Part shown: piece after piece, positions 1 through 64,000 of the stretch
Layout of the letters: each line of letters opens with the position of its first letter
Numbering within the stretch: position 1 is the stretch's first letter
From: an uncultured Rhodospirillales bacterium
GTDB taxonomy: Bacteria > Pseudomonadota > Alphaproteobacteria > Acetobacterales > Acetobacteraceae
Direction of reading: 5' to 3'
Assembly (NCBI GenBank): GCA_903893975.1
Contig: CAITOL010000157.1
Location: 1-64,000 of the forward strand
DNA length: 64,000 nt
Translations under genes and position numbers: made by a program
The notes under the pieces: generated by a model
The model's input: the letters and a program-made list of their open reading frames with translations, nothing else
What the model was told of the DNA's origin: nothing
Database searches by the model: none

Positions 1-96
1 CTCGTATCAGCCGTCCTCGTCGAAATCGACGAAAAATGGGCCGCTTCAACGCAACCCTATATCACTTGGAAGGCCAATACCGTTCACTCCCCGTGA
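1..96 (+). CDS. IS256-family transposase, C-terminal end only (partial)
   Basis: An open frame enters from the left edge and stops at TGA 94-96, giving 31 residues. They contain LVSAVLVEIDEKW, which matches the usual end of IS256-family transposases (a pattern like LVGAxLxExxDEW a few tens of residues before the stop). The catalytic DDE residues would lie outside the window, so activity cannot be judged. The roughly 120 bases up to the next gene show no clear terminal inverted repeat that I can confirm. The call rests on a short C-terminal motif only. Confidence 0.55.
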   Translation, partial: LVSAVLVEIDEKWAASTQPYITWKANTVHSP

Positions 97-218
97 CGTA
101 AATTTCCAGACTTCAGGTTGCGCAATCGACGTCGCCGCGTATGTTTGGGTATATGTTTGCGAAGTCATGGAAATTCCCCGGCAGAACAGTCAGCAAAAAA
201 TTCGGACTCAAAGAAACG

Positions 219-929
219 TTAGGCGAGCGACGCGTGACGGCGACGAAGCGCCGCCAAAGCAATTCCACCCAGCGCGAGCAGACCAAACGTTGCCGGTTCC
301 GGCACGCGGTTCACGTAGATATTCGCGCTGGTGATGGTGCTGCCGGTCGGGCCGATCGGCTGGATATCGGCATTGATGTACACCACCGACTGCGGCGAGA
401 ACGACAAGCGATTCGTCGGCGACGACGGATCGGTGTTAGCCGTCGGGTTCAGCGTCGCGCCCAGGCTGCCGGCAGCGTTGCTCGCGGTCATACCATCGGC
501 CAAAATGCCGCTGCCATTCACCGTGCCACCGATACCGTTCACATAATGCAGGCTCGCGTTGGGCGTGTTGGTTCCATCGAGCGAGAGGACCCAGAAGGTG
601 ACGTTCAGGTCGGAGGTCACCGAATGGTTCCACACGGTCGAGTTCGCGGGGCTGATAGTGATGGCAAAGCTACCCGGACCGGCGCTACCAAGGCTGTTCG
701 CATCGATCGCCCAAGTGGTTGTCGCACAGCTCGCGTTACCTGTTGCGGTACAGGCGACGCTTTCGATCAACAGATTGCCAACCTGAAGGGTGGTGATGGT
801 GCCTTGGTATAGCGCAATCGCCGACGCCGGCACTGGCGCCACAACGGCAGCCGCCAGGAGGACCCAAATGCTCGACACAACCCGCAGCGCTACTGATTTC
901 GTCACTCCAACCCCCAATCGATGGCTCAT
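219..929 (-). CDS. PEP-CTERM sorting-domain surface protein
   Basis: This is a 236-residue exported protein. It has an N-terminal signal peptide (hydrophobic run ending VPASA) and a classic C-terminal sorting signal: VPEPATFGLLALGG at about residues 209-222, a transmembrane stretch, then RRRHASLA. In known systems an exosortase (EpsH family) cleaves at the PEP motif and delivers the protein to the surface or an exopolysaccharide matrix. The body is Ser/Thr/Asn-rich and I recognise no domain in it. The ATG at 929 has no clear ribosome site. A GTG at 905 follows a GGGGGTTGGA stretch and would give a normal signal peptide of 228 residues total, so the start is uncertain. No exosortase gene is in the window. 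Confidence 0.85.
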   Translation of the reverse strand: MSHRLGVGVTKSVALRVVSSIWVLLAAAVVAPVPASAIALYQGTITTLQVGNLLIESVACTATGNASCATTTWAIDANSLGSAGPGSFAITISPANSTVWNHSVTSDLNVTFWVLSLDGTNTPNASLHYVNGIGGTVNGSGILADGMTASNAAGSLGATLNPTANTDPSSPTNRLSFSPQSVVYINADIQPIGPTGSTITSANIYVNRVPEPATFGLLALGGIALAALRRRHASLA

Positions 930-1171
930 AATTTAGACAAAGCAAAAAAATATCACAATTCTTTGTGCGTCATGCTGACGTATCGGCGAAGTGTAATCGG
1001 GGGTCAAGTTCATAATAATTGACATAACGCAAATGACCTTGAGATTTTTTATTCTGTCATTTCAATATCTTAATACGCCTCAAGCGTGGGCAAGATCGGG
1101 TGTCCGGCACATTTGTTAAGACATATTGCATCACTGTGAACGGAGAAAATTGGCTCAACCAAGACCGGCAA

Positions 1172-1197
1172 CAAAAGGGGCCCCCGAAGGGACCCCG
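1172..1197 (-). terminator. Rho-independent terminator of the histone-like gene
   Basis: Read on the minus strand this is GGGGTCCC-TTCG-GGGGCCCC followed by TTTT. The stem is 8 bp with one T-G wobble and a stable C(TTCG)G tetraloop. It lies about 30 bases past the stop of the Ala/Lys/Pro-rich gene. Confidence 0.85.
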
Positions 1198-1229
1198 ATT
1201 CCGAGACGCATTGGTGAGCGGCGAAGAGG

Positions 1230-1793
1230 TTAGGCCTTCGCGCCCGCCTTCTTGGGGGCGGCCTTTTTTACCGCCGGCTTTGCCGGAGCGGGTGCCGCTT
1301 TTTTTGCCGGTGCTGGCTTGGCGGCTGCCGCCTTCGCCGCCGGCGCTTTGGCAGCGGGGGCCTTCGCGGCAGTCTTGGCGGGCGCTTTGGCCGGGGCGGC
1401 TGGTTTCGCGGCCGGCTTAGCTGCGGCCTTGGCCGGTGCCGCCTTCGCCGGGGCTGCTTTCGCGGCAGCCGCTTTTGCTGGAGCGGCTTTCGCAGGAGCC
1501 GCCTTCGCCGGGGCAGGTTTCGCTGCGGCGGCTTTGGCCGCGGTTGCTTTGGCCGCTGGTTTCGCCGGGGCAGCTTTCACCGCGGCGGGCTTTTTCGCGG
1601 CCGCTACGGCCGCTGGCTTTGCCTTGGTCGCGGCCTTTGGTGCGGCGGCTTTGGTCGGCGCCGCCTTCGCCGTAGCAGCTTTTGCAGGGGCGGCCTTCGC
1701 GGGCGCGGCTTTCGCGGCAGGTTTCGCGGTTTTCGTTGCCGCGCGCATGGCCAATGGTTGGGCGCGCAGTTTTGTTACGTCATCGTTCGACAT
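1230..1793 (-). CDS. Ala/Lys/Pro-repeat, histone H1-like protein
   Basis: This 187-residue protein is extremely low in complexity. After about 22 ordinary N-terminal residues (MSNDDVTKLRAQPLAMRAAT) it is almost wholly AAPAK, AAAK and KPAA repeats ending KKAGAKA, so it is very basic. Such tails bind DNA or polyanions in bacterial histone H1-like proteins (HctB/AlgP type), and a nucleoid role is inferred only from this composition. The start at 1793 is chosen because AAAGGAG lies 9 bases upstream and the upstream codons are Arg/Cys-rich noise. The gene is alone on its transcript and ends at a strong terminator. Repeat number may vary between strains. Confidence 0.75.
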   Translation of the reverse strand: MSNDDVTKLRAQPLAMRAATKTAKPAAKAAPAKAAPAKAATAKAAPTKAAAPKAATKAKPAAVAAAKKPAAVKAAPAKPAAKATAAKAAAAKPAPAKAAPAKAAPAKAAAAKAAPAKAAPAKAAAKPAAKPAAPAKAPAKTAAKAPAAKAPAAKAAAAKPAPAKKAAPAPAKPAVKKAAPKKAGAKA

Positions 1794-2272
1794 TGCGGTA
1801 TGCTCCTTTGCAGCCGGTTCGCGCCGGCACCGGCATCGGTGCAACGCGGACGGTCGTGAGAGTGGCGATGGCATGGGCGGAACGGCGTTTGGCATGAGAC
1901 ATGGCGCCATCCGGAACCTGCGGACGCAGCCGCGCCACCGGATCGACCCCACGGATCGACAACAGACGACCGGCCGCCCCCAAACGACACGCAACACACC
2001 CTGCGCACACCGCGCATGTTCGCGACTGGAAAATATCGGGGACGGTCAGTGCGGACGAAAGAAAGACGAAACCGTCCGCCACGCGCCATCGTGGCACGCT
2101 GGATAAATCCTCGGACAGGACTTCGGTTCATTGACCGCGACCTTCTCTGTCGAAGATGCTGTCGTTGCAGCATTCGCGCGGCGCGAATCGACTTGACAAC
2201 ACCTGAATCCGCTATCCGCTTTCGTGTCGTGATATGTCAACAAAATATCGTTCACCGCATTGTCATACGGCA
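1794..2272. other. Gene-poor stretch, about 480 bases
   Basis: No convincing gene is seen. Open frames here are short and lack ribosome sites or family resemblance. It must hold the promoter of the histone-like gene (minus strand, start 1793). A minus-strand TTGACA lies at 2235-2240, but no good -10 follows it, so no promoter is called. Confidence 0.5.
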
Positions 2273-2307
2273 CAAAAAAATGGCCGCGGCATTGCTGCCG
2301 CGGCCAT
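2273..2307 (-). terminator. Rho-independent terminator after prpC
   Basis: On the minus strand ATGGCCGCGGCA pairs perfectly with TGCCGCGGCCAT around a GCAA loop. It is followed by a run of T residues (plus-strand A run at 2274-2280). It starts about 20 bases after the prpC stop. Confidence 0.93.
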
Positions 2308-2327
2308 GTAACGATTAGGCGTTGCGC

Positions 2328-3476
2328 TTACGGGCGCGAGGCGAGCGGCACGAAGGCCAAGTTCTCCGGCCCAACATAATTGGCGGTCGGGCGGATGATC
2401 TTGTTGTCGACACGTTGTTCGATCACATGCGCGCTCCATCCCGCAGTGCGGGCAATCACGAACAGTGGGGTAAACATCGCCGTCGGCACGCCCATCATGT
2501 GATACGAAACGGCGCTGAACCAATCGAGGTTGGCGAACATCTTCTTGGCGTCCATCATCACCGTCTCGATCCGCTCGGCGATGTCAAACATCTTGGTGCT
2601 GCCAGCTTCTTTCGAAAGTTGCAGCGCCACACCCTTGATGACCTTGTTACGCGGATCAGCGATTGTGTAGACCGGATGGCCGAAGCCGATGATCACTTCC
2701 TTGGCGGCCATGCGGGCTTTGATATCGGCCTCGGCCGCGTCTGGCGTGTCGTAGCGCTTCTGGATTTCGAACGCGACTTCGTTGGCGCCACCATGCTTGG
2801 GGCCACGCAGCGCACCAATGCCGCCCGCCAGTGCGGAATACATGTCTGACCCGGTGCCGGCGACCACGCGGCACGCGAAGGTCGAGGCGTTGAATTCATG
2901 TTCGGCATAGAGGTTCAGCGAGGTTTGCATCGCCCGCTCCCACGACACGCTCGGCGCCGTGCCGTGCAGCAGGTGCAGGAAATGGCCGGCGATCGTGTCG
3001 TCATCCGTCTCGACGTCGATGCGACGGCCGTTCTGCGTCCAGTGATGCCAATAGAGCAGCATGGAGCCGAGGGAAGCCATCAGCCGGTCGGCGATATCGC
3101 GGGCGCCGGGGATGTTATGATCGTCCTTTTCAGGCAGCACACAGCCGAGCATCGAGACGCCGGTGCGCATCACATCCATCGGGTGCGCCGCAGCCGGGAT
3201 TTGTTCCAGCACCGCGCGCAGATCGGCCGGCAGGCCGCGCAACGCCTTCAGCTTGGCTTTATAGGCTTTCAGTTCGGCCACGTTCGGCAGCGTGCCGTGC
3301 ACCAGCAGATGCGCCAGTTCTTCGAACTCACAGGTCTCGGCAATGTCGAGAATATCGTAGCCACGGTAATGCAAATCATTGCCGGTACGGCCAACGGTGC
3401 ACAATGCGGTGTTGCCAGCGGTAATGCCGGACAGCGCCACCGATTTCTTCGGCTTGTTGACGACGGTTTCGCTCAT
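2328..3476 (-). CDS. prpC: 2-methylcitrate synthase / citrate synthase family
   Basis: This 382-residue enzyme of the citrate synthase family condenses propionyl-CoA with oxaloacetate to 2-methylcitrate in the cytosol. The catalytic triad is visible: His228 in GPKHGGANE, His267 in GFGHPVY and Asp318 in [16 protein letters not shown]. Length and the N-terminal [17 protein letters not shown] fit the short bacterial PrpC type. The ATG at 3476 has AGGAGG 8 bases upstream. It lies 74 bases downstream of prpD on the same strand, so the two are probably one transcript ending at the terminator at 2273-2307. Family members often also accept acetyl-CoA. Context favours the methylcitrate role. Confidence 0.93.
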
Positions 3477-3550
3477 GGTTCGATCCTCCTGAAGCGGGGC
3501 TGCCGGCCTGGACAGGCAGCCCCGCGGTCAAACAGCAGCCATATCTGGGA

Positions 3551-5050
3551 TTAGAAAATGCCGGGCTTGCTCACCGCCAGCGCACCGGCCGGCAGGGAGA
3601 CGTTCAGATGGTGCAGTTCCCCCGCCTTCAAAGACGGCAGGTTTTGAGCGGCCTCGATGAAGCGCGCCACCTCGGCCGGGGCCAGGATGCCTTCGGTCAG
3701 GATGCGGAACTTGTTGACGTAGTCCGCGCGGCCGAACGGCTTGGCGCCATTCGGGTGGGCGTTCGCCAACGCGAGTTCATCCACGAGGGTGGTGCCATCC
3801 TGCATGGTGATTTCCACCCGCCCGCCGAAGGCCAGTTCGTTGGGGTCTTTGGCGTGGTAGCGGCGGGTCCACTCCGCATCCTCGCAGGTTTCCATCTTGT
3901 GCCACAGCGCCACCGTATCCGGCCGCGCGGCACGTTCCGGCGCATAGCTTTTCACATGGTGCCAGAAGCCGTCCTGCAAGGCGACGGTGAAGATGTACAT
4001 GATCGAATGGTCGAGCGTTTCGCGGCTCGCCTTCGGGTCCATCTTCTGCGGATCGTTGGCGCCGGTGCCGATCACGTAATGGGTGTGATGGCTGGTGTGC
4101 AGCATGATCTTGGCGATCTTGCTGGTGTCGGCAATTTTCTCGCGCATGCGGAAGGCGAGGTCGATCAGCGCCTGGCTCTGGTATTCGGCGCTGTGTTCCT
4201 TGGTGTAGCTGGACAGGATGGCGCGCTTGGCTTCACCGGGTTCCGGCAGCGGCACGTGATAGACGCCGGTTTTGTTGTTCAGCATCCAGGCGATGACCGA
4301 GTCTTCCCCTTCATAAATCGGGCTCGGTGCACCTTCGCCGCGCATCACCCGATCGACCGCTTCCACCGCAAGTTTGCCGGCATGGGCGGGGGCGTAGGCT
4401 TTCCAGCTGCTGATCTCCCCCTTGCGCGACTGGCGGGTGGTGAAGCTGACATGCACCGCCTGTTGCACCGCCTGGAAGATCACATCCTGCGGCAGGCCCA
4501 GCAGGGTGCCGATGCCGCCGGCCTGCGCCGGGCAGAGGTGGGCGATATGGTCGATCTTGCGTTCGTGCAGACAGATGGCGCGCACCAGATCGATGTGGAT
4601 TTCGTAACCAGTGGCGGCGCCGCGAATGAAGTCCGCGCCAGATTTGCCCATGGTCTGCGCCACGGCGAGGATCGGCGGGATGTTGTCGCCGGGATGCGAG
4701 TAATCAGCGGCGAGGAAAGTGTCGTGCATGTCCAGTTCGCGCACCGCGGTGCCGTTCGCCCATGCGGCCCATTCCGGGCTGAAGCGCTGATCGGAGGCGA
4801 CACCGAACACCGTTGCCCCGCCAGCGCGGGCGTGGCCGAGCGCCATGCCGCGCGCGGAGGTGACCGGGCGGCGGTTAATGGCGGCGATGGCGACGGAGGC
4901 GTTGTCGATCACCCGGTTGATGATCATGTCCGCCGTGTCGGCCGGCACCGCCACCGGGTCCGCCGCGACGCCGGCGATCTTCCAGGCCAGTTGGTCTTCG
5001 CGCGGCAGGTTCACCTTGGACGGGTAGACTTTAACCTCGTGCAATTTCAT
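3551..5050 (-). CDS. prpD: 2-methylcitrate dehydratase (MmgE/PrpD family)
   Basis: This 499-residue PrpD-family protein dehydrates 2-methylcitrate to 2-methyl-cis-aconitate in propionyl-CoA disposal. It begins [14 protein letters not shown] and carries the family's [18 protein letters not shown] and the histidine-rich [23 protein letters not shown]-type segments. The frame extends upstream as Arg-rich noise. The ATG at 5050 is chosen for its GAAGGA site 7 bases upstream and its fit to the family length. prpC follows 74 bases later. No prpB (2-methylisocitrate lyase) or PrpR-type regulator is adjacent, so the cycle must be completed from elsewhere. Confidence 0.92.
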
Positions 5051-5331
5051 CTCGGCATCCTTCGGAAAAAAGACAGTATGAACCGCGACCGCAAGCCGGC
5101 CAACGAACCCGAAACGCGGCGTGCGTCGGGTGCCTTGGCGGCGACGGCGGACGGGTCTAGCGTGGCCCCCGCGACTTCCTAGTTCCACGTTTCCCGCACG
5201 GCAAGCACCCGGCCCGCGATGGCCGGCCCGCGATCCGCCCGCAGGTGACGCGCGATGCTGGTGGCAGTGCGCCAAACAATAGTGTATTGCAGTGCAGCAT
5301 ACGGCTGAACCACGCCGCCGAGGAACGCTTA

Positions 5332-5790
5332 ATGCCCCCAATGACCCCCGCCGCAACCGTGCCCACCGATTTGGTGCGCTGGCCGCCGGCCGCGCAGGAT
5401 GCCAATCCGGCCGACGCCCTGCCGCCGTTGCCGACCATGCTCAAGCGTGGCTTGTTCTGCACCTGCCCGGCTTGCGGCAAGGCAAAATTGTTCAACGGAT
5501 TCCTGCGCGTGGCTAAACAGTGCAGCGCCTGCGGCACGGATTTCAGCAACATCCGCGCCGATGATGCGCCGCCGTATTTCACCATTTTCGTCACCGGCCA
5601 TATCGTTGTGCCGCTGATGCTGTGGCTGGAACGGGCCGAGACACCGCCGCTATGGGTGCATAGCGCGATTTTCCTGCCGCTAACCGTGATCCTGGCGATG
5701 GCGATGATCCGGCCGATAAAGGGCGCGACCATCGGTGGCATGCTGAAACTTGGTCTGACCACCCCGGATATGCCGCCTAGCAATGCCTGA
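5332..5790 (+). CDS. DUF983 membrane protein with two zinc-ribbon-like cysteine clusters
   Basis: This 152-residue protein of unknown function belongs to the DUF983 family. Cys43, Cys45 and Cys48 (FCTCPACG) and Cys64 and Cys67 (CSACG) resemble a zinc ribbon. Two transmembrane helices follow, at about 80-100 and 106-128. The start at 5332 is chosen over an upstream frame because AGGA sits about 7 bases before it and DUF983 proteins are this short. It overlaps the next gene by 8 bases, which suggests co-translation. A small inverted repeat, CAATA-GTG-TATTG (5277-5289), lies in the 280-base divergent gap shared with prpD and could be an operator. Confidence 0.85.
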
Positions 5791-6259
5791 AACGGCGCGG
5801 CTGGCACGGATTTCGCTGGAAGGTGAGGCGCTTATGCGCCTGTCGCCGCTGGTGGAGGCTGAGCGTGCGCAGGCGGTGGCGGATTTGCAGGCGGAGAATC
5901 GCTTCAAGCCGATCACCATCGCCGCCGAAGGCCCGTACGCGCTGCGGCTGTCGATTCAGGAAGGCCGGCTGGTGTTCGACATCCGGGCGATGGATGACAG
6001 CCCGTTGATCGCTATCGTGCTGGCGATGGGGCCGTTTCGCGGCCTGATCCGCGACTATCAGATGCTGATCGAAAGCCATATCAAAGCCGTCGAAGAAGGC
6101 CGGGAGGCGCGGATTCAGGCCATCGATATGGGTCGGCGTGGTTTGCACAACGAAGGCGCCACGCTGATGACCCGCCGCCTGGAAGGCAAGGTGGCGATCG
6201 ATTTCGAAACCGCGCGCCGGCTGTTCACCCTGGTTTGCGTGCTGCACCAGCGCGTGTGA
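5783..6259 (+). CDS. UPF0262 family protein
   Basis: This 158-residue cytosolic protein matches UPF0262, a family found almost only in alphaproteobacteria and without an assigned function. The recognisable segments are RLSIQEGRLVFDIR, FRGLIRDYQMLIESHIKAV and AIDMGRRGLHNEGATLM. No membrane segment or signal is present. It overlaps the DUF983 gene by 8 bases and precedes mtnA by 24 bases on the same strand. Confidence 0.9.
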   Translation: MPETARLARISLEGEALMRLSPLVEAERAQAVADLQAENRFKPITIAAEGPYALRLSIQEGRLVFDIRAMDDSPLIAIVLAMGPFRGLIRDYQMLIESHIKAVEEGREARIQAIDMGRRGLHNEGATLMTRRLEGKVAIDFETARRLFTLVCVLHQRV

Positions 6260-6283
6260 CCCCTGCCCCATGAAGGTTGGCCC

Positions 6284-7381
6284 ATGAAGATCGACGGTAT
6301 CCATTATCGCAGCGTCTGGCTGGATCGCGACGACGGCTGGCGGGTGCATATTTTCGACCAGACCAAGCTGCCCTGGGCGTTGGAAGTGCTGGACCTGACC
6401 GATCTGAGCCAGGCGGCGCATGCGATCCGGTCCATGCAAACGCGGGGCGCACCGTTGATCGGTGCGGTGGCTGCCTATGGCGTGTGCCTCGGCCTGCGGG
6501 CGGATGCGTCTGATGCGGGGCTGGCGGCGCATGCGGCAACGCTGGGGGCGACACGGCCGACGGCGGTGAACCTGCATTGGGCGCTGGCGCGGATGGTCGC
6601 GCATCTGCGCCCGATCGCGCCGGCGGCGCGGGTGGCGGCGGCCTATGCGGAAGCCGGCCGTATCGCCGATGAGGACGCGGCGCAATGCGAGGCCATCGGC
6701 CGCTATGGCCTGGAGTTGATCGCCGAGATCGCCGCGCGCAAGGGGCGAGTGAATGTGCTGACCCACTGCAATGCCGGCTGGCTGGCGACGGTGGATTGGG
6801 GCACCGCCCTGGCGCCGATTTATATGGCGGAGATGCAAGGCATCGACCTGCATGTATGGGTGGATGAAACCCGGCCGCGCAACCAGGGCGCGGCACTGAC
6901 CGCCTGGGAGTTGGGCAGCCACGGGGTGAAGCACACGGTGATCGCCGATAATGCCGGCGGCCATCTGATGCAGCATGGCGAGGTGGATCTGGTGATTGTC
7001 GGCACCGACCGGGTCACCCGCACCGGGGATGTGTGCAATAAGATTGGCACCTATCTGAAGGCGCTGGCAGCGCATGATAATGGCGTGCCGTTCTGGGTGG
7101 CGACGCCATCGACGACGATCGACTGGACGGTGGCCGATGGCGTGCGGGAAATCCCCATCGAGGAGCGGGCGGCCAGCGAGGTGACGGTGATGACCGGGCC
7201 GACCGAGGATGGCAGCCTGGCGTCGATCCGCATTACCCCCAGCTTTAGCGCCGCCGCCAATCCGGCCTTTGATGTGACCCCTGCCCGGCTGGTGACCGGG
7301 CTGATTACCGAACGCGGGCTGTGCGCCGCCACCAGCGCCGGGCTGGCGGGGTTGTTTCCGGGCATGACACCAGCTTCATAA
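6284..7381 (+). CDS. mtnA: S-methyl-5-thioribose-1-phosphate isomerase
   Basis: This 365-residue enzyme isomerises methylthioribose-1-phosphate to methylthioribulose-1-phosphate in methionine salvage. The family signature RGAPLIG is at residues 54-60. The catalytic pair is Cys162 (NVLTHCNAG) and Asp242 ([14 protein letters not shown]). Length is normal. An ATG 25 bases after the UPF0262 gene suggests one transcript. No other methionine-salvage gene is in the window. A paralogous eIF2B-like sugar-phosphate isomerase role is possible but less likely given both catalytic residues. Confidence 0.94.
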
Positions 7382-7432
7382 ATTCCTGCTTGCCGCCCGC
7401 CCCGCCCCGCCGCAGTGTAGGGGGGCGGCGTC

Positions 7433-8089
7433 ATGGTTAGGGAATTCGCAGTTTTGACGGAGTTTTTGGCCGATTGGGCCAGCTATCTCGGCACGGTGAT
7501 CCCTGGGTTCGCCGGATTTTGGGCCGAGTGGGGCATGTATCTCGGTGGGGCAATCTGGGCCTTTTTCGAGGGTGAGACCTTTGTACTGTTTGCCGCCGCT
7601 GCCGGCCGCAAGTTCGGCACCGTGGATCCGTGGCTGCTGCTGATCAGTGTGTGGATTGGATCCTGCGCCGGTGACCAGTTGTGGTTTTACCTGGGGCGCA
7701 AATTTGGCAGCAAGGCGCTGCATAAAATTCCCGCCGCGGAAAAGCGCCTCGCCGCCGCGTTCCGGTTTCTCGACCGCAATGGCACGATTTTCGTGCTGAC
7801 CTTCCGCTTCGTCTACGGCATCCGCAACGTGTCCTCCGCCGCCTGTGGCATTGCGGGCATGAGCCGGACCCGCTTTACCGTGCTCAACATCATCGGCGCC
7901 GGGCTGTGGGCGGGAACCTTCGTTGCCGCCGGCTGGTATCTGGCGGCGATGATCGGCAAGCGGCATGTGTGGTGGCTGCTGTCGATTGCCGGCTTCGCGC
8001 TGTTCGCGTTTCTGGTGGTCAAATATCTGCGCGCACGGCGCCAAGCCTCAGACGACGCCGCATCCCAGCAGCGGGACGCGGCGCCGTAA
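7433..8089 (+). CDS. DedA family inner-membrane protein (SNARE-associated domain)
   Basis: This 218-residue membrane protein has hydrophobic segments at about 22-45, 55-75, 125-150 and 155-195. The DedA-type features are FFEGETFVLFAAAAG (acidic residue in the first re-entrant region), GDQLWFYLGRKFG and FRFVYGIRNVSSAACG with the conserved Arg in FxRFxxxxR. DedA proteins are linked to membrane-potential maintenance and to undecaprenyl-phosphate or phospholipid flipping. The exact substrate here is unknown. It is convergent with cysK, with only 3 bases between the stops. Confidence 0.87.
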   Translation: MVREFAVLTEFLADWASYLGTVIPGFAGFWAEWGMYLGGAIWAFFEGETFVLFAAAAGRKFGTVDPWLLLISVWIGSCAGDQLWFYLGRKFGSKALHKIPAAEKRLAAAFRFLDRNGTIFVLTFRFVYGIRNVSSAACGIAGMSRTRFTVLNIIGAGLWAGTFVAAGWYLAAMIGKRHVWWLLSIAGFALFAFLVVKYLRARRQASDDAASQQRDAAP

Positions 8090-8092
8090 GCG

Positions 8093-9070
8093 TCAGGCGA
8101 TGCCGTCGAACAACGCGGTGGTGATGTAGCGTTCGGCGAACGAGGGGATGATCACCACGATCTGCTTGCCGGCCCATTCCGGGCGCGCGGCGAGCTTGAG
8201 CGCGGCGGCCAGGGCGGCGCCGGAGGAAATGCCGGCCGGAATGCCATCCGTCCGCGCGAGGCGGCGGGAGGTTGCCATCGCCTCGTCACCGGTGATCTGA
8301 ATAATCTCATCAATCAGGCCGGTTTGCAGCACGGACGGCACGAAGCCGGCACCGATGCCCTGGATGGGATGCGGCGCCGGGCTGCCGCCGGAGAGCACCG
8401 GGCTCGCCGTCGGTTCCACCGCGATCATCTGCAGGCCCGGCTTGCGCGCCTTCAGCACCTGGCCGATGCCGGTCAGGCTGCCGCCAGTGCCGACGCCGGA
8501 GATCACCGCATCCACCTTGCCGTCGGTGTCGAACCAGATTTCTTCCGCCGTGGTCTGGCGATGGATTTCCGGGTTGGACGTGTTGGCGAACTGATCCGGC
8601 ATGACCGCGCCGGGGTTTTCGGCCAGCAATTCGCGGGCTTTGGCCACCGCACCGCTCATGCCCTTCTCGCGCGGGGTCAGCACCAGTTCGGCGCCGAGGA
8701 AGGCCAGCATTTTCCGCCGCTCGATCGACACCGATTCCGGCATGGTCAGCACCAGCTGATAGCCGCGCGCGGCGCAGACGAAGGCGAGGCCGATGCCGGT
8801 GTTACCCGATGTCGGCTCGATCACCTTGGCACCGGGTTGCAGGGTGCCGGCGGCTTCCAGCGCCAGGATCATGTTCACGCCGATGCGATCTTTGACGCTG
8901 GAAATCGGGTTGAAGAATTCCAGCTTCAGCAGAATGTCGGCCTTGATCCCGTCCTCGGCGGTGATGTTCGGGATACGCACCAGCGGCGTGTTGCCGATGG
9001 TTTCGGCAATGCTGTCATAGATGCGGCCGCGCAGCGGGCGGTCGAAGCGAAGCGGCGGACGGCTGGACAT
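8093..9070 (-). CDS. cysK: Cysteine synthase A (O-acetylserine sulfhydrylase)
   Basis: This 325-residue PLP enzyme makes cysteine from O-acetylserine and sulfide. The PLP lysine is Lys60 in [11 protein letters not shown], and the substrate loop PTSGNTG is at residues 86-92. [16 protein letters not shown] binds the cofactor phosphate. It is about 10-15 residues longer at the N-terminus than E. coli CysK. GGAG lies 9 bases before the ATG. It has its own A/T-rich promoter region (9071-9159) with an unusual set of half-sites, listed separately. CysM is the alternative, but the motif spacing is that of CysK. Confidence 0.94.
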
Positions 9071-9099
9071 GGCGTGACTCCGGCGGTTGGATTGTTATT

Positions 9100-9132
9100 T
9101 ACGAACATAAATCGTATAATAAACAATATACG
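9100..9132 (-). promoter_or_regulatory. Candidate operator of cysK: three TACGA half-sites in alternating orientation
   Basis: TACGA (9100-9104), TCGTATA (9112-9118) and TATACGA (9127-9133) form two overlapping inverted repeats. The second is a clean palindrome CGTATA-N8-TATACG. It covers a plausible minus-strand -10 (TATATT, 16 bases after TTGTAG), so a bound protein would block transcription of cysK. The A/T-rich stretch is exceptional for this DNA. A sulfur- or Fe-S-responsive Rrf2-type regulator is one possibility, but the protein is not known. Confidence 0.5.
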
Positions 9133-9159
9133 AAAATAACCGGGTTCTACAAGGGTGGG

Positions 9160-10104
9160 CTATTTCACCTGCCCGTCGCCATCCAGCGCCTTGGCGCCAC
9201 CGAGCAGCACATTGCCCTTCAACATTGCCTCGGTCGCGGTGCGATTGACGACCAGATATGAGCTGTAGCCACCGTCAACCGTGAAGCGGTTGTTTTCCAC
9301 CACGATCTCCGGCGTGGGCTGATCCACGCCACCCAGGCCAATTACCACCGCCCCGGTGTGGTTTTCGGACTTAGGCCCTTTTTCAATGTGGTTATCGCGC
9401 ACGATGACGGTGCCGCCGTTCGAGGCCTCGATGGCATAGCTGGACGTGCCGTCCGGGCCATCGGCGATATCGCAGCCAATGACCACCAGCCGGTGGCCGC
9501 GCGATTTGATGTGGTGGCCTTCTTTGGTGCCGTAGAATTTGCTGCGCTCGATGGTCAGCGAGGCCACGTGATTGATGTAAATTCCGTGGGCGCATGCCGC
9601 GGCGCAAACCCCGTTGCGCAGAAACTCGCTGTCACGGATCAGGATATTCGCCTCCGGCAGATCGCCGGCGAGGATACCATTTTCGTTGTTAATGAATTTG
9701 ACGTGATCGATCGTCAGATTGCCGCCTTGGGCGCGGATCCCGGCGCCATTGCGATCCGGCACCCGCGCCCGCTGCAAGGTGAGATTGCGAATGGTGATGT
9801 CCTTACCATTGGTGATCAGCAGGGCCTTGCCGGAGCAGACCTTGTCGGTCAGCACGGCCGTCGCGTCCGGGCCGGTGCCTTCGATGGTTACGTGGCTGGC
9901 CGTTACCGTGGCGCAGTCATAATACTCGCCTGCATCAATGCGCACGGTGTCACCGTCTTGCGCGGCGGCGATGGCGTCCGACGGGGCCGCGTAGGCTTTG
10001 CCCTTACCGACCTCCAGAACCTTCGCACTCGCCGGCGGAACCAGGGCGCACAGCGGCAGGGCGAGCAGGCAAAGCGTGGCGGTGAGCACGGTTGTGCGGG
10101 ACAT
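9160..10104 (-). CDS. Secreted right-handed parallel beta-helix protein
   Basis: This 314-residue protein has a signal peptide (residues 1-27, ending PPASA before KVLEV). The rest is a series of beta-helix coils in the pattern hydrophobic-x-hydrophobic-x-N/D: VTIEGTG, ITIRNLTLQ, LTIDHVKFINNENGI, ILIRDSEFLRN, LTIERSKFYG and VIVRDNHIEKG. Such proteins are usually periplasmic or extracellular polysaccharide lyases, epimerases or binding proteins. No catalytic set is evident, so no reaction is assigned. It ends 89 bases before cysK and starts just after the 143-bp repeat element. Confidence 0.82.
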   Translation of the reverse strand: MSRTTVLTATLCLLALPLCALVPPASAKVLEVGKGKAYAAPSDAIAAAQDGDTVRIDAGEYYDCATVTASHVTIEGTGPDATAVLTDKVCSGKALLITNGKDITIRNLTLQRARVPDRNGAGIRAQGGNLTIDHVKFINNENGILAGDLPEANILIRDSEFLRNGVCAAACAHGIYINHVASLTIERSKFYGTKEGHHIKSRGHRLVVIGCDIADGPDGTSSYAIEASNGGTVIVRDNHIEKGPKSENHTGAVVIGLGGVDQPTPEIVVENNRFTVDGGYSSYLVVNRTATEAMLKGNVLLGGAKALDGDGQVK

Positions 10105-10166
10105 GCTGGCTCCTGGGGTTTGGTTTACAGTTTTTAGCGCAAAGCAGAGGGGGCAGGAAGGCGAGT

Positions 10167-10309
10167 GGAAGCGCTCCTTTTTTGGAAAAAAGGAGCAAAA
10201 AACGTTTGAAACTTTGGCACCGTGCGCACCCCCCTCACCCGGGAATGTACGGCGAAGCCCAGGAATTGATAAAGTTTTTTTGGTTCTTTTTGTTCACAAA
10301 AAGAACACC
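10167..10309. repeat. Double-hairpin intergenic element, copy 1 (143 bp)
   Basis: The left hairpin is GCTCCTTTTTT paired with AAAAAAGGAGC (10173-10196, 11 bp, two-base gap), followed by AAAAAAC. The right hairpin is GTTCTTTTTGT paired with ACAAAAAGAAC (10283-10306, 11 bp), preceded by GTTTTTTT. The body between them resembles that of the copy at 37453-37595, and the outer boundaries give the same length of 143 bp. It separates priA from the beta-helix gene, both on the minus strand. A processing or termination role is likely but not shown by a classic T-tail. Confidence 0.8.
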
Positions 10310-10313
10310 TCCC

Positions 10314-12545
10314 CTACAAAAAACTCACCGGATCCACATCCACATCCACCCGCACCCCCCGCGTTGTCGGCACGGCGGCCAGCCAGTCGCGCAGCAGCGG
10401 TTGCACCGCGATATCACGCCGGGTTTTCAGCAGCAGACGCCGGCGATGCCGGCCGCGCAGGATGGCGAGCGGCGCCGGGGCGGGGCCGAGCACCATGATG
10501 CCGTCCCCCGCAGGGGCGGCGCGGCCCAAGGCACGGGCGGCGATGTCGGCGGCATCGGCTGTGTCGGCGGAGACGATCAGCGCTGCCAGGCGGCCATAGG
10601 GGGGCCAGTTGCCCGGCCGGCGCTCGGCGGCTTCGGACTGCATGAAGCGGTTGAAATCCCCGCTCAGCAGCGCCTGCATGACCTTGTGCTCCGGGCTGAA
10701 GGTTTGCAGCAGCACGCGGCCGGGGGCTTCCGCCCGCCCGGCGCGGCCGGCGACCTGGTGCAGCAGTTGCACGGTGCGTTCGGCGGCGCGCAAATCGCCG
10801 CCGCCGAGGCCGAGATCGGCATCCACCACCCCGACCAAAGTGAGGTGCGGAAAATGCCAGCCTTTGGCGACGATCTGGGTGCCGATGATCAGATCCACCA
10901 CACGGTCGGAAATCTGGTTGGCGGCCTGGGCGGCTGCGTCTGGGCCGATCAGCGTGTCGCTGGCCATGACCAGCAGGCGGGCATCGGGGAAGAGCGCGGC
11001 GGCTTCTTCGGTGACGCGCTCTACCCCGGGGCCGATCGGGGTGAGGCTGTTGACGGCGCTGCATTCCGGGCAGACCGACGGGATCGGCACCGAATGGCCG
11101 CAATGGTGGCATTGCAGCACCCGGCGGGCGCGATGTTCCACCAGCCAGGCGGTGCAATGCGGGCATTGCATCCGGTGGCCACAGGCACGGCAGAGCGTGA
11201 GCGGCGCGTAGCCACGGCGGTTGAGGAACAGCATCGCCTGTTCGCCGCGCGCCAACGTGTCGGTGATGGCGGCCACCAATGGCGGGGCGATGAAGCGGCC
11301 GCGCTCGGGCGGGGTGATCCGTAGGTCGATCAGGGCGATTTCCGGCAGTTCCGCGCCACCGTGGCGGCGTGGCAGATGGACCCGGCGATAGCGCCCGGCC
11401 TCCACATTGGCCAGGGTTTCCAGGCTAGGGGTGGCGGAGGCCAGCACCGCGGCGGCGTTGCATAGGCGGGCGCGGACGATGGCCATGTCGCGGGCGTGGT
11501 AGACCACGCCATCTTCCTGTTTGAAGGCGGTCTCGTGCTCCTCATCCACCACCACCAGCCCCAAGGCGGGAAAGGGCAGAAACAGCGCGGAACGGGCGCC
11601 GACCACCACCGGGGCCTGCCCGGCCGCCACCGCGCGCCAGGTGAGGCGGCGGGTGCGTGGGGTGAGGTCGGAGTGCCAGATGGCTGGGGCGACGCCGAAG
11701 CGTTTTTCAAAGCGCTCCAGCCATTGCGAGGACAGGGCGATTTCCGGCAGCAGCACCAAGGCCTGGCGACCGTGCCGCAATGCCTCGGCGATGGCTTCCA
11801 GATAGACCTCGGTTTTGCCGGAGCCGGTGACGCCTTCGAGCAAGGTCACGGAAAATTCATCGGCCTGCACCGCCGCGCGCAACGCCTGGGCGCCGGCTTG
11901 CTGGTCTGGTGACAAGGTGGGGCCGGGATGTTCAGGGTTCGGCGCGATGAAGGGCGGGGCGGCGGCCAGCGTGACCGGCACCAGCCACCCGGCATCGGCC
12001 ATGCCGCGCACCACGCCGGCGGAGACTTCGCTTGCGGCGAGCAGGGCGCTGCCGCTGAGCGGCCCGTTGGCGAGTGCGGCCAGCGCCCGCCGCCGCGCCT
12101 CGGTCAGCCGCAGTTCCGGCAGCGGGTCGGCCAGTTGCCAGCCGGTCAGCGGGCGCTCGGCGGTAACGGCCGTGGCGCGCAGGGCCATCGGCAGCACATC
12201 CCCCGGCAGCGCCAGGGTGTAGGCGGCAATCCAGTCCACCAGGCGGCGGATATCCGGGCGCATGGGCGGGACATCGAGCAGGCCGGCAATCGGGCGCAAG
12301 CGATTGTCGCCCACGCTGCCATCGGCGGGGCCATCCCAGACCACGCCCACTTCTTCCCGCCGGTTGAGCGGCACCAGCACCACGTCGCCCGGCTGCGGGT
12401 TCATCCCGGCGGGCACCCGATAGTCGAACGGCCCGGCGAATGGGAATGGCAGCAGCACCGGCACCCGCGCGGCGGCGCCTTGCGGCAGGATGTCCCCCTG
12501 CGCGGCGGCGTTGCGGTTGGGGTGCTTTCGGCGTGGGGCGAACAT
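10314..12545 (-). CDS. priA: Primosomal protein N' (replication restart helicase)
   Basis: This 743-residue helicase reloads the replisome at stalled forks. The N-terminal DNA-binding domain covers about 25-130. Walker A GVTGSGKT is at 238-245 and the Walker B DEEH box at 334-337. The zinc-binding insert has paired cysteines ([13 protein letters not shown], then [17 protein letters not shown]) at about 440-480. The motif V/VI region is [15 protein letters not shown]. Length is normal. The start at 12545 gives a short basic leader. It is divergent from fsa, in the alphaproteobacterial priA/transaldolase/xerC neighbourhood. The stop lies 5 bases from the repeat element, so the element is in its 3' end. 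Confidence 0.95.
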
Positions 12546-12620
12546 AGGCTATGACTTGCCTGAACTGGCGCGCTGAGGCGAGCGCCTTCTCCACAGCCCA
12601 ACTCATCAAGGACCGCTCGG

Positions 12621-13277
12621 ATGAAATTCTTTGTCGATACCGCTGACACCGCCGAGATCAAGGCGCTTGCCGCCTCCGGCCTGGTCGATGGGGTGACCAC
12701 CAACCCGAGCCTGATCGCCAAGTCTGGCCGCAACATTCTGGAGGTTGTGGCCGAAATCTGCGCCATCGTACCGGGGCCGGTCAGCGCCGAAGTGGCGGCG
12801 ACGGAGTATGAGGGCATGATGCGGGAAGCTGCGGTGCTGCGGAAGATCGCGAGCAATGTGTGCGTGAAGCTGCCGCTGACGCCGGACGGGTTGCGGGCGT
12901 GCAAAACGCTGAACGGCGAAGGCGTGATGACCAATGTGACGCTGTGCTTTTCCGCCGCGCAGGCGCTGCTGGCGGCCAAGGCCGGTGCGACGTTCATTTC
13001 GCCCTTCGTCGGCCGGTTGGACGATATCGGCCAGGACGGCATGGAACTGATCGCCGACATCGTGACGATCTACGACAACTACCCGAATTTCGAGACCGAA
13101 GTGCTGGTCGCCTCCGTCCGCCATCCGATCCACATCGTCGAAGCCGCCAAGCTCGGGGCGCATGTCGCCACCCTGCCGCCGAACGTGCTGCGGATGCTGT
13201 ATGCGCATCCGCTGACCGACAAGGGCCTGGCCGGATTTCTGAAGGATTGGGCGGCGACCGGCCAAAGCATCGCCTGA
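12621..13277 (+). CDS. fsa: Transaldolase of the small (fructose-6-phosphate aldolase) type
   Basis: This 218-residue cytosolic class I aldolase has its Schiff-base lysine at Lys83 in VKLPLT. It also carries the family motifs [11 protein letters not shown] (26-36), [19 protein letters not shown] and [10 protein letters not shown]. The size matches the TalC/MipB/FSA subfamily, whose members act either as transaldolase in the pentose-phosphate pathway or as fructose-6-phosphate aldolase. Sequence alone does not decide which. It is followed 4 bases later by xerC, so the two are probably co-transcribed. Confidence 0.92.
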
Positions 13278-13281
13278 TGGC

Positions 13282-14211
13282 ATGACGGCCGAGGAAGCGC
13301 GGGCGGCGTTTCTCGCCTGGCTGGCGAATGAGCGGCGGTCCTCGCCGCTCACCATCGCGGCTTACGGCCGGGACGTGCAGGCGTTTTTGCTGTTTCTGAG
13401 CCGCCATTTGGGCGGCGAGCCGGACCTGGCCGCGTTGGCTGGGTTGCGGGTGGCGGATTTGCGGTCCTGGCTGGCGGATGAGGCGTCGCCACGGGACCCG
13501 CACCGGGCGGGCGTGGGCAATGCGACCCGCGCCCGGCATTTGTCGGCGGTGCGGAGTTTCTTCAAATTTCTCGCCCGCCGCCTGGGCGTCAGCAATCCGC
13601 AACTGGCGCTGCTGACCACGCCGAAGGCGGCCAAGCCGCTGCCGCGCGCGTTGAGCCCGGCGCAGGCGCGCGATGTGGCGGAAAATATCACCGGGGCGAC
13701 CGATAATCCGACGCTGCACGCCCGTGATGTTGCCTTGTTCAGCCTGCTTTATGGCAGCGGGCTGCGCATATCCGAGGCACTGGCGTTGAATGTGGCCGAG
13801 GCGCCGCTACCCGGGCGGGAGGACATGCTGCGCGTGCTGGGCAAAGGCGGGAAGACGCGAATCGTGCCGGTATTGCCGGCGGTGCGCGAGGCGGTGGCGG
13901 CTTGGCTGGCCGAGCATCCGGACCGCCGGCCACGGGCGCCGCTGTTTGTTGGCGCGCGTGGTGAACGGCTAAACGCCGGGGTGGCGCAGCGGACCATGCG
14001 CGATTATCGCCGTCTCGCCGGGCTGCCAGAACACGCCACGCCACATGCGCTGCGCCACTCCTTCGCCACGCATTTGCTGGTGGGTGGGGCGGATTTGCGG
14101 GCGATTCAAGACCTGCTCGGCCATGCCAGCCTGTCCACCACGCAGCGCTACACCCATGTTGATACCGCAGGGCTGATGGAGGTTTGGCGGCGCAGCCATC
14201 CGCGCGGCTGA
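13282..14211 (+). CDS. xerC: Tyrosine recombinase XerC
   Basis: This 309-residue site-specific recombinase resolves chromosome dimers at dif during division. It has an N-terminal SAM-like core-binding domain (about 5-100). The full catalytic set is present: Arg162 (GSGLRISEAL), Lys191 (GKGGKTR), His255 and Arg258 (HALRHSFATHLL), His281 (LLGHASLSTTQ) and Tyr290 (RYTHVD). Position directly after fsa and near priA is typical for XerC in alphaproteobacteria, whereas XerD usually sits elsewhere. No phage or integron genes are nearby, so a housekeeping role is favoured. Confidence 0.93.
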   Translation: MTAEEARAAFLAWLANERRSSPLTIAAYGRDVQAFLLFLSRHLGGEPDLAALAGLRVADLRSWLADEASPRDPHRAGVGNATRARHLSAVRSFFKFLARRLGVSNPQLALLTTPKAAKPLPRALSPAQARDVAENITGATDNPTLHARDVALFSLLYGSGLRISEALALNVAEAPLPGREDMLRVLGKGGKTRIVPVLPAVREAVAAWLAEHPDRRPRAPLFVGARGERLNAGVAQRTMRDYRRLAGLPEHATPHALRHSFATHLLVGGADLRAIQDLLGHASLSTTQRYTHVDTAGLMEVWRRSHPRG

Positions 14212-14231
14212 TGCCGTTGGCATCGGCACGA

Positions 14232-14261
14232 TTGACAATTTTGTCATCCCGTGGCGATACC
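14232..14261 (+). promoter_or_regulatory. Candidate promoter of the fab cluster with overlapping palindrome
   Basis: TTGACA (14232-14237) lies 18 bases before GATACC (14256-14261), 48 bases ahead of the fabD start. The -35 is part of a palindrome, TGACAA-TT-TTGTCA (14233-14246), which could be an operator for a fatty-acid-responsive repressor. The -35 is a consensus match. The -10 matches only at its central ATA. Confidence 0.45.
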
Positions 14262-14308
14262 GCCGCCACTTTGTTGCCGGTTTTCGCCTTCCGACCAGGA
14301 CAAACATC

Positions 14309-15268
14309 ATGCCCGTGCACGCATTCATTTTCCCCGGCCAAGGCAGCCAAGCGCCCGGTATGGGGCGCGACCTTGCCGCCGCCTTCGCCGCCGCGCGCGA
14401 AGTGTTCGAGGAGGTTGACGAAACCCTCCAGCAAAAGCTGTCCAAGCTGATGTTCGAAGGCCCTTCGGACGAGCTGACGCTGACCGAGAACGCGCAACCC
14501 GCGTTGATGGCCCACTCGCTCGCCGTGCTGCGGGTGTTGGAGCGCGAAGGCGGCTTTAAGCTGGCCGACCGCGCGGTGGTGGTCGCCGGGCACTCATTGG
14601 GCGAATATTCCGCCCTTGCTGCTGCTGGCAGCTTTACCGCCGCCGGCGCCGCGCGGCTGCTGCGGCTGCGCGGACAGTCGATGCAAAAAGCCGTTGCGCC
14701 GGGCGCCGGGGCGATGGCCGCCCTGTTGGGGGCAGAAATGGCGTTGGCGTTGGAAATCTGTGCCGAGGCAGCGCTGGCGCCGGATGGCAGCCGCGAAGTG
14801 GTGGAAGCGGCCAACGACAATGGCGGCGGCCAGGTGGTGATTTCCGGCCATACGGCGGCGATTGAGCGGGCGCTGGAGATTGCCAAGACCAAAGGCATTC
14901 GCCGCGCCATGAAGCTGCCGGTGTCCGCCCCGTTCCATTGCGCGTTGATGGCCCCGGCGGCCGAGGCGATGGAGGCCGCGCTGCGCCTGGCGCCGCCGTT
15001 GGCGCCGCTGGTGCCGTTGGTGGCCAATGTGTCGGCGCAAAAGGAAACCGACCCGGCGGAGATTGCGCGCCTGCTGGTCGCCCAGGTGACGGCGACCGTG
15101 CGGTGGCGGGAGAGCATGCAGGCGATGGCGGGCCTCGGCGTGGACAGCTTCATCGAACTTGGCTCGGGCAAGGTGCTCGGTGGCCTGGTGAAGCGCATCC
15201 TGCCCGACGCCACGGCGGCGTCCGCCGGCACACCGGCGGAAATCGAGGCGTTGCTGAAGCTCCTCTAG
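14309..15268 (+). CDS. fabD: Malonyl-CoA:ACP transacylase
   Basis: This 319-residue enzyme loads malonate onto acyl carrier protein for fatty-acid synthesis. The N-terminal FPGQGSQAPGMG (8-19) and the nucleophile Ser96 in GHSLGEYSAL are clear. The catalytic His lies in PVSAPFHCALM at about residue 209, and the ending helix carries VDSFIELGSGKVLGGLVKRI. It opens the cluster fabD-fabG-acpP-fabF-mltG. A double-hairpin repeat element sits between it and fabG, which may partly separate fabD from the rest of the operon. Confidence 0.95.
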   Translation: MPVHAFIFPGQGSQAPGMGRDLAAAFAAAREVFEEVDETLQQKLSKLMFEGPSDELTLTENAQPALMAHSLAVLRVLEREGGFKLADRAVVVAGHSLGEYSALAAAGSFTAAGAARLLRLRGQSMQKAVAPGAGAMAALLGAEMALALEICAEAALAPDGSREVVEAANDNGGGQVVISGHTAAIERALEIAKTKGIRRAMKLPVSAPFHCALMAPAAEAMEAALRLAPPLAPLVPLVANVSAQKETDPAEIARLLVAQVTATVRWRESMQAMAGLGVDSFIELGSGKVLGGLVKRILPDATAASAGTPAEIEALLKLL

Positions 15269-15276
15269 GAGGGGAC

Positions 15277-15344
15277 GTTTTTGGTTCTTTTTTGCAAAAA
15301 GAACGCCTCACCAAGCGCTTCTTTTTGAAAAAAGAAGCAAAAAC
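15277..15344. repeat. Double-hairpin intergenic element, copy 2 (compact form, 68 bp)
   Basis: Hairpin one is GTTCTTTTT paired with AAAAAGAAC (15284-15304). Hairpin two is GCTTCTTTTT paired with AAAAAGAAGC (15317-15338). Both resemble those of the 143-bp copies but here are only 12 bases apart and in swapped order. The unit begins GTTTTT and ends AAAAAC, so its ends are also inverted. It fills the fabD-fabG gap and could act as an attenuator within the operon. Confidence 0.75.
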
Positions 15345-15374
15345 TTTTCGTCGTTAAGGGCGGGGGCGCGCGGC

Positions 15375-16109
15375 ATGTTTCGTCTGGATGGGAAAATTGC
15401 GCTGGTAACAGGCGCTTCGGGCGGCATCGGGGCGGCGATTGCGCGGTCGCTGCATGCGCAGGGCGCGGTGGTGGCGCTGTCCGGCACGCGGCGGGATACG
15501 TTGCAGGCGCTGGCCGATGAACTTGGCACAAACGCGCATGTCTGCCCCGCCGATTTGCGTGACCCGGCGGCGCCGGATGCACTTGTGGCGGCGGTGGAGG
15601 CGATCGGGCCGCTGGCCATTCTGGTCAACAATGCCGGCTTCACCCGCGACATGCTGGCGTTGCGCATGAAGGACGAGGATTGGCAGGCGGTGATCGATGT
15701 GGATCTGACCGCACCGTTCCGCCTGTGCCGCGCCGCGATCAAGGTGATGCTGCGCCGGCGCGCCGGGCGGATTATTGGGATTTCCTCGATCGTCGGCGCC
15801 ACCGGTAACCCCGGCCAAGCCAACTATGTGGCTGCAAAGGCTGGCATGGTGGGCATGACCAAGGCATTGGCGCAGGAAGTGGCATCGCGCGGGGTGACGG
15901 TGAATGCGGTCGCTCCTGGCTTTATCGACACGCCGATGACCGAAGCGCTGAACGAGGCGCAGAAGGCCAAGTTGATGGAGGGCATCCCGCTCGGCCGCAT
16001 GGGCAGCCCGGACGATATTGCGGCGGCGGTGGTGTATCTGGCCAGCGATGAAGCGGGCTGGGTGACCGGGGCGACGTTGCATGTGAATGGTGGAATGGCG
16101 ATGCTGTAG
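15375..16109 (+). CDS. fabG: 3-oxoacyl-ACP reductase
   Basis: This 244-residue NADPH-dependent short-chain reductase acts on beta-ketoacyl-ACP in fatty-acid elongation. The cofactor loop TGASGGIG is at 12-19 and NNAG at 85-88. The catalytic residues are Ser138 (GISSIVG), Tyr151 and Lys155 (YVAAK). The FabG-type C-terminus ASDEAGWVTGATLHVNGGM is complete. Neighbours fabD, acpP and fabF fix the role among SDR paralogues. Confidence 0.95.
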   Translation: MFRLDGKIALVTGASGGIGAAIARSLHAQGAVVALSGTRRDTLQALADELGTNAHVCPADLRDPAAPDALVAAVEAIGPLAILVNNAGFTRDMLALRMKDEDWQAVIDVDLTAPFRLCRAAIKVMLRRRAGRIIGISSIVGATGNPGQANYVAAKAGMVGMTKALAQEVASRGVTVNAVAPGFIDTPMTEALNEAQKAKLMEGIPLGRMGSPDDIAAAVVYLASDEAGWVTGATLHVNGGMAML

Positions 16110-16307
16110 ACCGCCGCACCGCCGCCCTTGCGTCTGTAAGGTTGGCGAATGCACGGAAACCATGATAAACGCCGCGCGCCCTCGCAAGGTGCGGCTCATG
16201 ATGAGCTCCCGGCGTGGACTTGAGCCGAATCGGCAGCTTTACGCTAGCTTCCGACGGCTTGAACAAGAATGAACCATCAATGCCTCAGGGCAGGAGCAGT
16301 TAGACCG

Positions 16308-16547
16308 ATGACCGATATCGCCGCACAGGTGAAAAAGATCGTGATCGAACACCTCGGCGTCGAGGAATCGAAGGTGACCGATACCGCCTCGTTCATCGAT
16401 GATCTGGGTGCCGACAGCCTCGACACCGTCGAACTCGTGATGGCCTTCGAGGAAGCCTTTGGGGTGGAAATCCCGGAAGACGCGGCCGAAAAGATCAGCA
16501 CCGTCAACGACGCGATTGATTACATCACCAAGCAGAAAGCGGCCTGA
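16308..16547 (+). CDS. acpP: Acyl carrier protein
   Basis: This 79-residue acidic carrier protein holds the growing acyl chain on phosphopantetheine attached to Ser37 in [13 protein letters not shown]. Length and sequence are those of alphaproteobacterial AcpP. The ATG at 16308 follows AGGAG by 11 bases. An in-frame ATG 39 bases earlier would add residues foreign to the family. A 198-base gap separates it from fabG. TTGAGC-N17-GCTAGC within that gap is a weak candidate for a private promoter, as acpP often needs higher expression than its neighbours. Confidence 0.96.
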
Positions 16548-16643
16548 TCCGAACGGCCCGCTGACCTTGAAAACGGGCGGCGGGCCGGTCCGCGACTGGC
16601 CGAACAACGAACGCGTACACTGATCGAGCGAAGGATGGCAGCA

Positions 16644-17906
16644 ATGCGGCGCGTGGTAGTAACGGGCATGGGCATTGCCTGCCCGCTTGGGCTTGGTGTG
16701 GAAAATGTTTGGGCGCGCCTGCTGAAAGGCGAGTCCGGCATCGGGAAAATTACGGCTTTCGATGTGCTGGACCTGCCAGCCAGCATCGCCGGGCAGATCC
16801 CACGGGGCCCGAAGGCCGAGGGCAAGCTCGATCTCGCCGAATGGATCCCGGTCAAAGACCAGAAGAAAATGGATCCGTTCATCCAATACGCCCTGGTCGC
16901 TGCGATCGAGGCGGTGGAAGATTCCGGCTGGATGCCGACCGAGGAGGAAGATCGCTGCGCCACTGGCGTGATGATCGGGTCCGGTATCGGCGGCCTGGAA
17001 GCCATCTACGATGCCGCCAAATTGGTGCATGAGGGGAAGACCCGGCGTTTGTCGCCGTTCTTCATCCCCTCCGCACTGATCAATCTGGCGTCTGGCCATG
17101 TGTCGATCAAATACGGCTTCAAAGGCCCGAACCATGCCGTGGTGACTGCCTGCGCCACCGGTGTGCACGCCATTGGCGATGCGGCGCGGTTGATCAGCTT
17201 CGGCGATGCCGATGTGATGGTGGCTGGCGGGGCCGAATCGGCGGTGAACTATCTCGGTATTGCCGGGTTCTGCGCCGCCCGCGCGCTGTCCACCGGCTTT
17301 AATGACCGGCCGACCGAAGGCTCCCGCCCCTGGGACAAGGATCGCGATGGCTTCGTGATGGGGGAAGGCGCCGGCATCGTGGTGCTGGAAGAATACGAAC
17401 ACGCCAAGGCCCGTGGCGCGAAGATTTACGGCGAAGTCAGCGGTTACGGCATGTCCGGCGATGCGCATCACATCACCGCCCCGGCGGAAGGCCATGAAGG
17501 TGCGTTCCGTGCCATGAAGGCGGCGTTGCGCAATGGCGGCGTGACCATCGACCAGATTGGCTACGTGAACGCGCACGGCACCTCCACCCCGCTCGGCGAC
17601 GATCTGGAGTTGGAAGCGGTGGAGCGTTTGTTCGGCGATCACGGCAAGAACGTTGCTATGTCGTCCACCAAATCGGCCACCGGGCATTTGCTGGGCGCGG
17701 CTGGGGCGATTGAGGCGATTTTCTCCATCCTCGCCGTGCGCGACAATGTTGCCCCGCCGACGCTCAACCTGCATTCGCCCAGCCGGGACAGCGTGATCGA
17801 CCGGGTGGCGCTGGCCGCGCAGCCGCGCAAGATCGATATGGCGCTGTCCAACAGTTTCGGCTTTGGCGGCACCAACGCCTCGATCATCTTCAAGCGGGCG
17901 AGCTGA
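16644..17906 (+). CDS. fabF: 3-oxoacyl-ACP synthase II
   Basis: This 420-residue condensing enzyme elongates acyl-ACP with malonyl-ACP. The active-site Cys170 is in VVTACATGVHAIGDAA. The two histidines are in VNAHGTSTPLGD and SATGHLLGAAGA, with the conserved Lys in SSTKSATGH. The second of two in-frame ATGs (16644) is chosen because AAGGA ends 8 bases before it, while the first ATG (16635) overlaps that site. It is followed 7 bases later by mltG, as in many proteobacteria. Confidence 0.95.
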   Translation: MRRVVVTGMGIACPLGLGVENVWARLLKGESGIGKITAFDVLDLPASIAGQIPRGPKAEGKLDLAEWIPVKDQKKMDPFIQYALVAAIEAVEDSGWMPTEEEDRCATGVMIGSGIGGLEAIYDAAKLVHEGKTRRLSPFFIPSALINLASGHVSIKYGFKGPNHAVVTACATGVHAIGDAARLISFGDADVMVAGGAESAVNYLGIAGFCAARALSTGFNDRPTEGSRPWDKDRDGFVMGEGAGIVVLEEYEHAKARGAKIYGEVSGYGMSGDAHHITAPAEGHEGAFRAMKAALRNGGVTIDQIGYVNAHGTSTPLGDDLELEAVERLFGDHGKNVAMSSTKSATGHLLGAAGAIEAIFSILAVRDNVAPPTLNLHSPSRDSVIDRVALAAQPRKIDMALSNSFGFGGTNASIIFKRAS

Positions 17907-17913
17907 TCCTGAC

Positions 17914-18900
17914 ATGACGTCCTGGCGCCGCCGCCTCGCGGCGGTGGCGCTCGGCGGTGTTGTGCTCGCCGTTGGGGCAGCCGCCACGGGCTATTTTGTC
18001 GCGAGCCGCCATCTGGTGGCCGCTGGCCCGTTGGCCTCGGCGCATCCGATTGTGGTGCCGGTTGGCTCCCCCGCGCATATTGCCGAAAGCCTGCATGCCG
18101 CCGCGGTGATCGAGCGGCCATTGGAATTCCGCCTGGCCGCCTGGTGGACCGCGCGCGAGGGTGCGCTGCATGCCGGGGAATTCGCGTTCCCCGCCCAGGC
18201 CAGCCTGCGCCAGGTGCTGACGATTTTGCGCACCGCCCGCCCGGTGCAGCATCGCCTGACCATCCCCGAAGGCCTGACGGCAGCCCAGATCGCGGCGCTG
18301 CTGGACCGTGCGGAGGCGCTGTCTGGCGATACGCCGTTGCCGGGTGAGGGTATGGTGTTGCCGCAGACCTATGCCTTCGAGCGTGGCACCAGCCGGGTGG
18401 CGTTACTGGAGCGGATGACGGCGGCGATGGGCAAGACGTTGGCGGAGACCTGGGCCAATCGCGACCCGGCGCTGAAGTTGGCCTCGCCCGACCAGTTGCT
18501 CACGCTCGCCAGCCTGGTGGAACGGGAAACCTCCCGCCCGGAGGAGCGGCCGCATGTGGCGGCGGTTTATCTAAACCGGCTGCGAATGGGTATGAAGCTG
18601 CAATCCGACCCGACGGTGGTGTATGCCGCGAGCGGCGGGCTGGGGGTGCTGGACCATGCGCTGACCCGGACTGAACTGGACCAGCCAGGCCCGTATAATA
18701 CCTATCGCAACGCCGCGCTGCCGCCGGGGCCGATTGCGAGCCCAGGCCTGGCCGCCTTGCAGGCGGCGGCGCATCCTGTGGCGTCCGACGATTTGTATTT
18801 TGTGGCCGATGGCACGGGCGGGCATAATTTCGCCCGCAGCTTGGACGAGCATAACAAGAACGTTGCCAAGTGGCGGGCCCAGGCGGTGGTGGTAAAGTAG
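17914..18900 (+). CDS. mltG: Endolytic murein transglycosylase (YceG-like)
   Basis: This 328-residue inner-membrane enzyme cuts nascent peptidoglycan strands to set glycan length. It has one N-terminal membrane anchor (about 8-30), a LysM-like region (SPAHIAESLHAAAVI) and the YceG domain. The catalytic glutamate is Glu203 in LASLVERETSRPEERPHVAAVYLNR. Downstream it has QSDPTVVYA and the closing PYNTYRNAALPPGPIASPG. The ribosome site is weak. It is probably translated by coupling with fabF 7 bases upstream. Confidence 0.93.
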   Translation: MTSWRRRLAAVALGGVVLAVGAAATGYFVASRHLVAAGPLASAHPIVVPVGSPAHIAESLHAAAVIERPLEFRLAAWWTAREGALHAGEFAFPAQASLRQVLTILRTARPVQHRLTIPEGLTAAQIAALLDRAEALSGDTPLPGEGMVLPQTYAFERGTSRVALLERMTAAMGKTLAETWANRDPALKLASPDQLLTLASLVERETSRPEERPHVAAVYLNRLRMGMKLQSDPTVVYAASGGLGVLDHALTRTELDQPGPYNTYRNAALPPGPIASPGLAALQAAAHPVASDDLYFVADGTGGHNFARSLDEHNKNVAKWRAQAVVVK

Positions 18901-18965
18901 GCCCTGCTGTATCGGTGCACTCTGCCCACGAAAGACCATTCTTCCCCCGCACAAACTGCCCCTTA

Positions 18966-20366
18966 ATGCCCCCATCCTCCGCACGCCCGATCCGCCTGAC
19001 CGCCCTGATCATCGCCAGCGCCCTGTTTATGGAGGGCATCGACTCGACCGTGCTGGCCACGGCTTTGCCGAGCATGGCGCATAGTTTCCAGGTCGATCCG
19101 CTACAGATGAATGTGGCGCTGACGTCGTATCTGCTCAGCCTTGCGGTGTGCTTGCCGGCGAGTGGGCGCGCGGCGGATCGGTTTGGCGCGCGGTCGGTGT
19201 TTCGGGCCGCGATTGGCATTTTTACCCTCGGCTCGGTGCTGTGCGCGCAGGCGGATAGTTTGTGGTTTCTGGTCGCCGCCCGGGTGGTTCAGGGCATTGG
19301 CGGGGCGATGATGACGCCGGTGGGGCGGTTGGTGCTGCTGAAAACCGCGTCGAAAGGCGAGTTGGTCTCCGCGATGGCCTGGCTGATGATCCCCGCCACC
19401 GCCGGACCAATTCTTGGCCCGCCGCTGGGCGGCTTTATTGTGACGTATTTGGACTGGCGCTGGATTTTCTACATCAACCTGCCGTTTGGGCTGTTGGGCA
19501 TGGTGCTGGTCAGCCTGTTCATCGCCGAGGTGCGCGAAGCCGAGCCGGCGCCGTTCGATCTTTGGGGGCTGTTTCTGTCGGGGCTGACCTTGTTCTGCCT
19601 GATGGCCGGCCTGGAAATGGCGAGCCATGGCAGCGGCCTGGGCAGCATCGCCGGGGGGTTGCTTGCCGTTGCCGGGCTGGGCGCCCTGCTCTACTGGCGC
19701 CATGCCCGCTTGCAGGCGCAGCCGATTTTGGATTTTCGCCTGATGCGGATCGCCACTTTCCGGCTGTCGGTGTTCAGCGGGTCGCTGTCGCGGATTGCGG
19801 TGGGGGCGGTGCCGTTTCTACTGCCGATGATGTTGCAGGTGGGGTTCGGCGACAGCGCGGCGCGCAGCGGCGGCATTACCTTTGCCGGGTCGATCGGGGC
19901 GCTGTGCATGCGGCCATTTGCGCCGCGTTTGCTGCGCCGCATCGGCTTTCGCAACACGCTGATCTGGGTCGGGCTGGCTTCGACCTTGCTGCTGGCGGTG
20001 TCGGCCACGTTCCGGCCGGGCTGGCCGTTGCCGGCGATGTTCGCGGTGCTGGTGGTGATCGGCTTTGTGCAGTCGCTGCAGTTCATGGGCTACAACACCA
20101 TTGTCTACGCCGATGTGCCGCGGAGCATGATGAGCGCGGCGACGAGCCTGTACACCACCTTGCAGCAGGTTTTCCTGACGCTCGGCATTGGCGTGTCGGC
20201 CAGCGTGTTGGCGGCGTCGGTCGCGTTGCGCGGGCATAGCCATGCTTTGCCGGCGGATTTTTCCACCGCCTATGTCTGCGTGGCGCTGGTGGCGTTGTTT
20301 GCGCCGCTGGTGTCCACTCGGTTGGACCCGCAGGCGGGATCGGAGTTGAGTGGGCAGAAAGGTTAG
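18966..20366 (+). CDS. DHA2-family MFS drug exporter (EmrB/QacA type)
   Basis: This 466-residue membrane transporter shows about 14 hydrophobic segments, the size and count of the DHA2 family. Motifs are DSTVLATALPSMAHSF in helix 1, GRAADRFGARSVFRAAIGIF (motif A), RVVQGIGGAMMTPVGRLV (motif C region) and WIFYINLPFGLLG. The family exports drugs or small hydrophobic compounds by proton antiport. The substrate is unknown here. No membrane-fusion (EmrA-like) partner is adjacent. The ATG at 18966 is chosen as the start because residues before it are not transporter-like. Confidence 0.87.
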   Translation: MPPSSARPIRLTALIIASALFMEGIDSTVLATALPSMAHSFQVDPLQMNVALTSYLLSLAVCLPASGRAADRFGARSVFRAAIGIFTLGSVLCAQADSLWFLVAARVVQGIGGAMMTPVGRLVLLKTASKGELVSAMAWLMIPATAGPILGPPLGGFIVTYLDWRWIFYINLPFGLLGMVLVSLFIAEVREAEPAPFDLWGLFLSGLTLFCLMAGLEMASHGSGLGSIAGGLLAVAGLGALLYWRHARLQAQPILDFRLMRIATFRLSVFSGSLSRIAVGAVPFLLPMMLQVGFGDSAARSGGITFAGSIGALCMRPFAPRLLRRIGFRNTLIWVGLASTLLLAVSATFRPGWPLPAMFAVLVVIGFVQSLQFMGYNTIVYADVPRSMMSAATSLYTTLQQVFLTLGIGVSASVLAASVALRGHSHALPADFSTAYVCVALVALFAPLVSTRLDPQAGSELSGQKG

Positions 20367-20490
20367 CCAGATTTTATGCCGCGCCGAGCTGAGTTTCGCA
20401 AAATTTGAGCCGGGATCGCCGCAGTCTTTACAGGCTGTAAGGACTTTTCCGCCCACACTCCTGCCAACGCTTTTCCGGAGGAGTCCCTAC

Positions 20491-21510
20491 GTGGTTGCAC
20501 CCATTGACCCGACTGCGTGCGGACGCGCGGCGTTTGCTTCGATGTCCGACCATCTGGTCACGCCCACGCCGGATAATTTCGCCATTTGGTATGAATACCA
20601 TAGCGGGCTGAACCCCGAGCTGAGCCATCTGATTAACCTGCTGCTGACCCGGCCACGGGCGTTTAATGAGCAGTTGCTGTCGTCGATCTATCAGCGGTTT
20701 TTCGTGCATGCCAAAGAACGGGCGGCGTTGCAGGATACGGCGACGCGGATGATGGCGGTGTTGCAGGAAGTGTCCGGCGTGGTGGAGGCCGCCAGCGCGG
20801 ATGCGGATCGCAACACCACGTCGCTGCGGGAGACATCGCGTTCCATCCCCACGGAAGCAGCGGCCTTGCCGGCGTTGATCGCCCGCCTGCGCGACGAGGT
20901 GCAGGAGATGGCGGCGCGCAGTGCGCGCTTGGGCGACCACCTGGTGGGCGCGGTGGAACGCATTCAGGCGCTGGAGCGGTCGCTGCATGCGGTGCAGCGC
21001 GATGCGGCGACCGACAGCCTGACCGGGCTGAGCAACCGGCGCACCTTCGATGCCAGATTGCGGGCGGCGGCGGGCATGGCGATGAATTCAGGTGAGGCGC
21101 TGAGCCTGGTTTTTCTGGATATCGACCATTTCAAACGCTTCAACGATACCTGGGGGCATCAGGTCGGGGATCAGGTGTTGCGACTGGTGGCGGCGACATT
21201 GAACGCGCAGATCCGCCCATCCGACCTGGCGGCCCGCTATGGCGGTGAGGAGTTCGGGGTGATTTTGCCCACCACGCCGCCGCAGGATGCGGTTGAGGTT
21301 GGCGACCGCATCCGGCGGTCGTTCGAGGGCAAGCGTCTGGTGGTGCGCAACTCTGGTCAGACGATCGACGGGCTGACGGTTTCGATCGGTGTTGCCTGCT
21401 ACGACCCAGGCGAGGCGCTGGATGGCTGGATCGCGCGGGCGGACAAGGCGCTGTATGCCGCCAAGGCCGCGGGGCGTAATCGGGTGGTGATTTCCGCCGC
21501 CGCAGCCTGA
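20491..21510 (+). CDS. Diguanylate cyclase (GGDEF domain)
   Basis: This 339-residue protein makes cyclic di-GMP. The GTG at 20491 is chosen as start because GGAGGAG ends 7 bases before it. The N-terminal part (1-165) has no known sensor and ends in a helical segment (RLRDEVQEMAARSARLGD) likely to dimerise the enzyme. The GGDEF domain starts at DSLTGLSNRRTFD. The catalytic signature is GGEEF at about 251-255, intact. The product-inhibition I-site RPSD sits exactly 5 residues before it. It is probably cytosolic, as no membrane segment is seen. The similar N-terminus TPTPDNFAIWYEYHSG occurs in other alphaproteobacterial GGDEF proteins. Confidence 0.92.
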   Translation: MVAPIDPTACGRAAFASMSDHLVTPTPDNFAIWYEYHSGLNPELSHLINLLLTRPRAFNEQLLSSIYQRFFVHAKERAALQDTATRMMAVLQEVSGVVEAASADADRNTTSLRETSRSIPTEAAALPALIARLRDEVQEMAARSARLGDHLVGAVERIQALERSLHAVQRDAATDSLTGLSNRRTFDARLRAAAGMAMNSGEALSLVFLDIDHFKRFNDTWGHQVGDQVLRLVAATLNAQIRPSDLAARYGGEEFGVILPTTPPQDAVEVGDRIRRSFEGKRLVVRNSGQTIDGLTVSIGVACYDPGEALDGWIARADKALYAAKAAGRNRVVISAAAA

Positions 21511-21517
21511 TACACGC

Positions 21518-22960
21518 TTACGTCGCGGTACCGCCCACCGTCAGCCCGCTGAGTTTCAAGGTCGGCTGGCCGACGCCCACCGGCACGCCCTGCCCGTTTT
21601 TGCCGCAGGTGCCGACGCCGGGGTCCAGTTCCATATCGCCGCCGATCATTTCCACTTTGGTCAACGCTTCCGGGCCATTGCCGATCAGGGTGGCGCCTTT
21701 GATCGGGGCGGTGATCTTACCGTCTTCGATCAGGTAGGCTTCGGAGGCCGAGAAGACGAATTTGCCGGAGGTGATATCCACCGAGCCGCCGCCGAAATTG
21801 ACTGCGTAGAGGCCGCGTTTGACCGAGCGGATCATGTCGTCCGTGCTGGCATCGCCGCCGAGCATGATGGTGTTGGTCATGCGCGGCATCGGCGCGTGGG
21901 CGTAGGATTGGCGGCGGCCATTGCCGGTGGGGCGCACGCCCATCAGCCGGGCGTTCAGCCGGTCTTGCAGGTAGCCGGTCAGGATACCGTCCTCGATCAG
22001 GGTGCAGCGGCCGGTGGGGGTGCCTTCGTCATCCACCGTCAGGCTGCCGCGGCGGTCCGGGATGGTGCCGTCATCGACCACGGTGACGCCCTTGGAGGCA
22101 ATTTGCTTGCCCAGCAGCCCGGCGAAGGCGGAGGTGCCTTTGCGGTTGAAATCCCCCTCCAGCCCATGGCCGATCGCCTCGTGCAGCAGGATGCCGGGCC
22201 AGCCGGCGCCGAGCACCACCGGCATGTCGCCGGCCGGGGCGGGTTGGCTGGACAGGCTGACAATGGCGGTGCGCAGCGCTTCTTCCACCGCGTGGTGCCA
22301 GGTGGCTGGGTCGATCAGGCGGTCATAGGCATAGCGGCCACCGGTGCCGTAGCTGCCGGTTTCGCGGCGGCCGTTGTCCTCGACCACCACGGCGACGTTC
22401 AGCCGCACCAGCGGGCGCAGATCGGCGACGTTGGTGCCATCGGGGCGCATGATGCGCACCGCCTGAAACTCGCCGGAGATGGAGGCCATAACCTGCTTGA
22501 CGCGGCTGTCGCGGCTGCGGGCATAGGCGTCAATTTCCGCCAGAATGCCGCTGCGGGTGGCGAAGGGCATGCCGGCGAGGGGGTTGGCGTCGGTATAAAG
22601 CTGAATGTTGCGGCCGGTGGGCGGCTCCGCCATCGTGCCGGCATGGCCGGTGGTGACGGCGGCGACGTTGGTGGCGGCGCGGGCCAGCGCGTCCTCGGTC
22701 AACTCGCCGGAATGGGCGTAGCCGGTCGCCTCCCCCGCCACGGCGCGCAGGCCGAAGCCGAGGGTGGTGTCGAAGCTGGCGGAACGGATGCGGCCATCGT
22801 CGAGGCTGATCGCCTCACTTTCGCGGTATTCCAGGAACAGCTCGCCATCATCGGAATTCGCCAGGCCTTGCGCGGTGAGCCGGTGGGCGGCGTCGCGGTC
22901 CAGGGTGGCATCCGGGCGATCGAAAAACAGTTTGTCGGTGACTTCAAGCGCGCTCGACAT
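21518..22960 (-). CDS. tldD: TldD metalloprotease subunit
   Basis: This 480-residue protein of the TldD/PmbA family forms a peptidase with TldE that degrades unfolded peptides and matures some RiPPs and antitoxins. The zinc motif HEAIGHGLEGDF (HExxxH) is at about residue 258. The C-terminal FGGGSVDITSGKFVFSASEAYLIEDG and CGKNGQGVPVGVGQP are typical. The ATG at 22960 is taken because upstream residues lie in the end of the preceding gene's gap. No tldE is adjacent. It follows the heme A synthase gene by 13 bases on the same strand. Confidence 0.93.
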   Translation of the reverse strand: MSSALEVTDKLFFDRPDATLDRDAAHRLTAQGLANSDDGELFLEYRESEAISLDDGRIRSASFDTTLGFGLRAVAGEATGYAHSGELTEDALARAATNVAAVTTGHAGTMAEPPTGRNIQLYTDANPLAGMPFATRSGILAEIDAYARSRDSRVKQVMASISGEFQAVRIMRPDGTNVADLRPLVRLNVAVVVEDNGRRETGSYGTGGRYAYDRLIDPATWHHAVEEALRTAIVSLSSQPAPAGDMPVVLGAGWPGILLHEAIGHGLEGDFNRKGTSAFAGLLGKQIASKGVTVVDDGTIPDRRGSLTVDDEGTPTGRCTLIEDGILTGYLQDRLNARLMGVRPTGNGRRQSYAHAPMPRMTNTIMLGGDASTDDMIRSVKRGLYAVNFGGGSVDITSGKFVFSASEAYLIEDGKITAPIKGATLIGNGPEALTKVEMIGGDMELDPGVGTCGKNGQGVPVGVGQPTLKLSGLTVGGTAT

Positions 22961-22973
22961 CAGGGGTTCCAAT

Positions 22974-23998
22974 TCAGGGGCGGCGCTGCGGATGCAGCGC
23001 AATCAGGGCGGCGGTTAGCAGCAGCATCGCCATGCCCTGATGGGCGACGGCTTCGGGAATGGGCACGACATGCAGCAGAACAACCACGCCGAGGGCGTAT
23101 TGCAGCAACGCCGCGCACGCCAGCAGCGCCATGGCTGCCGGGGCGACGCCGCGCCGCAGGCCAGAAATGGCGGTGATCAGCGCCACGATCAAGGTCAGGG
23201 TGGCGAGCAGGCGATGGTCGAACTGCACGGCGGCGATGTTTTCCAGCGCGTTGCGCCAGAACGGGGTGAGTTGGGCGTAGCTTTCCGGCACCCAATGCCC
23301 GGCCATCAGCGGGAAGGTGTTGTAGTCCAGGCCGGCATGCAGCCCGGCGACGAAGCCGCCGGCGGGAATGGTGAGGCAGATCAGCGCCACGGTGGCGAGC
23401 GACCAGCGGCGGACGGACGCGGGCGGATGGTGCAGCGGGGTGGGGTGCAGCACGCCGAGCGCGGTCCAGAGCAGCACGCCGTAGAGCAGCAGCGCCAGCA
23501 TGAGGTGCGCCACCAGCCGCGCCGGCTCGACCGCCACGCTGTCGGCGAGGAAGCCGGAGGCGACCATGAACCAGCCCACCGCGCCTTGCAGGCCGCCGAT
23601 CACGAACAGCAGCAGCAGGCGCGGGACAAAGCGGCGCGGGATGGCGCCGATGGCGATGAAGCCGAGCAGCGGCAGCAGGAAGGCCAGGCCGATCAGCCGG
23701 CCCCACAGGCGGTGCAGATATTCCAGCAGGAAAATATGTTTGAAGCCGTCCAGCCCCATGCCTTTGTTGAGCAGTTCGTATTGCGGGATCTGCTGATAGA
23801 GCGCGAACAGGCGCTGCCATTCGGCCTCGCTCATCGGCGGCAACGCGCCCATGATCGGTGCCCATTCCATGATCGACAGGCCCGAGCCGGTGAGCCGGGT
23901 GGCCCGCCGAGCACGATCATGCCGAAGATCATCGCGCAGACGGCGAACAGCCAAACCGCCACCTTGCGGCGGTGGCGGGGTGGGAAGTCCACGCTCAT
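22974..23998 (-). pseudogene. ctaA: Heme A synthase (CtaA/COX15) with a one-base frameshift
   Basis: Heme A synthase oxidises heme O to heme A for aa3-type oxidases in the inner membrane. The N-terminal part begins at ATG 23998 (MSVDFPPRHRRKVAVWLF) and runs to MIVLGG. The remainder (ATRLTGSGLSIMEWAPIMGALPP, then EYLHRLWGR, the eight-helix body and FDHRLLA) is in another frame. The break is at 23903-23906. The minus strand reads GGCGGGCCACCC where GGCGGGGCCACCC would keep the frame, so one G of a G run is missing. Joined, the product would be about 341 residues, a normal length. It overlaps the upstream thioesterase stop as ATGA. This may be a sequencing error, a true inactivation or a slippery site. 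Confidence 0.85.
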
Positions 23999-24489
23999 GC
24001 CTTGGGGGCCGGCATGCTGATCCGCCGGCCGACCCAGTCCGGCCGCTTGAGCTGGGCATGCGCGGCGGCCGCCCCTTGCAACACCGCCAGCACATCGGCC
24101 GGCCACGGCACCACTTTGCGCGCCACCAGATCGACATGCAGATACATCAGTTCCTGCATCGCGGTCAGCGCACCATCGGCGGCACGGTACATTTCATGCG
24201 CGAGGTGCAGGCGTTTGGCGTCGACCGCGACGACGTGGCTCATCACCGTGACCTCCTCATGCACCAGCAATTCCTGCACGTAGAGGTTATGGGTTTCGGC
24301 GGCCATGGTGCCGCATTTGGTGCGGCCTTTGTAATCGTCGGCGAAGCCGATGCCGAAGGCGTCGTAGATCACATCCGTCGCCTGATCGAACAGCACGGTG
24401 TAGTAGGCGAGGTTCATGTGATCGTTGGAATCGATCCAGGCCGGCTGCACCTGGCCGCGAAACTGATGAAAGGGCGCGGGGAACGACAT
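23995..24489 (-). CDS. Acyl-CoA thioesterase, hotdog fold
   Basis: This 164-residue protein has the 4-hydroxybenzoyl-CoA-thioesterase-type signature QPAWIDSNDHMNLAYYTVLFDQATD, where the Asp of DSNDHMN is the usual catalytic residue. LHVDLVARKVVPWP is typical of the C-terminal strand. The natural thioester is not evident. The ATG at 24489 is preferred to an upstream one because the hotdog fold begins there. Its TGA overlaps the heme A synthase ATG (ATGA), implying coupled translation. It may also serve as a general CoA-recycling enzyme. Confidence 0.83.
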   Translation of the reverse strand: MSFPAPFHQFRGQVQPAWIDSNDHMNLAYYTVLFDQATDVIYDAFGIGFADDYKGRTKCGTMAAETHNLYVQELLVHEEVTVMSHVVAVDAKRLHLAHEMYRAADGALTAMQELMYLHVDLVARKVVPWPADVLAVLQGAAAAHAQLKRPDWVGRRISMPAPKA

Positions 24490-24546
24490 TCGGCCATCCT
24501 GGAAAGGGTTAAGTGCCGCGTGCATTTCGTCGGCGCGGCGGTTCTG

Positions 24547-25560
24547 TCAAGCCGCTGGCAGCTTGTCCCAGCCTTTCCAGCGGTAAATGGCGGCGGACCC
24601 GGCCCAGCAGAGCGCGAAAATGCCGATGACCACGAAGCCGAAATTGGTCAGGTCGTCATTCAGCGCGGCGATGCCGGCCCAGATGCCGCCTTCGAGCCCG
24701 AGTTGATCCACCAGCAGGCCGAGCGCTTCCACCCCGCCGATGAAGACCGCGACCGCCACCGAGGCGGCGGTGATGGTGAGGTTGTACCAGAGCTTGCGCA
24801 GCGGATTGCGCAGTGCCCAGCCATAGGCGCCGACCATCAGGGTGCTGTCTGCGGTATCGACCAAGGCCATGCCGGCGGTGAACAAGGCCGGGAAGACCAG
24901 CGTTTGCCAGGGGGAAAGGCCGCGCGCGGCCTCACTGGCAGAAAGGCCGAGCAGGCCGATTTCGGTGGCGGTATCGAACCCGAGGCCGAACAGGAAGCCG
25001 AGCGGGTAGAGGTGCCAGCTGCGGCTGACCAGACGCAGCGCCGGGCGCAGGATGCGGGCCAGCACGCCGCCGCCCAGCCGGTCCCCCGCATCTGGCGTGC
25101 CGCCACGGCGGACATGGCGGAATTCCCGCCAGACATCGCTGAGGATGAGCAGGTTGGCGCCGGCGATGGCGAGCAGGAAGAGGCTGGAGACCAAGGTGCC
25201 GACCAGTGCGCCGATGGTTTTGAAGTCCGCGAAGGCGCCGTGCAGGGAGGCCGCGGTGGCGGCCACGGCCAAGGCCGCCAGCGCAACCACGGTCGAGTGG
25301 CCGAGGGCGAAGAAAAAGCCGGACTGGCTGGCGGGGCGGCGCAGTTGCATCAGCACCCGCACGGAATTGTCGATCGCGGCGATATGGTCGGCATCGACGG
25401 CGTGGCGCAGGCCGAACACCCAGGCGAGCAGCGCGGTGCCGAGCAAGGCTGGCTGGCCGCCAAAGGCGGCCCAGGCCCAGGCCCAGGCCGCCAGATTAGC
25501 CGCAATCAGCAGCAGAAATAGCGGTGCAATACGTTCCACCGGGCGGGAGAGGTCGGACAT
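24547..25560 (-). CDS. Nickel/cobalt transporter, NiCoT family
   Basis: This 337-residue permease of the HoxN/NixA family imports Ni2+ or Co2+. The metal-binding signature HAVDADHI in helix 2 is at residues 53-60. The second signature LGFDTATEIGLL and GMALVDTADS are present, and about eight hydrophobic segments are seen. No nickel enzyme (urease, hydrogenase) or cobalamin gene lies in the window, and no cobalamin riboswitch or nickel operator is recognisable upstream. It lies between DUF2076 (43-base gap) and the thioesterase (57-base gap) on the same strand. Confidence 0.9.
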   Translation of the reverse strand: MSDLSRPVERIAPLFLLLIAANLAAWAWAWAAFGGQPALLGTALLAWVFGLRHAVDADHIAAIDNSVRVLMQLRRPASQSGFFFALGHSTVVALAALAVAATAASLHGAFADFKTIGALVGTLVSSLFLLAIAGANLLILSDVWREFRHVRRGGTPDAGDRLGGGVLARILRPALRLVSRSWHLYPLGFLFGLGFDTATEIGLLGLSASEAARGLSPWQTLVFPALFTAGMALVDTADSTLMVGAYGWALRNPLRKLWYNLTITAASVAVAVFIGGVEALGLLVDQLGLEGGIWAGIAALNDDLTNFGFVVIGIFALCWAGSAAIYRWKGWDKLPAA

Positions 25561-25603
25561 GCGCGAAAACTAGACGGCGCCGGTCCGATGATCAATGCGC
25601 CGG

Positions 25604-26410
25604 TCAGCAGGACGGATCGCCGCCGCCGCCCCAGCCGCCGCCGTCGTTGCTGCTGTTATCGGTCCAGCCGCCACCGCCGCCGGATTGATCTTGATCGGCC
25701 GCGTAGCCGCCGCCACTGTCGCTGCCAGCCCAACCTCCGCCGGATTGACCGCCATCATATTGGCCGCCGCCGCTGCCGCCGTAGTTGTTTTCGATGATGG
25801 TTGTGCCGCCACCAAAGCCGCCCCCCATCATGCCGCCGCCATAGCCACCGCCGAAGCCGGAATGGCCGCCGGAGAACAGGTTCATCAGCGCGTTGCCCGC
25901 CACCATGCCGCCGGCCACACCGGCAGCGGTGGTCAGCGCCGAGCCGAGGAAGCCGCTGCCGCCGGATTGCTGGAACATGCCGGGCGCGTAGCCGGGCGCG
26001 TATTGCGGCGGCGGCGGGGCGTAGCCGGGTTGCGGGGCGTATTGCGGCGGCGCCTGCCGCGGGGCAAAGGCGGGCGGGGACTGGGCCGCAGCGCCCCAGG
26101 GCGATGGCGCCGGTTGCGCCGCCTGCTGTTGGGCCGCTTGTTGGGCCTGCTGCAACTGGTATTGCAGCTGGTTGATCACGTTCTGCGCCTCCGCCATCGC
26201 GTGTTCCTGAACGAAGGCGAGCTGGGTGATCCGGTAGCGCGCTTCGGGGTAGCGGGCGAACAGATCGGCCAGCAGCGCGTCGGCTTCACGGTCCATCGGC
26301 GGGCCGGGTGGCTGGGTGGCCGGCATTGCGCCGCCGAAGGCGCCGCCCGCCGGCGCCCCACCAACACGCTGGACAAAACTGGTAATCAGATCGCGTTCTG
26401 CGGCGTTCAT
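25604..26410 (-). CDS. DUF2076 domain-containing protein
   Basis: This 268-residue protein has unknown function. Residues 1-115 fit DUF2076: MNAAERDLITSFVQRV, PPMDREADALLADLFARYPEARYRITQLAFVQEHAMAEAQ, then a Gln-rich helix (NVINQLQYQLQQAQQ). Next come Pro/Tyr/Gln repeats (PPQYAPQPGYAPPPPQ), a hydrophobic glycine-rich stretch (GFLGSALTTAAGVAGGMVAGNALM) and a Gly/Asn/Asp-rich tail. No signal peptide is evident despite frequent 'periplasmic' labels for the family. The ATG at 26410 has AGGA about 11 bases upstream. Confidence 0.8.
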   Translation of the reverse strand: MNAAERDLITSFVQRVGGAPAGGAFGGAMPATQPPGPPMDREADALLADLFARYPEARYRITQLAFVQEHAMAEAQNVINQLQYQLQQAQQAAQQQAAQPAPSPWGAAAQSPPAFAPRQAPPQYAPQPGYAPPPPQYAPGYAPGMFQQSGGSGFLGSALTTAAGVAGGMVAGNALMNLFSGGHSGFGGGYGGGMMGGGFGGGTTIIENNYGGSGGGQYDGGQSGGGWAGSDSGGGYAADQDQSGGGGGWTDNSSNDGGGWGGGGDPSC

Positions 26411-26499
26411 CGCGAGGGGAATCCTGTGCGAAAGTTGCAACAAGCCAGACCGAGATGTGGCGCTTCCTGACCGCTGGTTCAAGCCGTTCCACCGGCTGA

Positions 26500-26537
26500 A
26501 ACGCAAACGGGGCGAAGGTGTAACCCTTCGCCCCGTC
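26500..26537 (-). terminator. Rho-independent terminator after the second PEP-CTERM gene
   Basis: On the minus strand ACGGGGCGAAGG pairs perfectly (12 bp) with CCTTCGCCCCGT around a 6-base loop. TTTGCGTTTC follows. It starts about 22 bases after the PEP-CTERM stop and separates it from DUF2076. Confidence 0.85.
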
Positions 26538-26558
26538 ACTCACGTCAGAATGGCCGGC

Positions 26559-27248
26559 TTAGCGGTGGCGGCGGCGCAGCAGGCCGATGCCGGCGAGGCC
26601 AACGCCGAGCAGCGCCATTGTCGCCGGTTCAGGTGCCGCAGTCGCGCTCGCCGTGGTAACGGTGGTCATGTCGACACTGAACGAATCCAATCCGGACGTG
26701 CCGGTATAATAGACGTTCAAGCCGGTATGATTAGGGAAGAAATCAGCTACCCCGATCGTCCAATTCTGTGCCGCCGGATCGGCCGAGGTGAGAATGCCGC
26801 CCGAATAGGTCGCCACACCAAGTTGGAAATACCTGCTGTAACCCGTCAGATACGCATCAACGCCGAAGATCTTTTCCGCGCTGCCGTAGCTATCCGGCGT
26901 GACAAACAACTGCGAGATAAAATCGGTGGGCGCGCCACCGATGGTGATCGTGGAGCCGTTGATGGTTAGCGCTAGAGTGGCCCAACCGGTGTTCTGGCTG
27001 CCGTAGGTGTCAGTCGCGCTGTAATAGCTGCCGGTGTGCTGCGCGGTGGCGGCGCTGGTATCGTAGGTCACCACGGCGGAAATCGTGTCGCCGGCAATAT
27101 TGCCGCCACCGAAGGCGTTGGCAGCGTCGTTCACCGCGGTACCCGCAACCGTGCCAGAGATCGTCGTCGAGACAATCGCGGCCTGGGCCGAAACCGCCAG
27201 ACCGAGCGCAAGCGCTGAAATGGCGGGAATGAGAAGGCGAAAGTTCAT
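26559..27248 (-). CDS. PEP-CTERM sorting-domain surface protein
   Basis: This 229-residue exported protein has a signal peptide (MNFRLLIPAISALALGLAVSAQA, about 1-23) and a C-terminal sorting signal: APEPATMALLGVGLAGIGLL at about 205-224, then RRRHR. The body is Ser/Thr/Gly-rich beta-type sequence with no recognised domain. It is the second PEP-CTERM protein in the window and shares no obvious similarity with the first outside the two signals. It is divergent from glyQ and ends at its own terminator. Confidence 0.9.
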   Translation of the reverse strand: MNFRLLIPAISALALGLAVSAQAAIVSTTISGTVAGTAVNDAANAFGGGNIAGDTISAVVTYDTSAATAQHTGSYYSATDTYGSQNTGWATLALTINGSTITIGGAPTDFISQLFVTPDSYGSAEKIFGVDAYLTGYSRYFQLGVATYSGGILTSADPAAQNWTIGVADFFPNHTGLNVYYTGTSGLDSFSVDMTTVTTASATAAPEPATMALLGVGLAGIGLLRRRHR

Positions 27249-27577
27249 GTCGGCTCCATGTCAGGGGCGTTAAAGGCGGTTCGCCCCCAATCCTGAGCCT
27301 AGTATGGACCAGAAGGCACGCCCGGCTACGCAAAATTTGTGCCAATCTATCGAAATACAGCAAAACCGCTATTTTTTGGAACAACCTGCACCCTATCAAC
27401 ATGTGAGGTGTAAAATATGTTGACAGATCACCCTGGTTATCCGGCGCTGGGTCTGCCCTCCAGGCTGCGCGCTTGGAGCGACTACGATCATTCCGGCAAA
27501 AAACGTGCATCGCTGCCTTCTTTTCGCCGCGCGGAGATTCTATTGCGCAGCGCAGCAATCGACCCTAGAGCCTGAGC
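27249..27577. other. Divergent promoter region between PEP-CTERM gene and glyQ
   Basis: No gene is seen in these 329 bases. They are A/T-rich in the middle and hold an inverted repeat, TCAACAT (27396-27402) and ATGTTGA (27417-27423), separated by 14 bases. A TTGACA (27420-27425) has no good -10 at normal spacing toward glyQ. Either divergent gene could be controlled from here. Confidence 0.5.
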
Positions 27578-28450
27578 ATGAGCATGAGCACCACCGTACC
27601 AAGCTTCCAGGAGCTGATCCTGCGCCTGCACGCCTTTTGGGCGCGCCAGGGCTGCGTGATCCTGCAACCCTATGACGTTGAAATGGGCGCAGGGACCTTT
27701 CATCCGGCGACGACGTTGCGCGCGTTGGGCCCGAAGCCATGGGCGGCAGCCTATGTGCAGCCGAGCCGCAGGCCGAGCGATGGGCGGTACGGGGAAAACC
27801 CGAACCGGTTGCAGCATTACTATCAGTATCAGGTGATCATGAAGCCGAGCCCAGCCGACGCGCAGGCGTTGCTGCTGGAGAGCTATCGGGAAATCGGGCT
27901 GGACCCGCTGCTGCATGATTTCCGCTTTGTGGAAGACGACTGGGAAAGCCCCACCCTCGGCGCCTGGGGCCTGGGCTGGGAAGTGTGGTGCGACGGGATG
28001 GAGGTGGGGCAGTTCACCTACTTCCAGCAAGTCGGCGGCATTGCGACCGATTTGCCGAGCTTCGAGATGACCTATGGCCTCGAACGGCTGGCGATGTACG
28101 TGCAGAATGTCGAGCGGGTATATGACCTGGATTTCAACGGCCGTGGGGTGAAATACGGCGATGTGTTTCTGCGCGCCGAGCAGGAATATAGCGCGCATAA
28201 TTTCGAGCGCGCCGACACTGTGATGCTGATGCGGCATTTTGAGGATGCAGAGCGGGAATGCGCGTCACTGCTGGCAGGCGACAAGCAACTGGCGCTGCCG
28301 GCCTATGACCAGTGCATCAAGGCGTCGCATTTGTTCAATCTGCTCGATGCCCGCGGGGTGATTAGCGTGACCGAACGCGCCAGCTATATCGGGCGTGTGC
28401 GCACGCTGGCCAAAGCCTGCTGCGAAGCCTGGCTGGCGGGGGAGCGCTGA
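27578..28450 (+). CDS. glyQ: Glycyl-tRNA synthetase alpha subunit
   Basis: This 290-residue class II catalytic subunit of the alpha2-beta2 glycyl-tRNA synthetase has the family blocks [38 protein letters not shown] and [30 protein letters not shown]. Motif 3 is [13 protein letters not shown]. Two in-frame ATGs (27578, 27584) are possible starts. glyS begins one base after its stop, giving a coupled pair, and ppdK follows, as in many alphaproteobacteria. Confidence 0.96.
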
Positions 28451-28451
28451 G

Positions 28452-30488
28452 ATGGCCGAATTTTTCCTCGAACTGTTCAGCGAAGAAATCCCGGCGCGGA
28501 TGCAGGCCAAGGCGGCCGAGGACCTCGCCCGGCTGCTGGGGGAGGCGCTGGCGGATTTGCAGCCGCGTGGCTTCCAGACCTTTACCACCCCGCGCCGGTT
28601 GGCGATTGCGGTGCAGGTGCAGGCGGCGGTGGAAGCCCGCAGCAGCAGCGAGCGTGGGCCGCGCGCCAATGCGCCGGAACAGGCTTTGGCTGGGTTTTTG
28701 CGCAAGCATGGCGCCGACCGCGCGGATTTGCGTGAGGAAGCCGGATTTTGGGTGCTGGACCGGGTGAGCCCGGCGATTGCCGCGCCGACGCTGATTGCCG
28801 AGGCGCTGCCGGCGCTGCTACGGCGCTTTCCGTGGCCGAAATCCATGCGCTGGGGCGGTACCAGCCTGTTCACCTGGGTGCGGCCGTTGCGGCGGATTGT
28901 GTGCCTGTTCGATGGCCAGGTGGTGCCGTTCAGCCTGCATGACGGCGATGATGATGGGCATGGGCTGGTGGCCAGCAACCTGACCGAGGGGCATCGTTTC
29001 CTCGCGCCGGGTGCTTTCGCGGTGGCGAGCCTGGCCGATTGGCAGGCCGGGCTGCGCGGGCGGCGGGTGATTGTGGATGTGGCGGAACGCCGGCAATTGG
29101 TGGCCGAGGGCGTGGCGGCCGTTGCCGCCGCTGCCGGCTTTACCGTGGTGGACGACCCCGGATTGGTCGATGAGGTGACCGGGCTGGTGGAGTGGCCGGT
29201 GCCGCTGCTCGGCAAGATCGATGATCGGTTTATGGATTTGCCGGCCGAGGTGATGCAGGTGTCCATGCGGGTGAACCAGCGCTATTTCGCGCTGCGCACC
29301 GCCGACGGCAAAGCCGCGCCGGCCTTCGCCTTTATTGCCAACGTGCCGGGCACCGATGGCGGGGCGGCGATTATCGCGGGCAATGAGCGGGTGTTGAGCG
29401 CGCGCTTCGCGGATGCACGGCATTTCTGGGACCTCGACCGCAAGGCGACACTGGAAAGCCGGGTGGCGGCGCTGGATGCGATTACCTTCCACGCCAAATT
29501 GGGCAGCCAGGGCGAGCGGGTGCGGCGGATTGCCAGCCTCGCCAGCACGGTCGCGGGTTTGGTCGGTGCGGATGCGGCGCATGCGGCCCGGGCGGCAACG
29601 CTGGCGAAGGCCGATCTGACGACCGGCATGGTGGGCGAGTTCCCGGAATTGCAGGGCGTGATGGGCCGCTATTATGCCGCCCATGATGGGGAAGCGGCGG
29701 CGGTGGCCGATGCGGTGCAGGCGCACTACCTGCCCAAAGGCCCGTCCGATCCGGTGCCGCAGGGCCGGGTGGCCATTGCGGTGGCGCTGGCGGACAAGCT
29801 GGATACGCTGGCCGGGTTCTTCGGCATTGGCGAAAAGCCGAGCGGCTCGGGCGATCCGTATGCGCTGCGGCGCGCGGCGCTGGGCATTATCCGCATCATC
29901 CGCGAGCACGGGCTGCGCCTGTCGCTGCGCGCCATGATTGCGGCCGCCGGCCAGGGCGCGGATGTGGAGGAGTTGCTCGGCTTCCTGCTCGAACGTCTGC
30001 GGGTGCAGTTGCGCACCGAGGGTGCGCGGCATGACGTGCTGAACGCGGTGCTAGGTGCTGGGCTGGACGACGATCTGGTACGGCTGCTGGCGCGGAGCGA
30101 TGCGGTGGCCGGGCTGTTGGGCACCGAGGATGGCGCCAACCTGCTGGCGGCGTATCGGCGGGCGGCGAATATTCTGCGCATCGAGGAAAAGAAAGACGGC
30201 CCGCATGACGGGGCGGTGGATGCCGGCCTGTTGCAGGCGGCAGAGGAACAGGCCCTGGCAGCGGCGCTGGACGGGGTGGCGCCGCAGGTGAGCGCGGCGC
30301 TGGGTGATGAAGATTTTGCTGTCGCCATGTCACATATGGCGCGATTGCGCGCACCTTTGGATGCCTTCTTCGAGGCGATCCAGGTCAATGCCGAGGACGC
30401 CGCGCTGCGGCAGAATCGGCTGCGACTGCTGGCGCGGGTGCGCACGGTGATGAATGACGTTGCAGATTTTTCCAAAATCGACGGCTGA
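28452..30488 (+). CDS. glyS: Glycyl-tRNA synthetase beta subunit
   Basis: This 678-residue tRNA-binding subunit starts MAEFFLELFSEEIPARMQ, the usual GlyS opening. It contains HRFLAPG, VMQVSMRVNQRYFAL and SARFADARHFWDLD, and a C-terminal anticodon-binding region (NVNAEDAALRQNRLRLL-like, here QVNAEDAALRQNRL). The domain order has a degenerate HD-like middle (GEFPELQGVMGRYYA). The ATG at 28452 lies 1 base past glyQ. Length is normal. Confidence 0.95.
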   Translation: MAEFFLELFSEEIPARMQAKAAEDLARLLGEALADLQPRGFQTFTTPRRLAIAVQVQAAVEARSSSERGPRANAPEQALAGFLRKHGADRADLREEAGFWVLDRVSPAIAAPTLIAEALPALLRRFPWPKSMRWGGTSLFTWVRPLRRIVCLFDGQVVPFSLHDGDDDGHGLVASNLTEGHRFLAPGAFAVASLADWQAGLRGRRVIVDVAERRQLVAEGVAAVAAAAGFTVVDDPGLVDEVTGLVEWPVPLLGKIDDRFMDLPAEVMQVSMRVNQRYFALRTADGKAAPAFAFIANVPGTDGGAAIIAGNERVLSARFADARHFWDLDRKATLESRVAALDAITFHAKLGSQGERVRRIASLASTVAGLVGADAAHAARAATLAKADLTTGMVGEFPELQGVMGRYYAAHDGEAAAVADAVQAHYLPKGPSDPVPQGRVAIAVALADKLDTLAGFFGIGEKPSGSGDPYALRRAALGIIRIIREHGLRLSLRAMIAAAGQGADVEELLGFLLERLRVQLRTEGARHDVLNAVLGAGLDDDLVRLLARSDAVAGLLGTEDGANLLAAYRRAANILRIEEKKDGPHDGAVDAGLLQAAEEQALAAALDGVAPQVSAALGDEDFAVAMSHMARLRAPLDAFFEAIQVNAEDAALRQNRLRLLARVRTVMNDVADFSKIDG

Positions 30489-30502
30489 AGGAATTCCGCG
30501 GC

Positions 30503-33172
<2,670 letters not shown>

Positions 33173-33176
33173 GGGG

Positions 33177-33368
33177 ATGCGGCGGAAACCAGGACAGCGG
33201 GGGCTGCGCGCGGCGGAGCTGCGGCGGCTGCAGCGGGCCGAGCATTTGCGATGGGATGGCAAGGGAGAGGCCGGCGATAGGCCATCCGCCCCTGGCAAGG
33301 CGTGGGATGGGCGGCCGGAGCCGAACCCGTGCCTGCCGTATTTCTTTCCCAAAGGCTCCATCCATTGA
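33177..33368 (+). CDS. Small basic protein of unknown function, 63 residues
   Basis: An open frame fills the gap between ppdK and the SDR. It starts at ATG 33177, 4 bases past the ppdK stop, and ends at TGA 33366-33368, which overlaps the TTG start of the SDR (TTGA). The product is basic and helical at first (MRRKPGQRGLRAAELRRLQR) and ends DGRPEPNPCLPYFFPKGSIH. I recognise no family. Support comes from tight packing at both ends. Against it, GAGGGG abuts the ATG without spacing and the composition could be chance in GC-rich DNA. Confidence 0.45.
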   Translation: MRRKPGQRGLRAAELRRLQRAEHLRWDGKGEAGDRPSAPGKAWDGRPEPNPCLPYFFPKGSIH

Positions 33369-34123
33369 TCCCGCAAGCGGCCTTGGTCACGGGCGGTGCC
33401 AAGCGGCTGGGCCGGGCGGCGGCGCTGGCGCTGGCGGATGCCGGTTTCGCGGTGGCGGTGCATTGCAACGGCAGCGTGGCCGAGGCCGAGGCGACGGCGG
33501 CCGAGGTGCGGGCGCGCGGCGTCGGCGCGGTGGTGTTGCAGGCGAATTTGGCGGATGAGGCCGCGGTGGTGGGCTTGCTGCCCGCCGCCATTGCGGCGTT
33601 GGGGCCGGTGGGCGTGCTGGTGAACAATGCCAGCACCTTTGAGCGCGACGAGTGGGACACGGTGGACCGGGCCAGTTGGGATGCCCATCTGGAGCCGAAT
33701 TTGCGCGCGCCGTTCGTGCTGATGCAGGCGTTTGCCAAGGCGTTGCCGACGACGGCGCGCGGATTGGTGGTGAACCTGCTGGATGAGCGGGTTTGGTCGC
33801 TGACGCCGCATTTTGTGTCCTATACAGTGTCCAAAATGGGGTTGTGGGCGTTGACCCAATCCATGGCGCTGGCGCTGGCGCCGCGCATTCGGGTGAACGG
33901 CATCGGCCCAGGCCCGGCGCTGCCGAATAGCCGGCAGACGCAGGCGCAGTTTGACCGCCAGGCGGCGTCCGTGCCGCTCGGCTATGGGCCGACCCCGGAC
34001 GAGGTTGGCCGGGCGGTGCGGGCGTTGCTGGACCTGCCCTCGATGACCGGGCAGATGATCGCGCTTGATGGGGGGCAGCATTTGCAATGGGGCCCCACGC
34101 CGGGCGTGCAGGTGGAGGAGTAG
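33365..34123 (+). CDS. SDR-family reductase, pteridine reductase (PTR1/FolM)-like
   Basis: This 252-residue NADPH-dependent short-chain reductase carries TGGAKRLG (9-16), the PTR1/FolM variant of the Rossmann loop. It also has NNAS instead of NNAG, LLDERVW and the catalytic YTVSK, then RVNGIGPGPAL. PTR1/FolM enzymes reduce dihydropterins such as dihydromonapterin. The next gene, 3 bases on, is folB, which supports a pterin substrate. The TTG at 33365 is chosen because AAAGG lies about 9 bases upstream and it overlaps the small upstream frame. An ATG-like extension to 33302 is possible. Confidence 0.8.
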   Translation: MIPQAALVTGGAKRLGRAAALALADAGFAVAVHCNGSVAEAEATAAEVRARGVGAVVLQANLADEAAVVGLLPAAIAALGPVGVLVNNASTFERDEWDTVDRASWDAHLEPNLRAPFVLMQAFAKALPTTARGLVVNLLDERVWSLTPHFVSYTVSKMGLWALTQSMALALAPRIRVNGIGPGPALPNSRQTQAQFDRQAASVPLGYGPTPDEVGRAVRALLDLPSMTGQMIALDGGQHLQWGPTPGVQVEE

Positions 34124-34126
34124 CGG

Positions 34127-34537
34127 ATGGATCGCCCGCGGATTGCCGACGCCAATTTGGGCATACGCCACGTGTTTTTGCGCGACATGGTGCTGTCGGC
34201 CCGGATCGGCATTTACGCGCATGAACACACCACGCCGCAGCGCATCCGGATCAACGTCGATCTGGGCGTGACCGATGACGGGGCACTCGCGATGTCACGC
34301 GCGTCCGTGGGGCGGGATGAGCTGGCGCGGGTGGTGGATTATGAGGCGCTGGCGAACACGGTGCGGCGGATTTGTGTGTCAGGGCATGTCAACCTGGTGG
34401 AGACTTTGGCGGAGCGTTTGGCCGAAGCAGCGCTGGAGGATGTGCGGGTTATTTACGCCCGCATTACCGTCGAAAAACTTGACATTTTTGCAGATGCGGC
34501 GAGTGCGGGGGTCGCGGTCGAACGACGGCGCCGCTGA
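34127..34537 (+). CDS. folB: Dihydroneopterin aldolase family protein
   Basis: This 136-residue FolB-type protein cleaves dihydroneopterin to 6-hydroxymethyl-dihydropterin in folate synthesis. It shows the family's IGIYAHEHTTPQRIRINVDLGV, VDYEALANTVRRI and NLVETLAERLAE with the conserved Glu, and ends in an ARITVEKLDIF strand. GGAGGAG ends 6 bases before the ATG. It is coupled to the PTR1-like reductase. FolB and FolX are hard to separate by sequence. Pairing with a FolM-like reductase leaves an epimerase role (tetrahydromonapterin path) open. Confidence 0.85.
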   Translation: MDRPRIADANLGIRHVFLRDMVLSARIGIYAHEHTTPQRIRINVDLGVTDDGALAMSRASVGRDELARVVDYEALANTVRRICVSGHVNLVETLAERLAEAALEDVRVIYARITVEKLDIFADAASAGVAVERRRR

Positions 34538-34582
34538 AATTGTCCACTGCGGGCAAATGCAGCTTCAGATTCAGTCACATAA

Positions 34583-34613
34583 GACATTTTCTTAAATATG
34601 TAACGAAAATGTC
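34583..34613 (+). terminator. A/T-rich inverted repeat after folB, possible terminator
   Basis: GACATTTTC (34583-34591) pairs perfectly with GAAAATGTC (34605-34613) across 13 bases, and ATTTTC follows. It lies 45 bases after folB. The stem is weak and the T run short, so a regulatory palindrome for the uvrC promoter is an equal alternative. Confidence 0.4.
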
Positions 34614-34729
34614 ATTTTCAAACTCAATGAAATCAATAGCTTAGAAATCCTGCATTAAATTGAGGCAATCCGAGCAGACCCAGTGATTCCGGGGGGTTAG
34701 GGGATTGGTTCACCGCATTGCTCACAGAG

Positions 34730-34738
34730 TTATCCACA
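34730..34738 (+). promoter_or_regulatory. Perfect DnaA box (TTATCCACA) amid three GANTC sites
   Basis: TTATCCACA matches the consensus DnaA 9-mer exactly. Around it are CcrM sites GATTC (34568-34572), GATTC (34685-34689) and GAATC (34740-34744), and an A/T-rich stretch at about 34570-34670. It lies about 85 bases ahead of uvrC. Only one perfect box was found, so origin function is not claimed. Confidence 0.55.
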
Positions 34739-34821
34739 GGAATCGTGGATGAAAATTCGCGCTGCCGGACGGCATTTGCTACCGTGCACATCGACATGGC
34801 AGCGAGGCGTACAAAAGCGCA

Positions 34822-36726
34822 GTGACCGAAACGAATAACCCTGATCCCGCCCCCCGCCGTGGCGTTACGGTGATTGAAACGGCGCTGGAAACCATGCCGC
34901 TGTCGCCGGGGGTGTATCGCATGCTCGGCGCCGATGGGGCGGCGCTGTATGTGGGCAAGGCACGGGCGCTGAAGAAGCGCGTGACATCCTACACCCAGAT
35001 CCACCGCCTGTCGGAGCGGTTGCGGCGGATGGTGGCGGAAACGGTGACGATGGAGATTGTCACCACCCATACCGAGGCCGAGGCGCTGCTGCTGGAGGCC
35101 AATCTGATCAAGCGGCTGAAGCCGCGCTACAACATCGTGCTGCGGGACGACAAATCCTATCCGTGGCTGATGCTGACCGAGGACCATCCGTATCCGCAGA
35201 TTACCAAGCACCGTGGCGCGCGGACGCGCAAGGCGAGTTATTTCGGGCCGTTTGCCTCCGCCTGGGCAGTGAACCAGACGGTGACGGCGATGCAGCGGGT
35301 GTTTCTGCTGCGGTCTTGCGCCGATACGGTGTTCGCCAATCGCAGCCGGCCGTGCCTGCTGCATCAGATCCGCCGCTGTTCCGCACCATGCGTGGGGCGG
35401 ATTTCCGAGGCCGACTATGCAGCGCTGGCCGACCAGGCGCGGGCGTTCCTGGGCGGCAAGGCGAGCAGCGTGCAGCGCGATCTGGCGGCCGAGATGGAAC
35501 AGGCCGCCGAGGTGCTGGAGTTCGAGCGGGCGGCGGCGATCCGCGACCGTATCCGCGCACTGACCAGCGTGCAGGGCACGGATGTGATCAACCCCGCCAG
35601 CCTGGGCGATGCTGATGTGATCGCGGCCTATCAGATTGCCGGGCAGACCTGTGTGCAGGTGTTCTTCGTGCGTGGCGGGCGCAACAACGGCAACCGGGCG
35701 TTCTACCCGAGCCACACCAAGAACGAGGAAACGCCCGAGGTGCTGGCCGCCTTCATCGCCCAGTTCTACGACGACAAGCCGCCGCCGCCGCTGCTGCTGC
35801 TGAACCGCGCATTGGAGGAGCAGGGGCTGATCGAGGAGGCGTTGAGCCTGAAGGCGCAAACCTTCGGCGACGGAACCGGCCGAGCGGGCCGCAAGGTAGA
35901 GATCGCCGTGCCGCAGCGTGGCGAGAAGGCGGCGGTGGTGGCGCATGCGGAGTTGAATGCGCGCGAGGCGTTGGAGCGGAAACTGGCGGAGAGCGCCGGG
36001 CAGGCGAAGCTGCTGGAAGCCACCGGGGCGTTGTTCGATATGCCGCCGCCGGCGCGAATTGAGGTCTACGACAACTCCCACATCATGGGCAGCAATGCCT
36101 ATGGCGTGATGATCGTGGCGGGGACGGAGGGGTTCAACAAAGCCGCCTATCGCAAATTCGCCATTCGCGGGCCGATTACGCCGGGCGACGACTTCGCCAT
36201 GATGACCGAGGTGCTGACGCGGCGCTTCGCCCGGGCGCTGAAGGATGAAGACGCCGAATGGCCTGATCTGGTGCTGATCGACGGTGGGGCTGGCCAGCTG
36301 TCGGCCGCGCGGGCGGTGCTGGAGGATCTGGGCATTACCAACGTGAAGCTGGTGGGTGTGGCCAAGGGGCCGGACCGCAATGCGGGGCGGGAGTGGTTCC
36401 ACATGGATGGGCGGGAGGCGTTCCAACTGCCGCCGCGCGATCCGGTGCTGTATTTTCTGCAACGGCTGCGCGATGAGGCGCATCGCTTTGCCATCACCAC
36501 CCATCGCGCCGGGCGGTCTAAATCGCTGGTGCAAAGTGAGTTGGATGAAATTCCCGGCATTGGCCCAGGCCGCAAGCGGGCGTTGCTGAACCATTTTGGC
36601 TCTGCGCGCGGGGTGAAGCAGGCCGGGTTGCACGATCTGGAGGCCGCGCCGGGTGTGTCGAAAGAAATCGCACGCCGTGTCTATGGTTTTTTCCATCCCG
36701 GGGTTCGGGTAGAGGGAGCAGCATGA
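34822..36726 (+). CDS. uvrC: UvrABC excinuclease subunit C
   Basis: This 634-residue nuclease makes both incisions in nucleotide-excision repair. The N-terminal GIY-YIG domain reads [25 protein letters not shown] at about 31-55. The UvrB-binding UVR motif ([17 protein letters not shown]) is at about 230-245. The C-terminal RNase H-like domain has [15 protein letters not shown], and the helix-hairpin-helix is [18 protein letters not shown]. The start is GTG 34822. Its stop overlaps the start of cdh as ATGA. The 284-base upstream region has a DnaA box and GANTC cluster, suggesting cell-cycle or replication-linked control. Confidence 0.95.
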
Positions 36727-37451
36727 AATATTTTGTCGCCGCGATCGCACTCATCGCCCTGACCGGCAGCGCCCAGGCTGCCGATCCGGATATTTTGTGG
36801 AAGTTCGTGCATGATAAATGCGTGCCCGGGCAGATGCAGTCCCAGGACCCGAAGCCGTGCGTGGAGGTTTCGCTGGCCGGCGGCGTGGCGGTGCTGAAGG
36901 ATATCAATGGCATCGCCCAGCATCTGTTGATCCCGACAGCGAAGAACACCGGGATGGACGATCCGGCGGTGCTGGTACCGGCGACGCCGAACTACTTTGC
37001 CGCCGCATGGAAGGCGCGGCATTTCATGGATGGCAAGCTCGGCAAAACCTTGCCACGGGATGCGATTTCACTGGCGATTAATTCGGTTTCCGGCCGGACG
37101 CAGAACCAGTTGCATATTCATATCGATTGCGTGCGCGCCGATGTGCGGGCGGTGCTGCACGGCCAGACCGCGGACCATTGGGCGAGCGTGAAAATGCCGG
37201 GTGGCAACAGCTACAAAGTGCGGCAGATCGTTGGGGCCGACCTGGATGCGGTGAACCCGTTCCTGCTGCTGGCGCAAGAGCAGCCGGACGCGGTGGCGGA
37301 TTATGCGCATCACACGCTGGTGGCGGTTGGGGCGGTGCTGCCGGATGGGCGGGAGGGGTTTTACCTGCTGGATGACCATGCCGATCTGGCGAAGCTGGAT
37401 CGGGCGAGTGGGGAGGAGTTGCAGGACCATGGGTGTGAGGTGGCGAAGTAA
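36723..37451 (+). CDS. cdh: CDP-diacylglycerol diphosphatase
   Basis: This 242-residue exported protein has a signal peptide (1-19, ending GSAQA). The Cdh family, HIT-like, hydrolyses CDP-diacylglycerol to phosphatidate and CMP. The core motif [15 protein letters not shown] at about 127-141 contains the histidine pair. [14 protein letters not shown] near the N-terminus and [18 protein letters not shown] are family features. It overlaps uvrC by 4 bases (ATGA). The usual alphaproteobacterial neighbour after uvrC is pgsA, which also uses CDP-diacylglycerol, so the pairing is curious. A repeat element follows directly. Confidence 0.87.
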
Positions 37452-37452
37452 G

Positions 37453-37595
37453 GGAAGCGCTCCTTTTTTTGGAAAAAAGGAGCAAAAAACTTTTCTGATT
37501 TCGTTGCCGTTGGCGTACTCTCACCTGAAAGAGTACGCCGCAGGCCAGGCATAGATGAAGTTTTTTTGGTTCTTTTTGTTCACAAAAAGAACACC
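37453..37595. repeat. Double-hairpin intergenic element, copy 3 (143 bp)
   Basis: The left hairpin is GCTCCTTTTTT with AAAAAAGGAGC (37459-37483), then AAAAAAC. The right hairpin is GTTCTTTTTGT with ACAAAAAGAAC, preceded by GTTTTTTT. The body holds a further perfect 10-bp stem, GGCGTACTCT (37512-37521) with AGAGTACGCC (37530-37539). The body aligns with copy 1 (shared TCACC, GAA, GTACG, CCAGG, GAT, AAGTTTTTTT blocks) and total length is identical. It lies between convergent cdh and the thiamine-diphosphate enzyme, so it can serve both as a bidirectional terminator. Confidence 0.85.
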
Positions 37596-39235
37596 TACCC
37601 CCGCACCTTCGCCGGCCGGAACACACCCCACGGATTGGGCATCACCCCCGAGGGAATATCGATCACCGTCGGCACATCTTCCCTGAAGCCGGCGGTAATC
37701 GCCGCCTCCAGCGCCTCCGGCGTGCTAACGCGGCGACCGACGGCGCCGAAGCTTTCGGCCAGTTTGACGAAATCCGGGTTGCGCAACTCGCTGGCGATGA
37801 TGCGGGCGCCGTAGTTTTCCGACTGGATGCGGCGCACGTTGCCGTAGGCGCTGTCGTTGGTCATGACGATCACCACGGGGATGCGGTGCTGCACGGCGGT
37901 GGCGAGTTCCTGCACGTTGAACATGAAGCCGCCATCGCCGGTGACGCAGACGACCTGCTTGTCTGGCCGGGCGACTTTGACCCCGAGCGCGGTGGCCACG
38001 CCCCAGCCGAGTGTGCCTTGATAGCCCGGCGAGATGAAGGTGCGCGGGCCGTAAACCGGGAAGCTGGCGCGGGCCATGTAGCCGAGTTGGGTGAGTTCAT
38101 CGACGAAAATACCGTCCTCAGGCAAAGCGCGGCGAATGGCGCCGAGCAGGCCGAGTTGCGGTTGCATGCCGGCGAGCAGGCGGGCGGCTTCCGCACGGGC
38201 ACCGGCGGTGGTGTCGGCGCGGGAGGCGCGGGCGGCGTTATGCGCCGGGATTGCCGCGAGCAGTTGGCGGGCGCCGTTGGCGGCGTCGCCGGTGATGGCG
38301 ACATGCGGGCGGGTGATGCGGTCCTGCGCTTCCGGGTCTGCTTCGATGCGGATGATGGTGAGGTCTTTGTCGAAGCCCCAGCCTTCCAACTGCAACTGCA
38401 TCCGGCTGCCGATCGCCAGCAGCACATCGACCTGTTTCCACAGCAACTGCCCGGCCACAGCCGTCAGACTCATGGGATGGCGGGCATCGACGACGCCGTG
38501 GCCCATGCGATGCGCGACCACCGGGGCCTGCAACATCTCTGCCAGCGCCGTGACCTCGACTGAGGCATGTTGCGCGCCGGCGCCGACGACAATCATCGGG
38601 TTTTTCGCGGCACCGAGCAGTTTGGCGGCCTTGGCGATCAGGTCTGGGTTGATCGCCTGATGCCGTGCCACGGCCGGGCCAGCGGGCAGGGTGACCGGGG
38701 CGGTCTGGCCCCAGACATCGATGGCGCATTCCAGGCCGACCGGACGAGGTTGGCCGGAGACCATCTCTTCAAATGCGGTCTGCATCTTGTCCGCGCCTTG
38801 TTGCGGCGCGGACATGCGGTCCGACCATTTGGTGAGCGATTTCAGCACCCCCAACTGATCGGGAATTTCATGCAGGTGGCCGATGCCTTTGCCGATGGCG
38901 GAGGCCATGATCTGGCCGGTGAGCGCCAGCACCGGGGCGGAACAGGCATAGGCGGTGCACAAGGCGGCGGTGGTGTTCAGCAGCCCCGGCCCAGGCACGA
39001 CGGCATAGGCCGCGGGCTTGCCAGTGGCCATGGCGGCGCCGAGGGCCATATAGGCGGTGCCTTGCTCATGCCGGGTGTGGATGGGGCGCAGCGCGTTCTG
39101 GTTTTTGTAAAAGGCGTCGAACAGCACATCGTTCTGCACGCCGGGCAGGCAGAAAACCGTGTCGATCCCGTTGCGGATCATGGTGCTGACGGCCGCTTCC
39201 GCCGTGTTCATGGTTTGCGGGGCGGGTTCGGTCAT
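37595..39235 (-). CDS. Thiamine-diphosphate enzyme, acetolactate-synthase-like, substrate unknown
   Basis: This 546-residue three-domain ThDP enzyme has the activating Glu in RHEQGTAYMALGAAMATG at about residue 52. The central domain is FAD/dihydroorotate-dehydrogenase-like (PMIVVGAGAQHAS). The cofactor motif is GDGGFMFNVQELATAVQHRI followed by MTND. It is not glyoxylate carboligase, because the Glu is present, and not oxalyl-CoA decarboxylase by motif. It resembles the broad group annotated acetolactate synthase large-subunit-like. No ilvN-type small subunit is adjacent. The ATG at 39235 has GGAGGAAA upstream. It could act on a 2-oxo acid related to the neighbouring C2-acid genes. Confidence 0.8.
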   Translation of the reverse strand: MTEPAPQTMNTAEAAVSTMIRNGIDTVFCLPGVQNDVLFDAFYKNQNALRPIHTRHEQGTAYMALGAAMATGKPAAYAVVPGPGLLNTTAALCTAYACSAPVLALTGQIMASAIGKGIGHLHEIPDQLGVLKSLTKWSDRMSAPQQGADKMQTAFEEMVSGQPRPVGLECAIDVWGQTAPVTLPAGPAVARHQAINPDLIAKAAKLLGAAKNPMIVVGAGAQHASVEVTALAEMLQAPVVAHRMGHGVVDARHPMSLTAVAGQLLWKQVDVLLAIGSRMQLQLEGWGFDKDLTIIRIEADPEAQDRITRPHVAITGDAANGARQLLAAIPAHNAARASRADTTAGARAEAARLLAGMQPQLGLLGAIRRALPEDGIFVDELTQLGYMARASFPVYGPRTFISPGYQGTLGWGVATALGVKVARPDKQVVCVTGDGGFMFNVQELATAVQHRIPVVIVMTNDSAYGNVRRIQSENYGARIIASELRNPDFVKLAESFGAVGRRVSTPEALEAAITAGFREDVPTVIDIPSGVMPNPWGVFRPAKVRG

Positions 39236-39325
39236 GCGGGTTTCCTCCGGCTTGGATTTGTTGGCCGGGATATTGCGATGGAACGACCGGGCCGGCAAAT
39301 CTCGGGTTTGATTGCCGTGCGCATC

Positions 39326-39342
39326 AAGTATGATAAAGTATG
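39326..39342 (+). promoter_or_regulatory. Direct repeats AAGTATG before the first ParD/ParE pair
   Basis: AAGTATG occurs at 39326-39332 and 39336-39342, exactly 10 bases apart, so on one face of the helix. TATGAT (39329-39334) could be the -10. This is where autoregulation by the ribbon-helix-helix antitoxin is expected. The -35 is unclear. Confidence 0.35.
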
Positions 39343-39367
39343 CTGATTACTGAAACCGGAGATGGCG

Positions 39368-39643
39368 ATGGCGGACATCGAGCGGATGACCATCACCCTG
39401 CCCGCTGAAATGGCGGCGCTGATCAAAGGCGCCGTTGAAGGTGGCGACTATGCTTCGGGCAGCGAAGTGGTGCGCGAGGCGTTGCGGGAATGGAAGGCCA
39501 GGCGTGTGCCCGACACGGCCGACCTTGCCGCACTGAAAGCTGATATCGATCGGGGTTTGGCTGATTTGGCCGCTGGCCGGGTGCAGGATTTTGACCTCAA
39601 CCGCGTGATTGCGCGCGGGCGACGTTTGTTGGCCGACCGCTGA
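39368..39643 (+). CDS. ParD-family antitoxin (ribbon-helix-helix)
   Basis: This 91-residue antitoxin has an N-terminal DNA-binding ribbon-helix-helix, MTITLPAEMAALIKGAVEGGDYASGSEVVREALREWK. Its C-terminal tail, LKADIDRGLADLAAGRVQDFD, is the part that normally covers a ParE toxin. The second of two nearby ATGs (39368) is chosen because CCGGAG abuts the first. The stop TGA overlaps the toxin frame by 4 bases. It is likely to repress its own promoter through the AAGTATG repeats. Confidence 0.87.
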   Translation: MADIERMTITLPAEMAALIKGAVEGGDYASGSEVVREALREWKARRVPDTADLAALKADIDRGLADLAAGRVQDFDLNRVIARGRRLLADR

Positions 39644-39951
39644 GGCTGCGGCTCACTTCGGCTGCGGAGGCCGATCTGGCGGCGATCTGGGCGGCCCTCG
39701 CGTCTGAGGCATCCGAAGCTATTGCCACGCGGTTCCTGGCATCGATACAGGATCGCTGCGCACCGCTGCTACAGTTTCCACTGGCCGGCGCTGCCCGAGA
39801 GGAATTGGCACCGGGGCTGCGGGTTATCTTCCGCAATCCCTATGCCATTTACTACCTGGCCCAGCCTTCGGCCGTGATGATCGTGCGGGTTCTCCACGGC
39901 GCGCGCGACCGAGCGGCACTGGCGGCCGCCGGTGGGTTCGATCTGTCCTAG
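39640..39951 (+). CDS. ParE/RelE-family toxin starting at CTG
   Basis: This frame encodes 103 residues. RLRLTSAAEADLAAIWAAL at the start, FLASIQDRCAPLLQFPLAG, RVIFRNPYAIYYL and VMIVRVLHGARD are ParE features: N-terminal helical hairpin, then beta sheet with the conserved Arg near the end. The frame is closed by TGA at 39592-39594, and no ATG, GTG or TTG lies between that stop and the conserved part. CTG 39640 gives the exact family N-terminus and overlaps the antitoxin stop as CTGA. The second pair in this window overlaps as GTGA. The gene may be poorly translated or have a mutated start. It ends in TAG shared with the opposite gene's stop. Confidence 0.72.
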   Translation: MRLRLTSAAEADLAAIWAALASEASEAIATRFLASIQDRCAPLLQFPLAGAAREELAPGLRVIFRNPYAIYYLAQPSAVMIVRVLHGARDRAALAAAGGFDLS

Positions 39952-40928
39952 TCTGCGTAACAGCCCGCCTGCCGGCCGCGTTCGCGCACCAGGGCCAGCA
40001 CCGCCTCGCAATTCGGCATGGCGTGGCCGGTCATGCTGCCGAGTTCGACGACGGCACCGAGCAGGGCGTCGATTTCCATCGGGCGGCCGCGTTCAAGGTC
40101 TTGCAGCATTGAGGTTTTATGCTCGCCGACCTCTGCCGCGCCGTCGATGCGTTTTTCCAGGCTGACGGCAAAGCGCACGCCGAGGGCTTCGGCGACCTGC
40201 TGGGCTTCGGTCATCATCGCCCGGCAGAGCGCGCGCAGGTCTGGCCGGCCGGTGATGGTGGCCAGCGTGGCGCCGGTGAGGGCGGAGACGGGGTTAAAGC
40301 AGAGATTGCCCCAGAGTTTGACCCAGATTTCATCGCGGATTTTCGGCCGCACCGGGGCTTTCAGCCCGGCGGCGATCAGGGCTTTGCTCAGCGCTTCCAC
40401 CCGTTCGGACCGGCTACCATCGGGCTCGCCCAGGCTGAAACGGTCGCCGTAGCTGTGGGTGATGATGCCGGGCGCGGTAACCTCTGCCGCCGGGTAGACC
40501 ACGCAGCCAATGGCCTGCGACGGGGGCAGGATGTCCCATAACTTGCCGCCTGGATCGACATTTTCCACCCGGCGGTCGCGGAACGGGCCATCGAGCCCGT
40601 AGAAATACCAGTACGGCACGCCGTTGATGCCGGTGACCAGGGCGGTGTTCGGCCCCATCATGCTGGCGATGGCCGGGGCGGCGCTGGGTAGGGAATGCGC
40701 CTTCAGGGTGACGATCACGTAGTCTTGCACGCCGGCTTCCAACGCATCGGCGACGCAGCGCGGATGCACGGTGAGGCGTTCTTCCCCCGAGATCATCGTC
40801 ACGCCATTGGCCTGCATGGCTGCCAGATGTGGGCCGCGGGCGATGAAAGTGACATCAGCCCCCGCAGCCGCGAGTTTGACGCCGAGCATGCCGCCAATGG
40901 CGCCGGCGCCGAAAATCGCGATGCGCAT
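39948..40928 (-). CDS. 2-dehydropantoate 2-reductase family protein, possible oxalyl-CoA reductase
   Basis: This 326-residue NADPH-dependent reductase of the PanE family has a Rossmann start (MRIAIFGAGAIGGMLGVKLA). Its ketopantoate-reductase core includes EIWVKLWGNLCFNPVSALTGATL with the conserved Lys and Asn, and an acidic EIDALLGAVVELG near the end. It overlaps the upstream ligase by one base (TGATG), so the two are translated together. The ligase is of oxalate-CoA ligase type, and a PanE-family enzyme has been reported as oxalyl-CoA reductase in Methylobacterium extorquens (from memory), so oxalyl-CoA to glyoxylate is a good hypothesis. Plain ketopantoate reductase remains possible. Confidence 0.75.
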   Translation of the reverse strand: MRIAIFGAGAIGGMLGVKLAAAGADVTFIARGPHLAAMQANGVTMISGEERLTVHPRCVADALEAGVQDYVIVTLKAHSLPSAAPAIASMMGPNTALVTGINGVPYWYFYGLDGPFRDRRVENVDPGGKLWDILPPSQAIGCVVYPAAEVTAPGIITHSYGDRFSLGEPDGSRSERVEALSKALIAAGLKAPVRPKIRDEIWVKLWGNLCFNPVSALTGATLATITGRPDLRALCRAMMTEAQQVAEALGVRFAVSLEKRIDGAAEVGEHKTSMLQDLERGRPMEIDALLGAVVELGSMTGHAMPNCEAVLALVRERGRQAGCYAD

Positions 40929-42457
40929 CAGGCGCCGAGCCCGAGCTTCTCGGCCAGGCCGATGCGTTGCAGTTTGCCGGTGGCGCCTTTGGGAATTTCC
41001 GCCAGGAAGACGATTTTGCGCGGCACTTTGAACGGTGCGAGGCGTTCACCACAGAAATCGCGCAGGCTGCGCTCGTCCAATTCGTGGCCTTCGCGCAGCA
41101 CCACGGCGGCGGCGACTTCCTCCCCCAATTTGTCGTGCGGCATGCCGAAGGTGACGACCTGGGCGACGGCCGGGTGGTCCATCAGGATGGTATCCACCTC
41201 CAGCGGGGAGATTTTCTCGCCGCCGCGATTGATGATTTCCTTCAGCCGGCCGGTGAGGCGGAGATAGCCTTGTTCGTCCAGCGTGCCTTGGTCGCCGGTG
41301 CGGAACCAGCCATTGGTGAAGGCGGTGGCGTTGGCGCTGGGGTTGTTTTCATAGCCGGCGGTGACGTTGCGGCCACGGATGACGATTTCCCCGAGGCTGC
41401 CGGGGGGCAGGATGGTGCCGTCATCGGCCATGATCGCGACCTCCGGCCCGGCGGCGATGCCGACCGAGCCGGCGAAATGCGGCCGGGGCGGCAGCGGATT
41501 GGAGGCCATCTGATGCGACGCCTCCGTCATGCCGTAGCTTTCGATCACCGGCACACCGAAAGCATCTTCCAGCGCCGTCATCACCTGCGGCGGCAGGGAG
41601 GCGGAGGAGGAGCGGATGAAGCGCAGGCGGCCGCGGGCAATGATCTCGGCATTGCGCGCGGTCAGGCCGAGCAGTGCCTGATGCATGGTCGGCACGGCGG
41701 TATACCAAGTCGGGCGCACGGCATCGTATTGGGCGAAGAAGCGGAAGGCGTTGAAGCCCGGGGTGCAGCAGACCGCGCCGCCGGCGGCGACGGAGGACAG
41801 CACGGCGGCGATCAGGCCGTGGATATGGAACAGCGGCATGATGTTGAGGCAGACATCATCCGGGCCGAGCGCCAGCATTTCCCCGATATGATAGGCCGAA
41901 GCGGTGACGTTGATCTGGCGCAGTGGCACGATCTTCGGGCGGGAGGTGGTGCCGGAGGTGTGCAGCACCAGCGCGATGTCCTCGGCTTCCGCCATGCCGG
42001 GATGGGCGGCGGGGCCGGCCATCGGCGCCTGCGGTTCCAGGGTGAAGTCCCCCGCCAGGTCGGCGGGGTGCAGTTCAATGACCGGAATGCCGCGCGTGGC
42101 GGCGACCGCGCGGGCCGGGCTTTCCATGCCGTGCAGAATGACCAGCGCCTTGGCGTTCAGGTCCGACAGATAAAAATCGAACTCATCGGCGCGATAGGCC
42201 GGGTTGAGCGGCGCGGTGGTGGCGCCGGCGGCAATCGCCAGGAAGGCGGCGGCCATTTCCGGGCCGTTGGGCAGCACCATCGCCACCCGATCGTGCCGGC
42301 CGATGCCCAGGCCGTTCAGCCGCGCGACCGTGCGGGCCGCCAATGCGCGCAGGCCGCCATGGGTCAAAGGCTGGCGGTCTGGCGCGGCGATGGCGGGCGC
42401 GGCCTCGGCGCCGCGCGCCAGCAGGCCGATGACGGTGTCGGCGAGGTAGTGGGTCAA
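40928..42457 (-). CDS. Oxalate-CoA ligase-like acyl-CoA synthetase (AAE3/Pcs60 type)
   Basis: This 509-residue ANL-family ligase has the AMP-binding P-loop LHTSGTTSRPK at about 170-180 and YGMTEASHQMASNPLPP. The hinge and C-domain are GWFRTGDQGTLDEQGYLRLTGRLKEIINRGGEKISPLEVD, and the catalytic Lys is near PKGATGKLQR. The stretches APLNPAYRADEFDFYLSDLNAK, PLFHIHGLIAAVLSS, TWYTAVPTMHQ and RFIRSSSASLPP match plant and yeast oxalyl-CoA synthetases closely. It sits between an oxalate/formate-type transporter and the PanE-family reductase on one strand. Other short-chain acids are possible substrates. Confidence 0.82.
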   Translation of the reverse strand: MTHYLADTVIGLLARGAEAAPAIAAPDRQPLTHGGLRALAARTVARLNGLGIGRHDRVAMVLPNGPEMAAAFLAIAAGATTAPLNPAYRADEFDFYLSDLNAKALVILHGMESPARAVAATRGIPVIELHPADLAGDFTLEPQAPMAGPAAHPGMAEAEDIALVLHTSGTTSRPKIVPLRQINVTASAYHIGEMLALGPDDVCLNIMPLFHIHGLIAAVLSSVAAGGAVCCTPGFNAFRFFAQYDAVRPTWYTAVPTMHQALLGLTARNAEIIARGRLRFIRSSSASLPPQVMTALEDAFGVPVIESYGMTEASHQMASNPLPPRPHFAGSVGIAAGPEVAIMADDGTILPPGSLGEIVIRGRNVTAGYENNPSANATAFTNGWFRTGDQGTLDEQGYLRLTGRLKEIINRGGEKISPLEVDTILMDHPAVAQVVTFGMPHDKLGEEVAAAVVLREGHELDERSLRDFCGERLAPFKVPRKIVFLAEIPKGATGKLQRIGLAEKLGLGA

Positions 42458-42490
42458 GGACGTCTCCTAGGGCGAAGGCAGGGATTATGG

Positions 42491-42515
42491 GGTTCTTTTT
42501 GTCCAGCAAAAGAAC
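42491..42515. repeat. Hairpin element, copy 4 (single hairpin remnant)
   Basis: GGTTCTTTTTG then AAAAGAAC form an 8-bp stem GTTCTTTT with AAAAGAAC around a loop. The sequence is that of the right hairpin of the 143-bp copies, without the second hairpin. It lies in the 86-base gap between the transporter (upstream) and the ligase (downstream) on the minus strand. Confidence 0.6.
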
Positions 42516-42543
42516 GGCATTCTTCCCACTTCCATAGCCTGAA

Positions 42544-43791
42544 CTACTCGGCCGGTGAAGCCACCAACTGCATCCGCTGCCTGCGCTGGCGCATGGGCCG
42601 CAGCGCGAAGATGGCCAGCAGGGCGGCGAGCGCATTGACGGCGGCGCAGATCAGGAACACGCCCTGCCAACTGCCGGTGGCGTCGCGCAGCACGCTGGAC
42701 AGCGGCACCAGCAGGGCGGCGGTGCCTTTGGCGGTGTAGAGCATGCCGTAATTGGTGGTGGCGTATTGGGCGCCGAAGATGTCGGTGCAGGTGGCGGGGA
42801 AGAGCGAGTAGATTTCCCCCCAGGCGAAGAACACCAGGCCGGAGATGATGACGAACGACACCGGATCATGCGCCCAGGCGACCAGGGCGTAGATGCCGAA
42901 CGCTTCCAGCCCGAAGGCGATGAACATGGTGATTTCCCGGCCAATCTGGTCCGAGACCCAGCCGAAGAACGGCCGGGTGAGCCCGTTCAGCACCCGATCC
43001 AGCGACAGGGCGAAGGTGAGTGCCGGCAGCGTGAGGCCGAGCAGCGTGACGGGTTGTTTGGCCACGCCGTAATCCTGCGCGATGACCGCGAGTTGCGCGG
43101 TGGCCATCAGGCCGCCGGCGCCGACCATGACGAACATCACATACATCAGCCAGAACACCGGGTGTTTCAGCACCTCCGCCGGGCGGAATTGCGGGCCGCG
43201 CGCGATGGCGGTCACCCGGTCCACATGCGGGGGTGGGGTGAGCAGCAGCGAGACCAGCACGACGACGATGCCCTGCACCGCGCCGAAGGTGATGAAGGCG
43301 GACTGGTAGCCGTTGGCGGCGATCCAGAGCGAGATCGGCACGATGGTAATGGCCGAGCCGGCACCGAAGCCGGCGGCGGTCAGGCCGGAGGCGAGGCCGC
43401 GCCGGTCTGGAAACCATTTCGCCGCGTTGCCAATGGTGGCGCCGTAGATGATGCCGCCGCCGGTGCCGCCGACGGCCGCGCCGATGTAGAGCATGGTCAG
43501 GCTGTCGGCATAGCCATTGATCAGCCAGGAAGCGCCGATCAGCAGGCCGCCGGCAAACACCGTCGGGCGTGGGCCGAAGCGGTCAATCAGGTAGCCTTCA
43601 AACGGCACCAGCCAGGTTTCGGTGACGACAAAGATGGTGAAGGCGATCTGGATGGCTTTGGTGCCCCATTTATGCGCCTGATCGATCGGCAGCACGAACA
43701 AGGTCCAGCCATATTGCAGATTGGCGATCATGATCATGCAGACAATGCCGAGGACCAATTGCACCCAGCGGTTGCGGATCAGATGTGGCAC
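42544..43791 (-). CDS. MFS transporter of the oxalate/formate antiporter family
   Basis: This 415-residue 12-helix transporter fits the OFA (OxlT) family by [21 protein letters not shown] in helix 1, [19 protein letters not shown] (motif A), [30 protein letters not shown] and [12 protein letters not shown]. The family exchanges oxalate for formate or imports small carboxylates. Family membership is firm and the substrate is inferred. It is first in the minus-strand unit transporter, ligase, reductase, with one hairpin element after it. It is divergent from rnhB. Confidence 0.85.
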
Positions 43792-43890
43792 GGTGCAAGC
43801 CCCCAGCTATGTTGCCCCCGGGCGATAGCAGGGGGATTTGCCGCAGCGCAACATGTCAATGGAAGAAAATTTCGTGTAAATGGTGTAAAT

Positions 43891-44493
43891 GTGATTGAAT
43901 CGTTCAAAAAACCGCGTGTTGTTGGCATAGATGAAGTCGGGCGCGGGCCGCTGGCGGGCCCGGTGGTGGCCGCGGCGGTAATTTTGCCGGCCGGGCTGCC
44001 GGCGGACCTGGCGGGGCAACTGGCGGATTCCAAAAAGCTGCCGGCGGCGAAGCGGGAGGCGATCGCGGCAATGCTGCGGGCGACGCCTGGGGTGGAAATT
44101 GGCGTGGGCGCGGCCTCGGTCGCGGAGATCCTGCGGCTCAATATCCTGCAAGCGACCTTGCTTGCCATGCGCCGGGCGGTGGCGCGGCTGGCGGTGCCGC
44201 CGACGCTGGCGCTGATCGATGGGATCAGCGATCCGGGCCTGGGCTGTCCGACGCGGTGCATTGTGGGCGGCGATGGCTCGGAGCCGGCGATATCCGCGGC
44301 CTCCATCATCGCCAAGGTGCTGCGCGACCGGCTGATGGCGCGGTTGGACCAGCGCTATCCCGGTTATGGCTGGGCCGGCAATGCGGGCTACGGCACGGCC
44401 AGCCATCGGACGGCTCTGGCCCGGCTGGGGCTGACGCCGCATCACCGCACCGGGTTTGGCAGCGTGCGGCAGTTGCATCTCGGGCTGGGCTGA
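43891..44493 (+). CDS. rnhB: Ribonuclease HII
   Basis: This 200-residue endonuclease removes RNA from RNA-DNA hybrids, including misincorporated ribonucleotides. The catalytic acids are in [13 protein letters not shown] (Asp14, Glu15) and TLALIDG. SKKL and [26 protein letters not shown] are family blocks. The GTG at 43891 is chosen as start. The frame is open far upstream, opposite the transporter gene, but those residues are antisense noise. ccrM follows on the same strand, the usual alphaproteobacterial arrangement. Confidence 0.93.
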
Positions 44494-44622
44494 TCGGCTG
44501 CGGCCCCTGCCCTGTGTAGCACAACCCTGTCTGGCCCCTGCCTTGTCGAGCATTGACGCGATCACGATTGACGTGGCCAGAAGAGGGCGTCCAACATCGT
44601 TTCTCACCTGCCTGGAGTACCC

Positions 44623-45714
44623 TTGGAAATCGTCCGCGAATTGCCGCTCGACCAGGTTCTGCTCGGTGATAGCGTGCGCATGATGCGCATGTTGCCGCCG
44701 GCCTCGGTGCATTGCGTGTTCGCTGACCCGCCGTACAACCTGCAACTGCGCGGCGAGTTGCGGCGGCCGGATGACAGCCTGGTGGACGGGGTGGACGACG
44801 ACTGGGACCGGTTTGCGGATTTTGAGGCGTATGATCGCTTTACCCGCGAATGGCTGGCCGAATGCCGCCGGGTGCTGCGCAAGGATGGCACGATCTGGGT
44901 GATCGGCAGCTACCACAACATCTTCCGCATCGGCGCGATTTTGCAGGAGATGGGGTTCTGGATCCTCAACGACGTGATCTGGCGCAAATCCAACCCGATG
45001 CCGAACTTCAAGGGCCGCCGGTTCACCAACGCGCATGAGACGCTGATCTGGGCGGCGCGCGACCGGGATAGCCGGTATCGGTTCAACTATCAGGCCATGA
45101 AGGCGCTGAACGACGATCTGCAAATGCGCAGCGACTGGTTTATCCCGCTCTGCACCGGTGCGGAGCGGTTGCAGAACGAGCATGGGCTGAAGCTGCACCC
45201 GACGCAAAAGCCCGAGGCGTTGTTACATCGCGTGCTGCTGGCCAGCACCGGGGTGGAAGATATCGTGCTCGACCCGTTCCTGGGCAGCGGCACCTCGGCG
45301 GCGGTGGCGAAGCGGTTGGGGCGACGCTACATCGGCATCGAGCGCCATCCTGCTTATGTGGAAGCGGCGCTGGGGCGGCTGATGCGCACCGAGCAGGCGC
45401 CGGATGTGAGCAACGCCACCACCCAGTCCCGCCGGGAAATTCCGCGCATTCCGTTCGGCACTATCGTCGAGCGCGGGCTGCTGCCACCAGGCACGGTGCT
45501 GCGCGACCGGATGAAGCGGGTGAGCGCGACCGTGGTGGCCGATGGCACCATCCGGTCTGGCGATCTGCAAGGCTCGATCCACAAAATCGGCGCCACGCTG
45601 ACCAATGCGCCATCCTGCAATGGCTGGACGTTCTGGCATTTTGAGCGGGACGGGAAATGGGTGGCGATTGACGAGCTGCGGGCCGGGATTAGTGAGGCTG
45701 CGGCGGCGAAGTAA
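44623..45714 (+). CDS. ccrM: Cell-cycle DNA adenine methyltransferase (GANTC)
   Basis: This 363-residue beta-class adenine methylase modifies GANTC, the cell-cycle methylase of alphaproteobacteria. Catalytic motif IV DPPYNLQL is at 35-42. The AdoMet motif is LDPFLGSGTSAAVAKRLGRRYIGIE at about 243-267. HPTQKPEALLHRVL is present, and so is the roughly 90-residue C-terminal domain specific to CcrM (VERGLLPPGTVLRD, SIHKIGATLTNAPSCNGWTFWHFE). The start is TTG with GGAG upstream. A rare start may help keep expression low. No GANTC site lies in its own short upstream region. Confidence 0.95.
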   Translation: MEIVRELPLDQVLLGDSVRMMRMLPPASVHCVFADPPYNLQLRGELRRPDDSLVDGVDDDWDRFADFEAYDRFTREWLAECRRVLRKDGTIWVIGSYHNIFRIGAILQEMGFWILNDVIWRKSNPMPNFKGRRFTNAHETLIWAARDRDSRYRFNYQAMKALNDDLQMRSDWFIPLCTGAERLQNEHGLKLHPTQKPEALLHRVLLASTGVEDIVLDPFLGSGTSAAVAKRLGRRYIGIERHPAYVEAALGRLMRTEQAPDVSNATTQSRREIPRIPFGTIVERGLLPPGTVLRDRMKRVSATVVADGTIRSGDLQGSIHKIGATLTNAPSCNGWTFWHFERDGKWVAIDELRAGISEAAAAK

Positions 45715-45730
45715 GTTTGTGGGAAGTAAG

Positions 45731-45764
45731 GTGTTCTTTTTGTGGACAAAAAGAACCAAAAAAC
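45731..45764. repeat. Hairpin element, copy 5 (single hairpin, inverted)
   Basis: GTTCTTTTTGT pairs perfectly (11 bp) with ACAAAAAGAAC (45733-45756) around GG, followed by CAAAAAAAC. This is the right hairpin of the 143-bp copies in opposite orientation. It lies between convergent ccrM and the DUF1684 gene and is likely a shared terminator. Confidence 0.75.
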
Positions 45765-45769
45765 TTTGT

Positions 45770-46375
45770 CTATTTGAGGCTCTGGATTCGCTCTCCGGCC
45801 CGAATGGCCGTGGGGAGGCGATTTTCGACGGGGGCTAACGGGCACACGTAGCGCGACGAATGGGCGCAGGACGGCGCGAAGGCGAAGTTGAAATCCAGGA
45901 TCACCCGGCCGTCTGCGGCATGCCCGAGATCGGCGCCTTTGATCGTGTCCAGCAAATACCGACCGCCGCCATAGGTTTCCACGCCGCTGGTGGCGTCGGT
46001 AAACGGCAGGAACACCCCGCCGCCGTAGCCGCCGATCCAGTAAAGCGTCAGTTCGCCACCCAAGGCGGCCAGCCCTTCGGTGCGGGCGAACGGATGCGCG
46101 GCGACCGTGCCATCCGCTCCGGCCGCGAGGTGCAGCGGCGCGCCGCCGTGCGGCTGTAACGCCACCAGGAAACGCAACGCCGGATCATAGTCATACAGGG
46201 CGACGCCGGTGAAGCCGGCCAGCGCCGCTGGCTCCAACGGGGTTTGGCTGTGGTGCGCGAACAGATCGTCGCGCGTTGCCCGCCACAGCGCCCAGCCGGC
46301 GCGCGGATCATCGGCCGCACGCACGGCGCCGTAGAGATCGGCGACGCGGCGCCGCCAATCCCACAGGTCCTGCAC
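45770..46375 (-). CDS. DUF1684 family protein
   Basis: This 201-residue cytosolic protein of unknown function has the family C-terminal block GGGRYLLDTIKGADLG, then LDFNFAFAPSCAHSSRYVCPLAP and ENRLPTAIRAGE. The N-terminal part (WRRRVADLYGAVRAADDP, ATRDDLFAHHSQTPL) also fits. DUF1684 folds are compact beta barrels with conserved Asn, Cys and Arg. No reaction is established. It follows frmA by 4 bases on the minus strand and is probably co-transcribed with frmA and the GST gene. Confidence 0.87.
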   Translation of the reverse strand: MQDLWDWRRRVADLYGAVRAADDPRAGWALWRATRDDLFAHHSQTPLEPAALAGFTGVALYDYDPALRFLVALQPHGGAPLHLAAGADGTVAAHPFARTEGLAALGGELTLYWIGGYGGGVFLPFTDATSGVETYGGGRYLLDTIKGADLGHAADGRVILDFNFAFAPSCAHSSRYVCPLAPVENRLPTAIRAGERIQSLK

Positions 46376-46379
46376 GGGG

Positions 46380-47489
46380 CTAGTAGACCACGACGCTGCG
46401 GATGCTTTCGCCGCGGCGCATCAGGTCGAAGCCCTGGTTGATCTGCTCAAACGGCAGCACATGGGTGATCAGGTCGTCGATATTGATCCGCCCGTCCATA
46501 TACCAATCCACGATGCGCGGCACGTCCGTCCTGCCGCGGGCGCCGCCGAAGGCCGTGCCCATCCAGACCCGGCCGGTGACGAGTTGGAACGGCCGGGTGG
46601 AAATTTCCTGGCCGGCGCCGGCGACGCCGATGATGATGGATTTACCCCAGCCGCGATGGGCGCATTCCAGCGCCTGGCGCATCAGGGTGGGATGGCCGAC
46701 GCATTCGAAGGTGTAATCCGCGCCGCCTTTGGTCAGGTTGACCAGATAGGGCACCAGGTCGCCGGCAACCTCGGTCGGGTTGACGAAATCGGTCATGCCG
46801 AATTTTTCCGCCATCGCGCGGCGGCCCGGATTGATGTCCACGCCGACGATCTGTTCGGCGCCGATCATGCGCAGGCCCTGGATCACGTTCAGCCCAATGC
46901 CGCCGAGGCCGAAGACCACGGCGCGGCAGCCGGCTTCCGCCTTGGCGGTGTTCATCACCGCGCCGATGCCGGTGGTGACGCCGCAGCCGATGTAGCAGAC
47001 CTTGTCGAACGGTGCGTCTGAGCGGATTTTCGCCAGCGCGATTTCCGGCAGCACGGTGAAGTTGGAGAAGGTGGAGGTGCCCATGTAATGCGCGATCGGC
47101 GCCCCATCGCAGGAGAAGCGGCTGGTGCCGTCCGGCATGAGGCCCTGGCCCTGGGTGGAGCGTATGGCGACGCAGAGATTGGTTTTGCGGCTGAGGCAGT
47201 ATTCACACTGCCGGCATTCCGGCGTGTAGAGCGGGATGACGTGATCGCCCTTTTTCAGCGAGGTGACGCCGCGCCCGACATCGACCACCACGCCCGCGCC
47301 TTCATGGCCGAGAATGGCGGGGAAGATGCCTTCCGGATCGGCGCCGGAGAGGGTGAATTCATCGGTGTGGCAAATGCCGGTGGCCTTGATTTCCACCAGC
47401 ACTTCGCCCTCGCGCGGGCCTTCGAGGTCTACGGTTTCCAGCGATAAGGGTGCGCCCGCTTGGCGGGCCACGGCGGCTCGGGTTTTCAT
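46380..47489 (-). CDS. frmA: S-(hydroxymethyl)glutathione dehydrogenase / class III alcohol dehydrogenase
   Basis: This 369-residue zinc alcohol dehydrogenase oxidises the formaldehyde-glutathione adduct and reduces S-nitrosoglutathione. The catalytic zinc ligands lie in ATGICHTDEFTLSGADPEG and LGHEGAGVV. The structural zinc cysteines are in ECRQCEYCLSRKTNLC, and the NAD loop is FGLGGIGLNVIQG. The ATG at 47489 has AGGAG 12 bases upstream. A TTG three codons earlier is too close to that site. The GST gene precedes it by 18 bases. The S-formylglutathione hydrolase gene usually found nearby is absent here. Confidence 0.93.
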   Translation of the reverse strand: MKTRAAVARQAGAPLSLETVDLEGPREGEVLVEIKATGICHTDEFTLSGADPEGIFPAILGHEGAGVVVDVGRGVTSLKKGDHVIPLYTPECRQCEYCLSRKTNLCVAIRSTQGQGLMPDGTSRFSCDGAPIAHYMGTSTFSNFTVLPEIALAKIRSDAPFDKVCYIGCGVTTGIGAVMNTAKAEAGCRAVVFGLGGIGLNVIQGLRMIGAEQIVGVDINPGRRAMAEKFGMTDFVNPTEVAGDLVPYLVNLTKGGADYTFECVGHPTLMRQALECAHRGWGKSIIIGVAGAGQEISTRPFQLVTGRVWMGTAFGGARGRTDVPRIVDWYMDGRINIDDLITHVLPFEQINQGFDLMRRGESIRSVVVY

Positions 47490-47507
47490 GCGGCTCAACT
47501 CTCCTGA

Positions 47508-48128
47508 TTAATCGCCACGCAGGGCCATGGCGGCCTGGGCGGCAGGGCGGGCGAAGCAGGCGGCTTGCCAGGCGCGGATGGCCGGCTTGTCGGCCAAAGC
47601 CTCCGGATTGCCGCGCAGGTAAAACAGCACCGTGGCGAGGTTGAGATCGGCTACCGTGAAGCGGCCGCCGACCAGGAAACCGCCGCCTTTGGCGAGGGCG
47701 GCGTCCAGCACCGCCAAGGGGGCGGCCAAGGCGGCCAGGGCGGCGGCGACCGCCGCCGGGTTGCGTTCCGGCTCTGGCAGCATGAGGGTGTTGTACATTG
47801 CCGCCGCGCAATGCGGTTCGGCTTCCGTGACCGCCCAGAGCGTCCACATCGTCATCTGGCCATCTTCGGCCACGTTGGCCGGCGCCAGTGGGCCGCCGTG
47901 TTTTTTGGCGAGGTAGAGGTTAATCGCCAGCGATTCCCACAGCACCACGCCATCATCGTCGATCGCCGGCACATGGCCGTTGGGGTTGATGGCGAGATAG
48001 GCCGGGCTGCGGCTGCCCTCGACCCCGACGGGCACCGGAACATGCTCGTAGGCGAGGCCCAGTTCTTTCGCCATCCACAACGTGCGGATGGCCCGCGAAC
48101 GGGGGACGCCATAGATTTTCAGGGCCAT
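47508..48128 (-). CDS. Glutathione S-transferase family protein
   Basis: This 206-residue protein has an N-terminal thioredoxin-like domain ([27 protein letters not shown]) with [20 protein letters not shown], where the Glu-Ser contacts glutathione. The C-terminal helical domain reads [20 protein letters not shown]. The likely catalytic Ser is in PRSRA. It directly precedes frmA, another glutathione-dependent gene, which suggests a joint role in glutathione-based detoxification. The start ATG at 48128 is chosen by family length. Confidence 0.9.
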
Positions 48129-48293
48129 CGGACATGCTCCAAGCTGGTTACGCTGCCGCACCCTATCCGTGACGCCGGCGGTTTCGCTAGCCCCGGATGC
48201 CGCTGGGCGACGGGCGGCCATGCAGTGCAAGGCTTGCGCGGACCGCCGGCGCCCCAATATCGGCTGACAGAACGTGCAACTGAGGAACATCGC

Positions 48294-48923
48294 GTGTTGA
48301 CCACCGTTACCCCGAGCCTGCCCGATGCCCGTACCCACCGCCCGACGCGGGAGGAAGCGGAGGCCGCCGTGCGCACGCTGTTGCGCTGGGCCGGCGATAA
48401 TCCCGACCGCGAGGGCCTGGCCGGCACGCCGGAACGGGTGGTGCGGTCTTACGAGGAGTTTTACGCCGGCTACCAGATCGACCCGGTGGCAGTGCTGGAA
48501 CGCACGTTTGAGGAAACCGACGGCTACGACGAGATTGTGCTGCTGCGCGATATCCGGCTGGAAAGCTATTGCGAGCATCACATGGTGCCGATCGTCGGCG
48601 TGGCGCATGTCGCCTATTTGCCGAACCGGCGGGTTGTGGGCATCAGCAAGCTGGCCCGCGTGGTGGAGGCGTTCGGCAAGCGATTGCAGATCCAGGAGAA
48701 GCTGACGGCGCAAATCGCCAATACCATCAACGAGGTGCTGCAACCGCGCGGCGTGGCGGTGGTGATTGAGGCCGAGCATCAATGCATGACGACGCGTGGC
48801 ATTCATAAGTCGGGCGTGGCGATGGTGACCAGCCGGATGCTGGGCGCGTTCCGCGACAATCCGGAAACGCGGCGGGAGTTGATGGCGATGCTGGGCCGGC
48901 GGTCGGCGTTGCAGTGCGGCTAG
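48294..48923 (+). CDS. folE: GTP cyclohydrolase I
   Basis: This 209-residue enzyme opens GTP to dihydroneopterin triphosphate, the first step of folate and tetrahydropterin synthesis. The zinc ligands are in [21 protein letters not shown] and [36 protein letters not shown] is the usual core. The GTG at 48294 follows GAGGA by 7 bases. The next codon is TTG, also a possible start. It complements folB and the pteridine-reductase-like gene about 14 kb away. The stop overlaps the start of a structured repeat. Confidence 0.94.
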
Positions 48924-49033
48924 AGCATGATCGTATGAGGTTGCATCGGGATCGGAGTCCGATCACGCTATAGGTCTTTGTTTAATCGTGCAATTTTATC
49001 GCTCGGTTGAAGCAACCTCAAGCGATATTGCAC
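48923..49033. repeat. Structured intergenic sequence between folE and the TVP38 gene
   Basis: This is a nested set of inverted repeats: GAGGTTGC (48937-48944) with GCAACCTC (49012-49019), GATCGG (48950-48955) with CCGATC (48959-48964), and GTGCAAT (48988-48994) plus ATCGCT (48998-49003) with AGCGAT (49021-49026) plus ATTGCAC (49027-49033). It begins GAGCATGATC directly at the folE stop and is much richer in A/T than its flanks. It resembles the class of alphaproteobacterial intergenic palindromes that begin GAGCATGATC. No second copy was seen here. It may terminate both convergent genes. Confidence 0.65.
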
Positions 49034-49728
49034 TAATGCCCACTGATCGCCCGGCGCACCAGCCAGCCGATCCGTAATGTGAGCGCGGCGGTGGCCGCCG
49101 CGCCGACGGCGAGCAGGCCGAAGCGCAGGCCGCCGGCGCCGGACTGCCAGGCGGCGATGCCAGCATCGGCAAAGCCGCCAATGCCGACATAGAGCAATAA
49201 TGCCGGCAGGGCGGCGACGGTGCCGAGCAGGTAGTCGCGCCAGCCCACGCCGGACAGGCCGAGCACGAAGCTAGCCGGAGCGAACGGCATGACCGGATTG
49301 ACCCGCACCAGTGCGACCAGCCGCCAGCCTTCCCGCGCCAGCGCGCCATCCAGCCCGGCGAGGTTGCGGCGCCGGGAAATCCAGCCTTGCACCACCGGGC
49401 GGAAGGCGGAGCGGCTGAGCCAGAACGAGAGCGCCGCGCCGGCCATGGTGGCCAGGGCGGAAAGCACAAAGCCGCTGGCCACACCATAAAGCGCGCCGGC
49501 GGCGACTCCGAGCAGGGAGGCCGGCAGGAACCCCACGGCCGCCACCAGCATTTGTACCAGCGCGAAGGCCAGCCAGCCGAGCATGCCCAGGCCCTGCACC
49601 GTGCGGCTGAGCGTGACCGCGCTGGCAATGGCAGCGGCGGCCGGGGCGCGGGCGGCGTAAAGGCCGGCGGCAATGGCGGCAACCAGCACCGCCGCCAGCA
49701 CGATCCGCCCGAGTTGGGCCGGCTTCAT
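49033..49728 (-). CDS. TVP38/TMEM64 family membrane protein
   Basis: This 231-residue membrane protein has about six hydrophobic segments and the SNARE-associated (VTT) domain: [66 protein letters not shown]. The family is related to DedA and linked to lipid movement across membranes. The ATG at 49728 overlaps the stop of the upstream glycosyltransferase (ATGA), so the two are coupled. That context suggests a role with a lipid-linked sugar, such as returning or flipping the lipid carrier. Confidence 0.86.
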
Positions 49729-50498
49729 GCTGGGTCCGGCGCCAGTCTCAACTCTGGCCGATCTTCGAAGATCGCGGGCTTGATCCAGCCCCATTGGGAC
49801 AGCCGGTAGGACACCGAGGTGCGCAGCACGCCGAGCCCGTAGGTGACGCTGCGGCGGAAATTGATCGAACTGGCTTCGGCGAAATAGCGGGTTGGGCAGG
49901 AGATTTCGCCCAGTTCGAAGCCAAAATGGACCGCTTGGGCGATCATCTGGTTGTCGAACACGAAATCATCCGAACAGGCTTCCAGCGGCAGGCGTTCCAG
50001 CAACTGGCGGCTCCAGGCCCGGTAGCCGGTGTGGTATTCCGACAGCTTGCGGCCGAGCATGATGTTTTCAAACGCGGTCAGCAGCCGGTTGGCGATGTAT
50101 TTGTAGAGCGGCATGCCGCCGGCGAGCGCGCCGCGGCCGAGGATGCGGGAGGCGAACACGGCATCATAATGGCCGGACGCGACCATGGAGGCCATCGCGG
50201 CCAGCAATTTGGGCGAATACTGATAGTCTGGATGCAGCATCACCACGATATCCGCGCCGCGTGCCAGGGCGGCGCGGTAGCAGGTTTTCTGGTTGCCGCC
50301 ATAGCCGCGATTGGCGCTGTGCACCAAGGTGTGCAGGCCCAGTCGGCGGGCAAGCGCCACGGTTTCATCGGGGCTGGCATCGTCGGTGAGGATGATATCG
50401 TCCACCAGGTCGCGCGGAATTTCTGCCACCGTGCGTTCCAGGGTTTTCATCGCATTATAGGCTGGCAGCACAACTGCGACACGCAAACCCAACAGCAT
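49725..50498 (-). CDS. Family 2 glycosyltransferase (dolichyl/polyprenyl-phosphate sugar synthase-like)
   Basis: This 257-residue cytosolic GT-A enzyme carries [22 protein letters not shown], the nucleotide-sugar Asp in [41 protein letters not shown] with the metal-binding acidic motif, and a later [18 protein letters not shown]. The sequence type transfers a sugar to a lipid phosphate or directly to glycan. The ATG at 50498 is chosen because the fold begins there. It is coupled to the TVP38 protein and divergent from the GT-C-like gene, which could use its lipid-linked sugar. Confidence 0.88.
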
Positions 50499-50655
50499 GG
50501 TAATCGGCTTCCTTAACTGAACGACGTTTGGCGGGACCCGATCAGGCCAAACACCATGCAGGCCGAACACCCCATTACATCCAGAAACTATTGCCCGGAC
50601 CGGTTGAATACGTCAATGATTTGGCAGAATCGTCACTTTAAGACAGCGAAAATCA

Positions 50656-52260
50656 ATGATCTCCCGACAGAGTCGGCTTATTCAATATGCGCCGCATGGG
50701 CGTGATGCTTGGAGTGTGTTTGGCCTGATGCTGGTTTTGCATCTGGCAACGCTGGATGTGCATCCGATCCTGCATGGCGATGACTATATCGCCTACCTCG
50801 CCAATGCGCAGGCGCTGCTGAACCATACGACGTATGGAATGCCGGGCTTTCTGATGAACACCGACTATGCCGGGGGCGCGGATCTGGGCCAGGGGGCGTA
50901 TCCGATCGGTCTGCCGCTGCTGGTGCTGCCGATTGTGTGGTGGGCGGCGGGCAGTGTGCCGGCGGCGCTGGGCGGGATGGCGGCGTTGAACTGCGCCCTG
51001 GTGGCTGGGTTCGCCGGGCTGATGGTGCGGTTGGCGCAGCTGCTGGCGGGGCGGGTGGCCGGGATTCTGGCCGGGCTGGTGGCAGGGTTGAGCCCGTTTC
51101 TGTTCGACCAGGGCGGGTTTCGCAGCCCGAGCGAGCCGGCATTTCTGGTGGTGTTCGTGCTGACGTTGCTCGCCGATGCCCGCCTGGCGGAAAGCGGTCG
51201 GCGGGGGGATGCGGCGTGGGTGGGCGCGCTGGCGGCGGTGGCGACGCTGATGCGGGTGGTCGGCGTGTTGCTGATCCCGGCGGTGTTGCTGGCGGAGGCG
51301 CTGCGACGGCGGCGGATTGGCGCGACCGTGCTGCTGGCTGGCGGCGTGGCGGCGGCGTTGGCGGTGCTGGGTCTGGTGGCGATGGGGCAGGATTATTTCA
51401 TTCGCAACGTGGCGATCTTTGCCAGCCCCGGCCATGCCACGGTGGCGGTGCATGAGGGGATGGGGCCGCGGCTGTGGCAAAATCTGCGGGCGCTGCCGGG
51501 CAATCTGTCGGTGTTCTGGGGGTATGGCTGGGGTGGCACGGCGCCGCTGACCGGCGTGGCGCGTCTGGGGCTGCAACTGGCGGGGCTGGCGGTGTTGCTG
51601 GCGGGCGGGGCGGGCTGGCTGATCAGCCTGCGGCGCGGTGGGGTGGCGATGGCGGCGTTCGCGGTGTTGCAGACCGCGATGCTGCTGGTGTTGCCGCTGG
51701 CGCAACAAAGCCCACGCTATTACCTGCCGGTGTCCGTGCTGTTGCTGCTGTATGTGCTGATCGCCTGTGACGCGGCGGGGCGCTGGCGGGGCGTGGGGTT
51801 GGTGCTGGCGGGGCTGGCGATTGGCGTGCCGATGGCGGTGAACTGGCCGGGGGTGTTGGCGGCGCGGGTGGCCGACCAACGCTACAGCATTCTGGAGCCG
51901 CGCATGACCGAGTTGGCCGCCTGGGTGCGCAGCGCCACGCCGGCGGACCGGGTGTTGCTGTCGCACCGGCCGCGCACGCTGGTGATGCTGACCGGCCGGG
52001 CGGCGTCTGACTTTACCGAAAGCCGTGCCGATGCTGGATTTGCTGCCTTGGTGGCGGCGACGCAGGCGCGGTTGCTGGTGCAGATGATCGACGCGCCGGA
52101 ACTGGTGGCGCAGGCGGCGCAGTCTGGCGCACCGATTACGGAAGCGTCCTTGAACGCGCAGGCGGATGCGTGGGAGGTGAGGTTTTTCGCCCCCGCCGCC
52201 CCGCCGATGGTGTTCCGCAATGCGCGCTTTCGCGTCTACACGATTGCCCCGCCGGGTTAG
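50656..52260 (+). CDS. GT-C-like integral-membrane glycosyltransferase (family 39/PMT type)
   Basis: This 534-residue protein has about 11-12 hydrophobic segments followed by a soluble C-terminal portion of about 130 residues. The first loop contains HGDDYIAYLANAQALLNHTTYG, an acidic pair in the position expected for the GT-C catalytic Asp. QQSPRYYLPVSVLLLLYVLIA is typical of late helices. GT-C enzymes use polyprenyl-phosphate sugars on the periplasmic side, and the divergent GT2 could make such a donor. The acceptor is unknown. Its stop shares bases with the stop of the opposite gene (TTAG, 52257-52260). Confidence 0.72.
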   Translation: MISRQSRLIQYAPHGRDAWSVFGLMLVLHLATLDVHPILHGDDYIAYLANAQALLNHTTYGMPGFLMNTDYAGGADLGQGAYPIGLPLLVLPIVWWAAGSVPAALGGMAALNCALVAGFAGLMVRLAQLLAGRVAGILAGLVAGLSPFLFDQGGFRSPSEPAFLVVFVLTLLADARLAESGRRGDAAWVGALAAVATLMRVVGVLLIPAVLLAEALRRRRIGATVLLAGGVAAALAVLGLVAMGQDYFIRNVAIFASPGHATVAVHEGMGPRLWQNLRALPGNLSVFWGYGWGGTAPLTGVARLGLQLAGLAVLLAGGAGWLISLRRGGVAMAAFAVLQTAMLLVLPLAQQSPRYYLPVSVLLLLYVLIACDAAGRWRGVGLVLAGLAIGVPMAVNWPGVLAARVADQRYSILEPRMTELAAWVRSATPADRVLLSHRPRTLVMLTGRAASDFTESRADAGFAALVAATQARLLVQMIDAPELVAQAAQSGAPITEASLNAQADAWEVRFFAPAAPPMVFRNARFRVYTIAPPG

Positions 52261-53261
52261 GCGACGACGCGGCCCTCGATCGGATAGGCCGGGTCGTTAT
52301 AGCCCGGCGACGATGGGTGGCCGGGGGCGACGAGGCGGTTGACCAGGGCTTCATCGTCTGGCGTGAGCACGACATCGAGCGCGGCGATGTAGTCGTCCCA
52401 CTGCGCTTCGGTGCGTGGGCCGGCGATGGCGCCGGTGACGAGGCGGTTGTGCAGCACCCAGGCGAGGGCCCACTGGCTCATCGGGATGCCGCGCGCGGCG
52501 GCGTGTTCGGCCATGGCTTGGGCGATGTGCAGGCTTTCCGGCCGCCATTCGGTTTGCATCATGCGCGGGTCTTGCCGGCCGGCGCGGGTGCCGGCGGGTG
52601 GCGGCAGGTCTGGCTGATATTTGCCGGTGAGCACGCCGCGGGCCAGCGGTGAGTAGGGGAAAACGCCGAGGCCGAAATGCCGGCAGGCCGGGAGGTGTTC
52701 CACCTCTACCATGCGGTTGAGCGCGTTATAGAGCGGTTGGCTGACCACCGGGCGGTCGATGCCGGCCGCATCCGCGAGGCGGCAGAATTCCGCCACCCGC
52801 CAGGCGCGATGGTTGGACAGCCCGAAATGGCGCAGCTTGCCGGCGCGGATCAGGTCCTCCAGCGCGTGCACGACCTCGGTGATCGGCGTGTCGAGGTCTT
52901 CTTTGTGCAAATACAGCACGTCGATCGTATCGGTATTGAGCCGGCGCAGGCTGGCTTCGACCGCGCGCACCATGTAGCGGCGCGACAGGCCGCGCCCGTT
53001 GGGGCCGGGCTGAGTTGGGTTGGCGATTTTGGTCGCCAGCACCCACCAATCGCGCTGGGCGGCAATGGCGCGGCCGACGATTTCCTCTGACCGGCCATCG
53101 TTATAGGCGTCCGCCGTGTCGATGAAATTGATGCCCTGGTCGCGGGCGCGCTCGATGATGCGCACCGAAGTTGGCGCATCCGTTGCGCCGCCGAACATCA
53201 TCGCGCCGAGGCAGAGCGGCGAGACTTTCAGGCCGCTGGCGCCGAGATTGCTGTAGTGCAT
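52257..53261 (-). CDS. Aldo/keto reductase
   Basis: This 334-residue NADPH-dependent reductase has a (beta/alpha)8 barrel. It starts MHYSNLGASGLKVSPLCLGAMMFGG. The catalytic tetrad is Asp and Tyr in DTADAYNDGRSEEIVG, Lys in LATKIANP and His in YLHKED. GAIAGPRTEAQWDD near the end binds the cofactor phosphate. The subgroup is the one of YajO/Tas-like proteins and the substrate is not evident. It lies within the glycan region and could act on a sugar or aldehyde, though such genes are common anywhere. Confidence 0.88.
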   Translation of the reverse strand: MHYSNLGASGLKVSPLCLGAMMFGGATDAPTSVRIIERARDQGINFIDTADAYNDGRSEEIVGRAIAAQRDWWVLATKIANPTQPGPNGRGLSRRYMVRAVEASLRRLNTDTIDVLYLHKEDLDTPITEVVHALEDLIRAGKLRHFGLSNHRAWRVAEFCRLADAAGIDRPVVSQPLYNALNRMVEVEHLPACRHFGLGVFPYSPLARGVLTGKYQPDLPPPAGTRAGRQDPRMMQTEWRPESLHIAQAMAEHAAARGIPMSQWALAWVLHNRLVTGAIAGPRTEAQWDDYIAALDVVLTPDDEALVNRLVAPGHPSSPGYNDPAYPIEGRVVA

Positions 53262-53452
53262 CGCCTGTCTCCTTCACTGCGTCGCAGGATGCCACTGTGC
53301 GGCGAGGGAGGCGAATCACGGCGTGATTGCAGGCCGGGGCGGCGTAAGAACAGCGTGAAAATGTAACCCTTCGCATTATTACAATTTACCTATGACCGCG
53401 CCGGGCTAGCGTTTGCGGGCCGCCATAGGGGGCGGCGGCGAGGGCCAGCGAT

Positions 53453-56400
53453 ATGAACGAGATGCCGATGCTCGATCTGCGGCAGGCTGAGGAGAGTTGG
53501 TCGGTGGGCGATAGCCCGGCGGCGGAGGATGACCGCGCGGCTTTGCAGGCCAGCGGGTTGTTTGATGCGGCCTGGTATCGGGCGACCTATCCCGATATCG
53601 CCGCGTTGGACGGGCTGACGCATTTCTGCGCGCATGGCTGGAAGGAAGGGCGGCGGCCGAACGCCTATTTCGCGACCGATTGGTATTTGCGGGAAAACCA
53701 GGACGTGCAGCGCAGCGGGGCCAATCCGGTGCTGCATTATCTGCGCTTTGGTGAAGCGGGCGGGCGGGCGCCGGCGCCGTTTTTCGATCTGGTCTGGTAT
53801 CGGACTGTGCACCAGGCGGCAGTGGGAGAGACGTTGCTGGCGCATTTCCTTGCCCGGCGGTTGAGCGGTGAGGTGAGCCCGCTGCCGGAGTTCGATCCGG
53901 TGTATTACCTGACCACCTATCCCGATATTGCCGCCGCCGGGGTGGATCCGTTTGAGCATTATCTGTTCTGGGGTTACCGCGAGGGGCGCAACCCATCGGC
54001 CAAGTTCGACACGCGGTATTATCAGCGGCGGTATCTGGACGGGGAGTTAGAGGAAAATCCGCTGCTGCATTACCGGCAGGTGCGCAACGTGCTGAAGGTG
54101 CACCCGATGCCGTCGGCCTCCGAGACCGGGGTGTTTGCGGCGGTGCGGCAATTCAGCCGGGCCGGGCCGCAGTTCGAGGCGTTTCGGCCGCTGCCGCTGC
54201 ATGTGCGGCGGCAGGCCAAATTGCTGGCCTATTACCTGCCGCAGTTTCATCCGATTGCGGAAAACAATGCCTGGTGGGGCCAGGGCTTTACCGAGTGGAC
54301 CGCGATTGCGCGCGGAATGCCGCGATTTGCCGGGCATTATCAGCCGCGCACGCCGCGCGATCTCGGGCATTATTCGCTGGACGATAGCGAGACGATGCGG
54401 GCACAGATTGCCATGGCGCGCGATGCCGGTTTGTTTGGCTTTGTGCATTATTTCTATTGGTTCAATGGCCACCGGCTGTTGGAGCGGCCGATTGAGGCGA
54501 TGTTGGCCGATGCCAGTCTGGATTTTCCGTTTTGCCTGATGTGGGCGAACGAAAACTGGACCCGGCGCTGGGATGGCTCCGAGGATCAGGTGCTGATCTC
54601 GCAAGACTGGCGGGAGCAGGACGAGACGGCGCTGGTGGATTGCTTCGCCCGGCATTTTCGCGACCCGCGCTATATCCGGCTGCAAGGCCGGCCGCTGTTG
54701 ATGATTTATCGCCCGGCGTTGATCCCGAATACCGCGGCCACGGTGGCGCGATGGCGGCGACTGTTCCGGGATCGGCATGGGGAAGAGCCGATCCTGACGA
54801 TGTCGCAGAGCTTTAACGCCACCGATCCGCATGCGTTTGGTATGGATGCGGCGATCGAGTTTCCGCCGCATAAGCTGGTGGGGGGATTGCCGCTGCAAAA
54901 TAATGGGTTGGTTTATTACGATCCCGAGGCGTCGGCGCAGGTCTATGCCTATGACGACGTGGCGGTGGCGTCGCTGGCCGAGCCGGTGCCGGCGTATCCG
55001 TTGGTCAAAACCATTGTACCGAGCTGGGACAACGACGCGCGGCGGCAGGGGGCGGGGCTGGTGGTGCATGGCTCCACGCCGGCGAAATACGGTGCCTGGC
55101 TGGCGGCATTGGTGGTGCGGGCGCAGGAGCATCGTTTTTTTGGTGAACCGATCGTTTGTATCAACGCGTGGAATGAATGGGCGGAGGGGGCGTATCTGGA
55201 GCCGGATGTGTATTTCGGCGCGGCCTATCTGAACGCGACCGCGCGGGCGGTGTGCGCGACGCAGCCGGCGAGCACCGGGGTGCTGCTGGTGGGGCATGAT
55301 GCGTTTGCCGCCGGGGCGCAGATGCTGCTGCTTGCGTTGGGCCGCGCGCTGGTGCGGCGGTTGGGCGTGCAGTTGGAATTTCTGCTGTTGGGCGATGGGG
55401 TTTTGCGCCCGGACTATGAGGCGGTGGCGCCGACAACGGTGCGGGCGGTGCAGGATCTGCCGGGCTTTCTGGCCGGGTGTGTTGGGCGCGGCATTGGCGC
55501 GGCGGTGGTGAATTCCGCCGCCTCCGCCGGGGCGGTGGTGCATTTGCAGCGGGCGGGGATTGCGAGCCTGCTGCTGGTGCATGAACTGCCGCGCATGATC
55601 GCGAGCCACGCTTTGCAGCCGGTGCTGGCGCAAGCGGTGCCGTTGGTGCACCAGGTGGTGTTCGCGGCCCCGGCGGTGCGCGACGGGGTGGCGGGGCTGC
55701 TGCCGCTGGAGGCCGGGCGCACCGCCATTATGCCGCAGGGCTGCTACCTCGGGAACGGATTTTCCGGCCGGGCGCGGCAACGGTTGCGGGCGCGGCTGGG
55801 GCTGCCCGTGGGGTGCCGGGTGGTGCTGGGCGCGGGCTACGCCGATCTGCGCAAGGGGTTCGACCTGTTTCTGCAAACTTGGCGCGCGGCGCGCCGGCGC
55901 GACAAGCAGGTGGTGTTTTGCTGGATTGGCGACATGGATGCGGGGTTGCGCGCGCATCTGGAGGGGGAATTGTCGGCGGCAATTGCCACCGGAACGTTTC
56001 TTCTGCCGGGGCATCAGGCGGATGCGTCGGATTGGTATAGCGCCGCCGATGCGTTCGCCCTGACCTCGCGCGAGGACCCGTTCCCGAGCGTGGTGCTGGA
56101 AGCGATGTCCGCCGGCTTGCCGACGGTGGCGTTTTTGGGTTCGGGTGGGATTCCGGAGATGCTCAACCGGCTCGGCGCTGGGTTGGCGGTGCCGATGGCG
56201 GAGACCGAAAGCATGGCGCGGCAGTTGCTGACACTGTTGCGCGGCGCGAGCCTGGCGGGGGACCGGCCACGGCTGGCGGCTTTGGCCCGGCGGCATTTCG
56301 ATTTTGATCGCTATGCCGAAACGTTGCTGGGGGCCGCGTTGCCGAAGCTGGCGCGCATTTCCGTGGTGGTGCCGAGCTATAATTACGCACGCTATCTGCC

Positions 56401-57202
56401 GGGGCGGCTGGCGTCGATTTTCAGCCAGACCTATCCGGTGGCCGAGGTGATCGTGCTCGACGATGCTTCAACCGACGACAGTGCGGCGGTGGCAAGCGCG
56501 ACGGCGGCGGCCTGGCAGCGGGAGATCCGGCTGGTGAGCAATGGCCGCAATAGCGGGTCGGTGTTTCGGCAGTGGCGGCGGGGGGTGGAGTTGGCGCGCG
56601 GCGATTATGTGTGGATTGCCGAGGCGGATGATGAGGCGGACCCGAGCTTGCTCGCCACGCTGGCGAGCCAGTTGGATGCGGCGCCGGAGGTGGACCTGGT
56701 GTTGTGCGACAGCCGCAGCATCGATGCGCGGGGCGCGCCGGTCTGGCCGAATTATCAGGGTTATTTTGCCGAGGCCGGGGTGGATCTGTCACGTGATGCC
56801 ATTTTTCCGGCGCGCGAATTTGCCCGGCGCTTTCTGGCCGAGCGCAACCTGATCCTGAATGCCAGCGCGGTGCTGTGGCGGCGCAGCGCGTTGCACGCGG
56901 CGTTGGAACGGGGGTGGGACGTGTTGCGCGGGCTGCGGCTGGCGGGGGACTGGCAGCTTTATCTGGAGGTGCTGACGCATAGCGATGGCCATGTCGCCTG
57001 GGTGGCGGCGCCGTTGAATGTGCATCGCCGCCACGGCGGCAGCGTGACGGGCGCGCTGGCCGGGCGGCGGCATCTGGAGGAGATCGCCCGGGTGCAGGCG
57101 CGGGCGCGGGAGAGTTTGGGGTTGGATGCGGCGGCGATTGCGCGGCAAGAGCAGTATCTGGCGGAGGTGGCGCGCGACGTTTTGGGGGACGGCGTCGCGT
57201 AA
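53453..57202 (+). CDS. Multidomain glycosyltransferase: YPDI repeats + WbsX-like + GT4 + GT2
   Basis: This is a 1,249-residue cytosolic protein. Residues 37-215 hold repeats of the form FDxxWYxxxYPDIA, HYLxxGxxEGRxP and FDxxYY. A WbsX-like (GH99-like) domain covers about 257-600: KLLAYYLPQFHPIAENNAWW, GQGFTEWTAIARG, LMWANENWTRRWDGSE and INAWNEWAEGAYLEPD. A GT4 domain covers about 610-960: AGYADLRKGFDLFLQTWRAA, then SREDPFPSVVLEAMSAGLPTV with the donor-binding glutamates. A GT2 domain covers about 965-1240: ISVVVPSYNYARYLPGRLASIF, VLDDASTDDS and WIAEADDEAD. Each looks intact. It probably builds a repeating surface polysaccharide with several linkages from one polypeptide. No signal peptide is seen. 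Confidence 0.87.
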   Translation: MNEMPMLDLRQAEESWSVGDSPAAEDDRAALQASGLFDAAWYRATYPDIAALDGLTHFCAHGWKEGRRPNAYFATDWYLRENQDVQRSGANPVLHYLRFGEAGGRAPAPFFDLVWYRTVHQAAVGETLLAHFLARRLSGEVSPLPEFDPVYYLTTYPDIAAAGVDPFEHYLFWGYREGRNPSAKFDTRYYQRRYLDGELEENPLLHYRQVRNVLKVHPMPSASETGVFAAVRQFSRAGPQFEAFRPLPLHVRRQAKLLAYYLPQFHPIAENNAWWGQGFTEWTAIARGMPRFAGHYQPRTPRDLGHYSLDDSETMRAQIAMARDAGLFGFVHYFYWFNGHRLLERPIEAMLADASLDFPFCLMWANENWTRRWDGSEDQVLISQDWREQDETALVDCFARHFRDPRYIRLQGRPLLMIYRPALIPNTAATVARWRRLFRDRHGEEPILTMSQSFNATDPHAFGMDAAIEFPPHKLVGGLPLQNNGLVYYDPEASAQVYAYDDVAVASLAEPVPAYPLVKTIVPSWDNDARRQGAGLVVHGSTPAKYGAWLAALVVRAQEHRFFGEPIVCINAWNEWAEGAYLEPDVYFGAAYLNATARAVCATQPASTGVLLVGHDAFAAGAQMLLLALGRALVRRLGVQLEFLLLGDGVLRPDYEAVAPTTVRAVQDLPGFLAGCVGRGIGAAVVNSAASAGAVVHLQRAGIASLLLVHELPRMIASHALQPVLAQAVPLVHQVVFAAPAVRDGVAGLLPLEAGRTAIMPQGCYLGNGFSGRARQRLRARLGLPVGCRVVLGAGYADLRKGFDLFLQTWRAARRRDKQVVFCWIGDMDAGLRAHLEGELSAAIATGTFLLPGHQADASDWYSAADAFALTSREDPFPSVVLEAMSAGLPTVAFLGSGGIPEMLNRLGAGLAVPMAETESMARQLLTLLRGASLAGDRPRLAALARRHFDFDRYAETLLGAALPKLARISVVVPSYNYARYLPGRLASIFSQTYPVAEVIVLDDASTDDSAAVASATAAAWQREIRLVSNGRNSGSVFRQWRRGVELARGDYVWIAEADDEADPSLLATLASQLDAAPEVDLVLCDSRSIDARGAPVWPNYQGYFAEAGVDLSRDAIFPAREFARRFLAERNLILNASAVLWRRSALHAALERGWDVLRGLRLAGDWQLYLEVLTHSDGHVAWVAAPLNVHRRHGGSVTGALAGRRHLEEIARVQARARESLGLDAAAIARQEQYLAEVARDVLGDGVA

Positions 57203-57239
57203 CGCGGTCGCTTTATGACCACAACGAGCACCGTCCGTT

Positions 57240-57803
57240 TCAGGCTTGCCGCACGCGTCGCAGCAACGCCTCCGCCGCCTCTTTGTCCATCCGCAATGCG
57301 CGCTGCGCCATGTCCTGGCTGAAGCCCGCCCGCGCGAACGCCGCCAAGGCCCGCTGCTGCTGCACCGGGTCCGGGGCGGCCGCCCCAAACGGTCCGATCC
57401 GCCGCTTGCGCGCCAATGTCACCGCCGCGGCGAGTTCCGCCTCTGGGTCATCCGGCAGGGCGGCCTGGGCCAGGTCCGCCGGCACCCCGCGCACCGCCAG
57501 ATGCGCGGCGATGCCGCGGCGCGATTTACCGGCGCGCGTCAGGCTTTGCGCCCGCATCGTGGCAAAGGCGGCATCATCCAGCAGGCCGGCCTTGGTCAGC
57601 CGGGCAATCTCCGCCCGTGCGGCCGCGCGCGCTTGCGCCATCGCTTCGGGCTCCGCCTGCACCGCCCGCGCCCAGCGGTCCACCCGCCGGTTCAGCACCC
57701 GCAGCAATCCGGCCCCGGTGGTGGCATAGCGGGCAAGATGGCGCAGCGCCGCCTCGTGCAGCGATGTCGCGGTGGGGGCGGCGGGCAGCGGCTTGTCGAC
57801 CAT
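57240..57803 (-). CDS. recX: RecX family regulatory protein
   Basis: This 187-residue helical protein fits RecX, which binds and limits RecA filaments. The tandem three-helix repeats read HEAALRHLARYATTGAGLLRVLNRRV, KAGLLDDAAFATMRAQSLTRAGKSRRGIAAHLAVRGV and RALAAFARAGFSQDMAQRAL. recA is not adjacent, and no alphaproteobacterial LexA box (GTTC-N7-GTTC) was found in the 220-base divergent region shared with argD. The family is loosely conserved, so confidence is moderate to high. Confidence 0.82.
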   Translation of the reverse strand: MVDKPLPAAPTATSLHEAALRHLARYATTGAGLLRVLNRRVDRWARAVQAEPEAMAQARAAARAEIARLTKAGLLDDAAFATMRAQSLTRAGKSRRGIAAHLAVRGVPADLAQAALPDDPEAELAAAVTLARKRRIGPFGAAAPDPVQQQRALAAFARAGFSQDMAQRALRMDKEAAEALLRRVRQA

Positions 57804-58023
57804 AGCACATCATCCTCCCAGCAGCGGCTTGGCGGCCACGGGCGTGCGGCGCAATCGTGTTATGCACAGGAAACTGTGTTTCGGGCCTGACAAAATTTGA
57901 CTCGCACGCGCGCCCCGGCACATTCTCCCGCCTTTCCGGAACCGCCCGCGCATGGGCGCGACCGCGGAGCAATCCCGGAAAATGCGTCCCCTCCGTTGGG
58001 ACACTCTCGAGGACCATCAGGAC

Positions 58024-59223
58024 ATGATCCCCGCTTTGTTGCCGAACTACAACCGTGCACCTCTCGCGTTTGAGCGGGGTGAAGGCGCCTGGCTGTGGAC
58101 GACCGACGGGCGACGATTCCTCGATTTCGGCGCCGGCATCGCCACCGCCTCGCTCGGCCACGGCAACAAGCACCTCGCCGACGCCATCGCCGAACAGGCG
58201 CATAAGGTGATGCACGTCTCCAACCTGTATCGCATTCCGCAGGCGGAAATGCTGGCGCAGCGCCTCGTCGCCGCCACCTTTGCCGACACGGTGTTCTTCT
58301 GCAATTCGGGCGCCGAGGCGAACGAAGGCATGATCAAAATGGTGCGCCGGGCGATGTTCGCGAACGGCAAGCCGGAACGCTTCAAGATCATCTGCTTCGA
58401 AGGCGCCTTCCACGGCCGCACCCTCGCCACCCTGGCCGCCACCGGCAACCACCACTACCTCGAAGGCTTCGGCCCGCCGGTTGAAGGTTTCGTGCACGTG
58501 CCGATGAACAACCTCAACGCCGTGCGCGACGCGATCGACGGGCAGACCGCCGCGATCATGGTCGAGCCGGTGCAAGGCGAAGGCGGCATCCGCAGCGCCG
58601 ATCTGGACTTCCTGCGCGGCCTGCGCACGGCATGTGATGAGTTCGGCATCTTCCTGGCTTTGGACGAAATCCAGTGCGGCATGGGCCGCACCGGCAAATT
58701 GTTCGGCCATGAATGGGCCGGCATCGAGCCGGACGTGATTTCGGCGGCCAAGGGTATCGGCGGCGGCTTCCCGCTCGGCGCCGTGCTGGCCAAGGAAGCG
58801 GTTGGCAAATACCTGATCCCCGGCACCCATGGTACCACCTATGGCGGCAATCCGCTGGCCTGCACGGCGGGCAATGCGGTGCTGGACGTTATCCTCGCCC
58901 CCGGCTTCCTCGATGACGTCGTGCGCAAGGGTAACGTGCTGATGGCGGAATTGCGCAAGATCGTCACCGAGTTCCCCACCGTGTTCTCCGAAGCGCGCGG
59001 CAAGGGGTTGATCCTCGGCCTGAAATGCGTGGTGCCGGCGGGCGAAGTGCAAGCGGCCTTCACCGCGCAGGGCCTGATGACCGTTACCGCCGGCGACAAC
59101 GTGCTCCGCATCGTACCGCCGTTGGTGATCACCGACAGCGACATCGCCGAAGCCGTGGCGATGATGCGCCGTGGTGCCGCCACCTGCGTGCCCGCCCAGG
59201 GTGCGGCGCAAGCCGCGCAATAG
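58024..59223 (+). CDS. argD: Acetylornithine aminotransferase
   Basis: This 399-residue class III PLP aminotransferase of arginine synthesis may also serve N-succinyl-diaminopimelate. Motifs are [21 protein letters not shown] at the start, [32 protein letters not shown] and [19 protein letters not shown]. The PLP Lys is in [17 protein letters not shown]. The ATG at 58024 fits the family; 24 extra upstream codons are possible but unlike ArgD. argF follows after 10 bases. Confidence 0.94.
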
Positions 59224-59233
59224 GAGCACGCAG

Positions 59234-60193
59234 ATGAGCGAGGCCGTGCGCCGCATGTCCGGCGGGGGGAGCGATTCCCCCCGCCACTTCATCGATATCA
59301 AGGATCACGACAGCGCCACTTTGCGCCAGATGCTGGATATCGCCGCCAACTACAAAGCCGCCGGCAAGGATGCGCTGAAGCCGCTCACCGGCAAAACCCT
59401 GGCGCTGATCTTTGAAAAGCCCAGCACCCGCACCCGCGTCAGCTTCGAGGTCGGGATGCGCCAACTCGGCGGGGAGGTGATCACCCTGACCGGCGCGGAA
59501 ATGCAGCTGGGCCGAGGGGAGACCATCGCCGACACCGCCCGCGTGCTGTCGCGCTATGTGGACGCCATCGTCATGCGCACCTTCGGCCATGACCGGCTGC
59601 TGGAAATGGCCGAAGCCGCCAGCATCCCCGTGATCAACGGCCTGACGGATACCTCGCATTCGGTGCAGCTGATGGCCGATGTGATGACGTTCGAAGAACA
59701 TCGCGGCCCGATCGCCGGCCAGGTGGTGGCGTGGTCGGGCGACGGCAACAACGTCGCCCGCAGCTGGATCGAAAGCGCCGCGCGCTTCAACTTCACCCTG
59801 CGCGTCGCCACCCCGCCAGAACTGCGCCCGAAGATGGACATGGTGGACTGGGCCCGCGCCCAGGGTGCCAAGATCGAGCTGACCAGCGACCCGGCCGAGG
59901 CGGTGGACGGTGCGCGCTGCGTGGTGACGGACACCTGGATCAGCATGTCCGACGACCCCAATTCCAGCCGCCACAATCTGCTGGCGCCGTATCAGGTGAA
60001 CAGTGCGTTGATGGCCAAGGCCGCCAAGGACGCGCTGTTTATGCACTGCCTTCCCGCCCATCGGGGCGAGGAAGTCACCGATGAAGTGCTGGACGGCCCG
60101 CAATCGGTGGTGTTCGACGGCGCGGAAAACCGCCTGCACGCGCAGAAAGGCGTGCTGGTCTGGGCGTTGCTCGGCGCCGGCCTGGGAAAATAA
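59234..60193 (+). CDS. argF: Ornithine carbamoyltransferase
   Basis: This 319-residue enzyme converts ornithine and carbamoyl phosphate to citrulline. The carbamoyl-phosphate loop is [44 protein letters not shown] and the ornithine loop [13 protein letters not shown] with its catalytic Cys are present. AGGAG lies 8 bases before the ATG at 59234. It is downstream partner of argD. In many alphaproteobacteria hslO comes next, but here a toxin-antitoxin pair and two other genes intervene. Confidence 0.95.
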
Positions 60194-60220
60194 CCACCGT
60201 CGCCGGCGTGCGCGTTTGGC

Positions 60221-60256
60221 GTGACAGGCATCCAGGAGATGGCATATTATGCCATC
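60221..60256 (+). promoter_or_regulatory. Promoter and palindromic operator of the second ParD/ParE pair
   Basis: GTGACA (60221-60226) lies 18 bases before TATTAT (60245-60250), 30 bases ahead of the antitoxin start. The -10 is centred in a perfect palindrome, GATGGCATA-T-TATGCCATC (60238-60256), with 9-bp arms. This is the expected layout for autorepression by a ribbon-helix-helix antitoxin. Confidence 0.72.
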
Positions 60257-60279
60257 TGTGATTTTGTCGGAGCCGATCC

Positions 60280-60573
60280 ATGCCAACGCGCAATGTCGTC
60301 GTCACCGACCGTCAGGCGACGCTGATCGATACGCTGGTGGCCAGCGGTCGCTACCAGAACGCCAGTGAAGTCCTGCGCGACGGGTTGCGGATGCTCGAAG
60401 CGCATCATCTGGAGGCGTCCGCCCGGCTCGACGCCCTCCGCGCCGCCGCCCAATCCGGGCTCAACGCGTTGGAGTGTGGCCAGTTCCAAGACTTCGCCGA
60501 CGCGGATAGCCTTCGCACCCACCTGACCCAACTCGCCACTACGGTGCTGCCCGCCTCAGCGGCCAATAGGTGA
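60280..60573 (+). CDS. ParD-family antitoxin (ribbon-helix-helix)
   Basis: This 97-residue antitoxin has the N-terminal ribbon-helix-helix NVVVTDRQATLIDTLVASGRYQNASEVLRDGLRMLE. A C-terminal helix (ARLDALRAAAQSGLNALECGQFQDF) is expected to wrap the toxin. CGGAG ends about 8 bases before the ATG. It overlaps the toxin by 4 bases (GTGA) and has a strong palindromic operator upstream. It shares fold but little sequence with the antitoxin at 39368-39643. Confidence 0.9.
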   Translation: MPTRNVVVTDRQATLIDTLVASGRYQNASEVLRDGLRMLEAHHLEASARLDALRAAAQSGLNALECGQFQDFADADSLRTHLTQLATTVLPASAANR

Positions 60574-60911
60574 ACCCCACGCGCTGGCGCATCCGCCTTG
60601 GTGCGGCGGCTGAGGCCGATTTTGCCGCCATTCTGCGCTATAGCCTGACTCAATTCGGCCCCGCGCATGCCGAACGCTATCGCGACAGTCTGATCGAGGC
60701 CCTGGCCGCCCTAACCGCCGGTCCAGATATTCCGGCCAGCGTGGCGCGTGACGAAATCCTGCCGCAGCTGCGCAGCCTCCACGTTGCCCGGCACGGCCGG
60801 CACGGGCGGCATTTCATCCTCTATCGGCGCGGCGGGGACGACAACATCGACATCTTGCGCATCTTGCATGATGCGATGGACTTCGCACAACACATCCCGC
60901 CCCACGCCTAG
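60570..60911 (+). CDS. ParE/RelE-family toxin
   Basis: This 113-residue toxin reads RWRIRLGAAAEADFAAILRYSLTQFGPAHAERYRDSLIEAL at the start, the ParE helical hairpin. LRSLHVARHGRHGRHFILYRR and IDILRILHDAMDFAQHI form the sheet with the conserved Arg and the closing strand and helix. ParE toxins typically poison DNA gyrase, and RelE relatives cut mRNA. This one is nearer ParE. It starts at GTG overlapping the antitoxin stop. Confidence 0.88.
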   Translation: MNPTRWRIRLGAAAEADFAAILRYSLTQFGPAHAERYRDSLIEALAALTAGPDIPASVARDEILPQLRSLHVARHGRHGRHFILYRRGGDDNIDILRILHDAMDFAQHIPPHA

Positions 60912-60924
60912 CTGCGCCACACGC

Positions 60925-62064
60925 CTAAACCCCTACCCGCCGATGCCAGAAAAACAGCGGCACGGCGGCCAGCGACAGCAGGGCGGCGCACACCAGGGCG
61001 CCGCTCGGGTCGCCCACCCAATCCGCTACCCGCCCGCACAGGCCGGGGATCACCGAGGCCCCGGCATAGTAGGTGGTGTAGAAAATCCCCATCCCCACCG
61101 CCCGGTTCTGCGGCTTGGCGGACAGCGTGCCCATTTCCACAATCAACCCCCCATGCAGCGAGCCGATGGTGCCGAACAGGATCGCCCAGACCAGCGGCCA
61201 ATCCACCAACGCCGGCCCCAGCACCCCCAGAAACGTCGCCAGCGTGCCGGCCATGAACACGCTGGCGCCGCCAAACCGCAGCGCCAGCCCGCCGCCCAGC
61301 AAAATCGCCGGCAAATTCGCCCAGGTCGCCGCCGCCAGCACCGCCCCGGTCAGCGCCGGTGAATGCCCGCGCCCGGCCATCAGGCTGGGCAGAAACGCCA
61401 GATAATTGTGATAGCCGGCGTTGTAGGCGGTCCAGATCAACCCGGCGATGCCCACCAGCCAGATCTCGTGCCGCGACGGCCAGGTCGCACTGCGGGCGGT
61501 CGCCACCGGCGTTTCCGCCCAACACCATAGGAACAGCGCGAACGGAACCGCCGCCGCCAGCGCCCCGGCCAGAAACGCCGCCGGCAAACCCCAGCTTGCG
61601 GCCAGACCCGGCAACACCACCTGCGCCAGCCCCAACCCGATCGGGAACGAGCCGACAATGGCCCCCATCACCAGGGTGAAATCCTTGCCGCTGAACCGGT
61701 CGGCGATGATCTTGCCTTGCAGCACCGTCACCACCACCACGCCCATGCCCGAGAGCAACCGCCCGAGCAGAATGGCCGGCACGCCACCGGCTGCGGCCAG
61801 CACGAACCCGCCGACCATGAACAGCAGCCCGAATACCGCCACCCGGTAGTCGCCAAATCGTCGCGCCGCGAAGCCGGACGGCAACGCCACCACCACGCCT
61901 GAGGCCATGTAGACCCCCACCAGCGTGCCCAACATCGCGTAATCAATGCCGAAAGCCCGCGTCAGCTCCGGCCCCAGGCTGGCGATGGTCTGCAACTGAA
62001 ACCCAAAGCCCACCCGTATCAGCCCGATGGCCAACGCCAGGCCCCAGCGATTCCCGCGTCCCAT
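60925..62064 (-). CDS. MFS transporter
   Basis: This 379-residue protein has about 12 hydrophobic segments. It shows RVGFGFQLQTIASLGPELTRAFGIDY in helix 1, LPSGFAARRFGDYRVAVFGLLFM (motif A-like) and LSGMGVVVVTVLQGKIIADRFSGKDF. The type is close to cyanate/nitrate-like or YbfB-like MFS proteins. The substrate cannot be told. The ATG at 62064 is used, since the upstream frame reads through the next gene antisense-like. It follows the GNAT gene by 19 bases and converges on the toxin gene. Confidence 0.8.
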   Translation of the reverse strand: MGRGNRWGLALAIGLIRVGFGFQLQTIASLGPELTRAFGIDYAMLGTLVGVYMASGVVVALPSGFAARRFGDYRVAVFGLLFMVGGFVLAAAGGVPAILLGRLLSGMGVVVVTVLQGKIIADRFSGKDFTLVMGAIVGSFPIGLGLAQVVLPGLAASWGLPAAFLAGALAAAVPFALFLWCWAETPVATARSATWPSRHEIWLVGIAGLIWTAYNAGYHNYLAFLPSLMAGRGHSPALTGAVLAAATWANLPAILLGGGLALRFGGASVFMAGTLATFLGVLGPALVDWPLVWAILFGTIGSLHGGLIVEMGTLSAKPQNRAVGMGIFYTTYYAGASVIPGLCGRVADWVGDPSGALVCAALLSLAAVPLFFWHRRVGV

Positions 62065-62083
62065 CAAACCGTTCCCACCCGCG

Positions 62084-62566
62084 CTAAACCAGCGCCTTCT
62101 CCATATCGACAAAGGTCGGCGCGTCATAGCCGGGATGGGCGTGCTGCGCCGTTTCCACAAAGCCGAGGCTGGTGAACAGCCGCCGATTGCCGGTCCAGAC
62201 CAGCCGGGTCGAGAGCAGCAGGCGGGACAGCCCGCGCCGCTGCGCCTCGGCCTCCACCTCCGCCAGCAATTGCCGGGCAATCCCGCGCCCCTGGCAGGCC
62301 GGCGCCACCGCCAGCCGGCCGAAATACAGCCCCCCGTCGCGCGGTTGCCACAGCACTGCGCCCACGAGCGCCGTGCCGAGTTCCACCACCGCGCCGCCGC
62401 CCACGCCCAGTGTCGCCGCCACGCTCTCCGCGCTCTCGCGCAAAGCAGAGGGTTTGGGGTCCGTGGTTTCCGCCGGCCCGGCAAACGCCGCCCGGATCAA
62501 CCCCGCAATCGCGCCCGCATCGTCGGTTTCGGCCGGGCGCAGCCGAATTTCTTGTGTCTCATGCAT
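62084..62566 (-). CDS. GNAT family N-acetyltransferase
   Basis: This 160-residue acetyltransferase shows IRLRPAETDDAGAIAGLIRAAF at the start. The acetyl-CoA site is LYFGRLAVAPACQGRGIARQLL (the Q/RxxGxG/A loop as QGRGIA), followed by LLLSTRLVWTGNRRLFTSLGFVE. The substrate is unknown. It probably forms a two-gene unit with the MFS transporter downstream. The start lies 45 bases from hslO in the other direction. Confidence 0.86.
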   Translation of the reverse strand: MHETQEIRLRPAETDDAGAIAGLIRAAFAGPAETTDPKPSALRESAESVAATLGVGGGAVVELGTALVGAVLWQPRDGGLYFGRLAVAPACQGRGIARQLLAEVEAEAQRRGLSRLLLSTRLVWTGNRRLFTSLGFVETAQHAHPGYDAPTFVDMEKALV

Positions 62567-62611
62567 TCCTGCATGGTAGCGGTAGGCGCGCGCGCTGCCT
62601 ATCTTGGGAGC

Positions 62612-63577
62612 ATGACCGATCTCAACCCGCCGGCGTTTCTCGACGCCGACCGCCCCGACGTGCCCGATCTTGTCGTGCCACGCGGCATCCAGCCGTTTTT
62701 CCTGCCCGACCGCCCGGTGCGCGGCCGGCTGATCCGGCTCGGCCGGCTGGCCGATGCGCTGCTGTCCCGGCACGCCAATCATCCCGCCGTCACCACCCTC
62801 ACCGGCCAGGCGCTGGCCCTGGTCGCCGCTTTGTCCTCGGCGCTGAAATTCCGTGGCTCCTTCAGCCTGCAAGTCAAAGGCGACGGGCCGATCCGCATGC
62901 TGCTGGCCGATTGCACCGATAGCGGCGCGTTGCGCGGCTACGCCCAGGCCGATGCGGACCGCCTCGCCACCGTGCTGGCGGAAAGCCCGGACCCTTCCGC
63001 GCGCGCCTTGCTGGGGGAGGGCTATCTGGCCTTCACCGTCGATCAAGGCACCAGCACCGACCGCCACCAGGGCATCGTCACCATCACCGGCGCCAGCCTC
63101 GCGGAGATGACGCTGCATTATTTCGCCACTTCGGAGCAGATGGCCTGCACCGTCCGCCTCGCCTGCGCCCACACCCCGGCCGGCTGGCGCGCCAGCGCGC
63201 TGATCCTGGAACGCATCGCCGGGCAGGGCGGCATTGAAAGCAGCCTCAGCGCCGCCGATCAGGAAGAAGCCTGGCGCACCGCCAACATCCTGGCCGAAAC
63301 CCTGACGGACGCGGAATTGCTGGATGACGATCTGTCGTCCGAAGACCTGCTCTACCGGCTGTTCCACACCGAAGGCGTTGCCGCCGACCTGCCGCGCGCC
63401 CTCGCGTACGGCTGCCGCTGCTCACGCCAGCGCCTGACCAATGTGCTGGAAACTTTTTCGACCGATGACCTGGATCACATGAACGTCGATGGCGACATCG
63501 TCATGACCTGTGAATTCTGTAACTATGATTTCCGCTTCCAGCGCACCGATGTGCGCGGCCTGCGGACCGACCATTGA
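62612..63577 (+). CDS. hslO: Hsp33 redox-regulated chaperone
   Basis: This 321-residue chaperone is switched on by oxidation and heat. The C-terminal zinc centre is intact: CRCSRQR and, about 35 residues later, CEFCNYDF, the CxC and CxxC pairs whose disulfides open the protein. The N-terminal core has GQALALVAALSSALKFRGSFSLQVKGDGPI and GYLAFTVDQG. The ATG at 62612 has GGGAG just upstream. It is separated from its usual partners argD-argF by the TA, MFS and GNAT genes. Confidence 0.94.
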   Translation: MTDLNPPAFLDADRPDVPDLVVPRGIQPFFLPDRPVRGRLIRLGRLADALLSRHANHPAVTTLTGQALALVAALSSALKFRGSFSLQVKGDGPIRMLLADCTDSGALRGYAQADADRLATVLAESPDPSARALLGEGYLAFTVDQGTSTDRHQGIVTITGASLAEMTLHYFATSEQMACTVRLACAHTPAGWRASALILERIAGQGGIESSLSAADQEEAWRTANILAETLTDAELLDDDLSSEDLLYRLFHTEGVAADLPRALAYGCRCSRQRLTNVLETFSTDDLDHMNVDGDIVMTCEFCNYDFRFQRTDVRGLRTDH

Positions 63578-63590
63578 GGAACCCGACCGC

Positions 63591-64000
63591 ATGAAACGCC
63601 TGCTGCTCACCCTGCCGCTGCTGGTCGGCCTCACCGCCTGCGGTGGCACGCCCACGCCGGAACCCGCCTATGAGCCAGCGGATTACAGCTACCTGCCGAA
63701 GGTGAAGCTGAACGTCGCCGATATTGAAATCAACGACAGCTGGGCCGCCCGTGGCGCCAAAGGCCATCTGGAGCAACTCTCCCCGCTCCAGCCGCGCGAC
63801 GCGCTGAGCAACATGGCGCATGAACGGCTGATCACCGGCGGCAATCACGGCAAGGCGGCCTTTGAGCCGGTTGACGCCTCCATCCTGCGCGGCGCCCGCA
63901 CCTATGATGCGCATTTCGCCGTCCGCGTCAGCTTCAGCAACGACAATGGCGACAAACTCGGCGAAGTGCCGATCGAGGTCAGCCGCAGCGTGCCGGCGCG
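63591..64000 (+). CDS. Lipoprotein of unknown function, 5' part (runs off the right edge)
   Basis: An open frame starts at ATG 63591, 13 bases after hslO, with TGAGGA about 14 bases upstream, and is still open at the window end (136 codons). It begins MKRLLLTLPLLVGLTACGG, a lipoprotein signal with lipobox LTAC. A Pro-rich linker and YLPKVKLNVADIEINDSW follow. I do not recognise the family for certain. Position after hslO suggests co-transcription. Confidence 0.8.
   Translation, partial: MKRLLLTLPLLVGLTACGGTPTPEPAYEPADYSYLPKVKLNVADIEINDSWAARGAKGHLEQLSPLQPRDALSNMAHERLITGGNHGKAAFEPVDASILRGARTYDAHFAVRVSFSNDNGDKLGEVPIEVSRSVPA

Follow-up and report, generated by a model that had tools for sequence, protein, structure and literature searches.

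An untagged REP/REPIN-like repeat of paired hairpins, not linked to RAYT, at gene ends in the Acetobacteraceae

Background

What kind of element are the paired hairpins that recur between the genes of this 64,000-nt stretch of DNA (hereafter the window)? A sequence-only reading had described them as a dispersed family of palindromic units with five copies, all intergenic, and had proposed that the unit is mobile or recombining and has been reused as a terminator. Their nature was studied here through the copies of the window, of its genome and of related genomes.

Copies in the window

All five copies have the sequences that had been described and all lie between predicted genes; they comprise two full units, one inside-out compact form, one lone half and one lone hairpin, and are given here on the plus strand. 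Both full copies measure 143 bp and carry the inner AAAAAAC and GTTTTTTT arms. The first (10167..10309) is a head-to-head unit, an L half followed by an R half, which lies in a tandem gap and abuts the stop of the minus-strand gene 10314-12545. It is made up of a left hairpin GCTCCTTTTTT/AAAAAAGGAGC (10173..10196), an inner A-tract A6C (10197..10203) that is near-invariant across the 47 full copies of the genome, an inner T-tract GT7 (10274..10281) that pairs with this A-tract, and a right hairpin GTTCTTTTTG/CAAAAAGAAC (10283..10306). The second full unit (37453..37595) fills the gap between two convergent stop codons; its left hairpin (37459..37483) and right hairpin (37569..37592) enclose the A-tract, a central stem-loop (GGCGTACTCT...AGAGTACGCC) and the T-tract (37484..37567). 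The compact form (15277..15344) consists of two back-to-back hairpins with the T-tract and the A-tract turned outward, directly 3' of the stop of the plus-strand gene 14309-15268, and a lone R-type half (hairpin, C and A6C; 45731..45764) lies between two convergent genes. The membership of the lone hairpin (42491..42515) is weaker because the A-tract is missing, and it is probably a decayed half. The half-unit pattern has 12 overlapping matches in the window against 0.32 expected which, together with the genome-wide matches described below, supports the reading as a dispersed palindromic family. Elsewhere in the window, a 15-nt periodic repeat within a minus-strand gene (1282-1742) probably codes for an alanine/lysine-rich tail.

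A repeat of the Acetobacteraceae

When the half-unit is defined as hairpin, C and A6C with at most one mismatch, the 4.2-Mb genome contains 89 of them and the reversed pattern has 0 matches. The support named by the sequence-only reading, tens of copies with conserved hairpins at the ends of genes, is indeed present. Exact matches occur in 99 of 397 Acetobacteraceae genomes, with 1 to 1,034 in each and with 0 to hundreds inside one genus (e.g. g17, g50, g96), counts that are lower bounds, as congeners with few exact matches hold many units by BLAST. The half-unit is essentially absent from other alphaproteobacteria, a class-wide sample of 385 genomes giving only four single matches outside the family. 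The repeat is carried, among named organisms, by Acidiphilium rubrum, Roseomonas sp. GC11, Gluconacetobacter liquefaciens, Rhodovarius crocodyli and Pseudoroseomonas aestuarii and, since these belong to the Acetobacteraceae, this is the host family of the repeat. Records labelled Clostridia, Oscillospiraceae or Bacteroidales also gave a few matches, probably by chance in A/T-rich genomes. Units were also seen between the genes of phage-like IMG/VR contigs (L285, L304, L309, L323, L325 and others), which code for proteins that look tail-sheath-like and baseplate-like by eye, and they occupy matching places in related contigs; the units may thus travel with Acetobacteraceae prophages.

Architecture, folding and covariation

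Each half-element follows the same plan: two free bases separate a purine-rich flank (often ...AAGGAAG) from a hairpin of 9-10 bp, after which come a C and A6C. The full unit adds to it a variable centre and then the mirror image, that is GT6, hairpin, two free bases and a pyrimidine-rich flank. The stem of 9-10 and the loop of 4 are found in most of 507 halves, and the C next to the hairpin is invariant (512 of 516 halves). The 47 full head-to-head units of the genome mostly measure 131-137 bp from hairpin to hairpin and nearly always have an L half (GGAGC, GAAGC or GCAGC) facing an R half (GAACC); five inside-out pairs are also present. The predicted RNA fold of both full units of the window is a cloverleaf (z -6.5 and -3.3) in which the two hairpins stand on either side of a central arm that A6C/GT6 opens, while both flanks pair into a short closing stem, and the compact form folds into one long hairpin (z -5.5). 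Some centres are near-perfect palindromes (z down to -10.7) and the others only weakly paired; since they do not align, the consensus fold on a MAFFT alignment shows chiefly the two outer hairpins. Four other units of the genome (L019, L028, L039, L042) have an extra common repeat, GGCTTGCTGGAGAGGACTTTTCTGGACT...CCCTCACCCCGA, beside their R half, which suggests nested or composite repeats. At another locus (L024, 1490-2560), a pair of R halves, facing each other at a distance of 1 kb, brackets a gene whose 240-aa product has a twin-arginine-like start; only the right half retains its central palindrome.

Covariation was studied on 516 distinct halves from this genome, other genomes and viral loci, found with a search pattern that left arm positions 1 and 3 free; in an alignment of the half, the two loop-length classes misalign by two columns. 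Arm position 1 is Watson-Crick paired with its partner in 97% of halves (48% when shuffled) and arm position 3 also in 97% (74% when shuffled), through three to four Watson-Crick types at these positions. Likewise, both sides of pair 15-34 are changed in 22 of the 47 full units. Among these units the right hairpin has a mean pairwise identity of 99%, the A- and T-tracts 98% and the left hairpin 87%, values that the copy-finding pattern inflates for the left hairpin and A-tract and mostly not for the right hairpin, against 59% for the centre and 47-60% for the flanks. Such conserved hairpins and tracts around diverged centres, together with the covarying pairs, suggest a constraint that would act on each copy. 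Alternatively, homogenisation between copies could be the cause of the high hairpin identity.

Position relative to genes

The position of the copies was mapped against gene ends, as the sequence-only reading had recommended, and hairpins start at a median of 12-13 nt 3' of the stop. According to a codon-usage gene finder, 0 halves of the genome lie inside predicted genes and 93 of 138 have a gene that ends towards them, with a median distance of about 12 nt from stop to hairpin. The full units occupy 11 convergent, 27 tandem and 1 divergent gap, whereas the 69 gaps without units comprise 5 convergent, 39 tandem and 25 divergent ones, so that divergent gaps are depleted of full units (Fisher p 4e-5). 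An independent set from other genomes gives the same picture: units lie in 16 convergent, 21 tandem and 0 divergent gaps, compared with 24 convergent, 163 tandem and 88 divergent gaps without them (p 3e-6), the median distance from stop to hairpin is 12.5 nt and only 3 of 242 halves fall inside predicted genes. In a finished Pseudoroseomonas plasmid with its depositors' annotation, a unit is flanked by two convergent stops at distances of 13 and 5 nt. Where the gap is tandem, the half that abuts the stop may be either of the two.

Gain, loss and movement

The proposal that the unit is mobile or recombining is supported indirectly, by orthologous sites in congeners that are empty, differently filled or opposite and by a copy number that varies from 0 to about 1,000; yet neither an enzyme nor a target duplication nor recent transposition was observed. 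In congeners of roughly 75-80% DNA identity, the site of the compact form (15277..15344) is empty in four of four, and the stop and start codons there are 11 nt apart. The site of the first full unit (10167..10309) is empty in three of four congeners; in the fourth it is occupied by another copy, in which the same hairpin carries a double compensatory change. Elsewhere, orthologous sites lack the unit, hold a different one or, in one case, have it in the opposite orientation, which may correspond to an inversion or to an independent insertion. Such differences may reflect either loss or gain. A second inside-out compact copy was also observed, directly 3' of a stop codon (L423, 12770-12860), and is missing from the orthologous site in congener G193. 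The genome's own units include no near-identical pairs (best centre score 0.75); therefore movement does not seem to have been recent in this genome. No clear target-site duplication was found at the compared sites, where the congeners are too diverged for base-level borders.

Terminator layout and possible functions

The reuse of the unit as a terminator, also proposed by the sequence-only reading, is still putative. An intrinsic terminator has a G+C-rich hairpin directly followed by a T-tract; the outer hairpins cannot themselves act in this way because A6 comes next, and a scan for canonical intrinsic terminators in the 90 nt after the stop, a span that ends short of the central T-tract, found nothing above shuffled sequence. 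Termination, from either side, could come only from the central A6C...GT6 stem when followed by the T-rich arm of the distal hairpin. The central arm is followed by GT6-G-NTNC-T5/6, and the 12 nt after the T-tract contain a mean of 8.2 T in the units of this genome. Our best guess, from layout and conservation, is that this would be a bidirectional terminator. Against this, central stems are significant (z below -2) in only 25-41% of copies, and the layout is missing from lone halves and inside-out forms.

Several scenarios may explain these observations. The one that we prefer, with about even confidence, is that the units are Acetobacteraceae-specific, REPIN-like, non-autonomous repeats that were spread in trans and are kept as gene-end modules. 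An enzyme supplied in trans would once have spread the repeat, and the copies would now be kept because each acts as a gene-end module: a hairpin of the transcript would form immediately 3' of the stop codon, followed by the long central stem (A6C...GT6), and the T-rich arm of the distal hairpin would serve as the U-tract, so that transcription could stop from either side.

Alternatively, the repeat could be purely selfish REPIN- or MITE-like DNA with no host function, for which gene ends are the least harmful places of insertion. The wide copy-number variation among related genomes, the orientation-neutral placement in tandem gaps and the copies beside tail genes in phage-like contigs would all agree with this, and a similar argument has been made for pneumococcal repeats enriched between convergent genes (PMC3049150). 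Nevertheless, the contrast between hairpins and tracts conserved at 98-99% and centres at 59%, as well as the covarying base pairs, speak against pure selfishness, and promoter avoidance alone would not require copies to lie as close to the stop as a median of 12-13 nt; we regard this explanation as less likely than the preferred one.

The unit could also be a site at the DNA level, an extruded cruciform or an A-tract bend that a nucleoid or topology protein would recognise. E. coli REPs have been proposed as gyrase sites. The near-perfect palindromy on both strands, the invariant A6 tracts and unpaired C, and the indifference to gene direction fit such a role, but we know of no protein partner and a DNA-only role would not on its own account for the tight association with stop codons; this seems improbable.

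The search for a mobilising enzyme bears on a further possibility, that the unit belongs to a REP/RAYT system and is mobilised by the RAYT of the same genome. Hairpin geometry and inverted doublets match those of such systems, and RAYT relatives are commoner in element-positive genomes (23 of 42) than in element-negative ones (3 of 38; p 9e-6), a correlation that may reflect shared ancestry only because the sampled genomes are not phylogenetically independent. However, the only RAYT of the genome (L129, 1354-1926, minus strand, contig C79) is flanked by different, GTAG-tagged palindromes, GTAGGGCGGAT...ATCCGCCCTAC, with which it constitutes an ordinary GTAG-type REP system distinct from the two-hairpin unit. 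Moreover, several element-rich genomes (G119, G171, G128, G331) have no RAYT match, GTAG stands beside the hairpin in 1% of halves, and the unit is not a regular flank of the RAYT loci examined. RAYT was thus rejected as the mobiliser, and membership in its system is very improbable and largely refuted. Other candidates fared no better: strong matches to the IS200-type Y1 transposase (PF01797) were confined to two of the element-negative control genomes, and 11 pairs of inward-facing halves, 0.7-3.8 kb apart, enclose no transposase that would point to an autonomous copy, the genes between them looking ordinary by eye from their first residues. No neighbour gene is recurrent except ABC transporters and phage tail genes. 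Finally, some support for chance A/T-rich terminators or an artefact of assembly comes from several contigs that end close to a copy, but both are refuted by the lack of control matches, the covariation and the copy in a finished, annotated plasmid.

Comparison with known repeat families

The repeat offers a clean natural experiment on the way in which small palindromic repeats can spread when no transposase is linked to them, and on whether they turn into gene-end signals. A 4-Mb genome can hold up to about a thousand copies of this conserved element, beside many stop codons; the copies may break assemblies, several contigs ending near them, and they could be of use for typing in a family employed in food and bioleaching. 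Rfam has no match at gathering score in the window, and four loci gave only sub-threshold chance matches. No description, and hence no published name, was found for the two-hairpin repeat in the open-access literature searched; it also has no Rfam model.

GTAG-tagged REPs and REPINs with RAYT are likewise high-copy, extragenic, on the 3' side of genes and arranged as inverted doublets with a variable spacer (PMC3116915, PMC3733652). Their hairpins have stems of 7-20 and loops of 2-5 (PMC3116915, PMC3733652), a range that includes the two-hairpin unit, whose 47 head-to-head units are hairpin-capable inverted doublets as in REPINs. The defining GTAG or GTGG tetranucleotide 0-2 nt 5' of the hairpin (PMC6006769) is nevertheless found in only 4 (GTAG) and 1 (GTGG) of 507 halves; the invariant C-A6-C and the purine and pyrimidine flanks replace the tag, and the unit neither regularly flanks RAYT genes nor has a specific RAYT linked to it. 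CGTC-tagged REPs are likewise alphaproteobacterial palindromes that form dimers with variable spacers, without a known dedicated transposase, and Di Nocera et al. found them missing from Acetobacteraceae (PMC3733652); none of the 507 halves carries a CGTC tag 0-2 nt 5' of its hairpin.

ERIC- and MITE-type palindromes are similarly intergenic, about 100-200 bp long and bounded by imperfect terminal inverted repeats (PMC10969869). The ends of the two-hairpin unit are also imperfect inverted repeats, but no parent transposon or target duplication was found for it, with ordinary genes (by eye) between inward-facing halves and no recurrent transposase nearby. The nearest functional parallel is SPRITE, the pneumococcal Rho-independent-terminator-like element, also a short dispersed repeat near the 3' ends of CDS, with a proposed co-option as terminators and no known target duplication (PMC3049150). 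SPRITE is a single 18-bp duplex with a U-tract, present as 30 copies in one Gram-positive species (PMC3049150), whereas the unit described here has two hairpins and a central stem and is symmetric on both strands. The repeat is thus a REP/REPIN-like dispersed repeat without GTAG or CGTC tags and not linked to RAYT. We tentatively suggest that it could represent a third superfamily of palindromic repeats beside the GTAG and CGTC REPs, confined to the Acetobacteraceae, spread by means other than RAYT and adopted across whole genomes as symmetric gene-end modules that would stop transcription both ways with a hairpin behind the stop.
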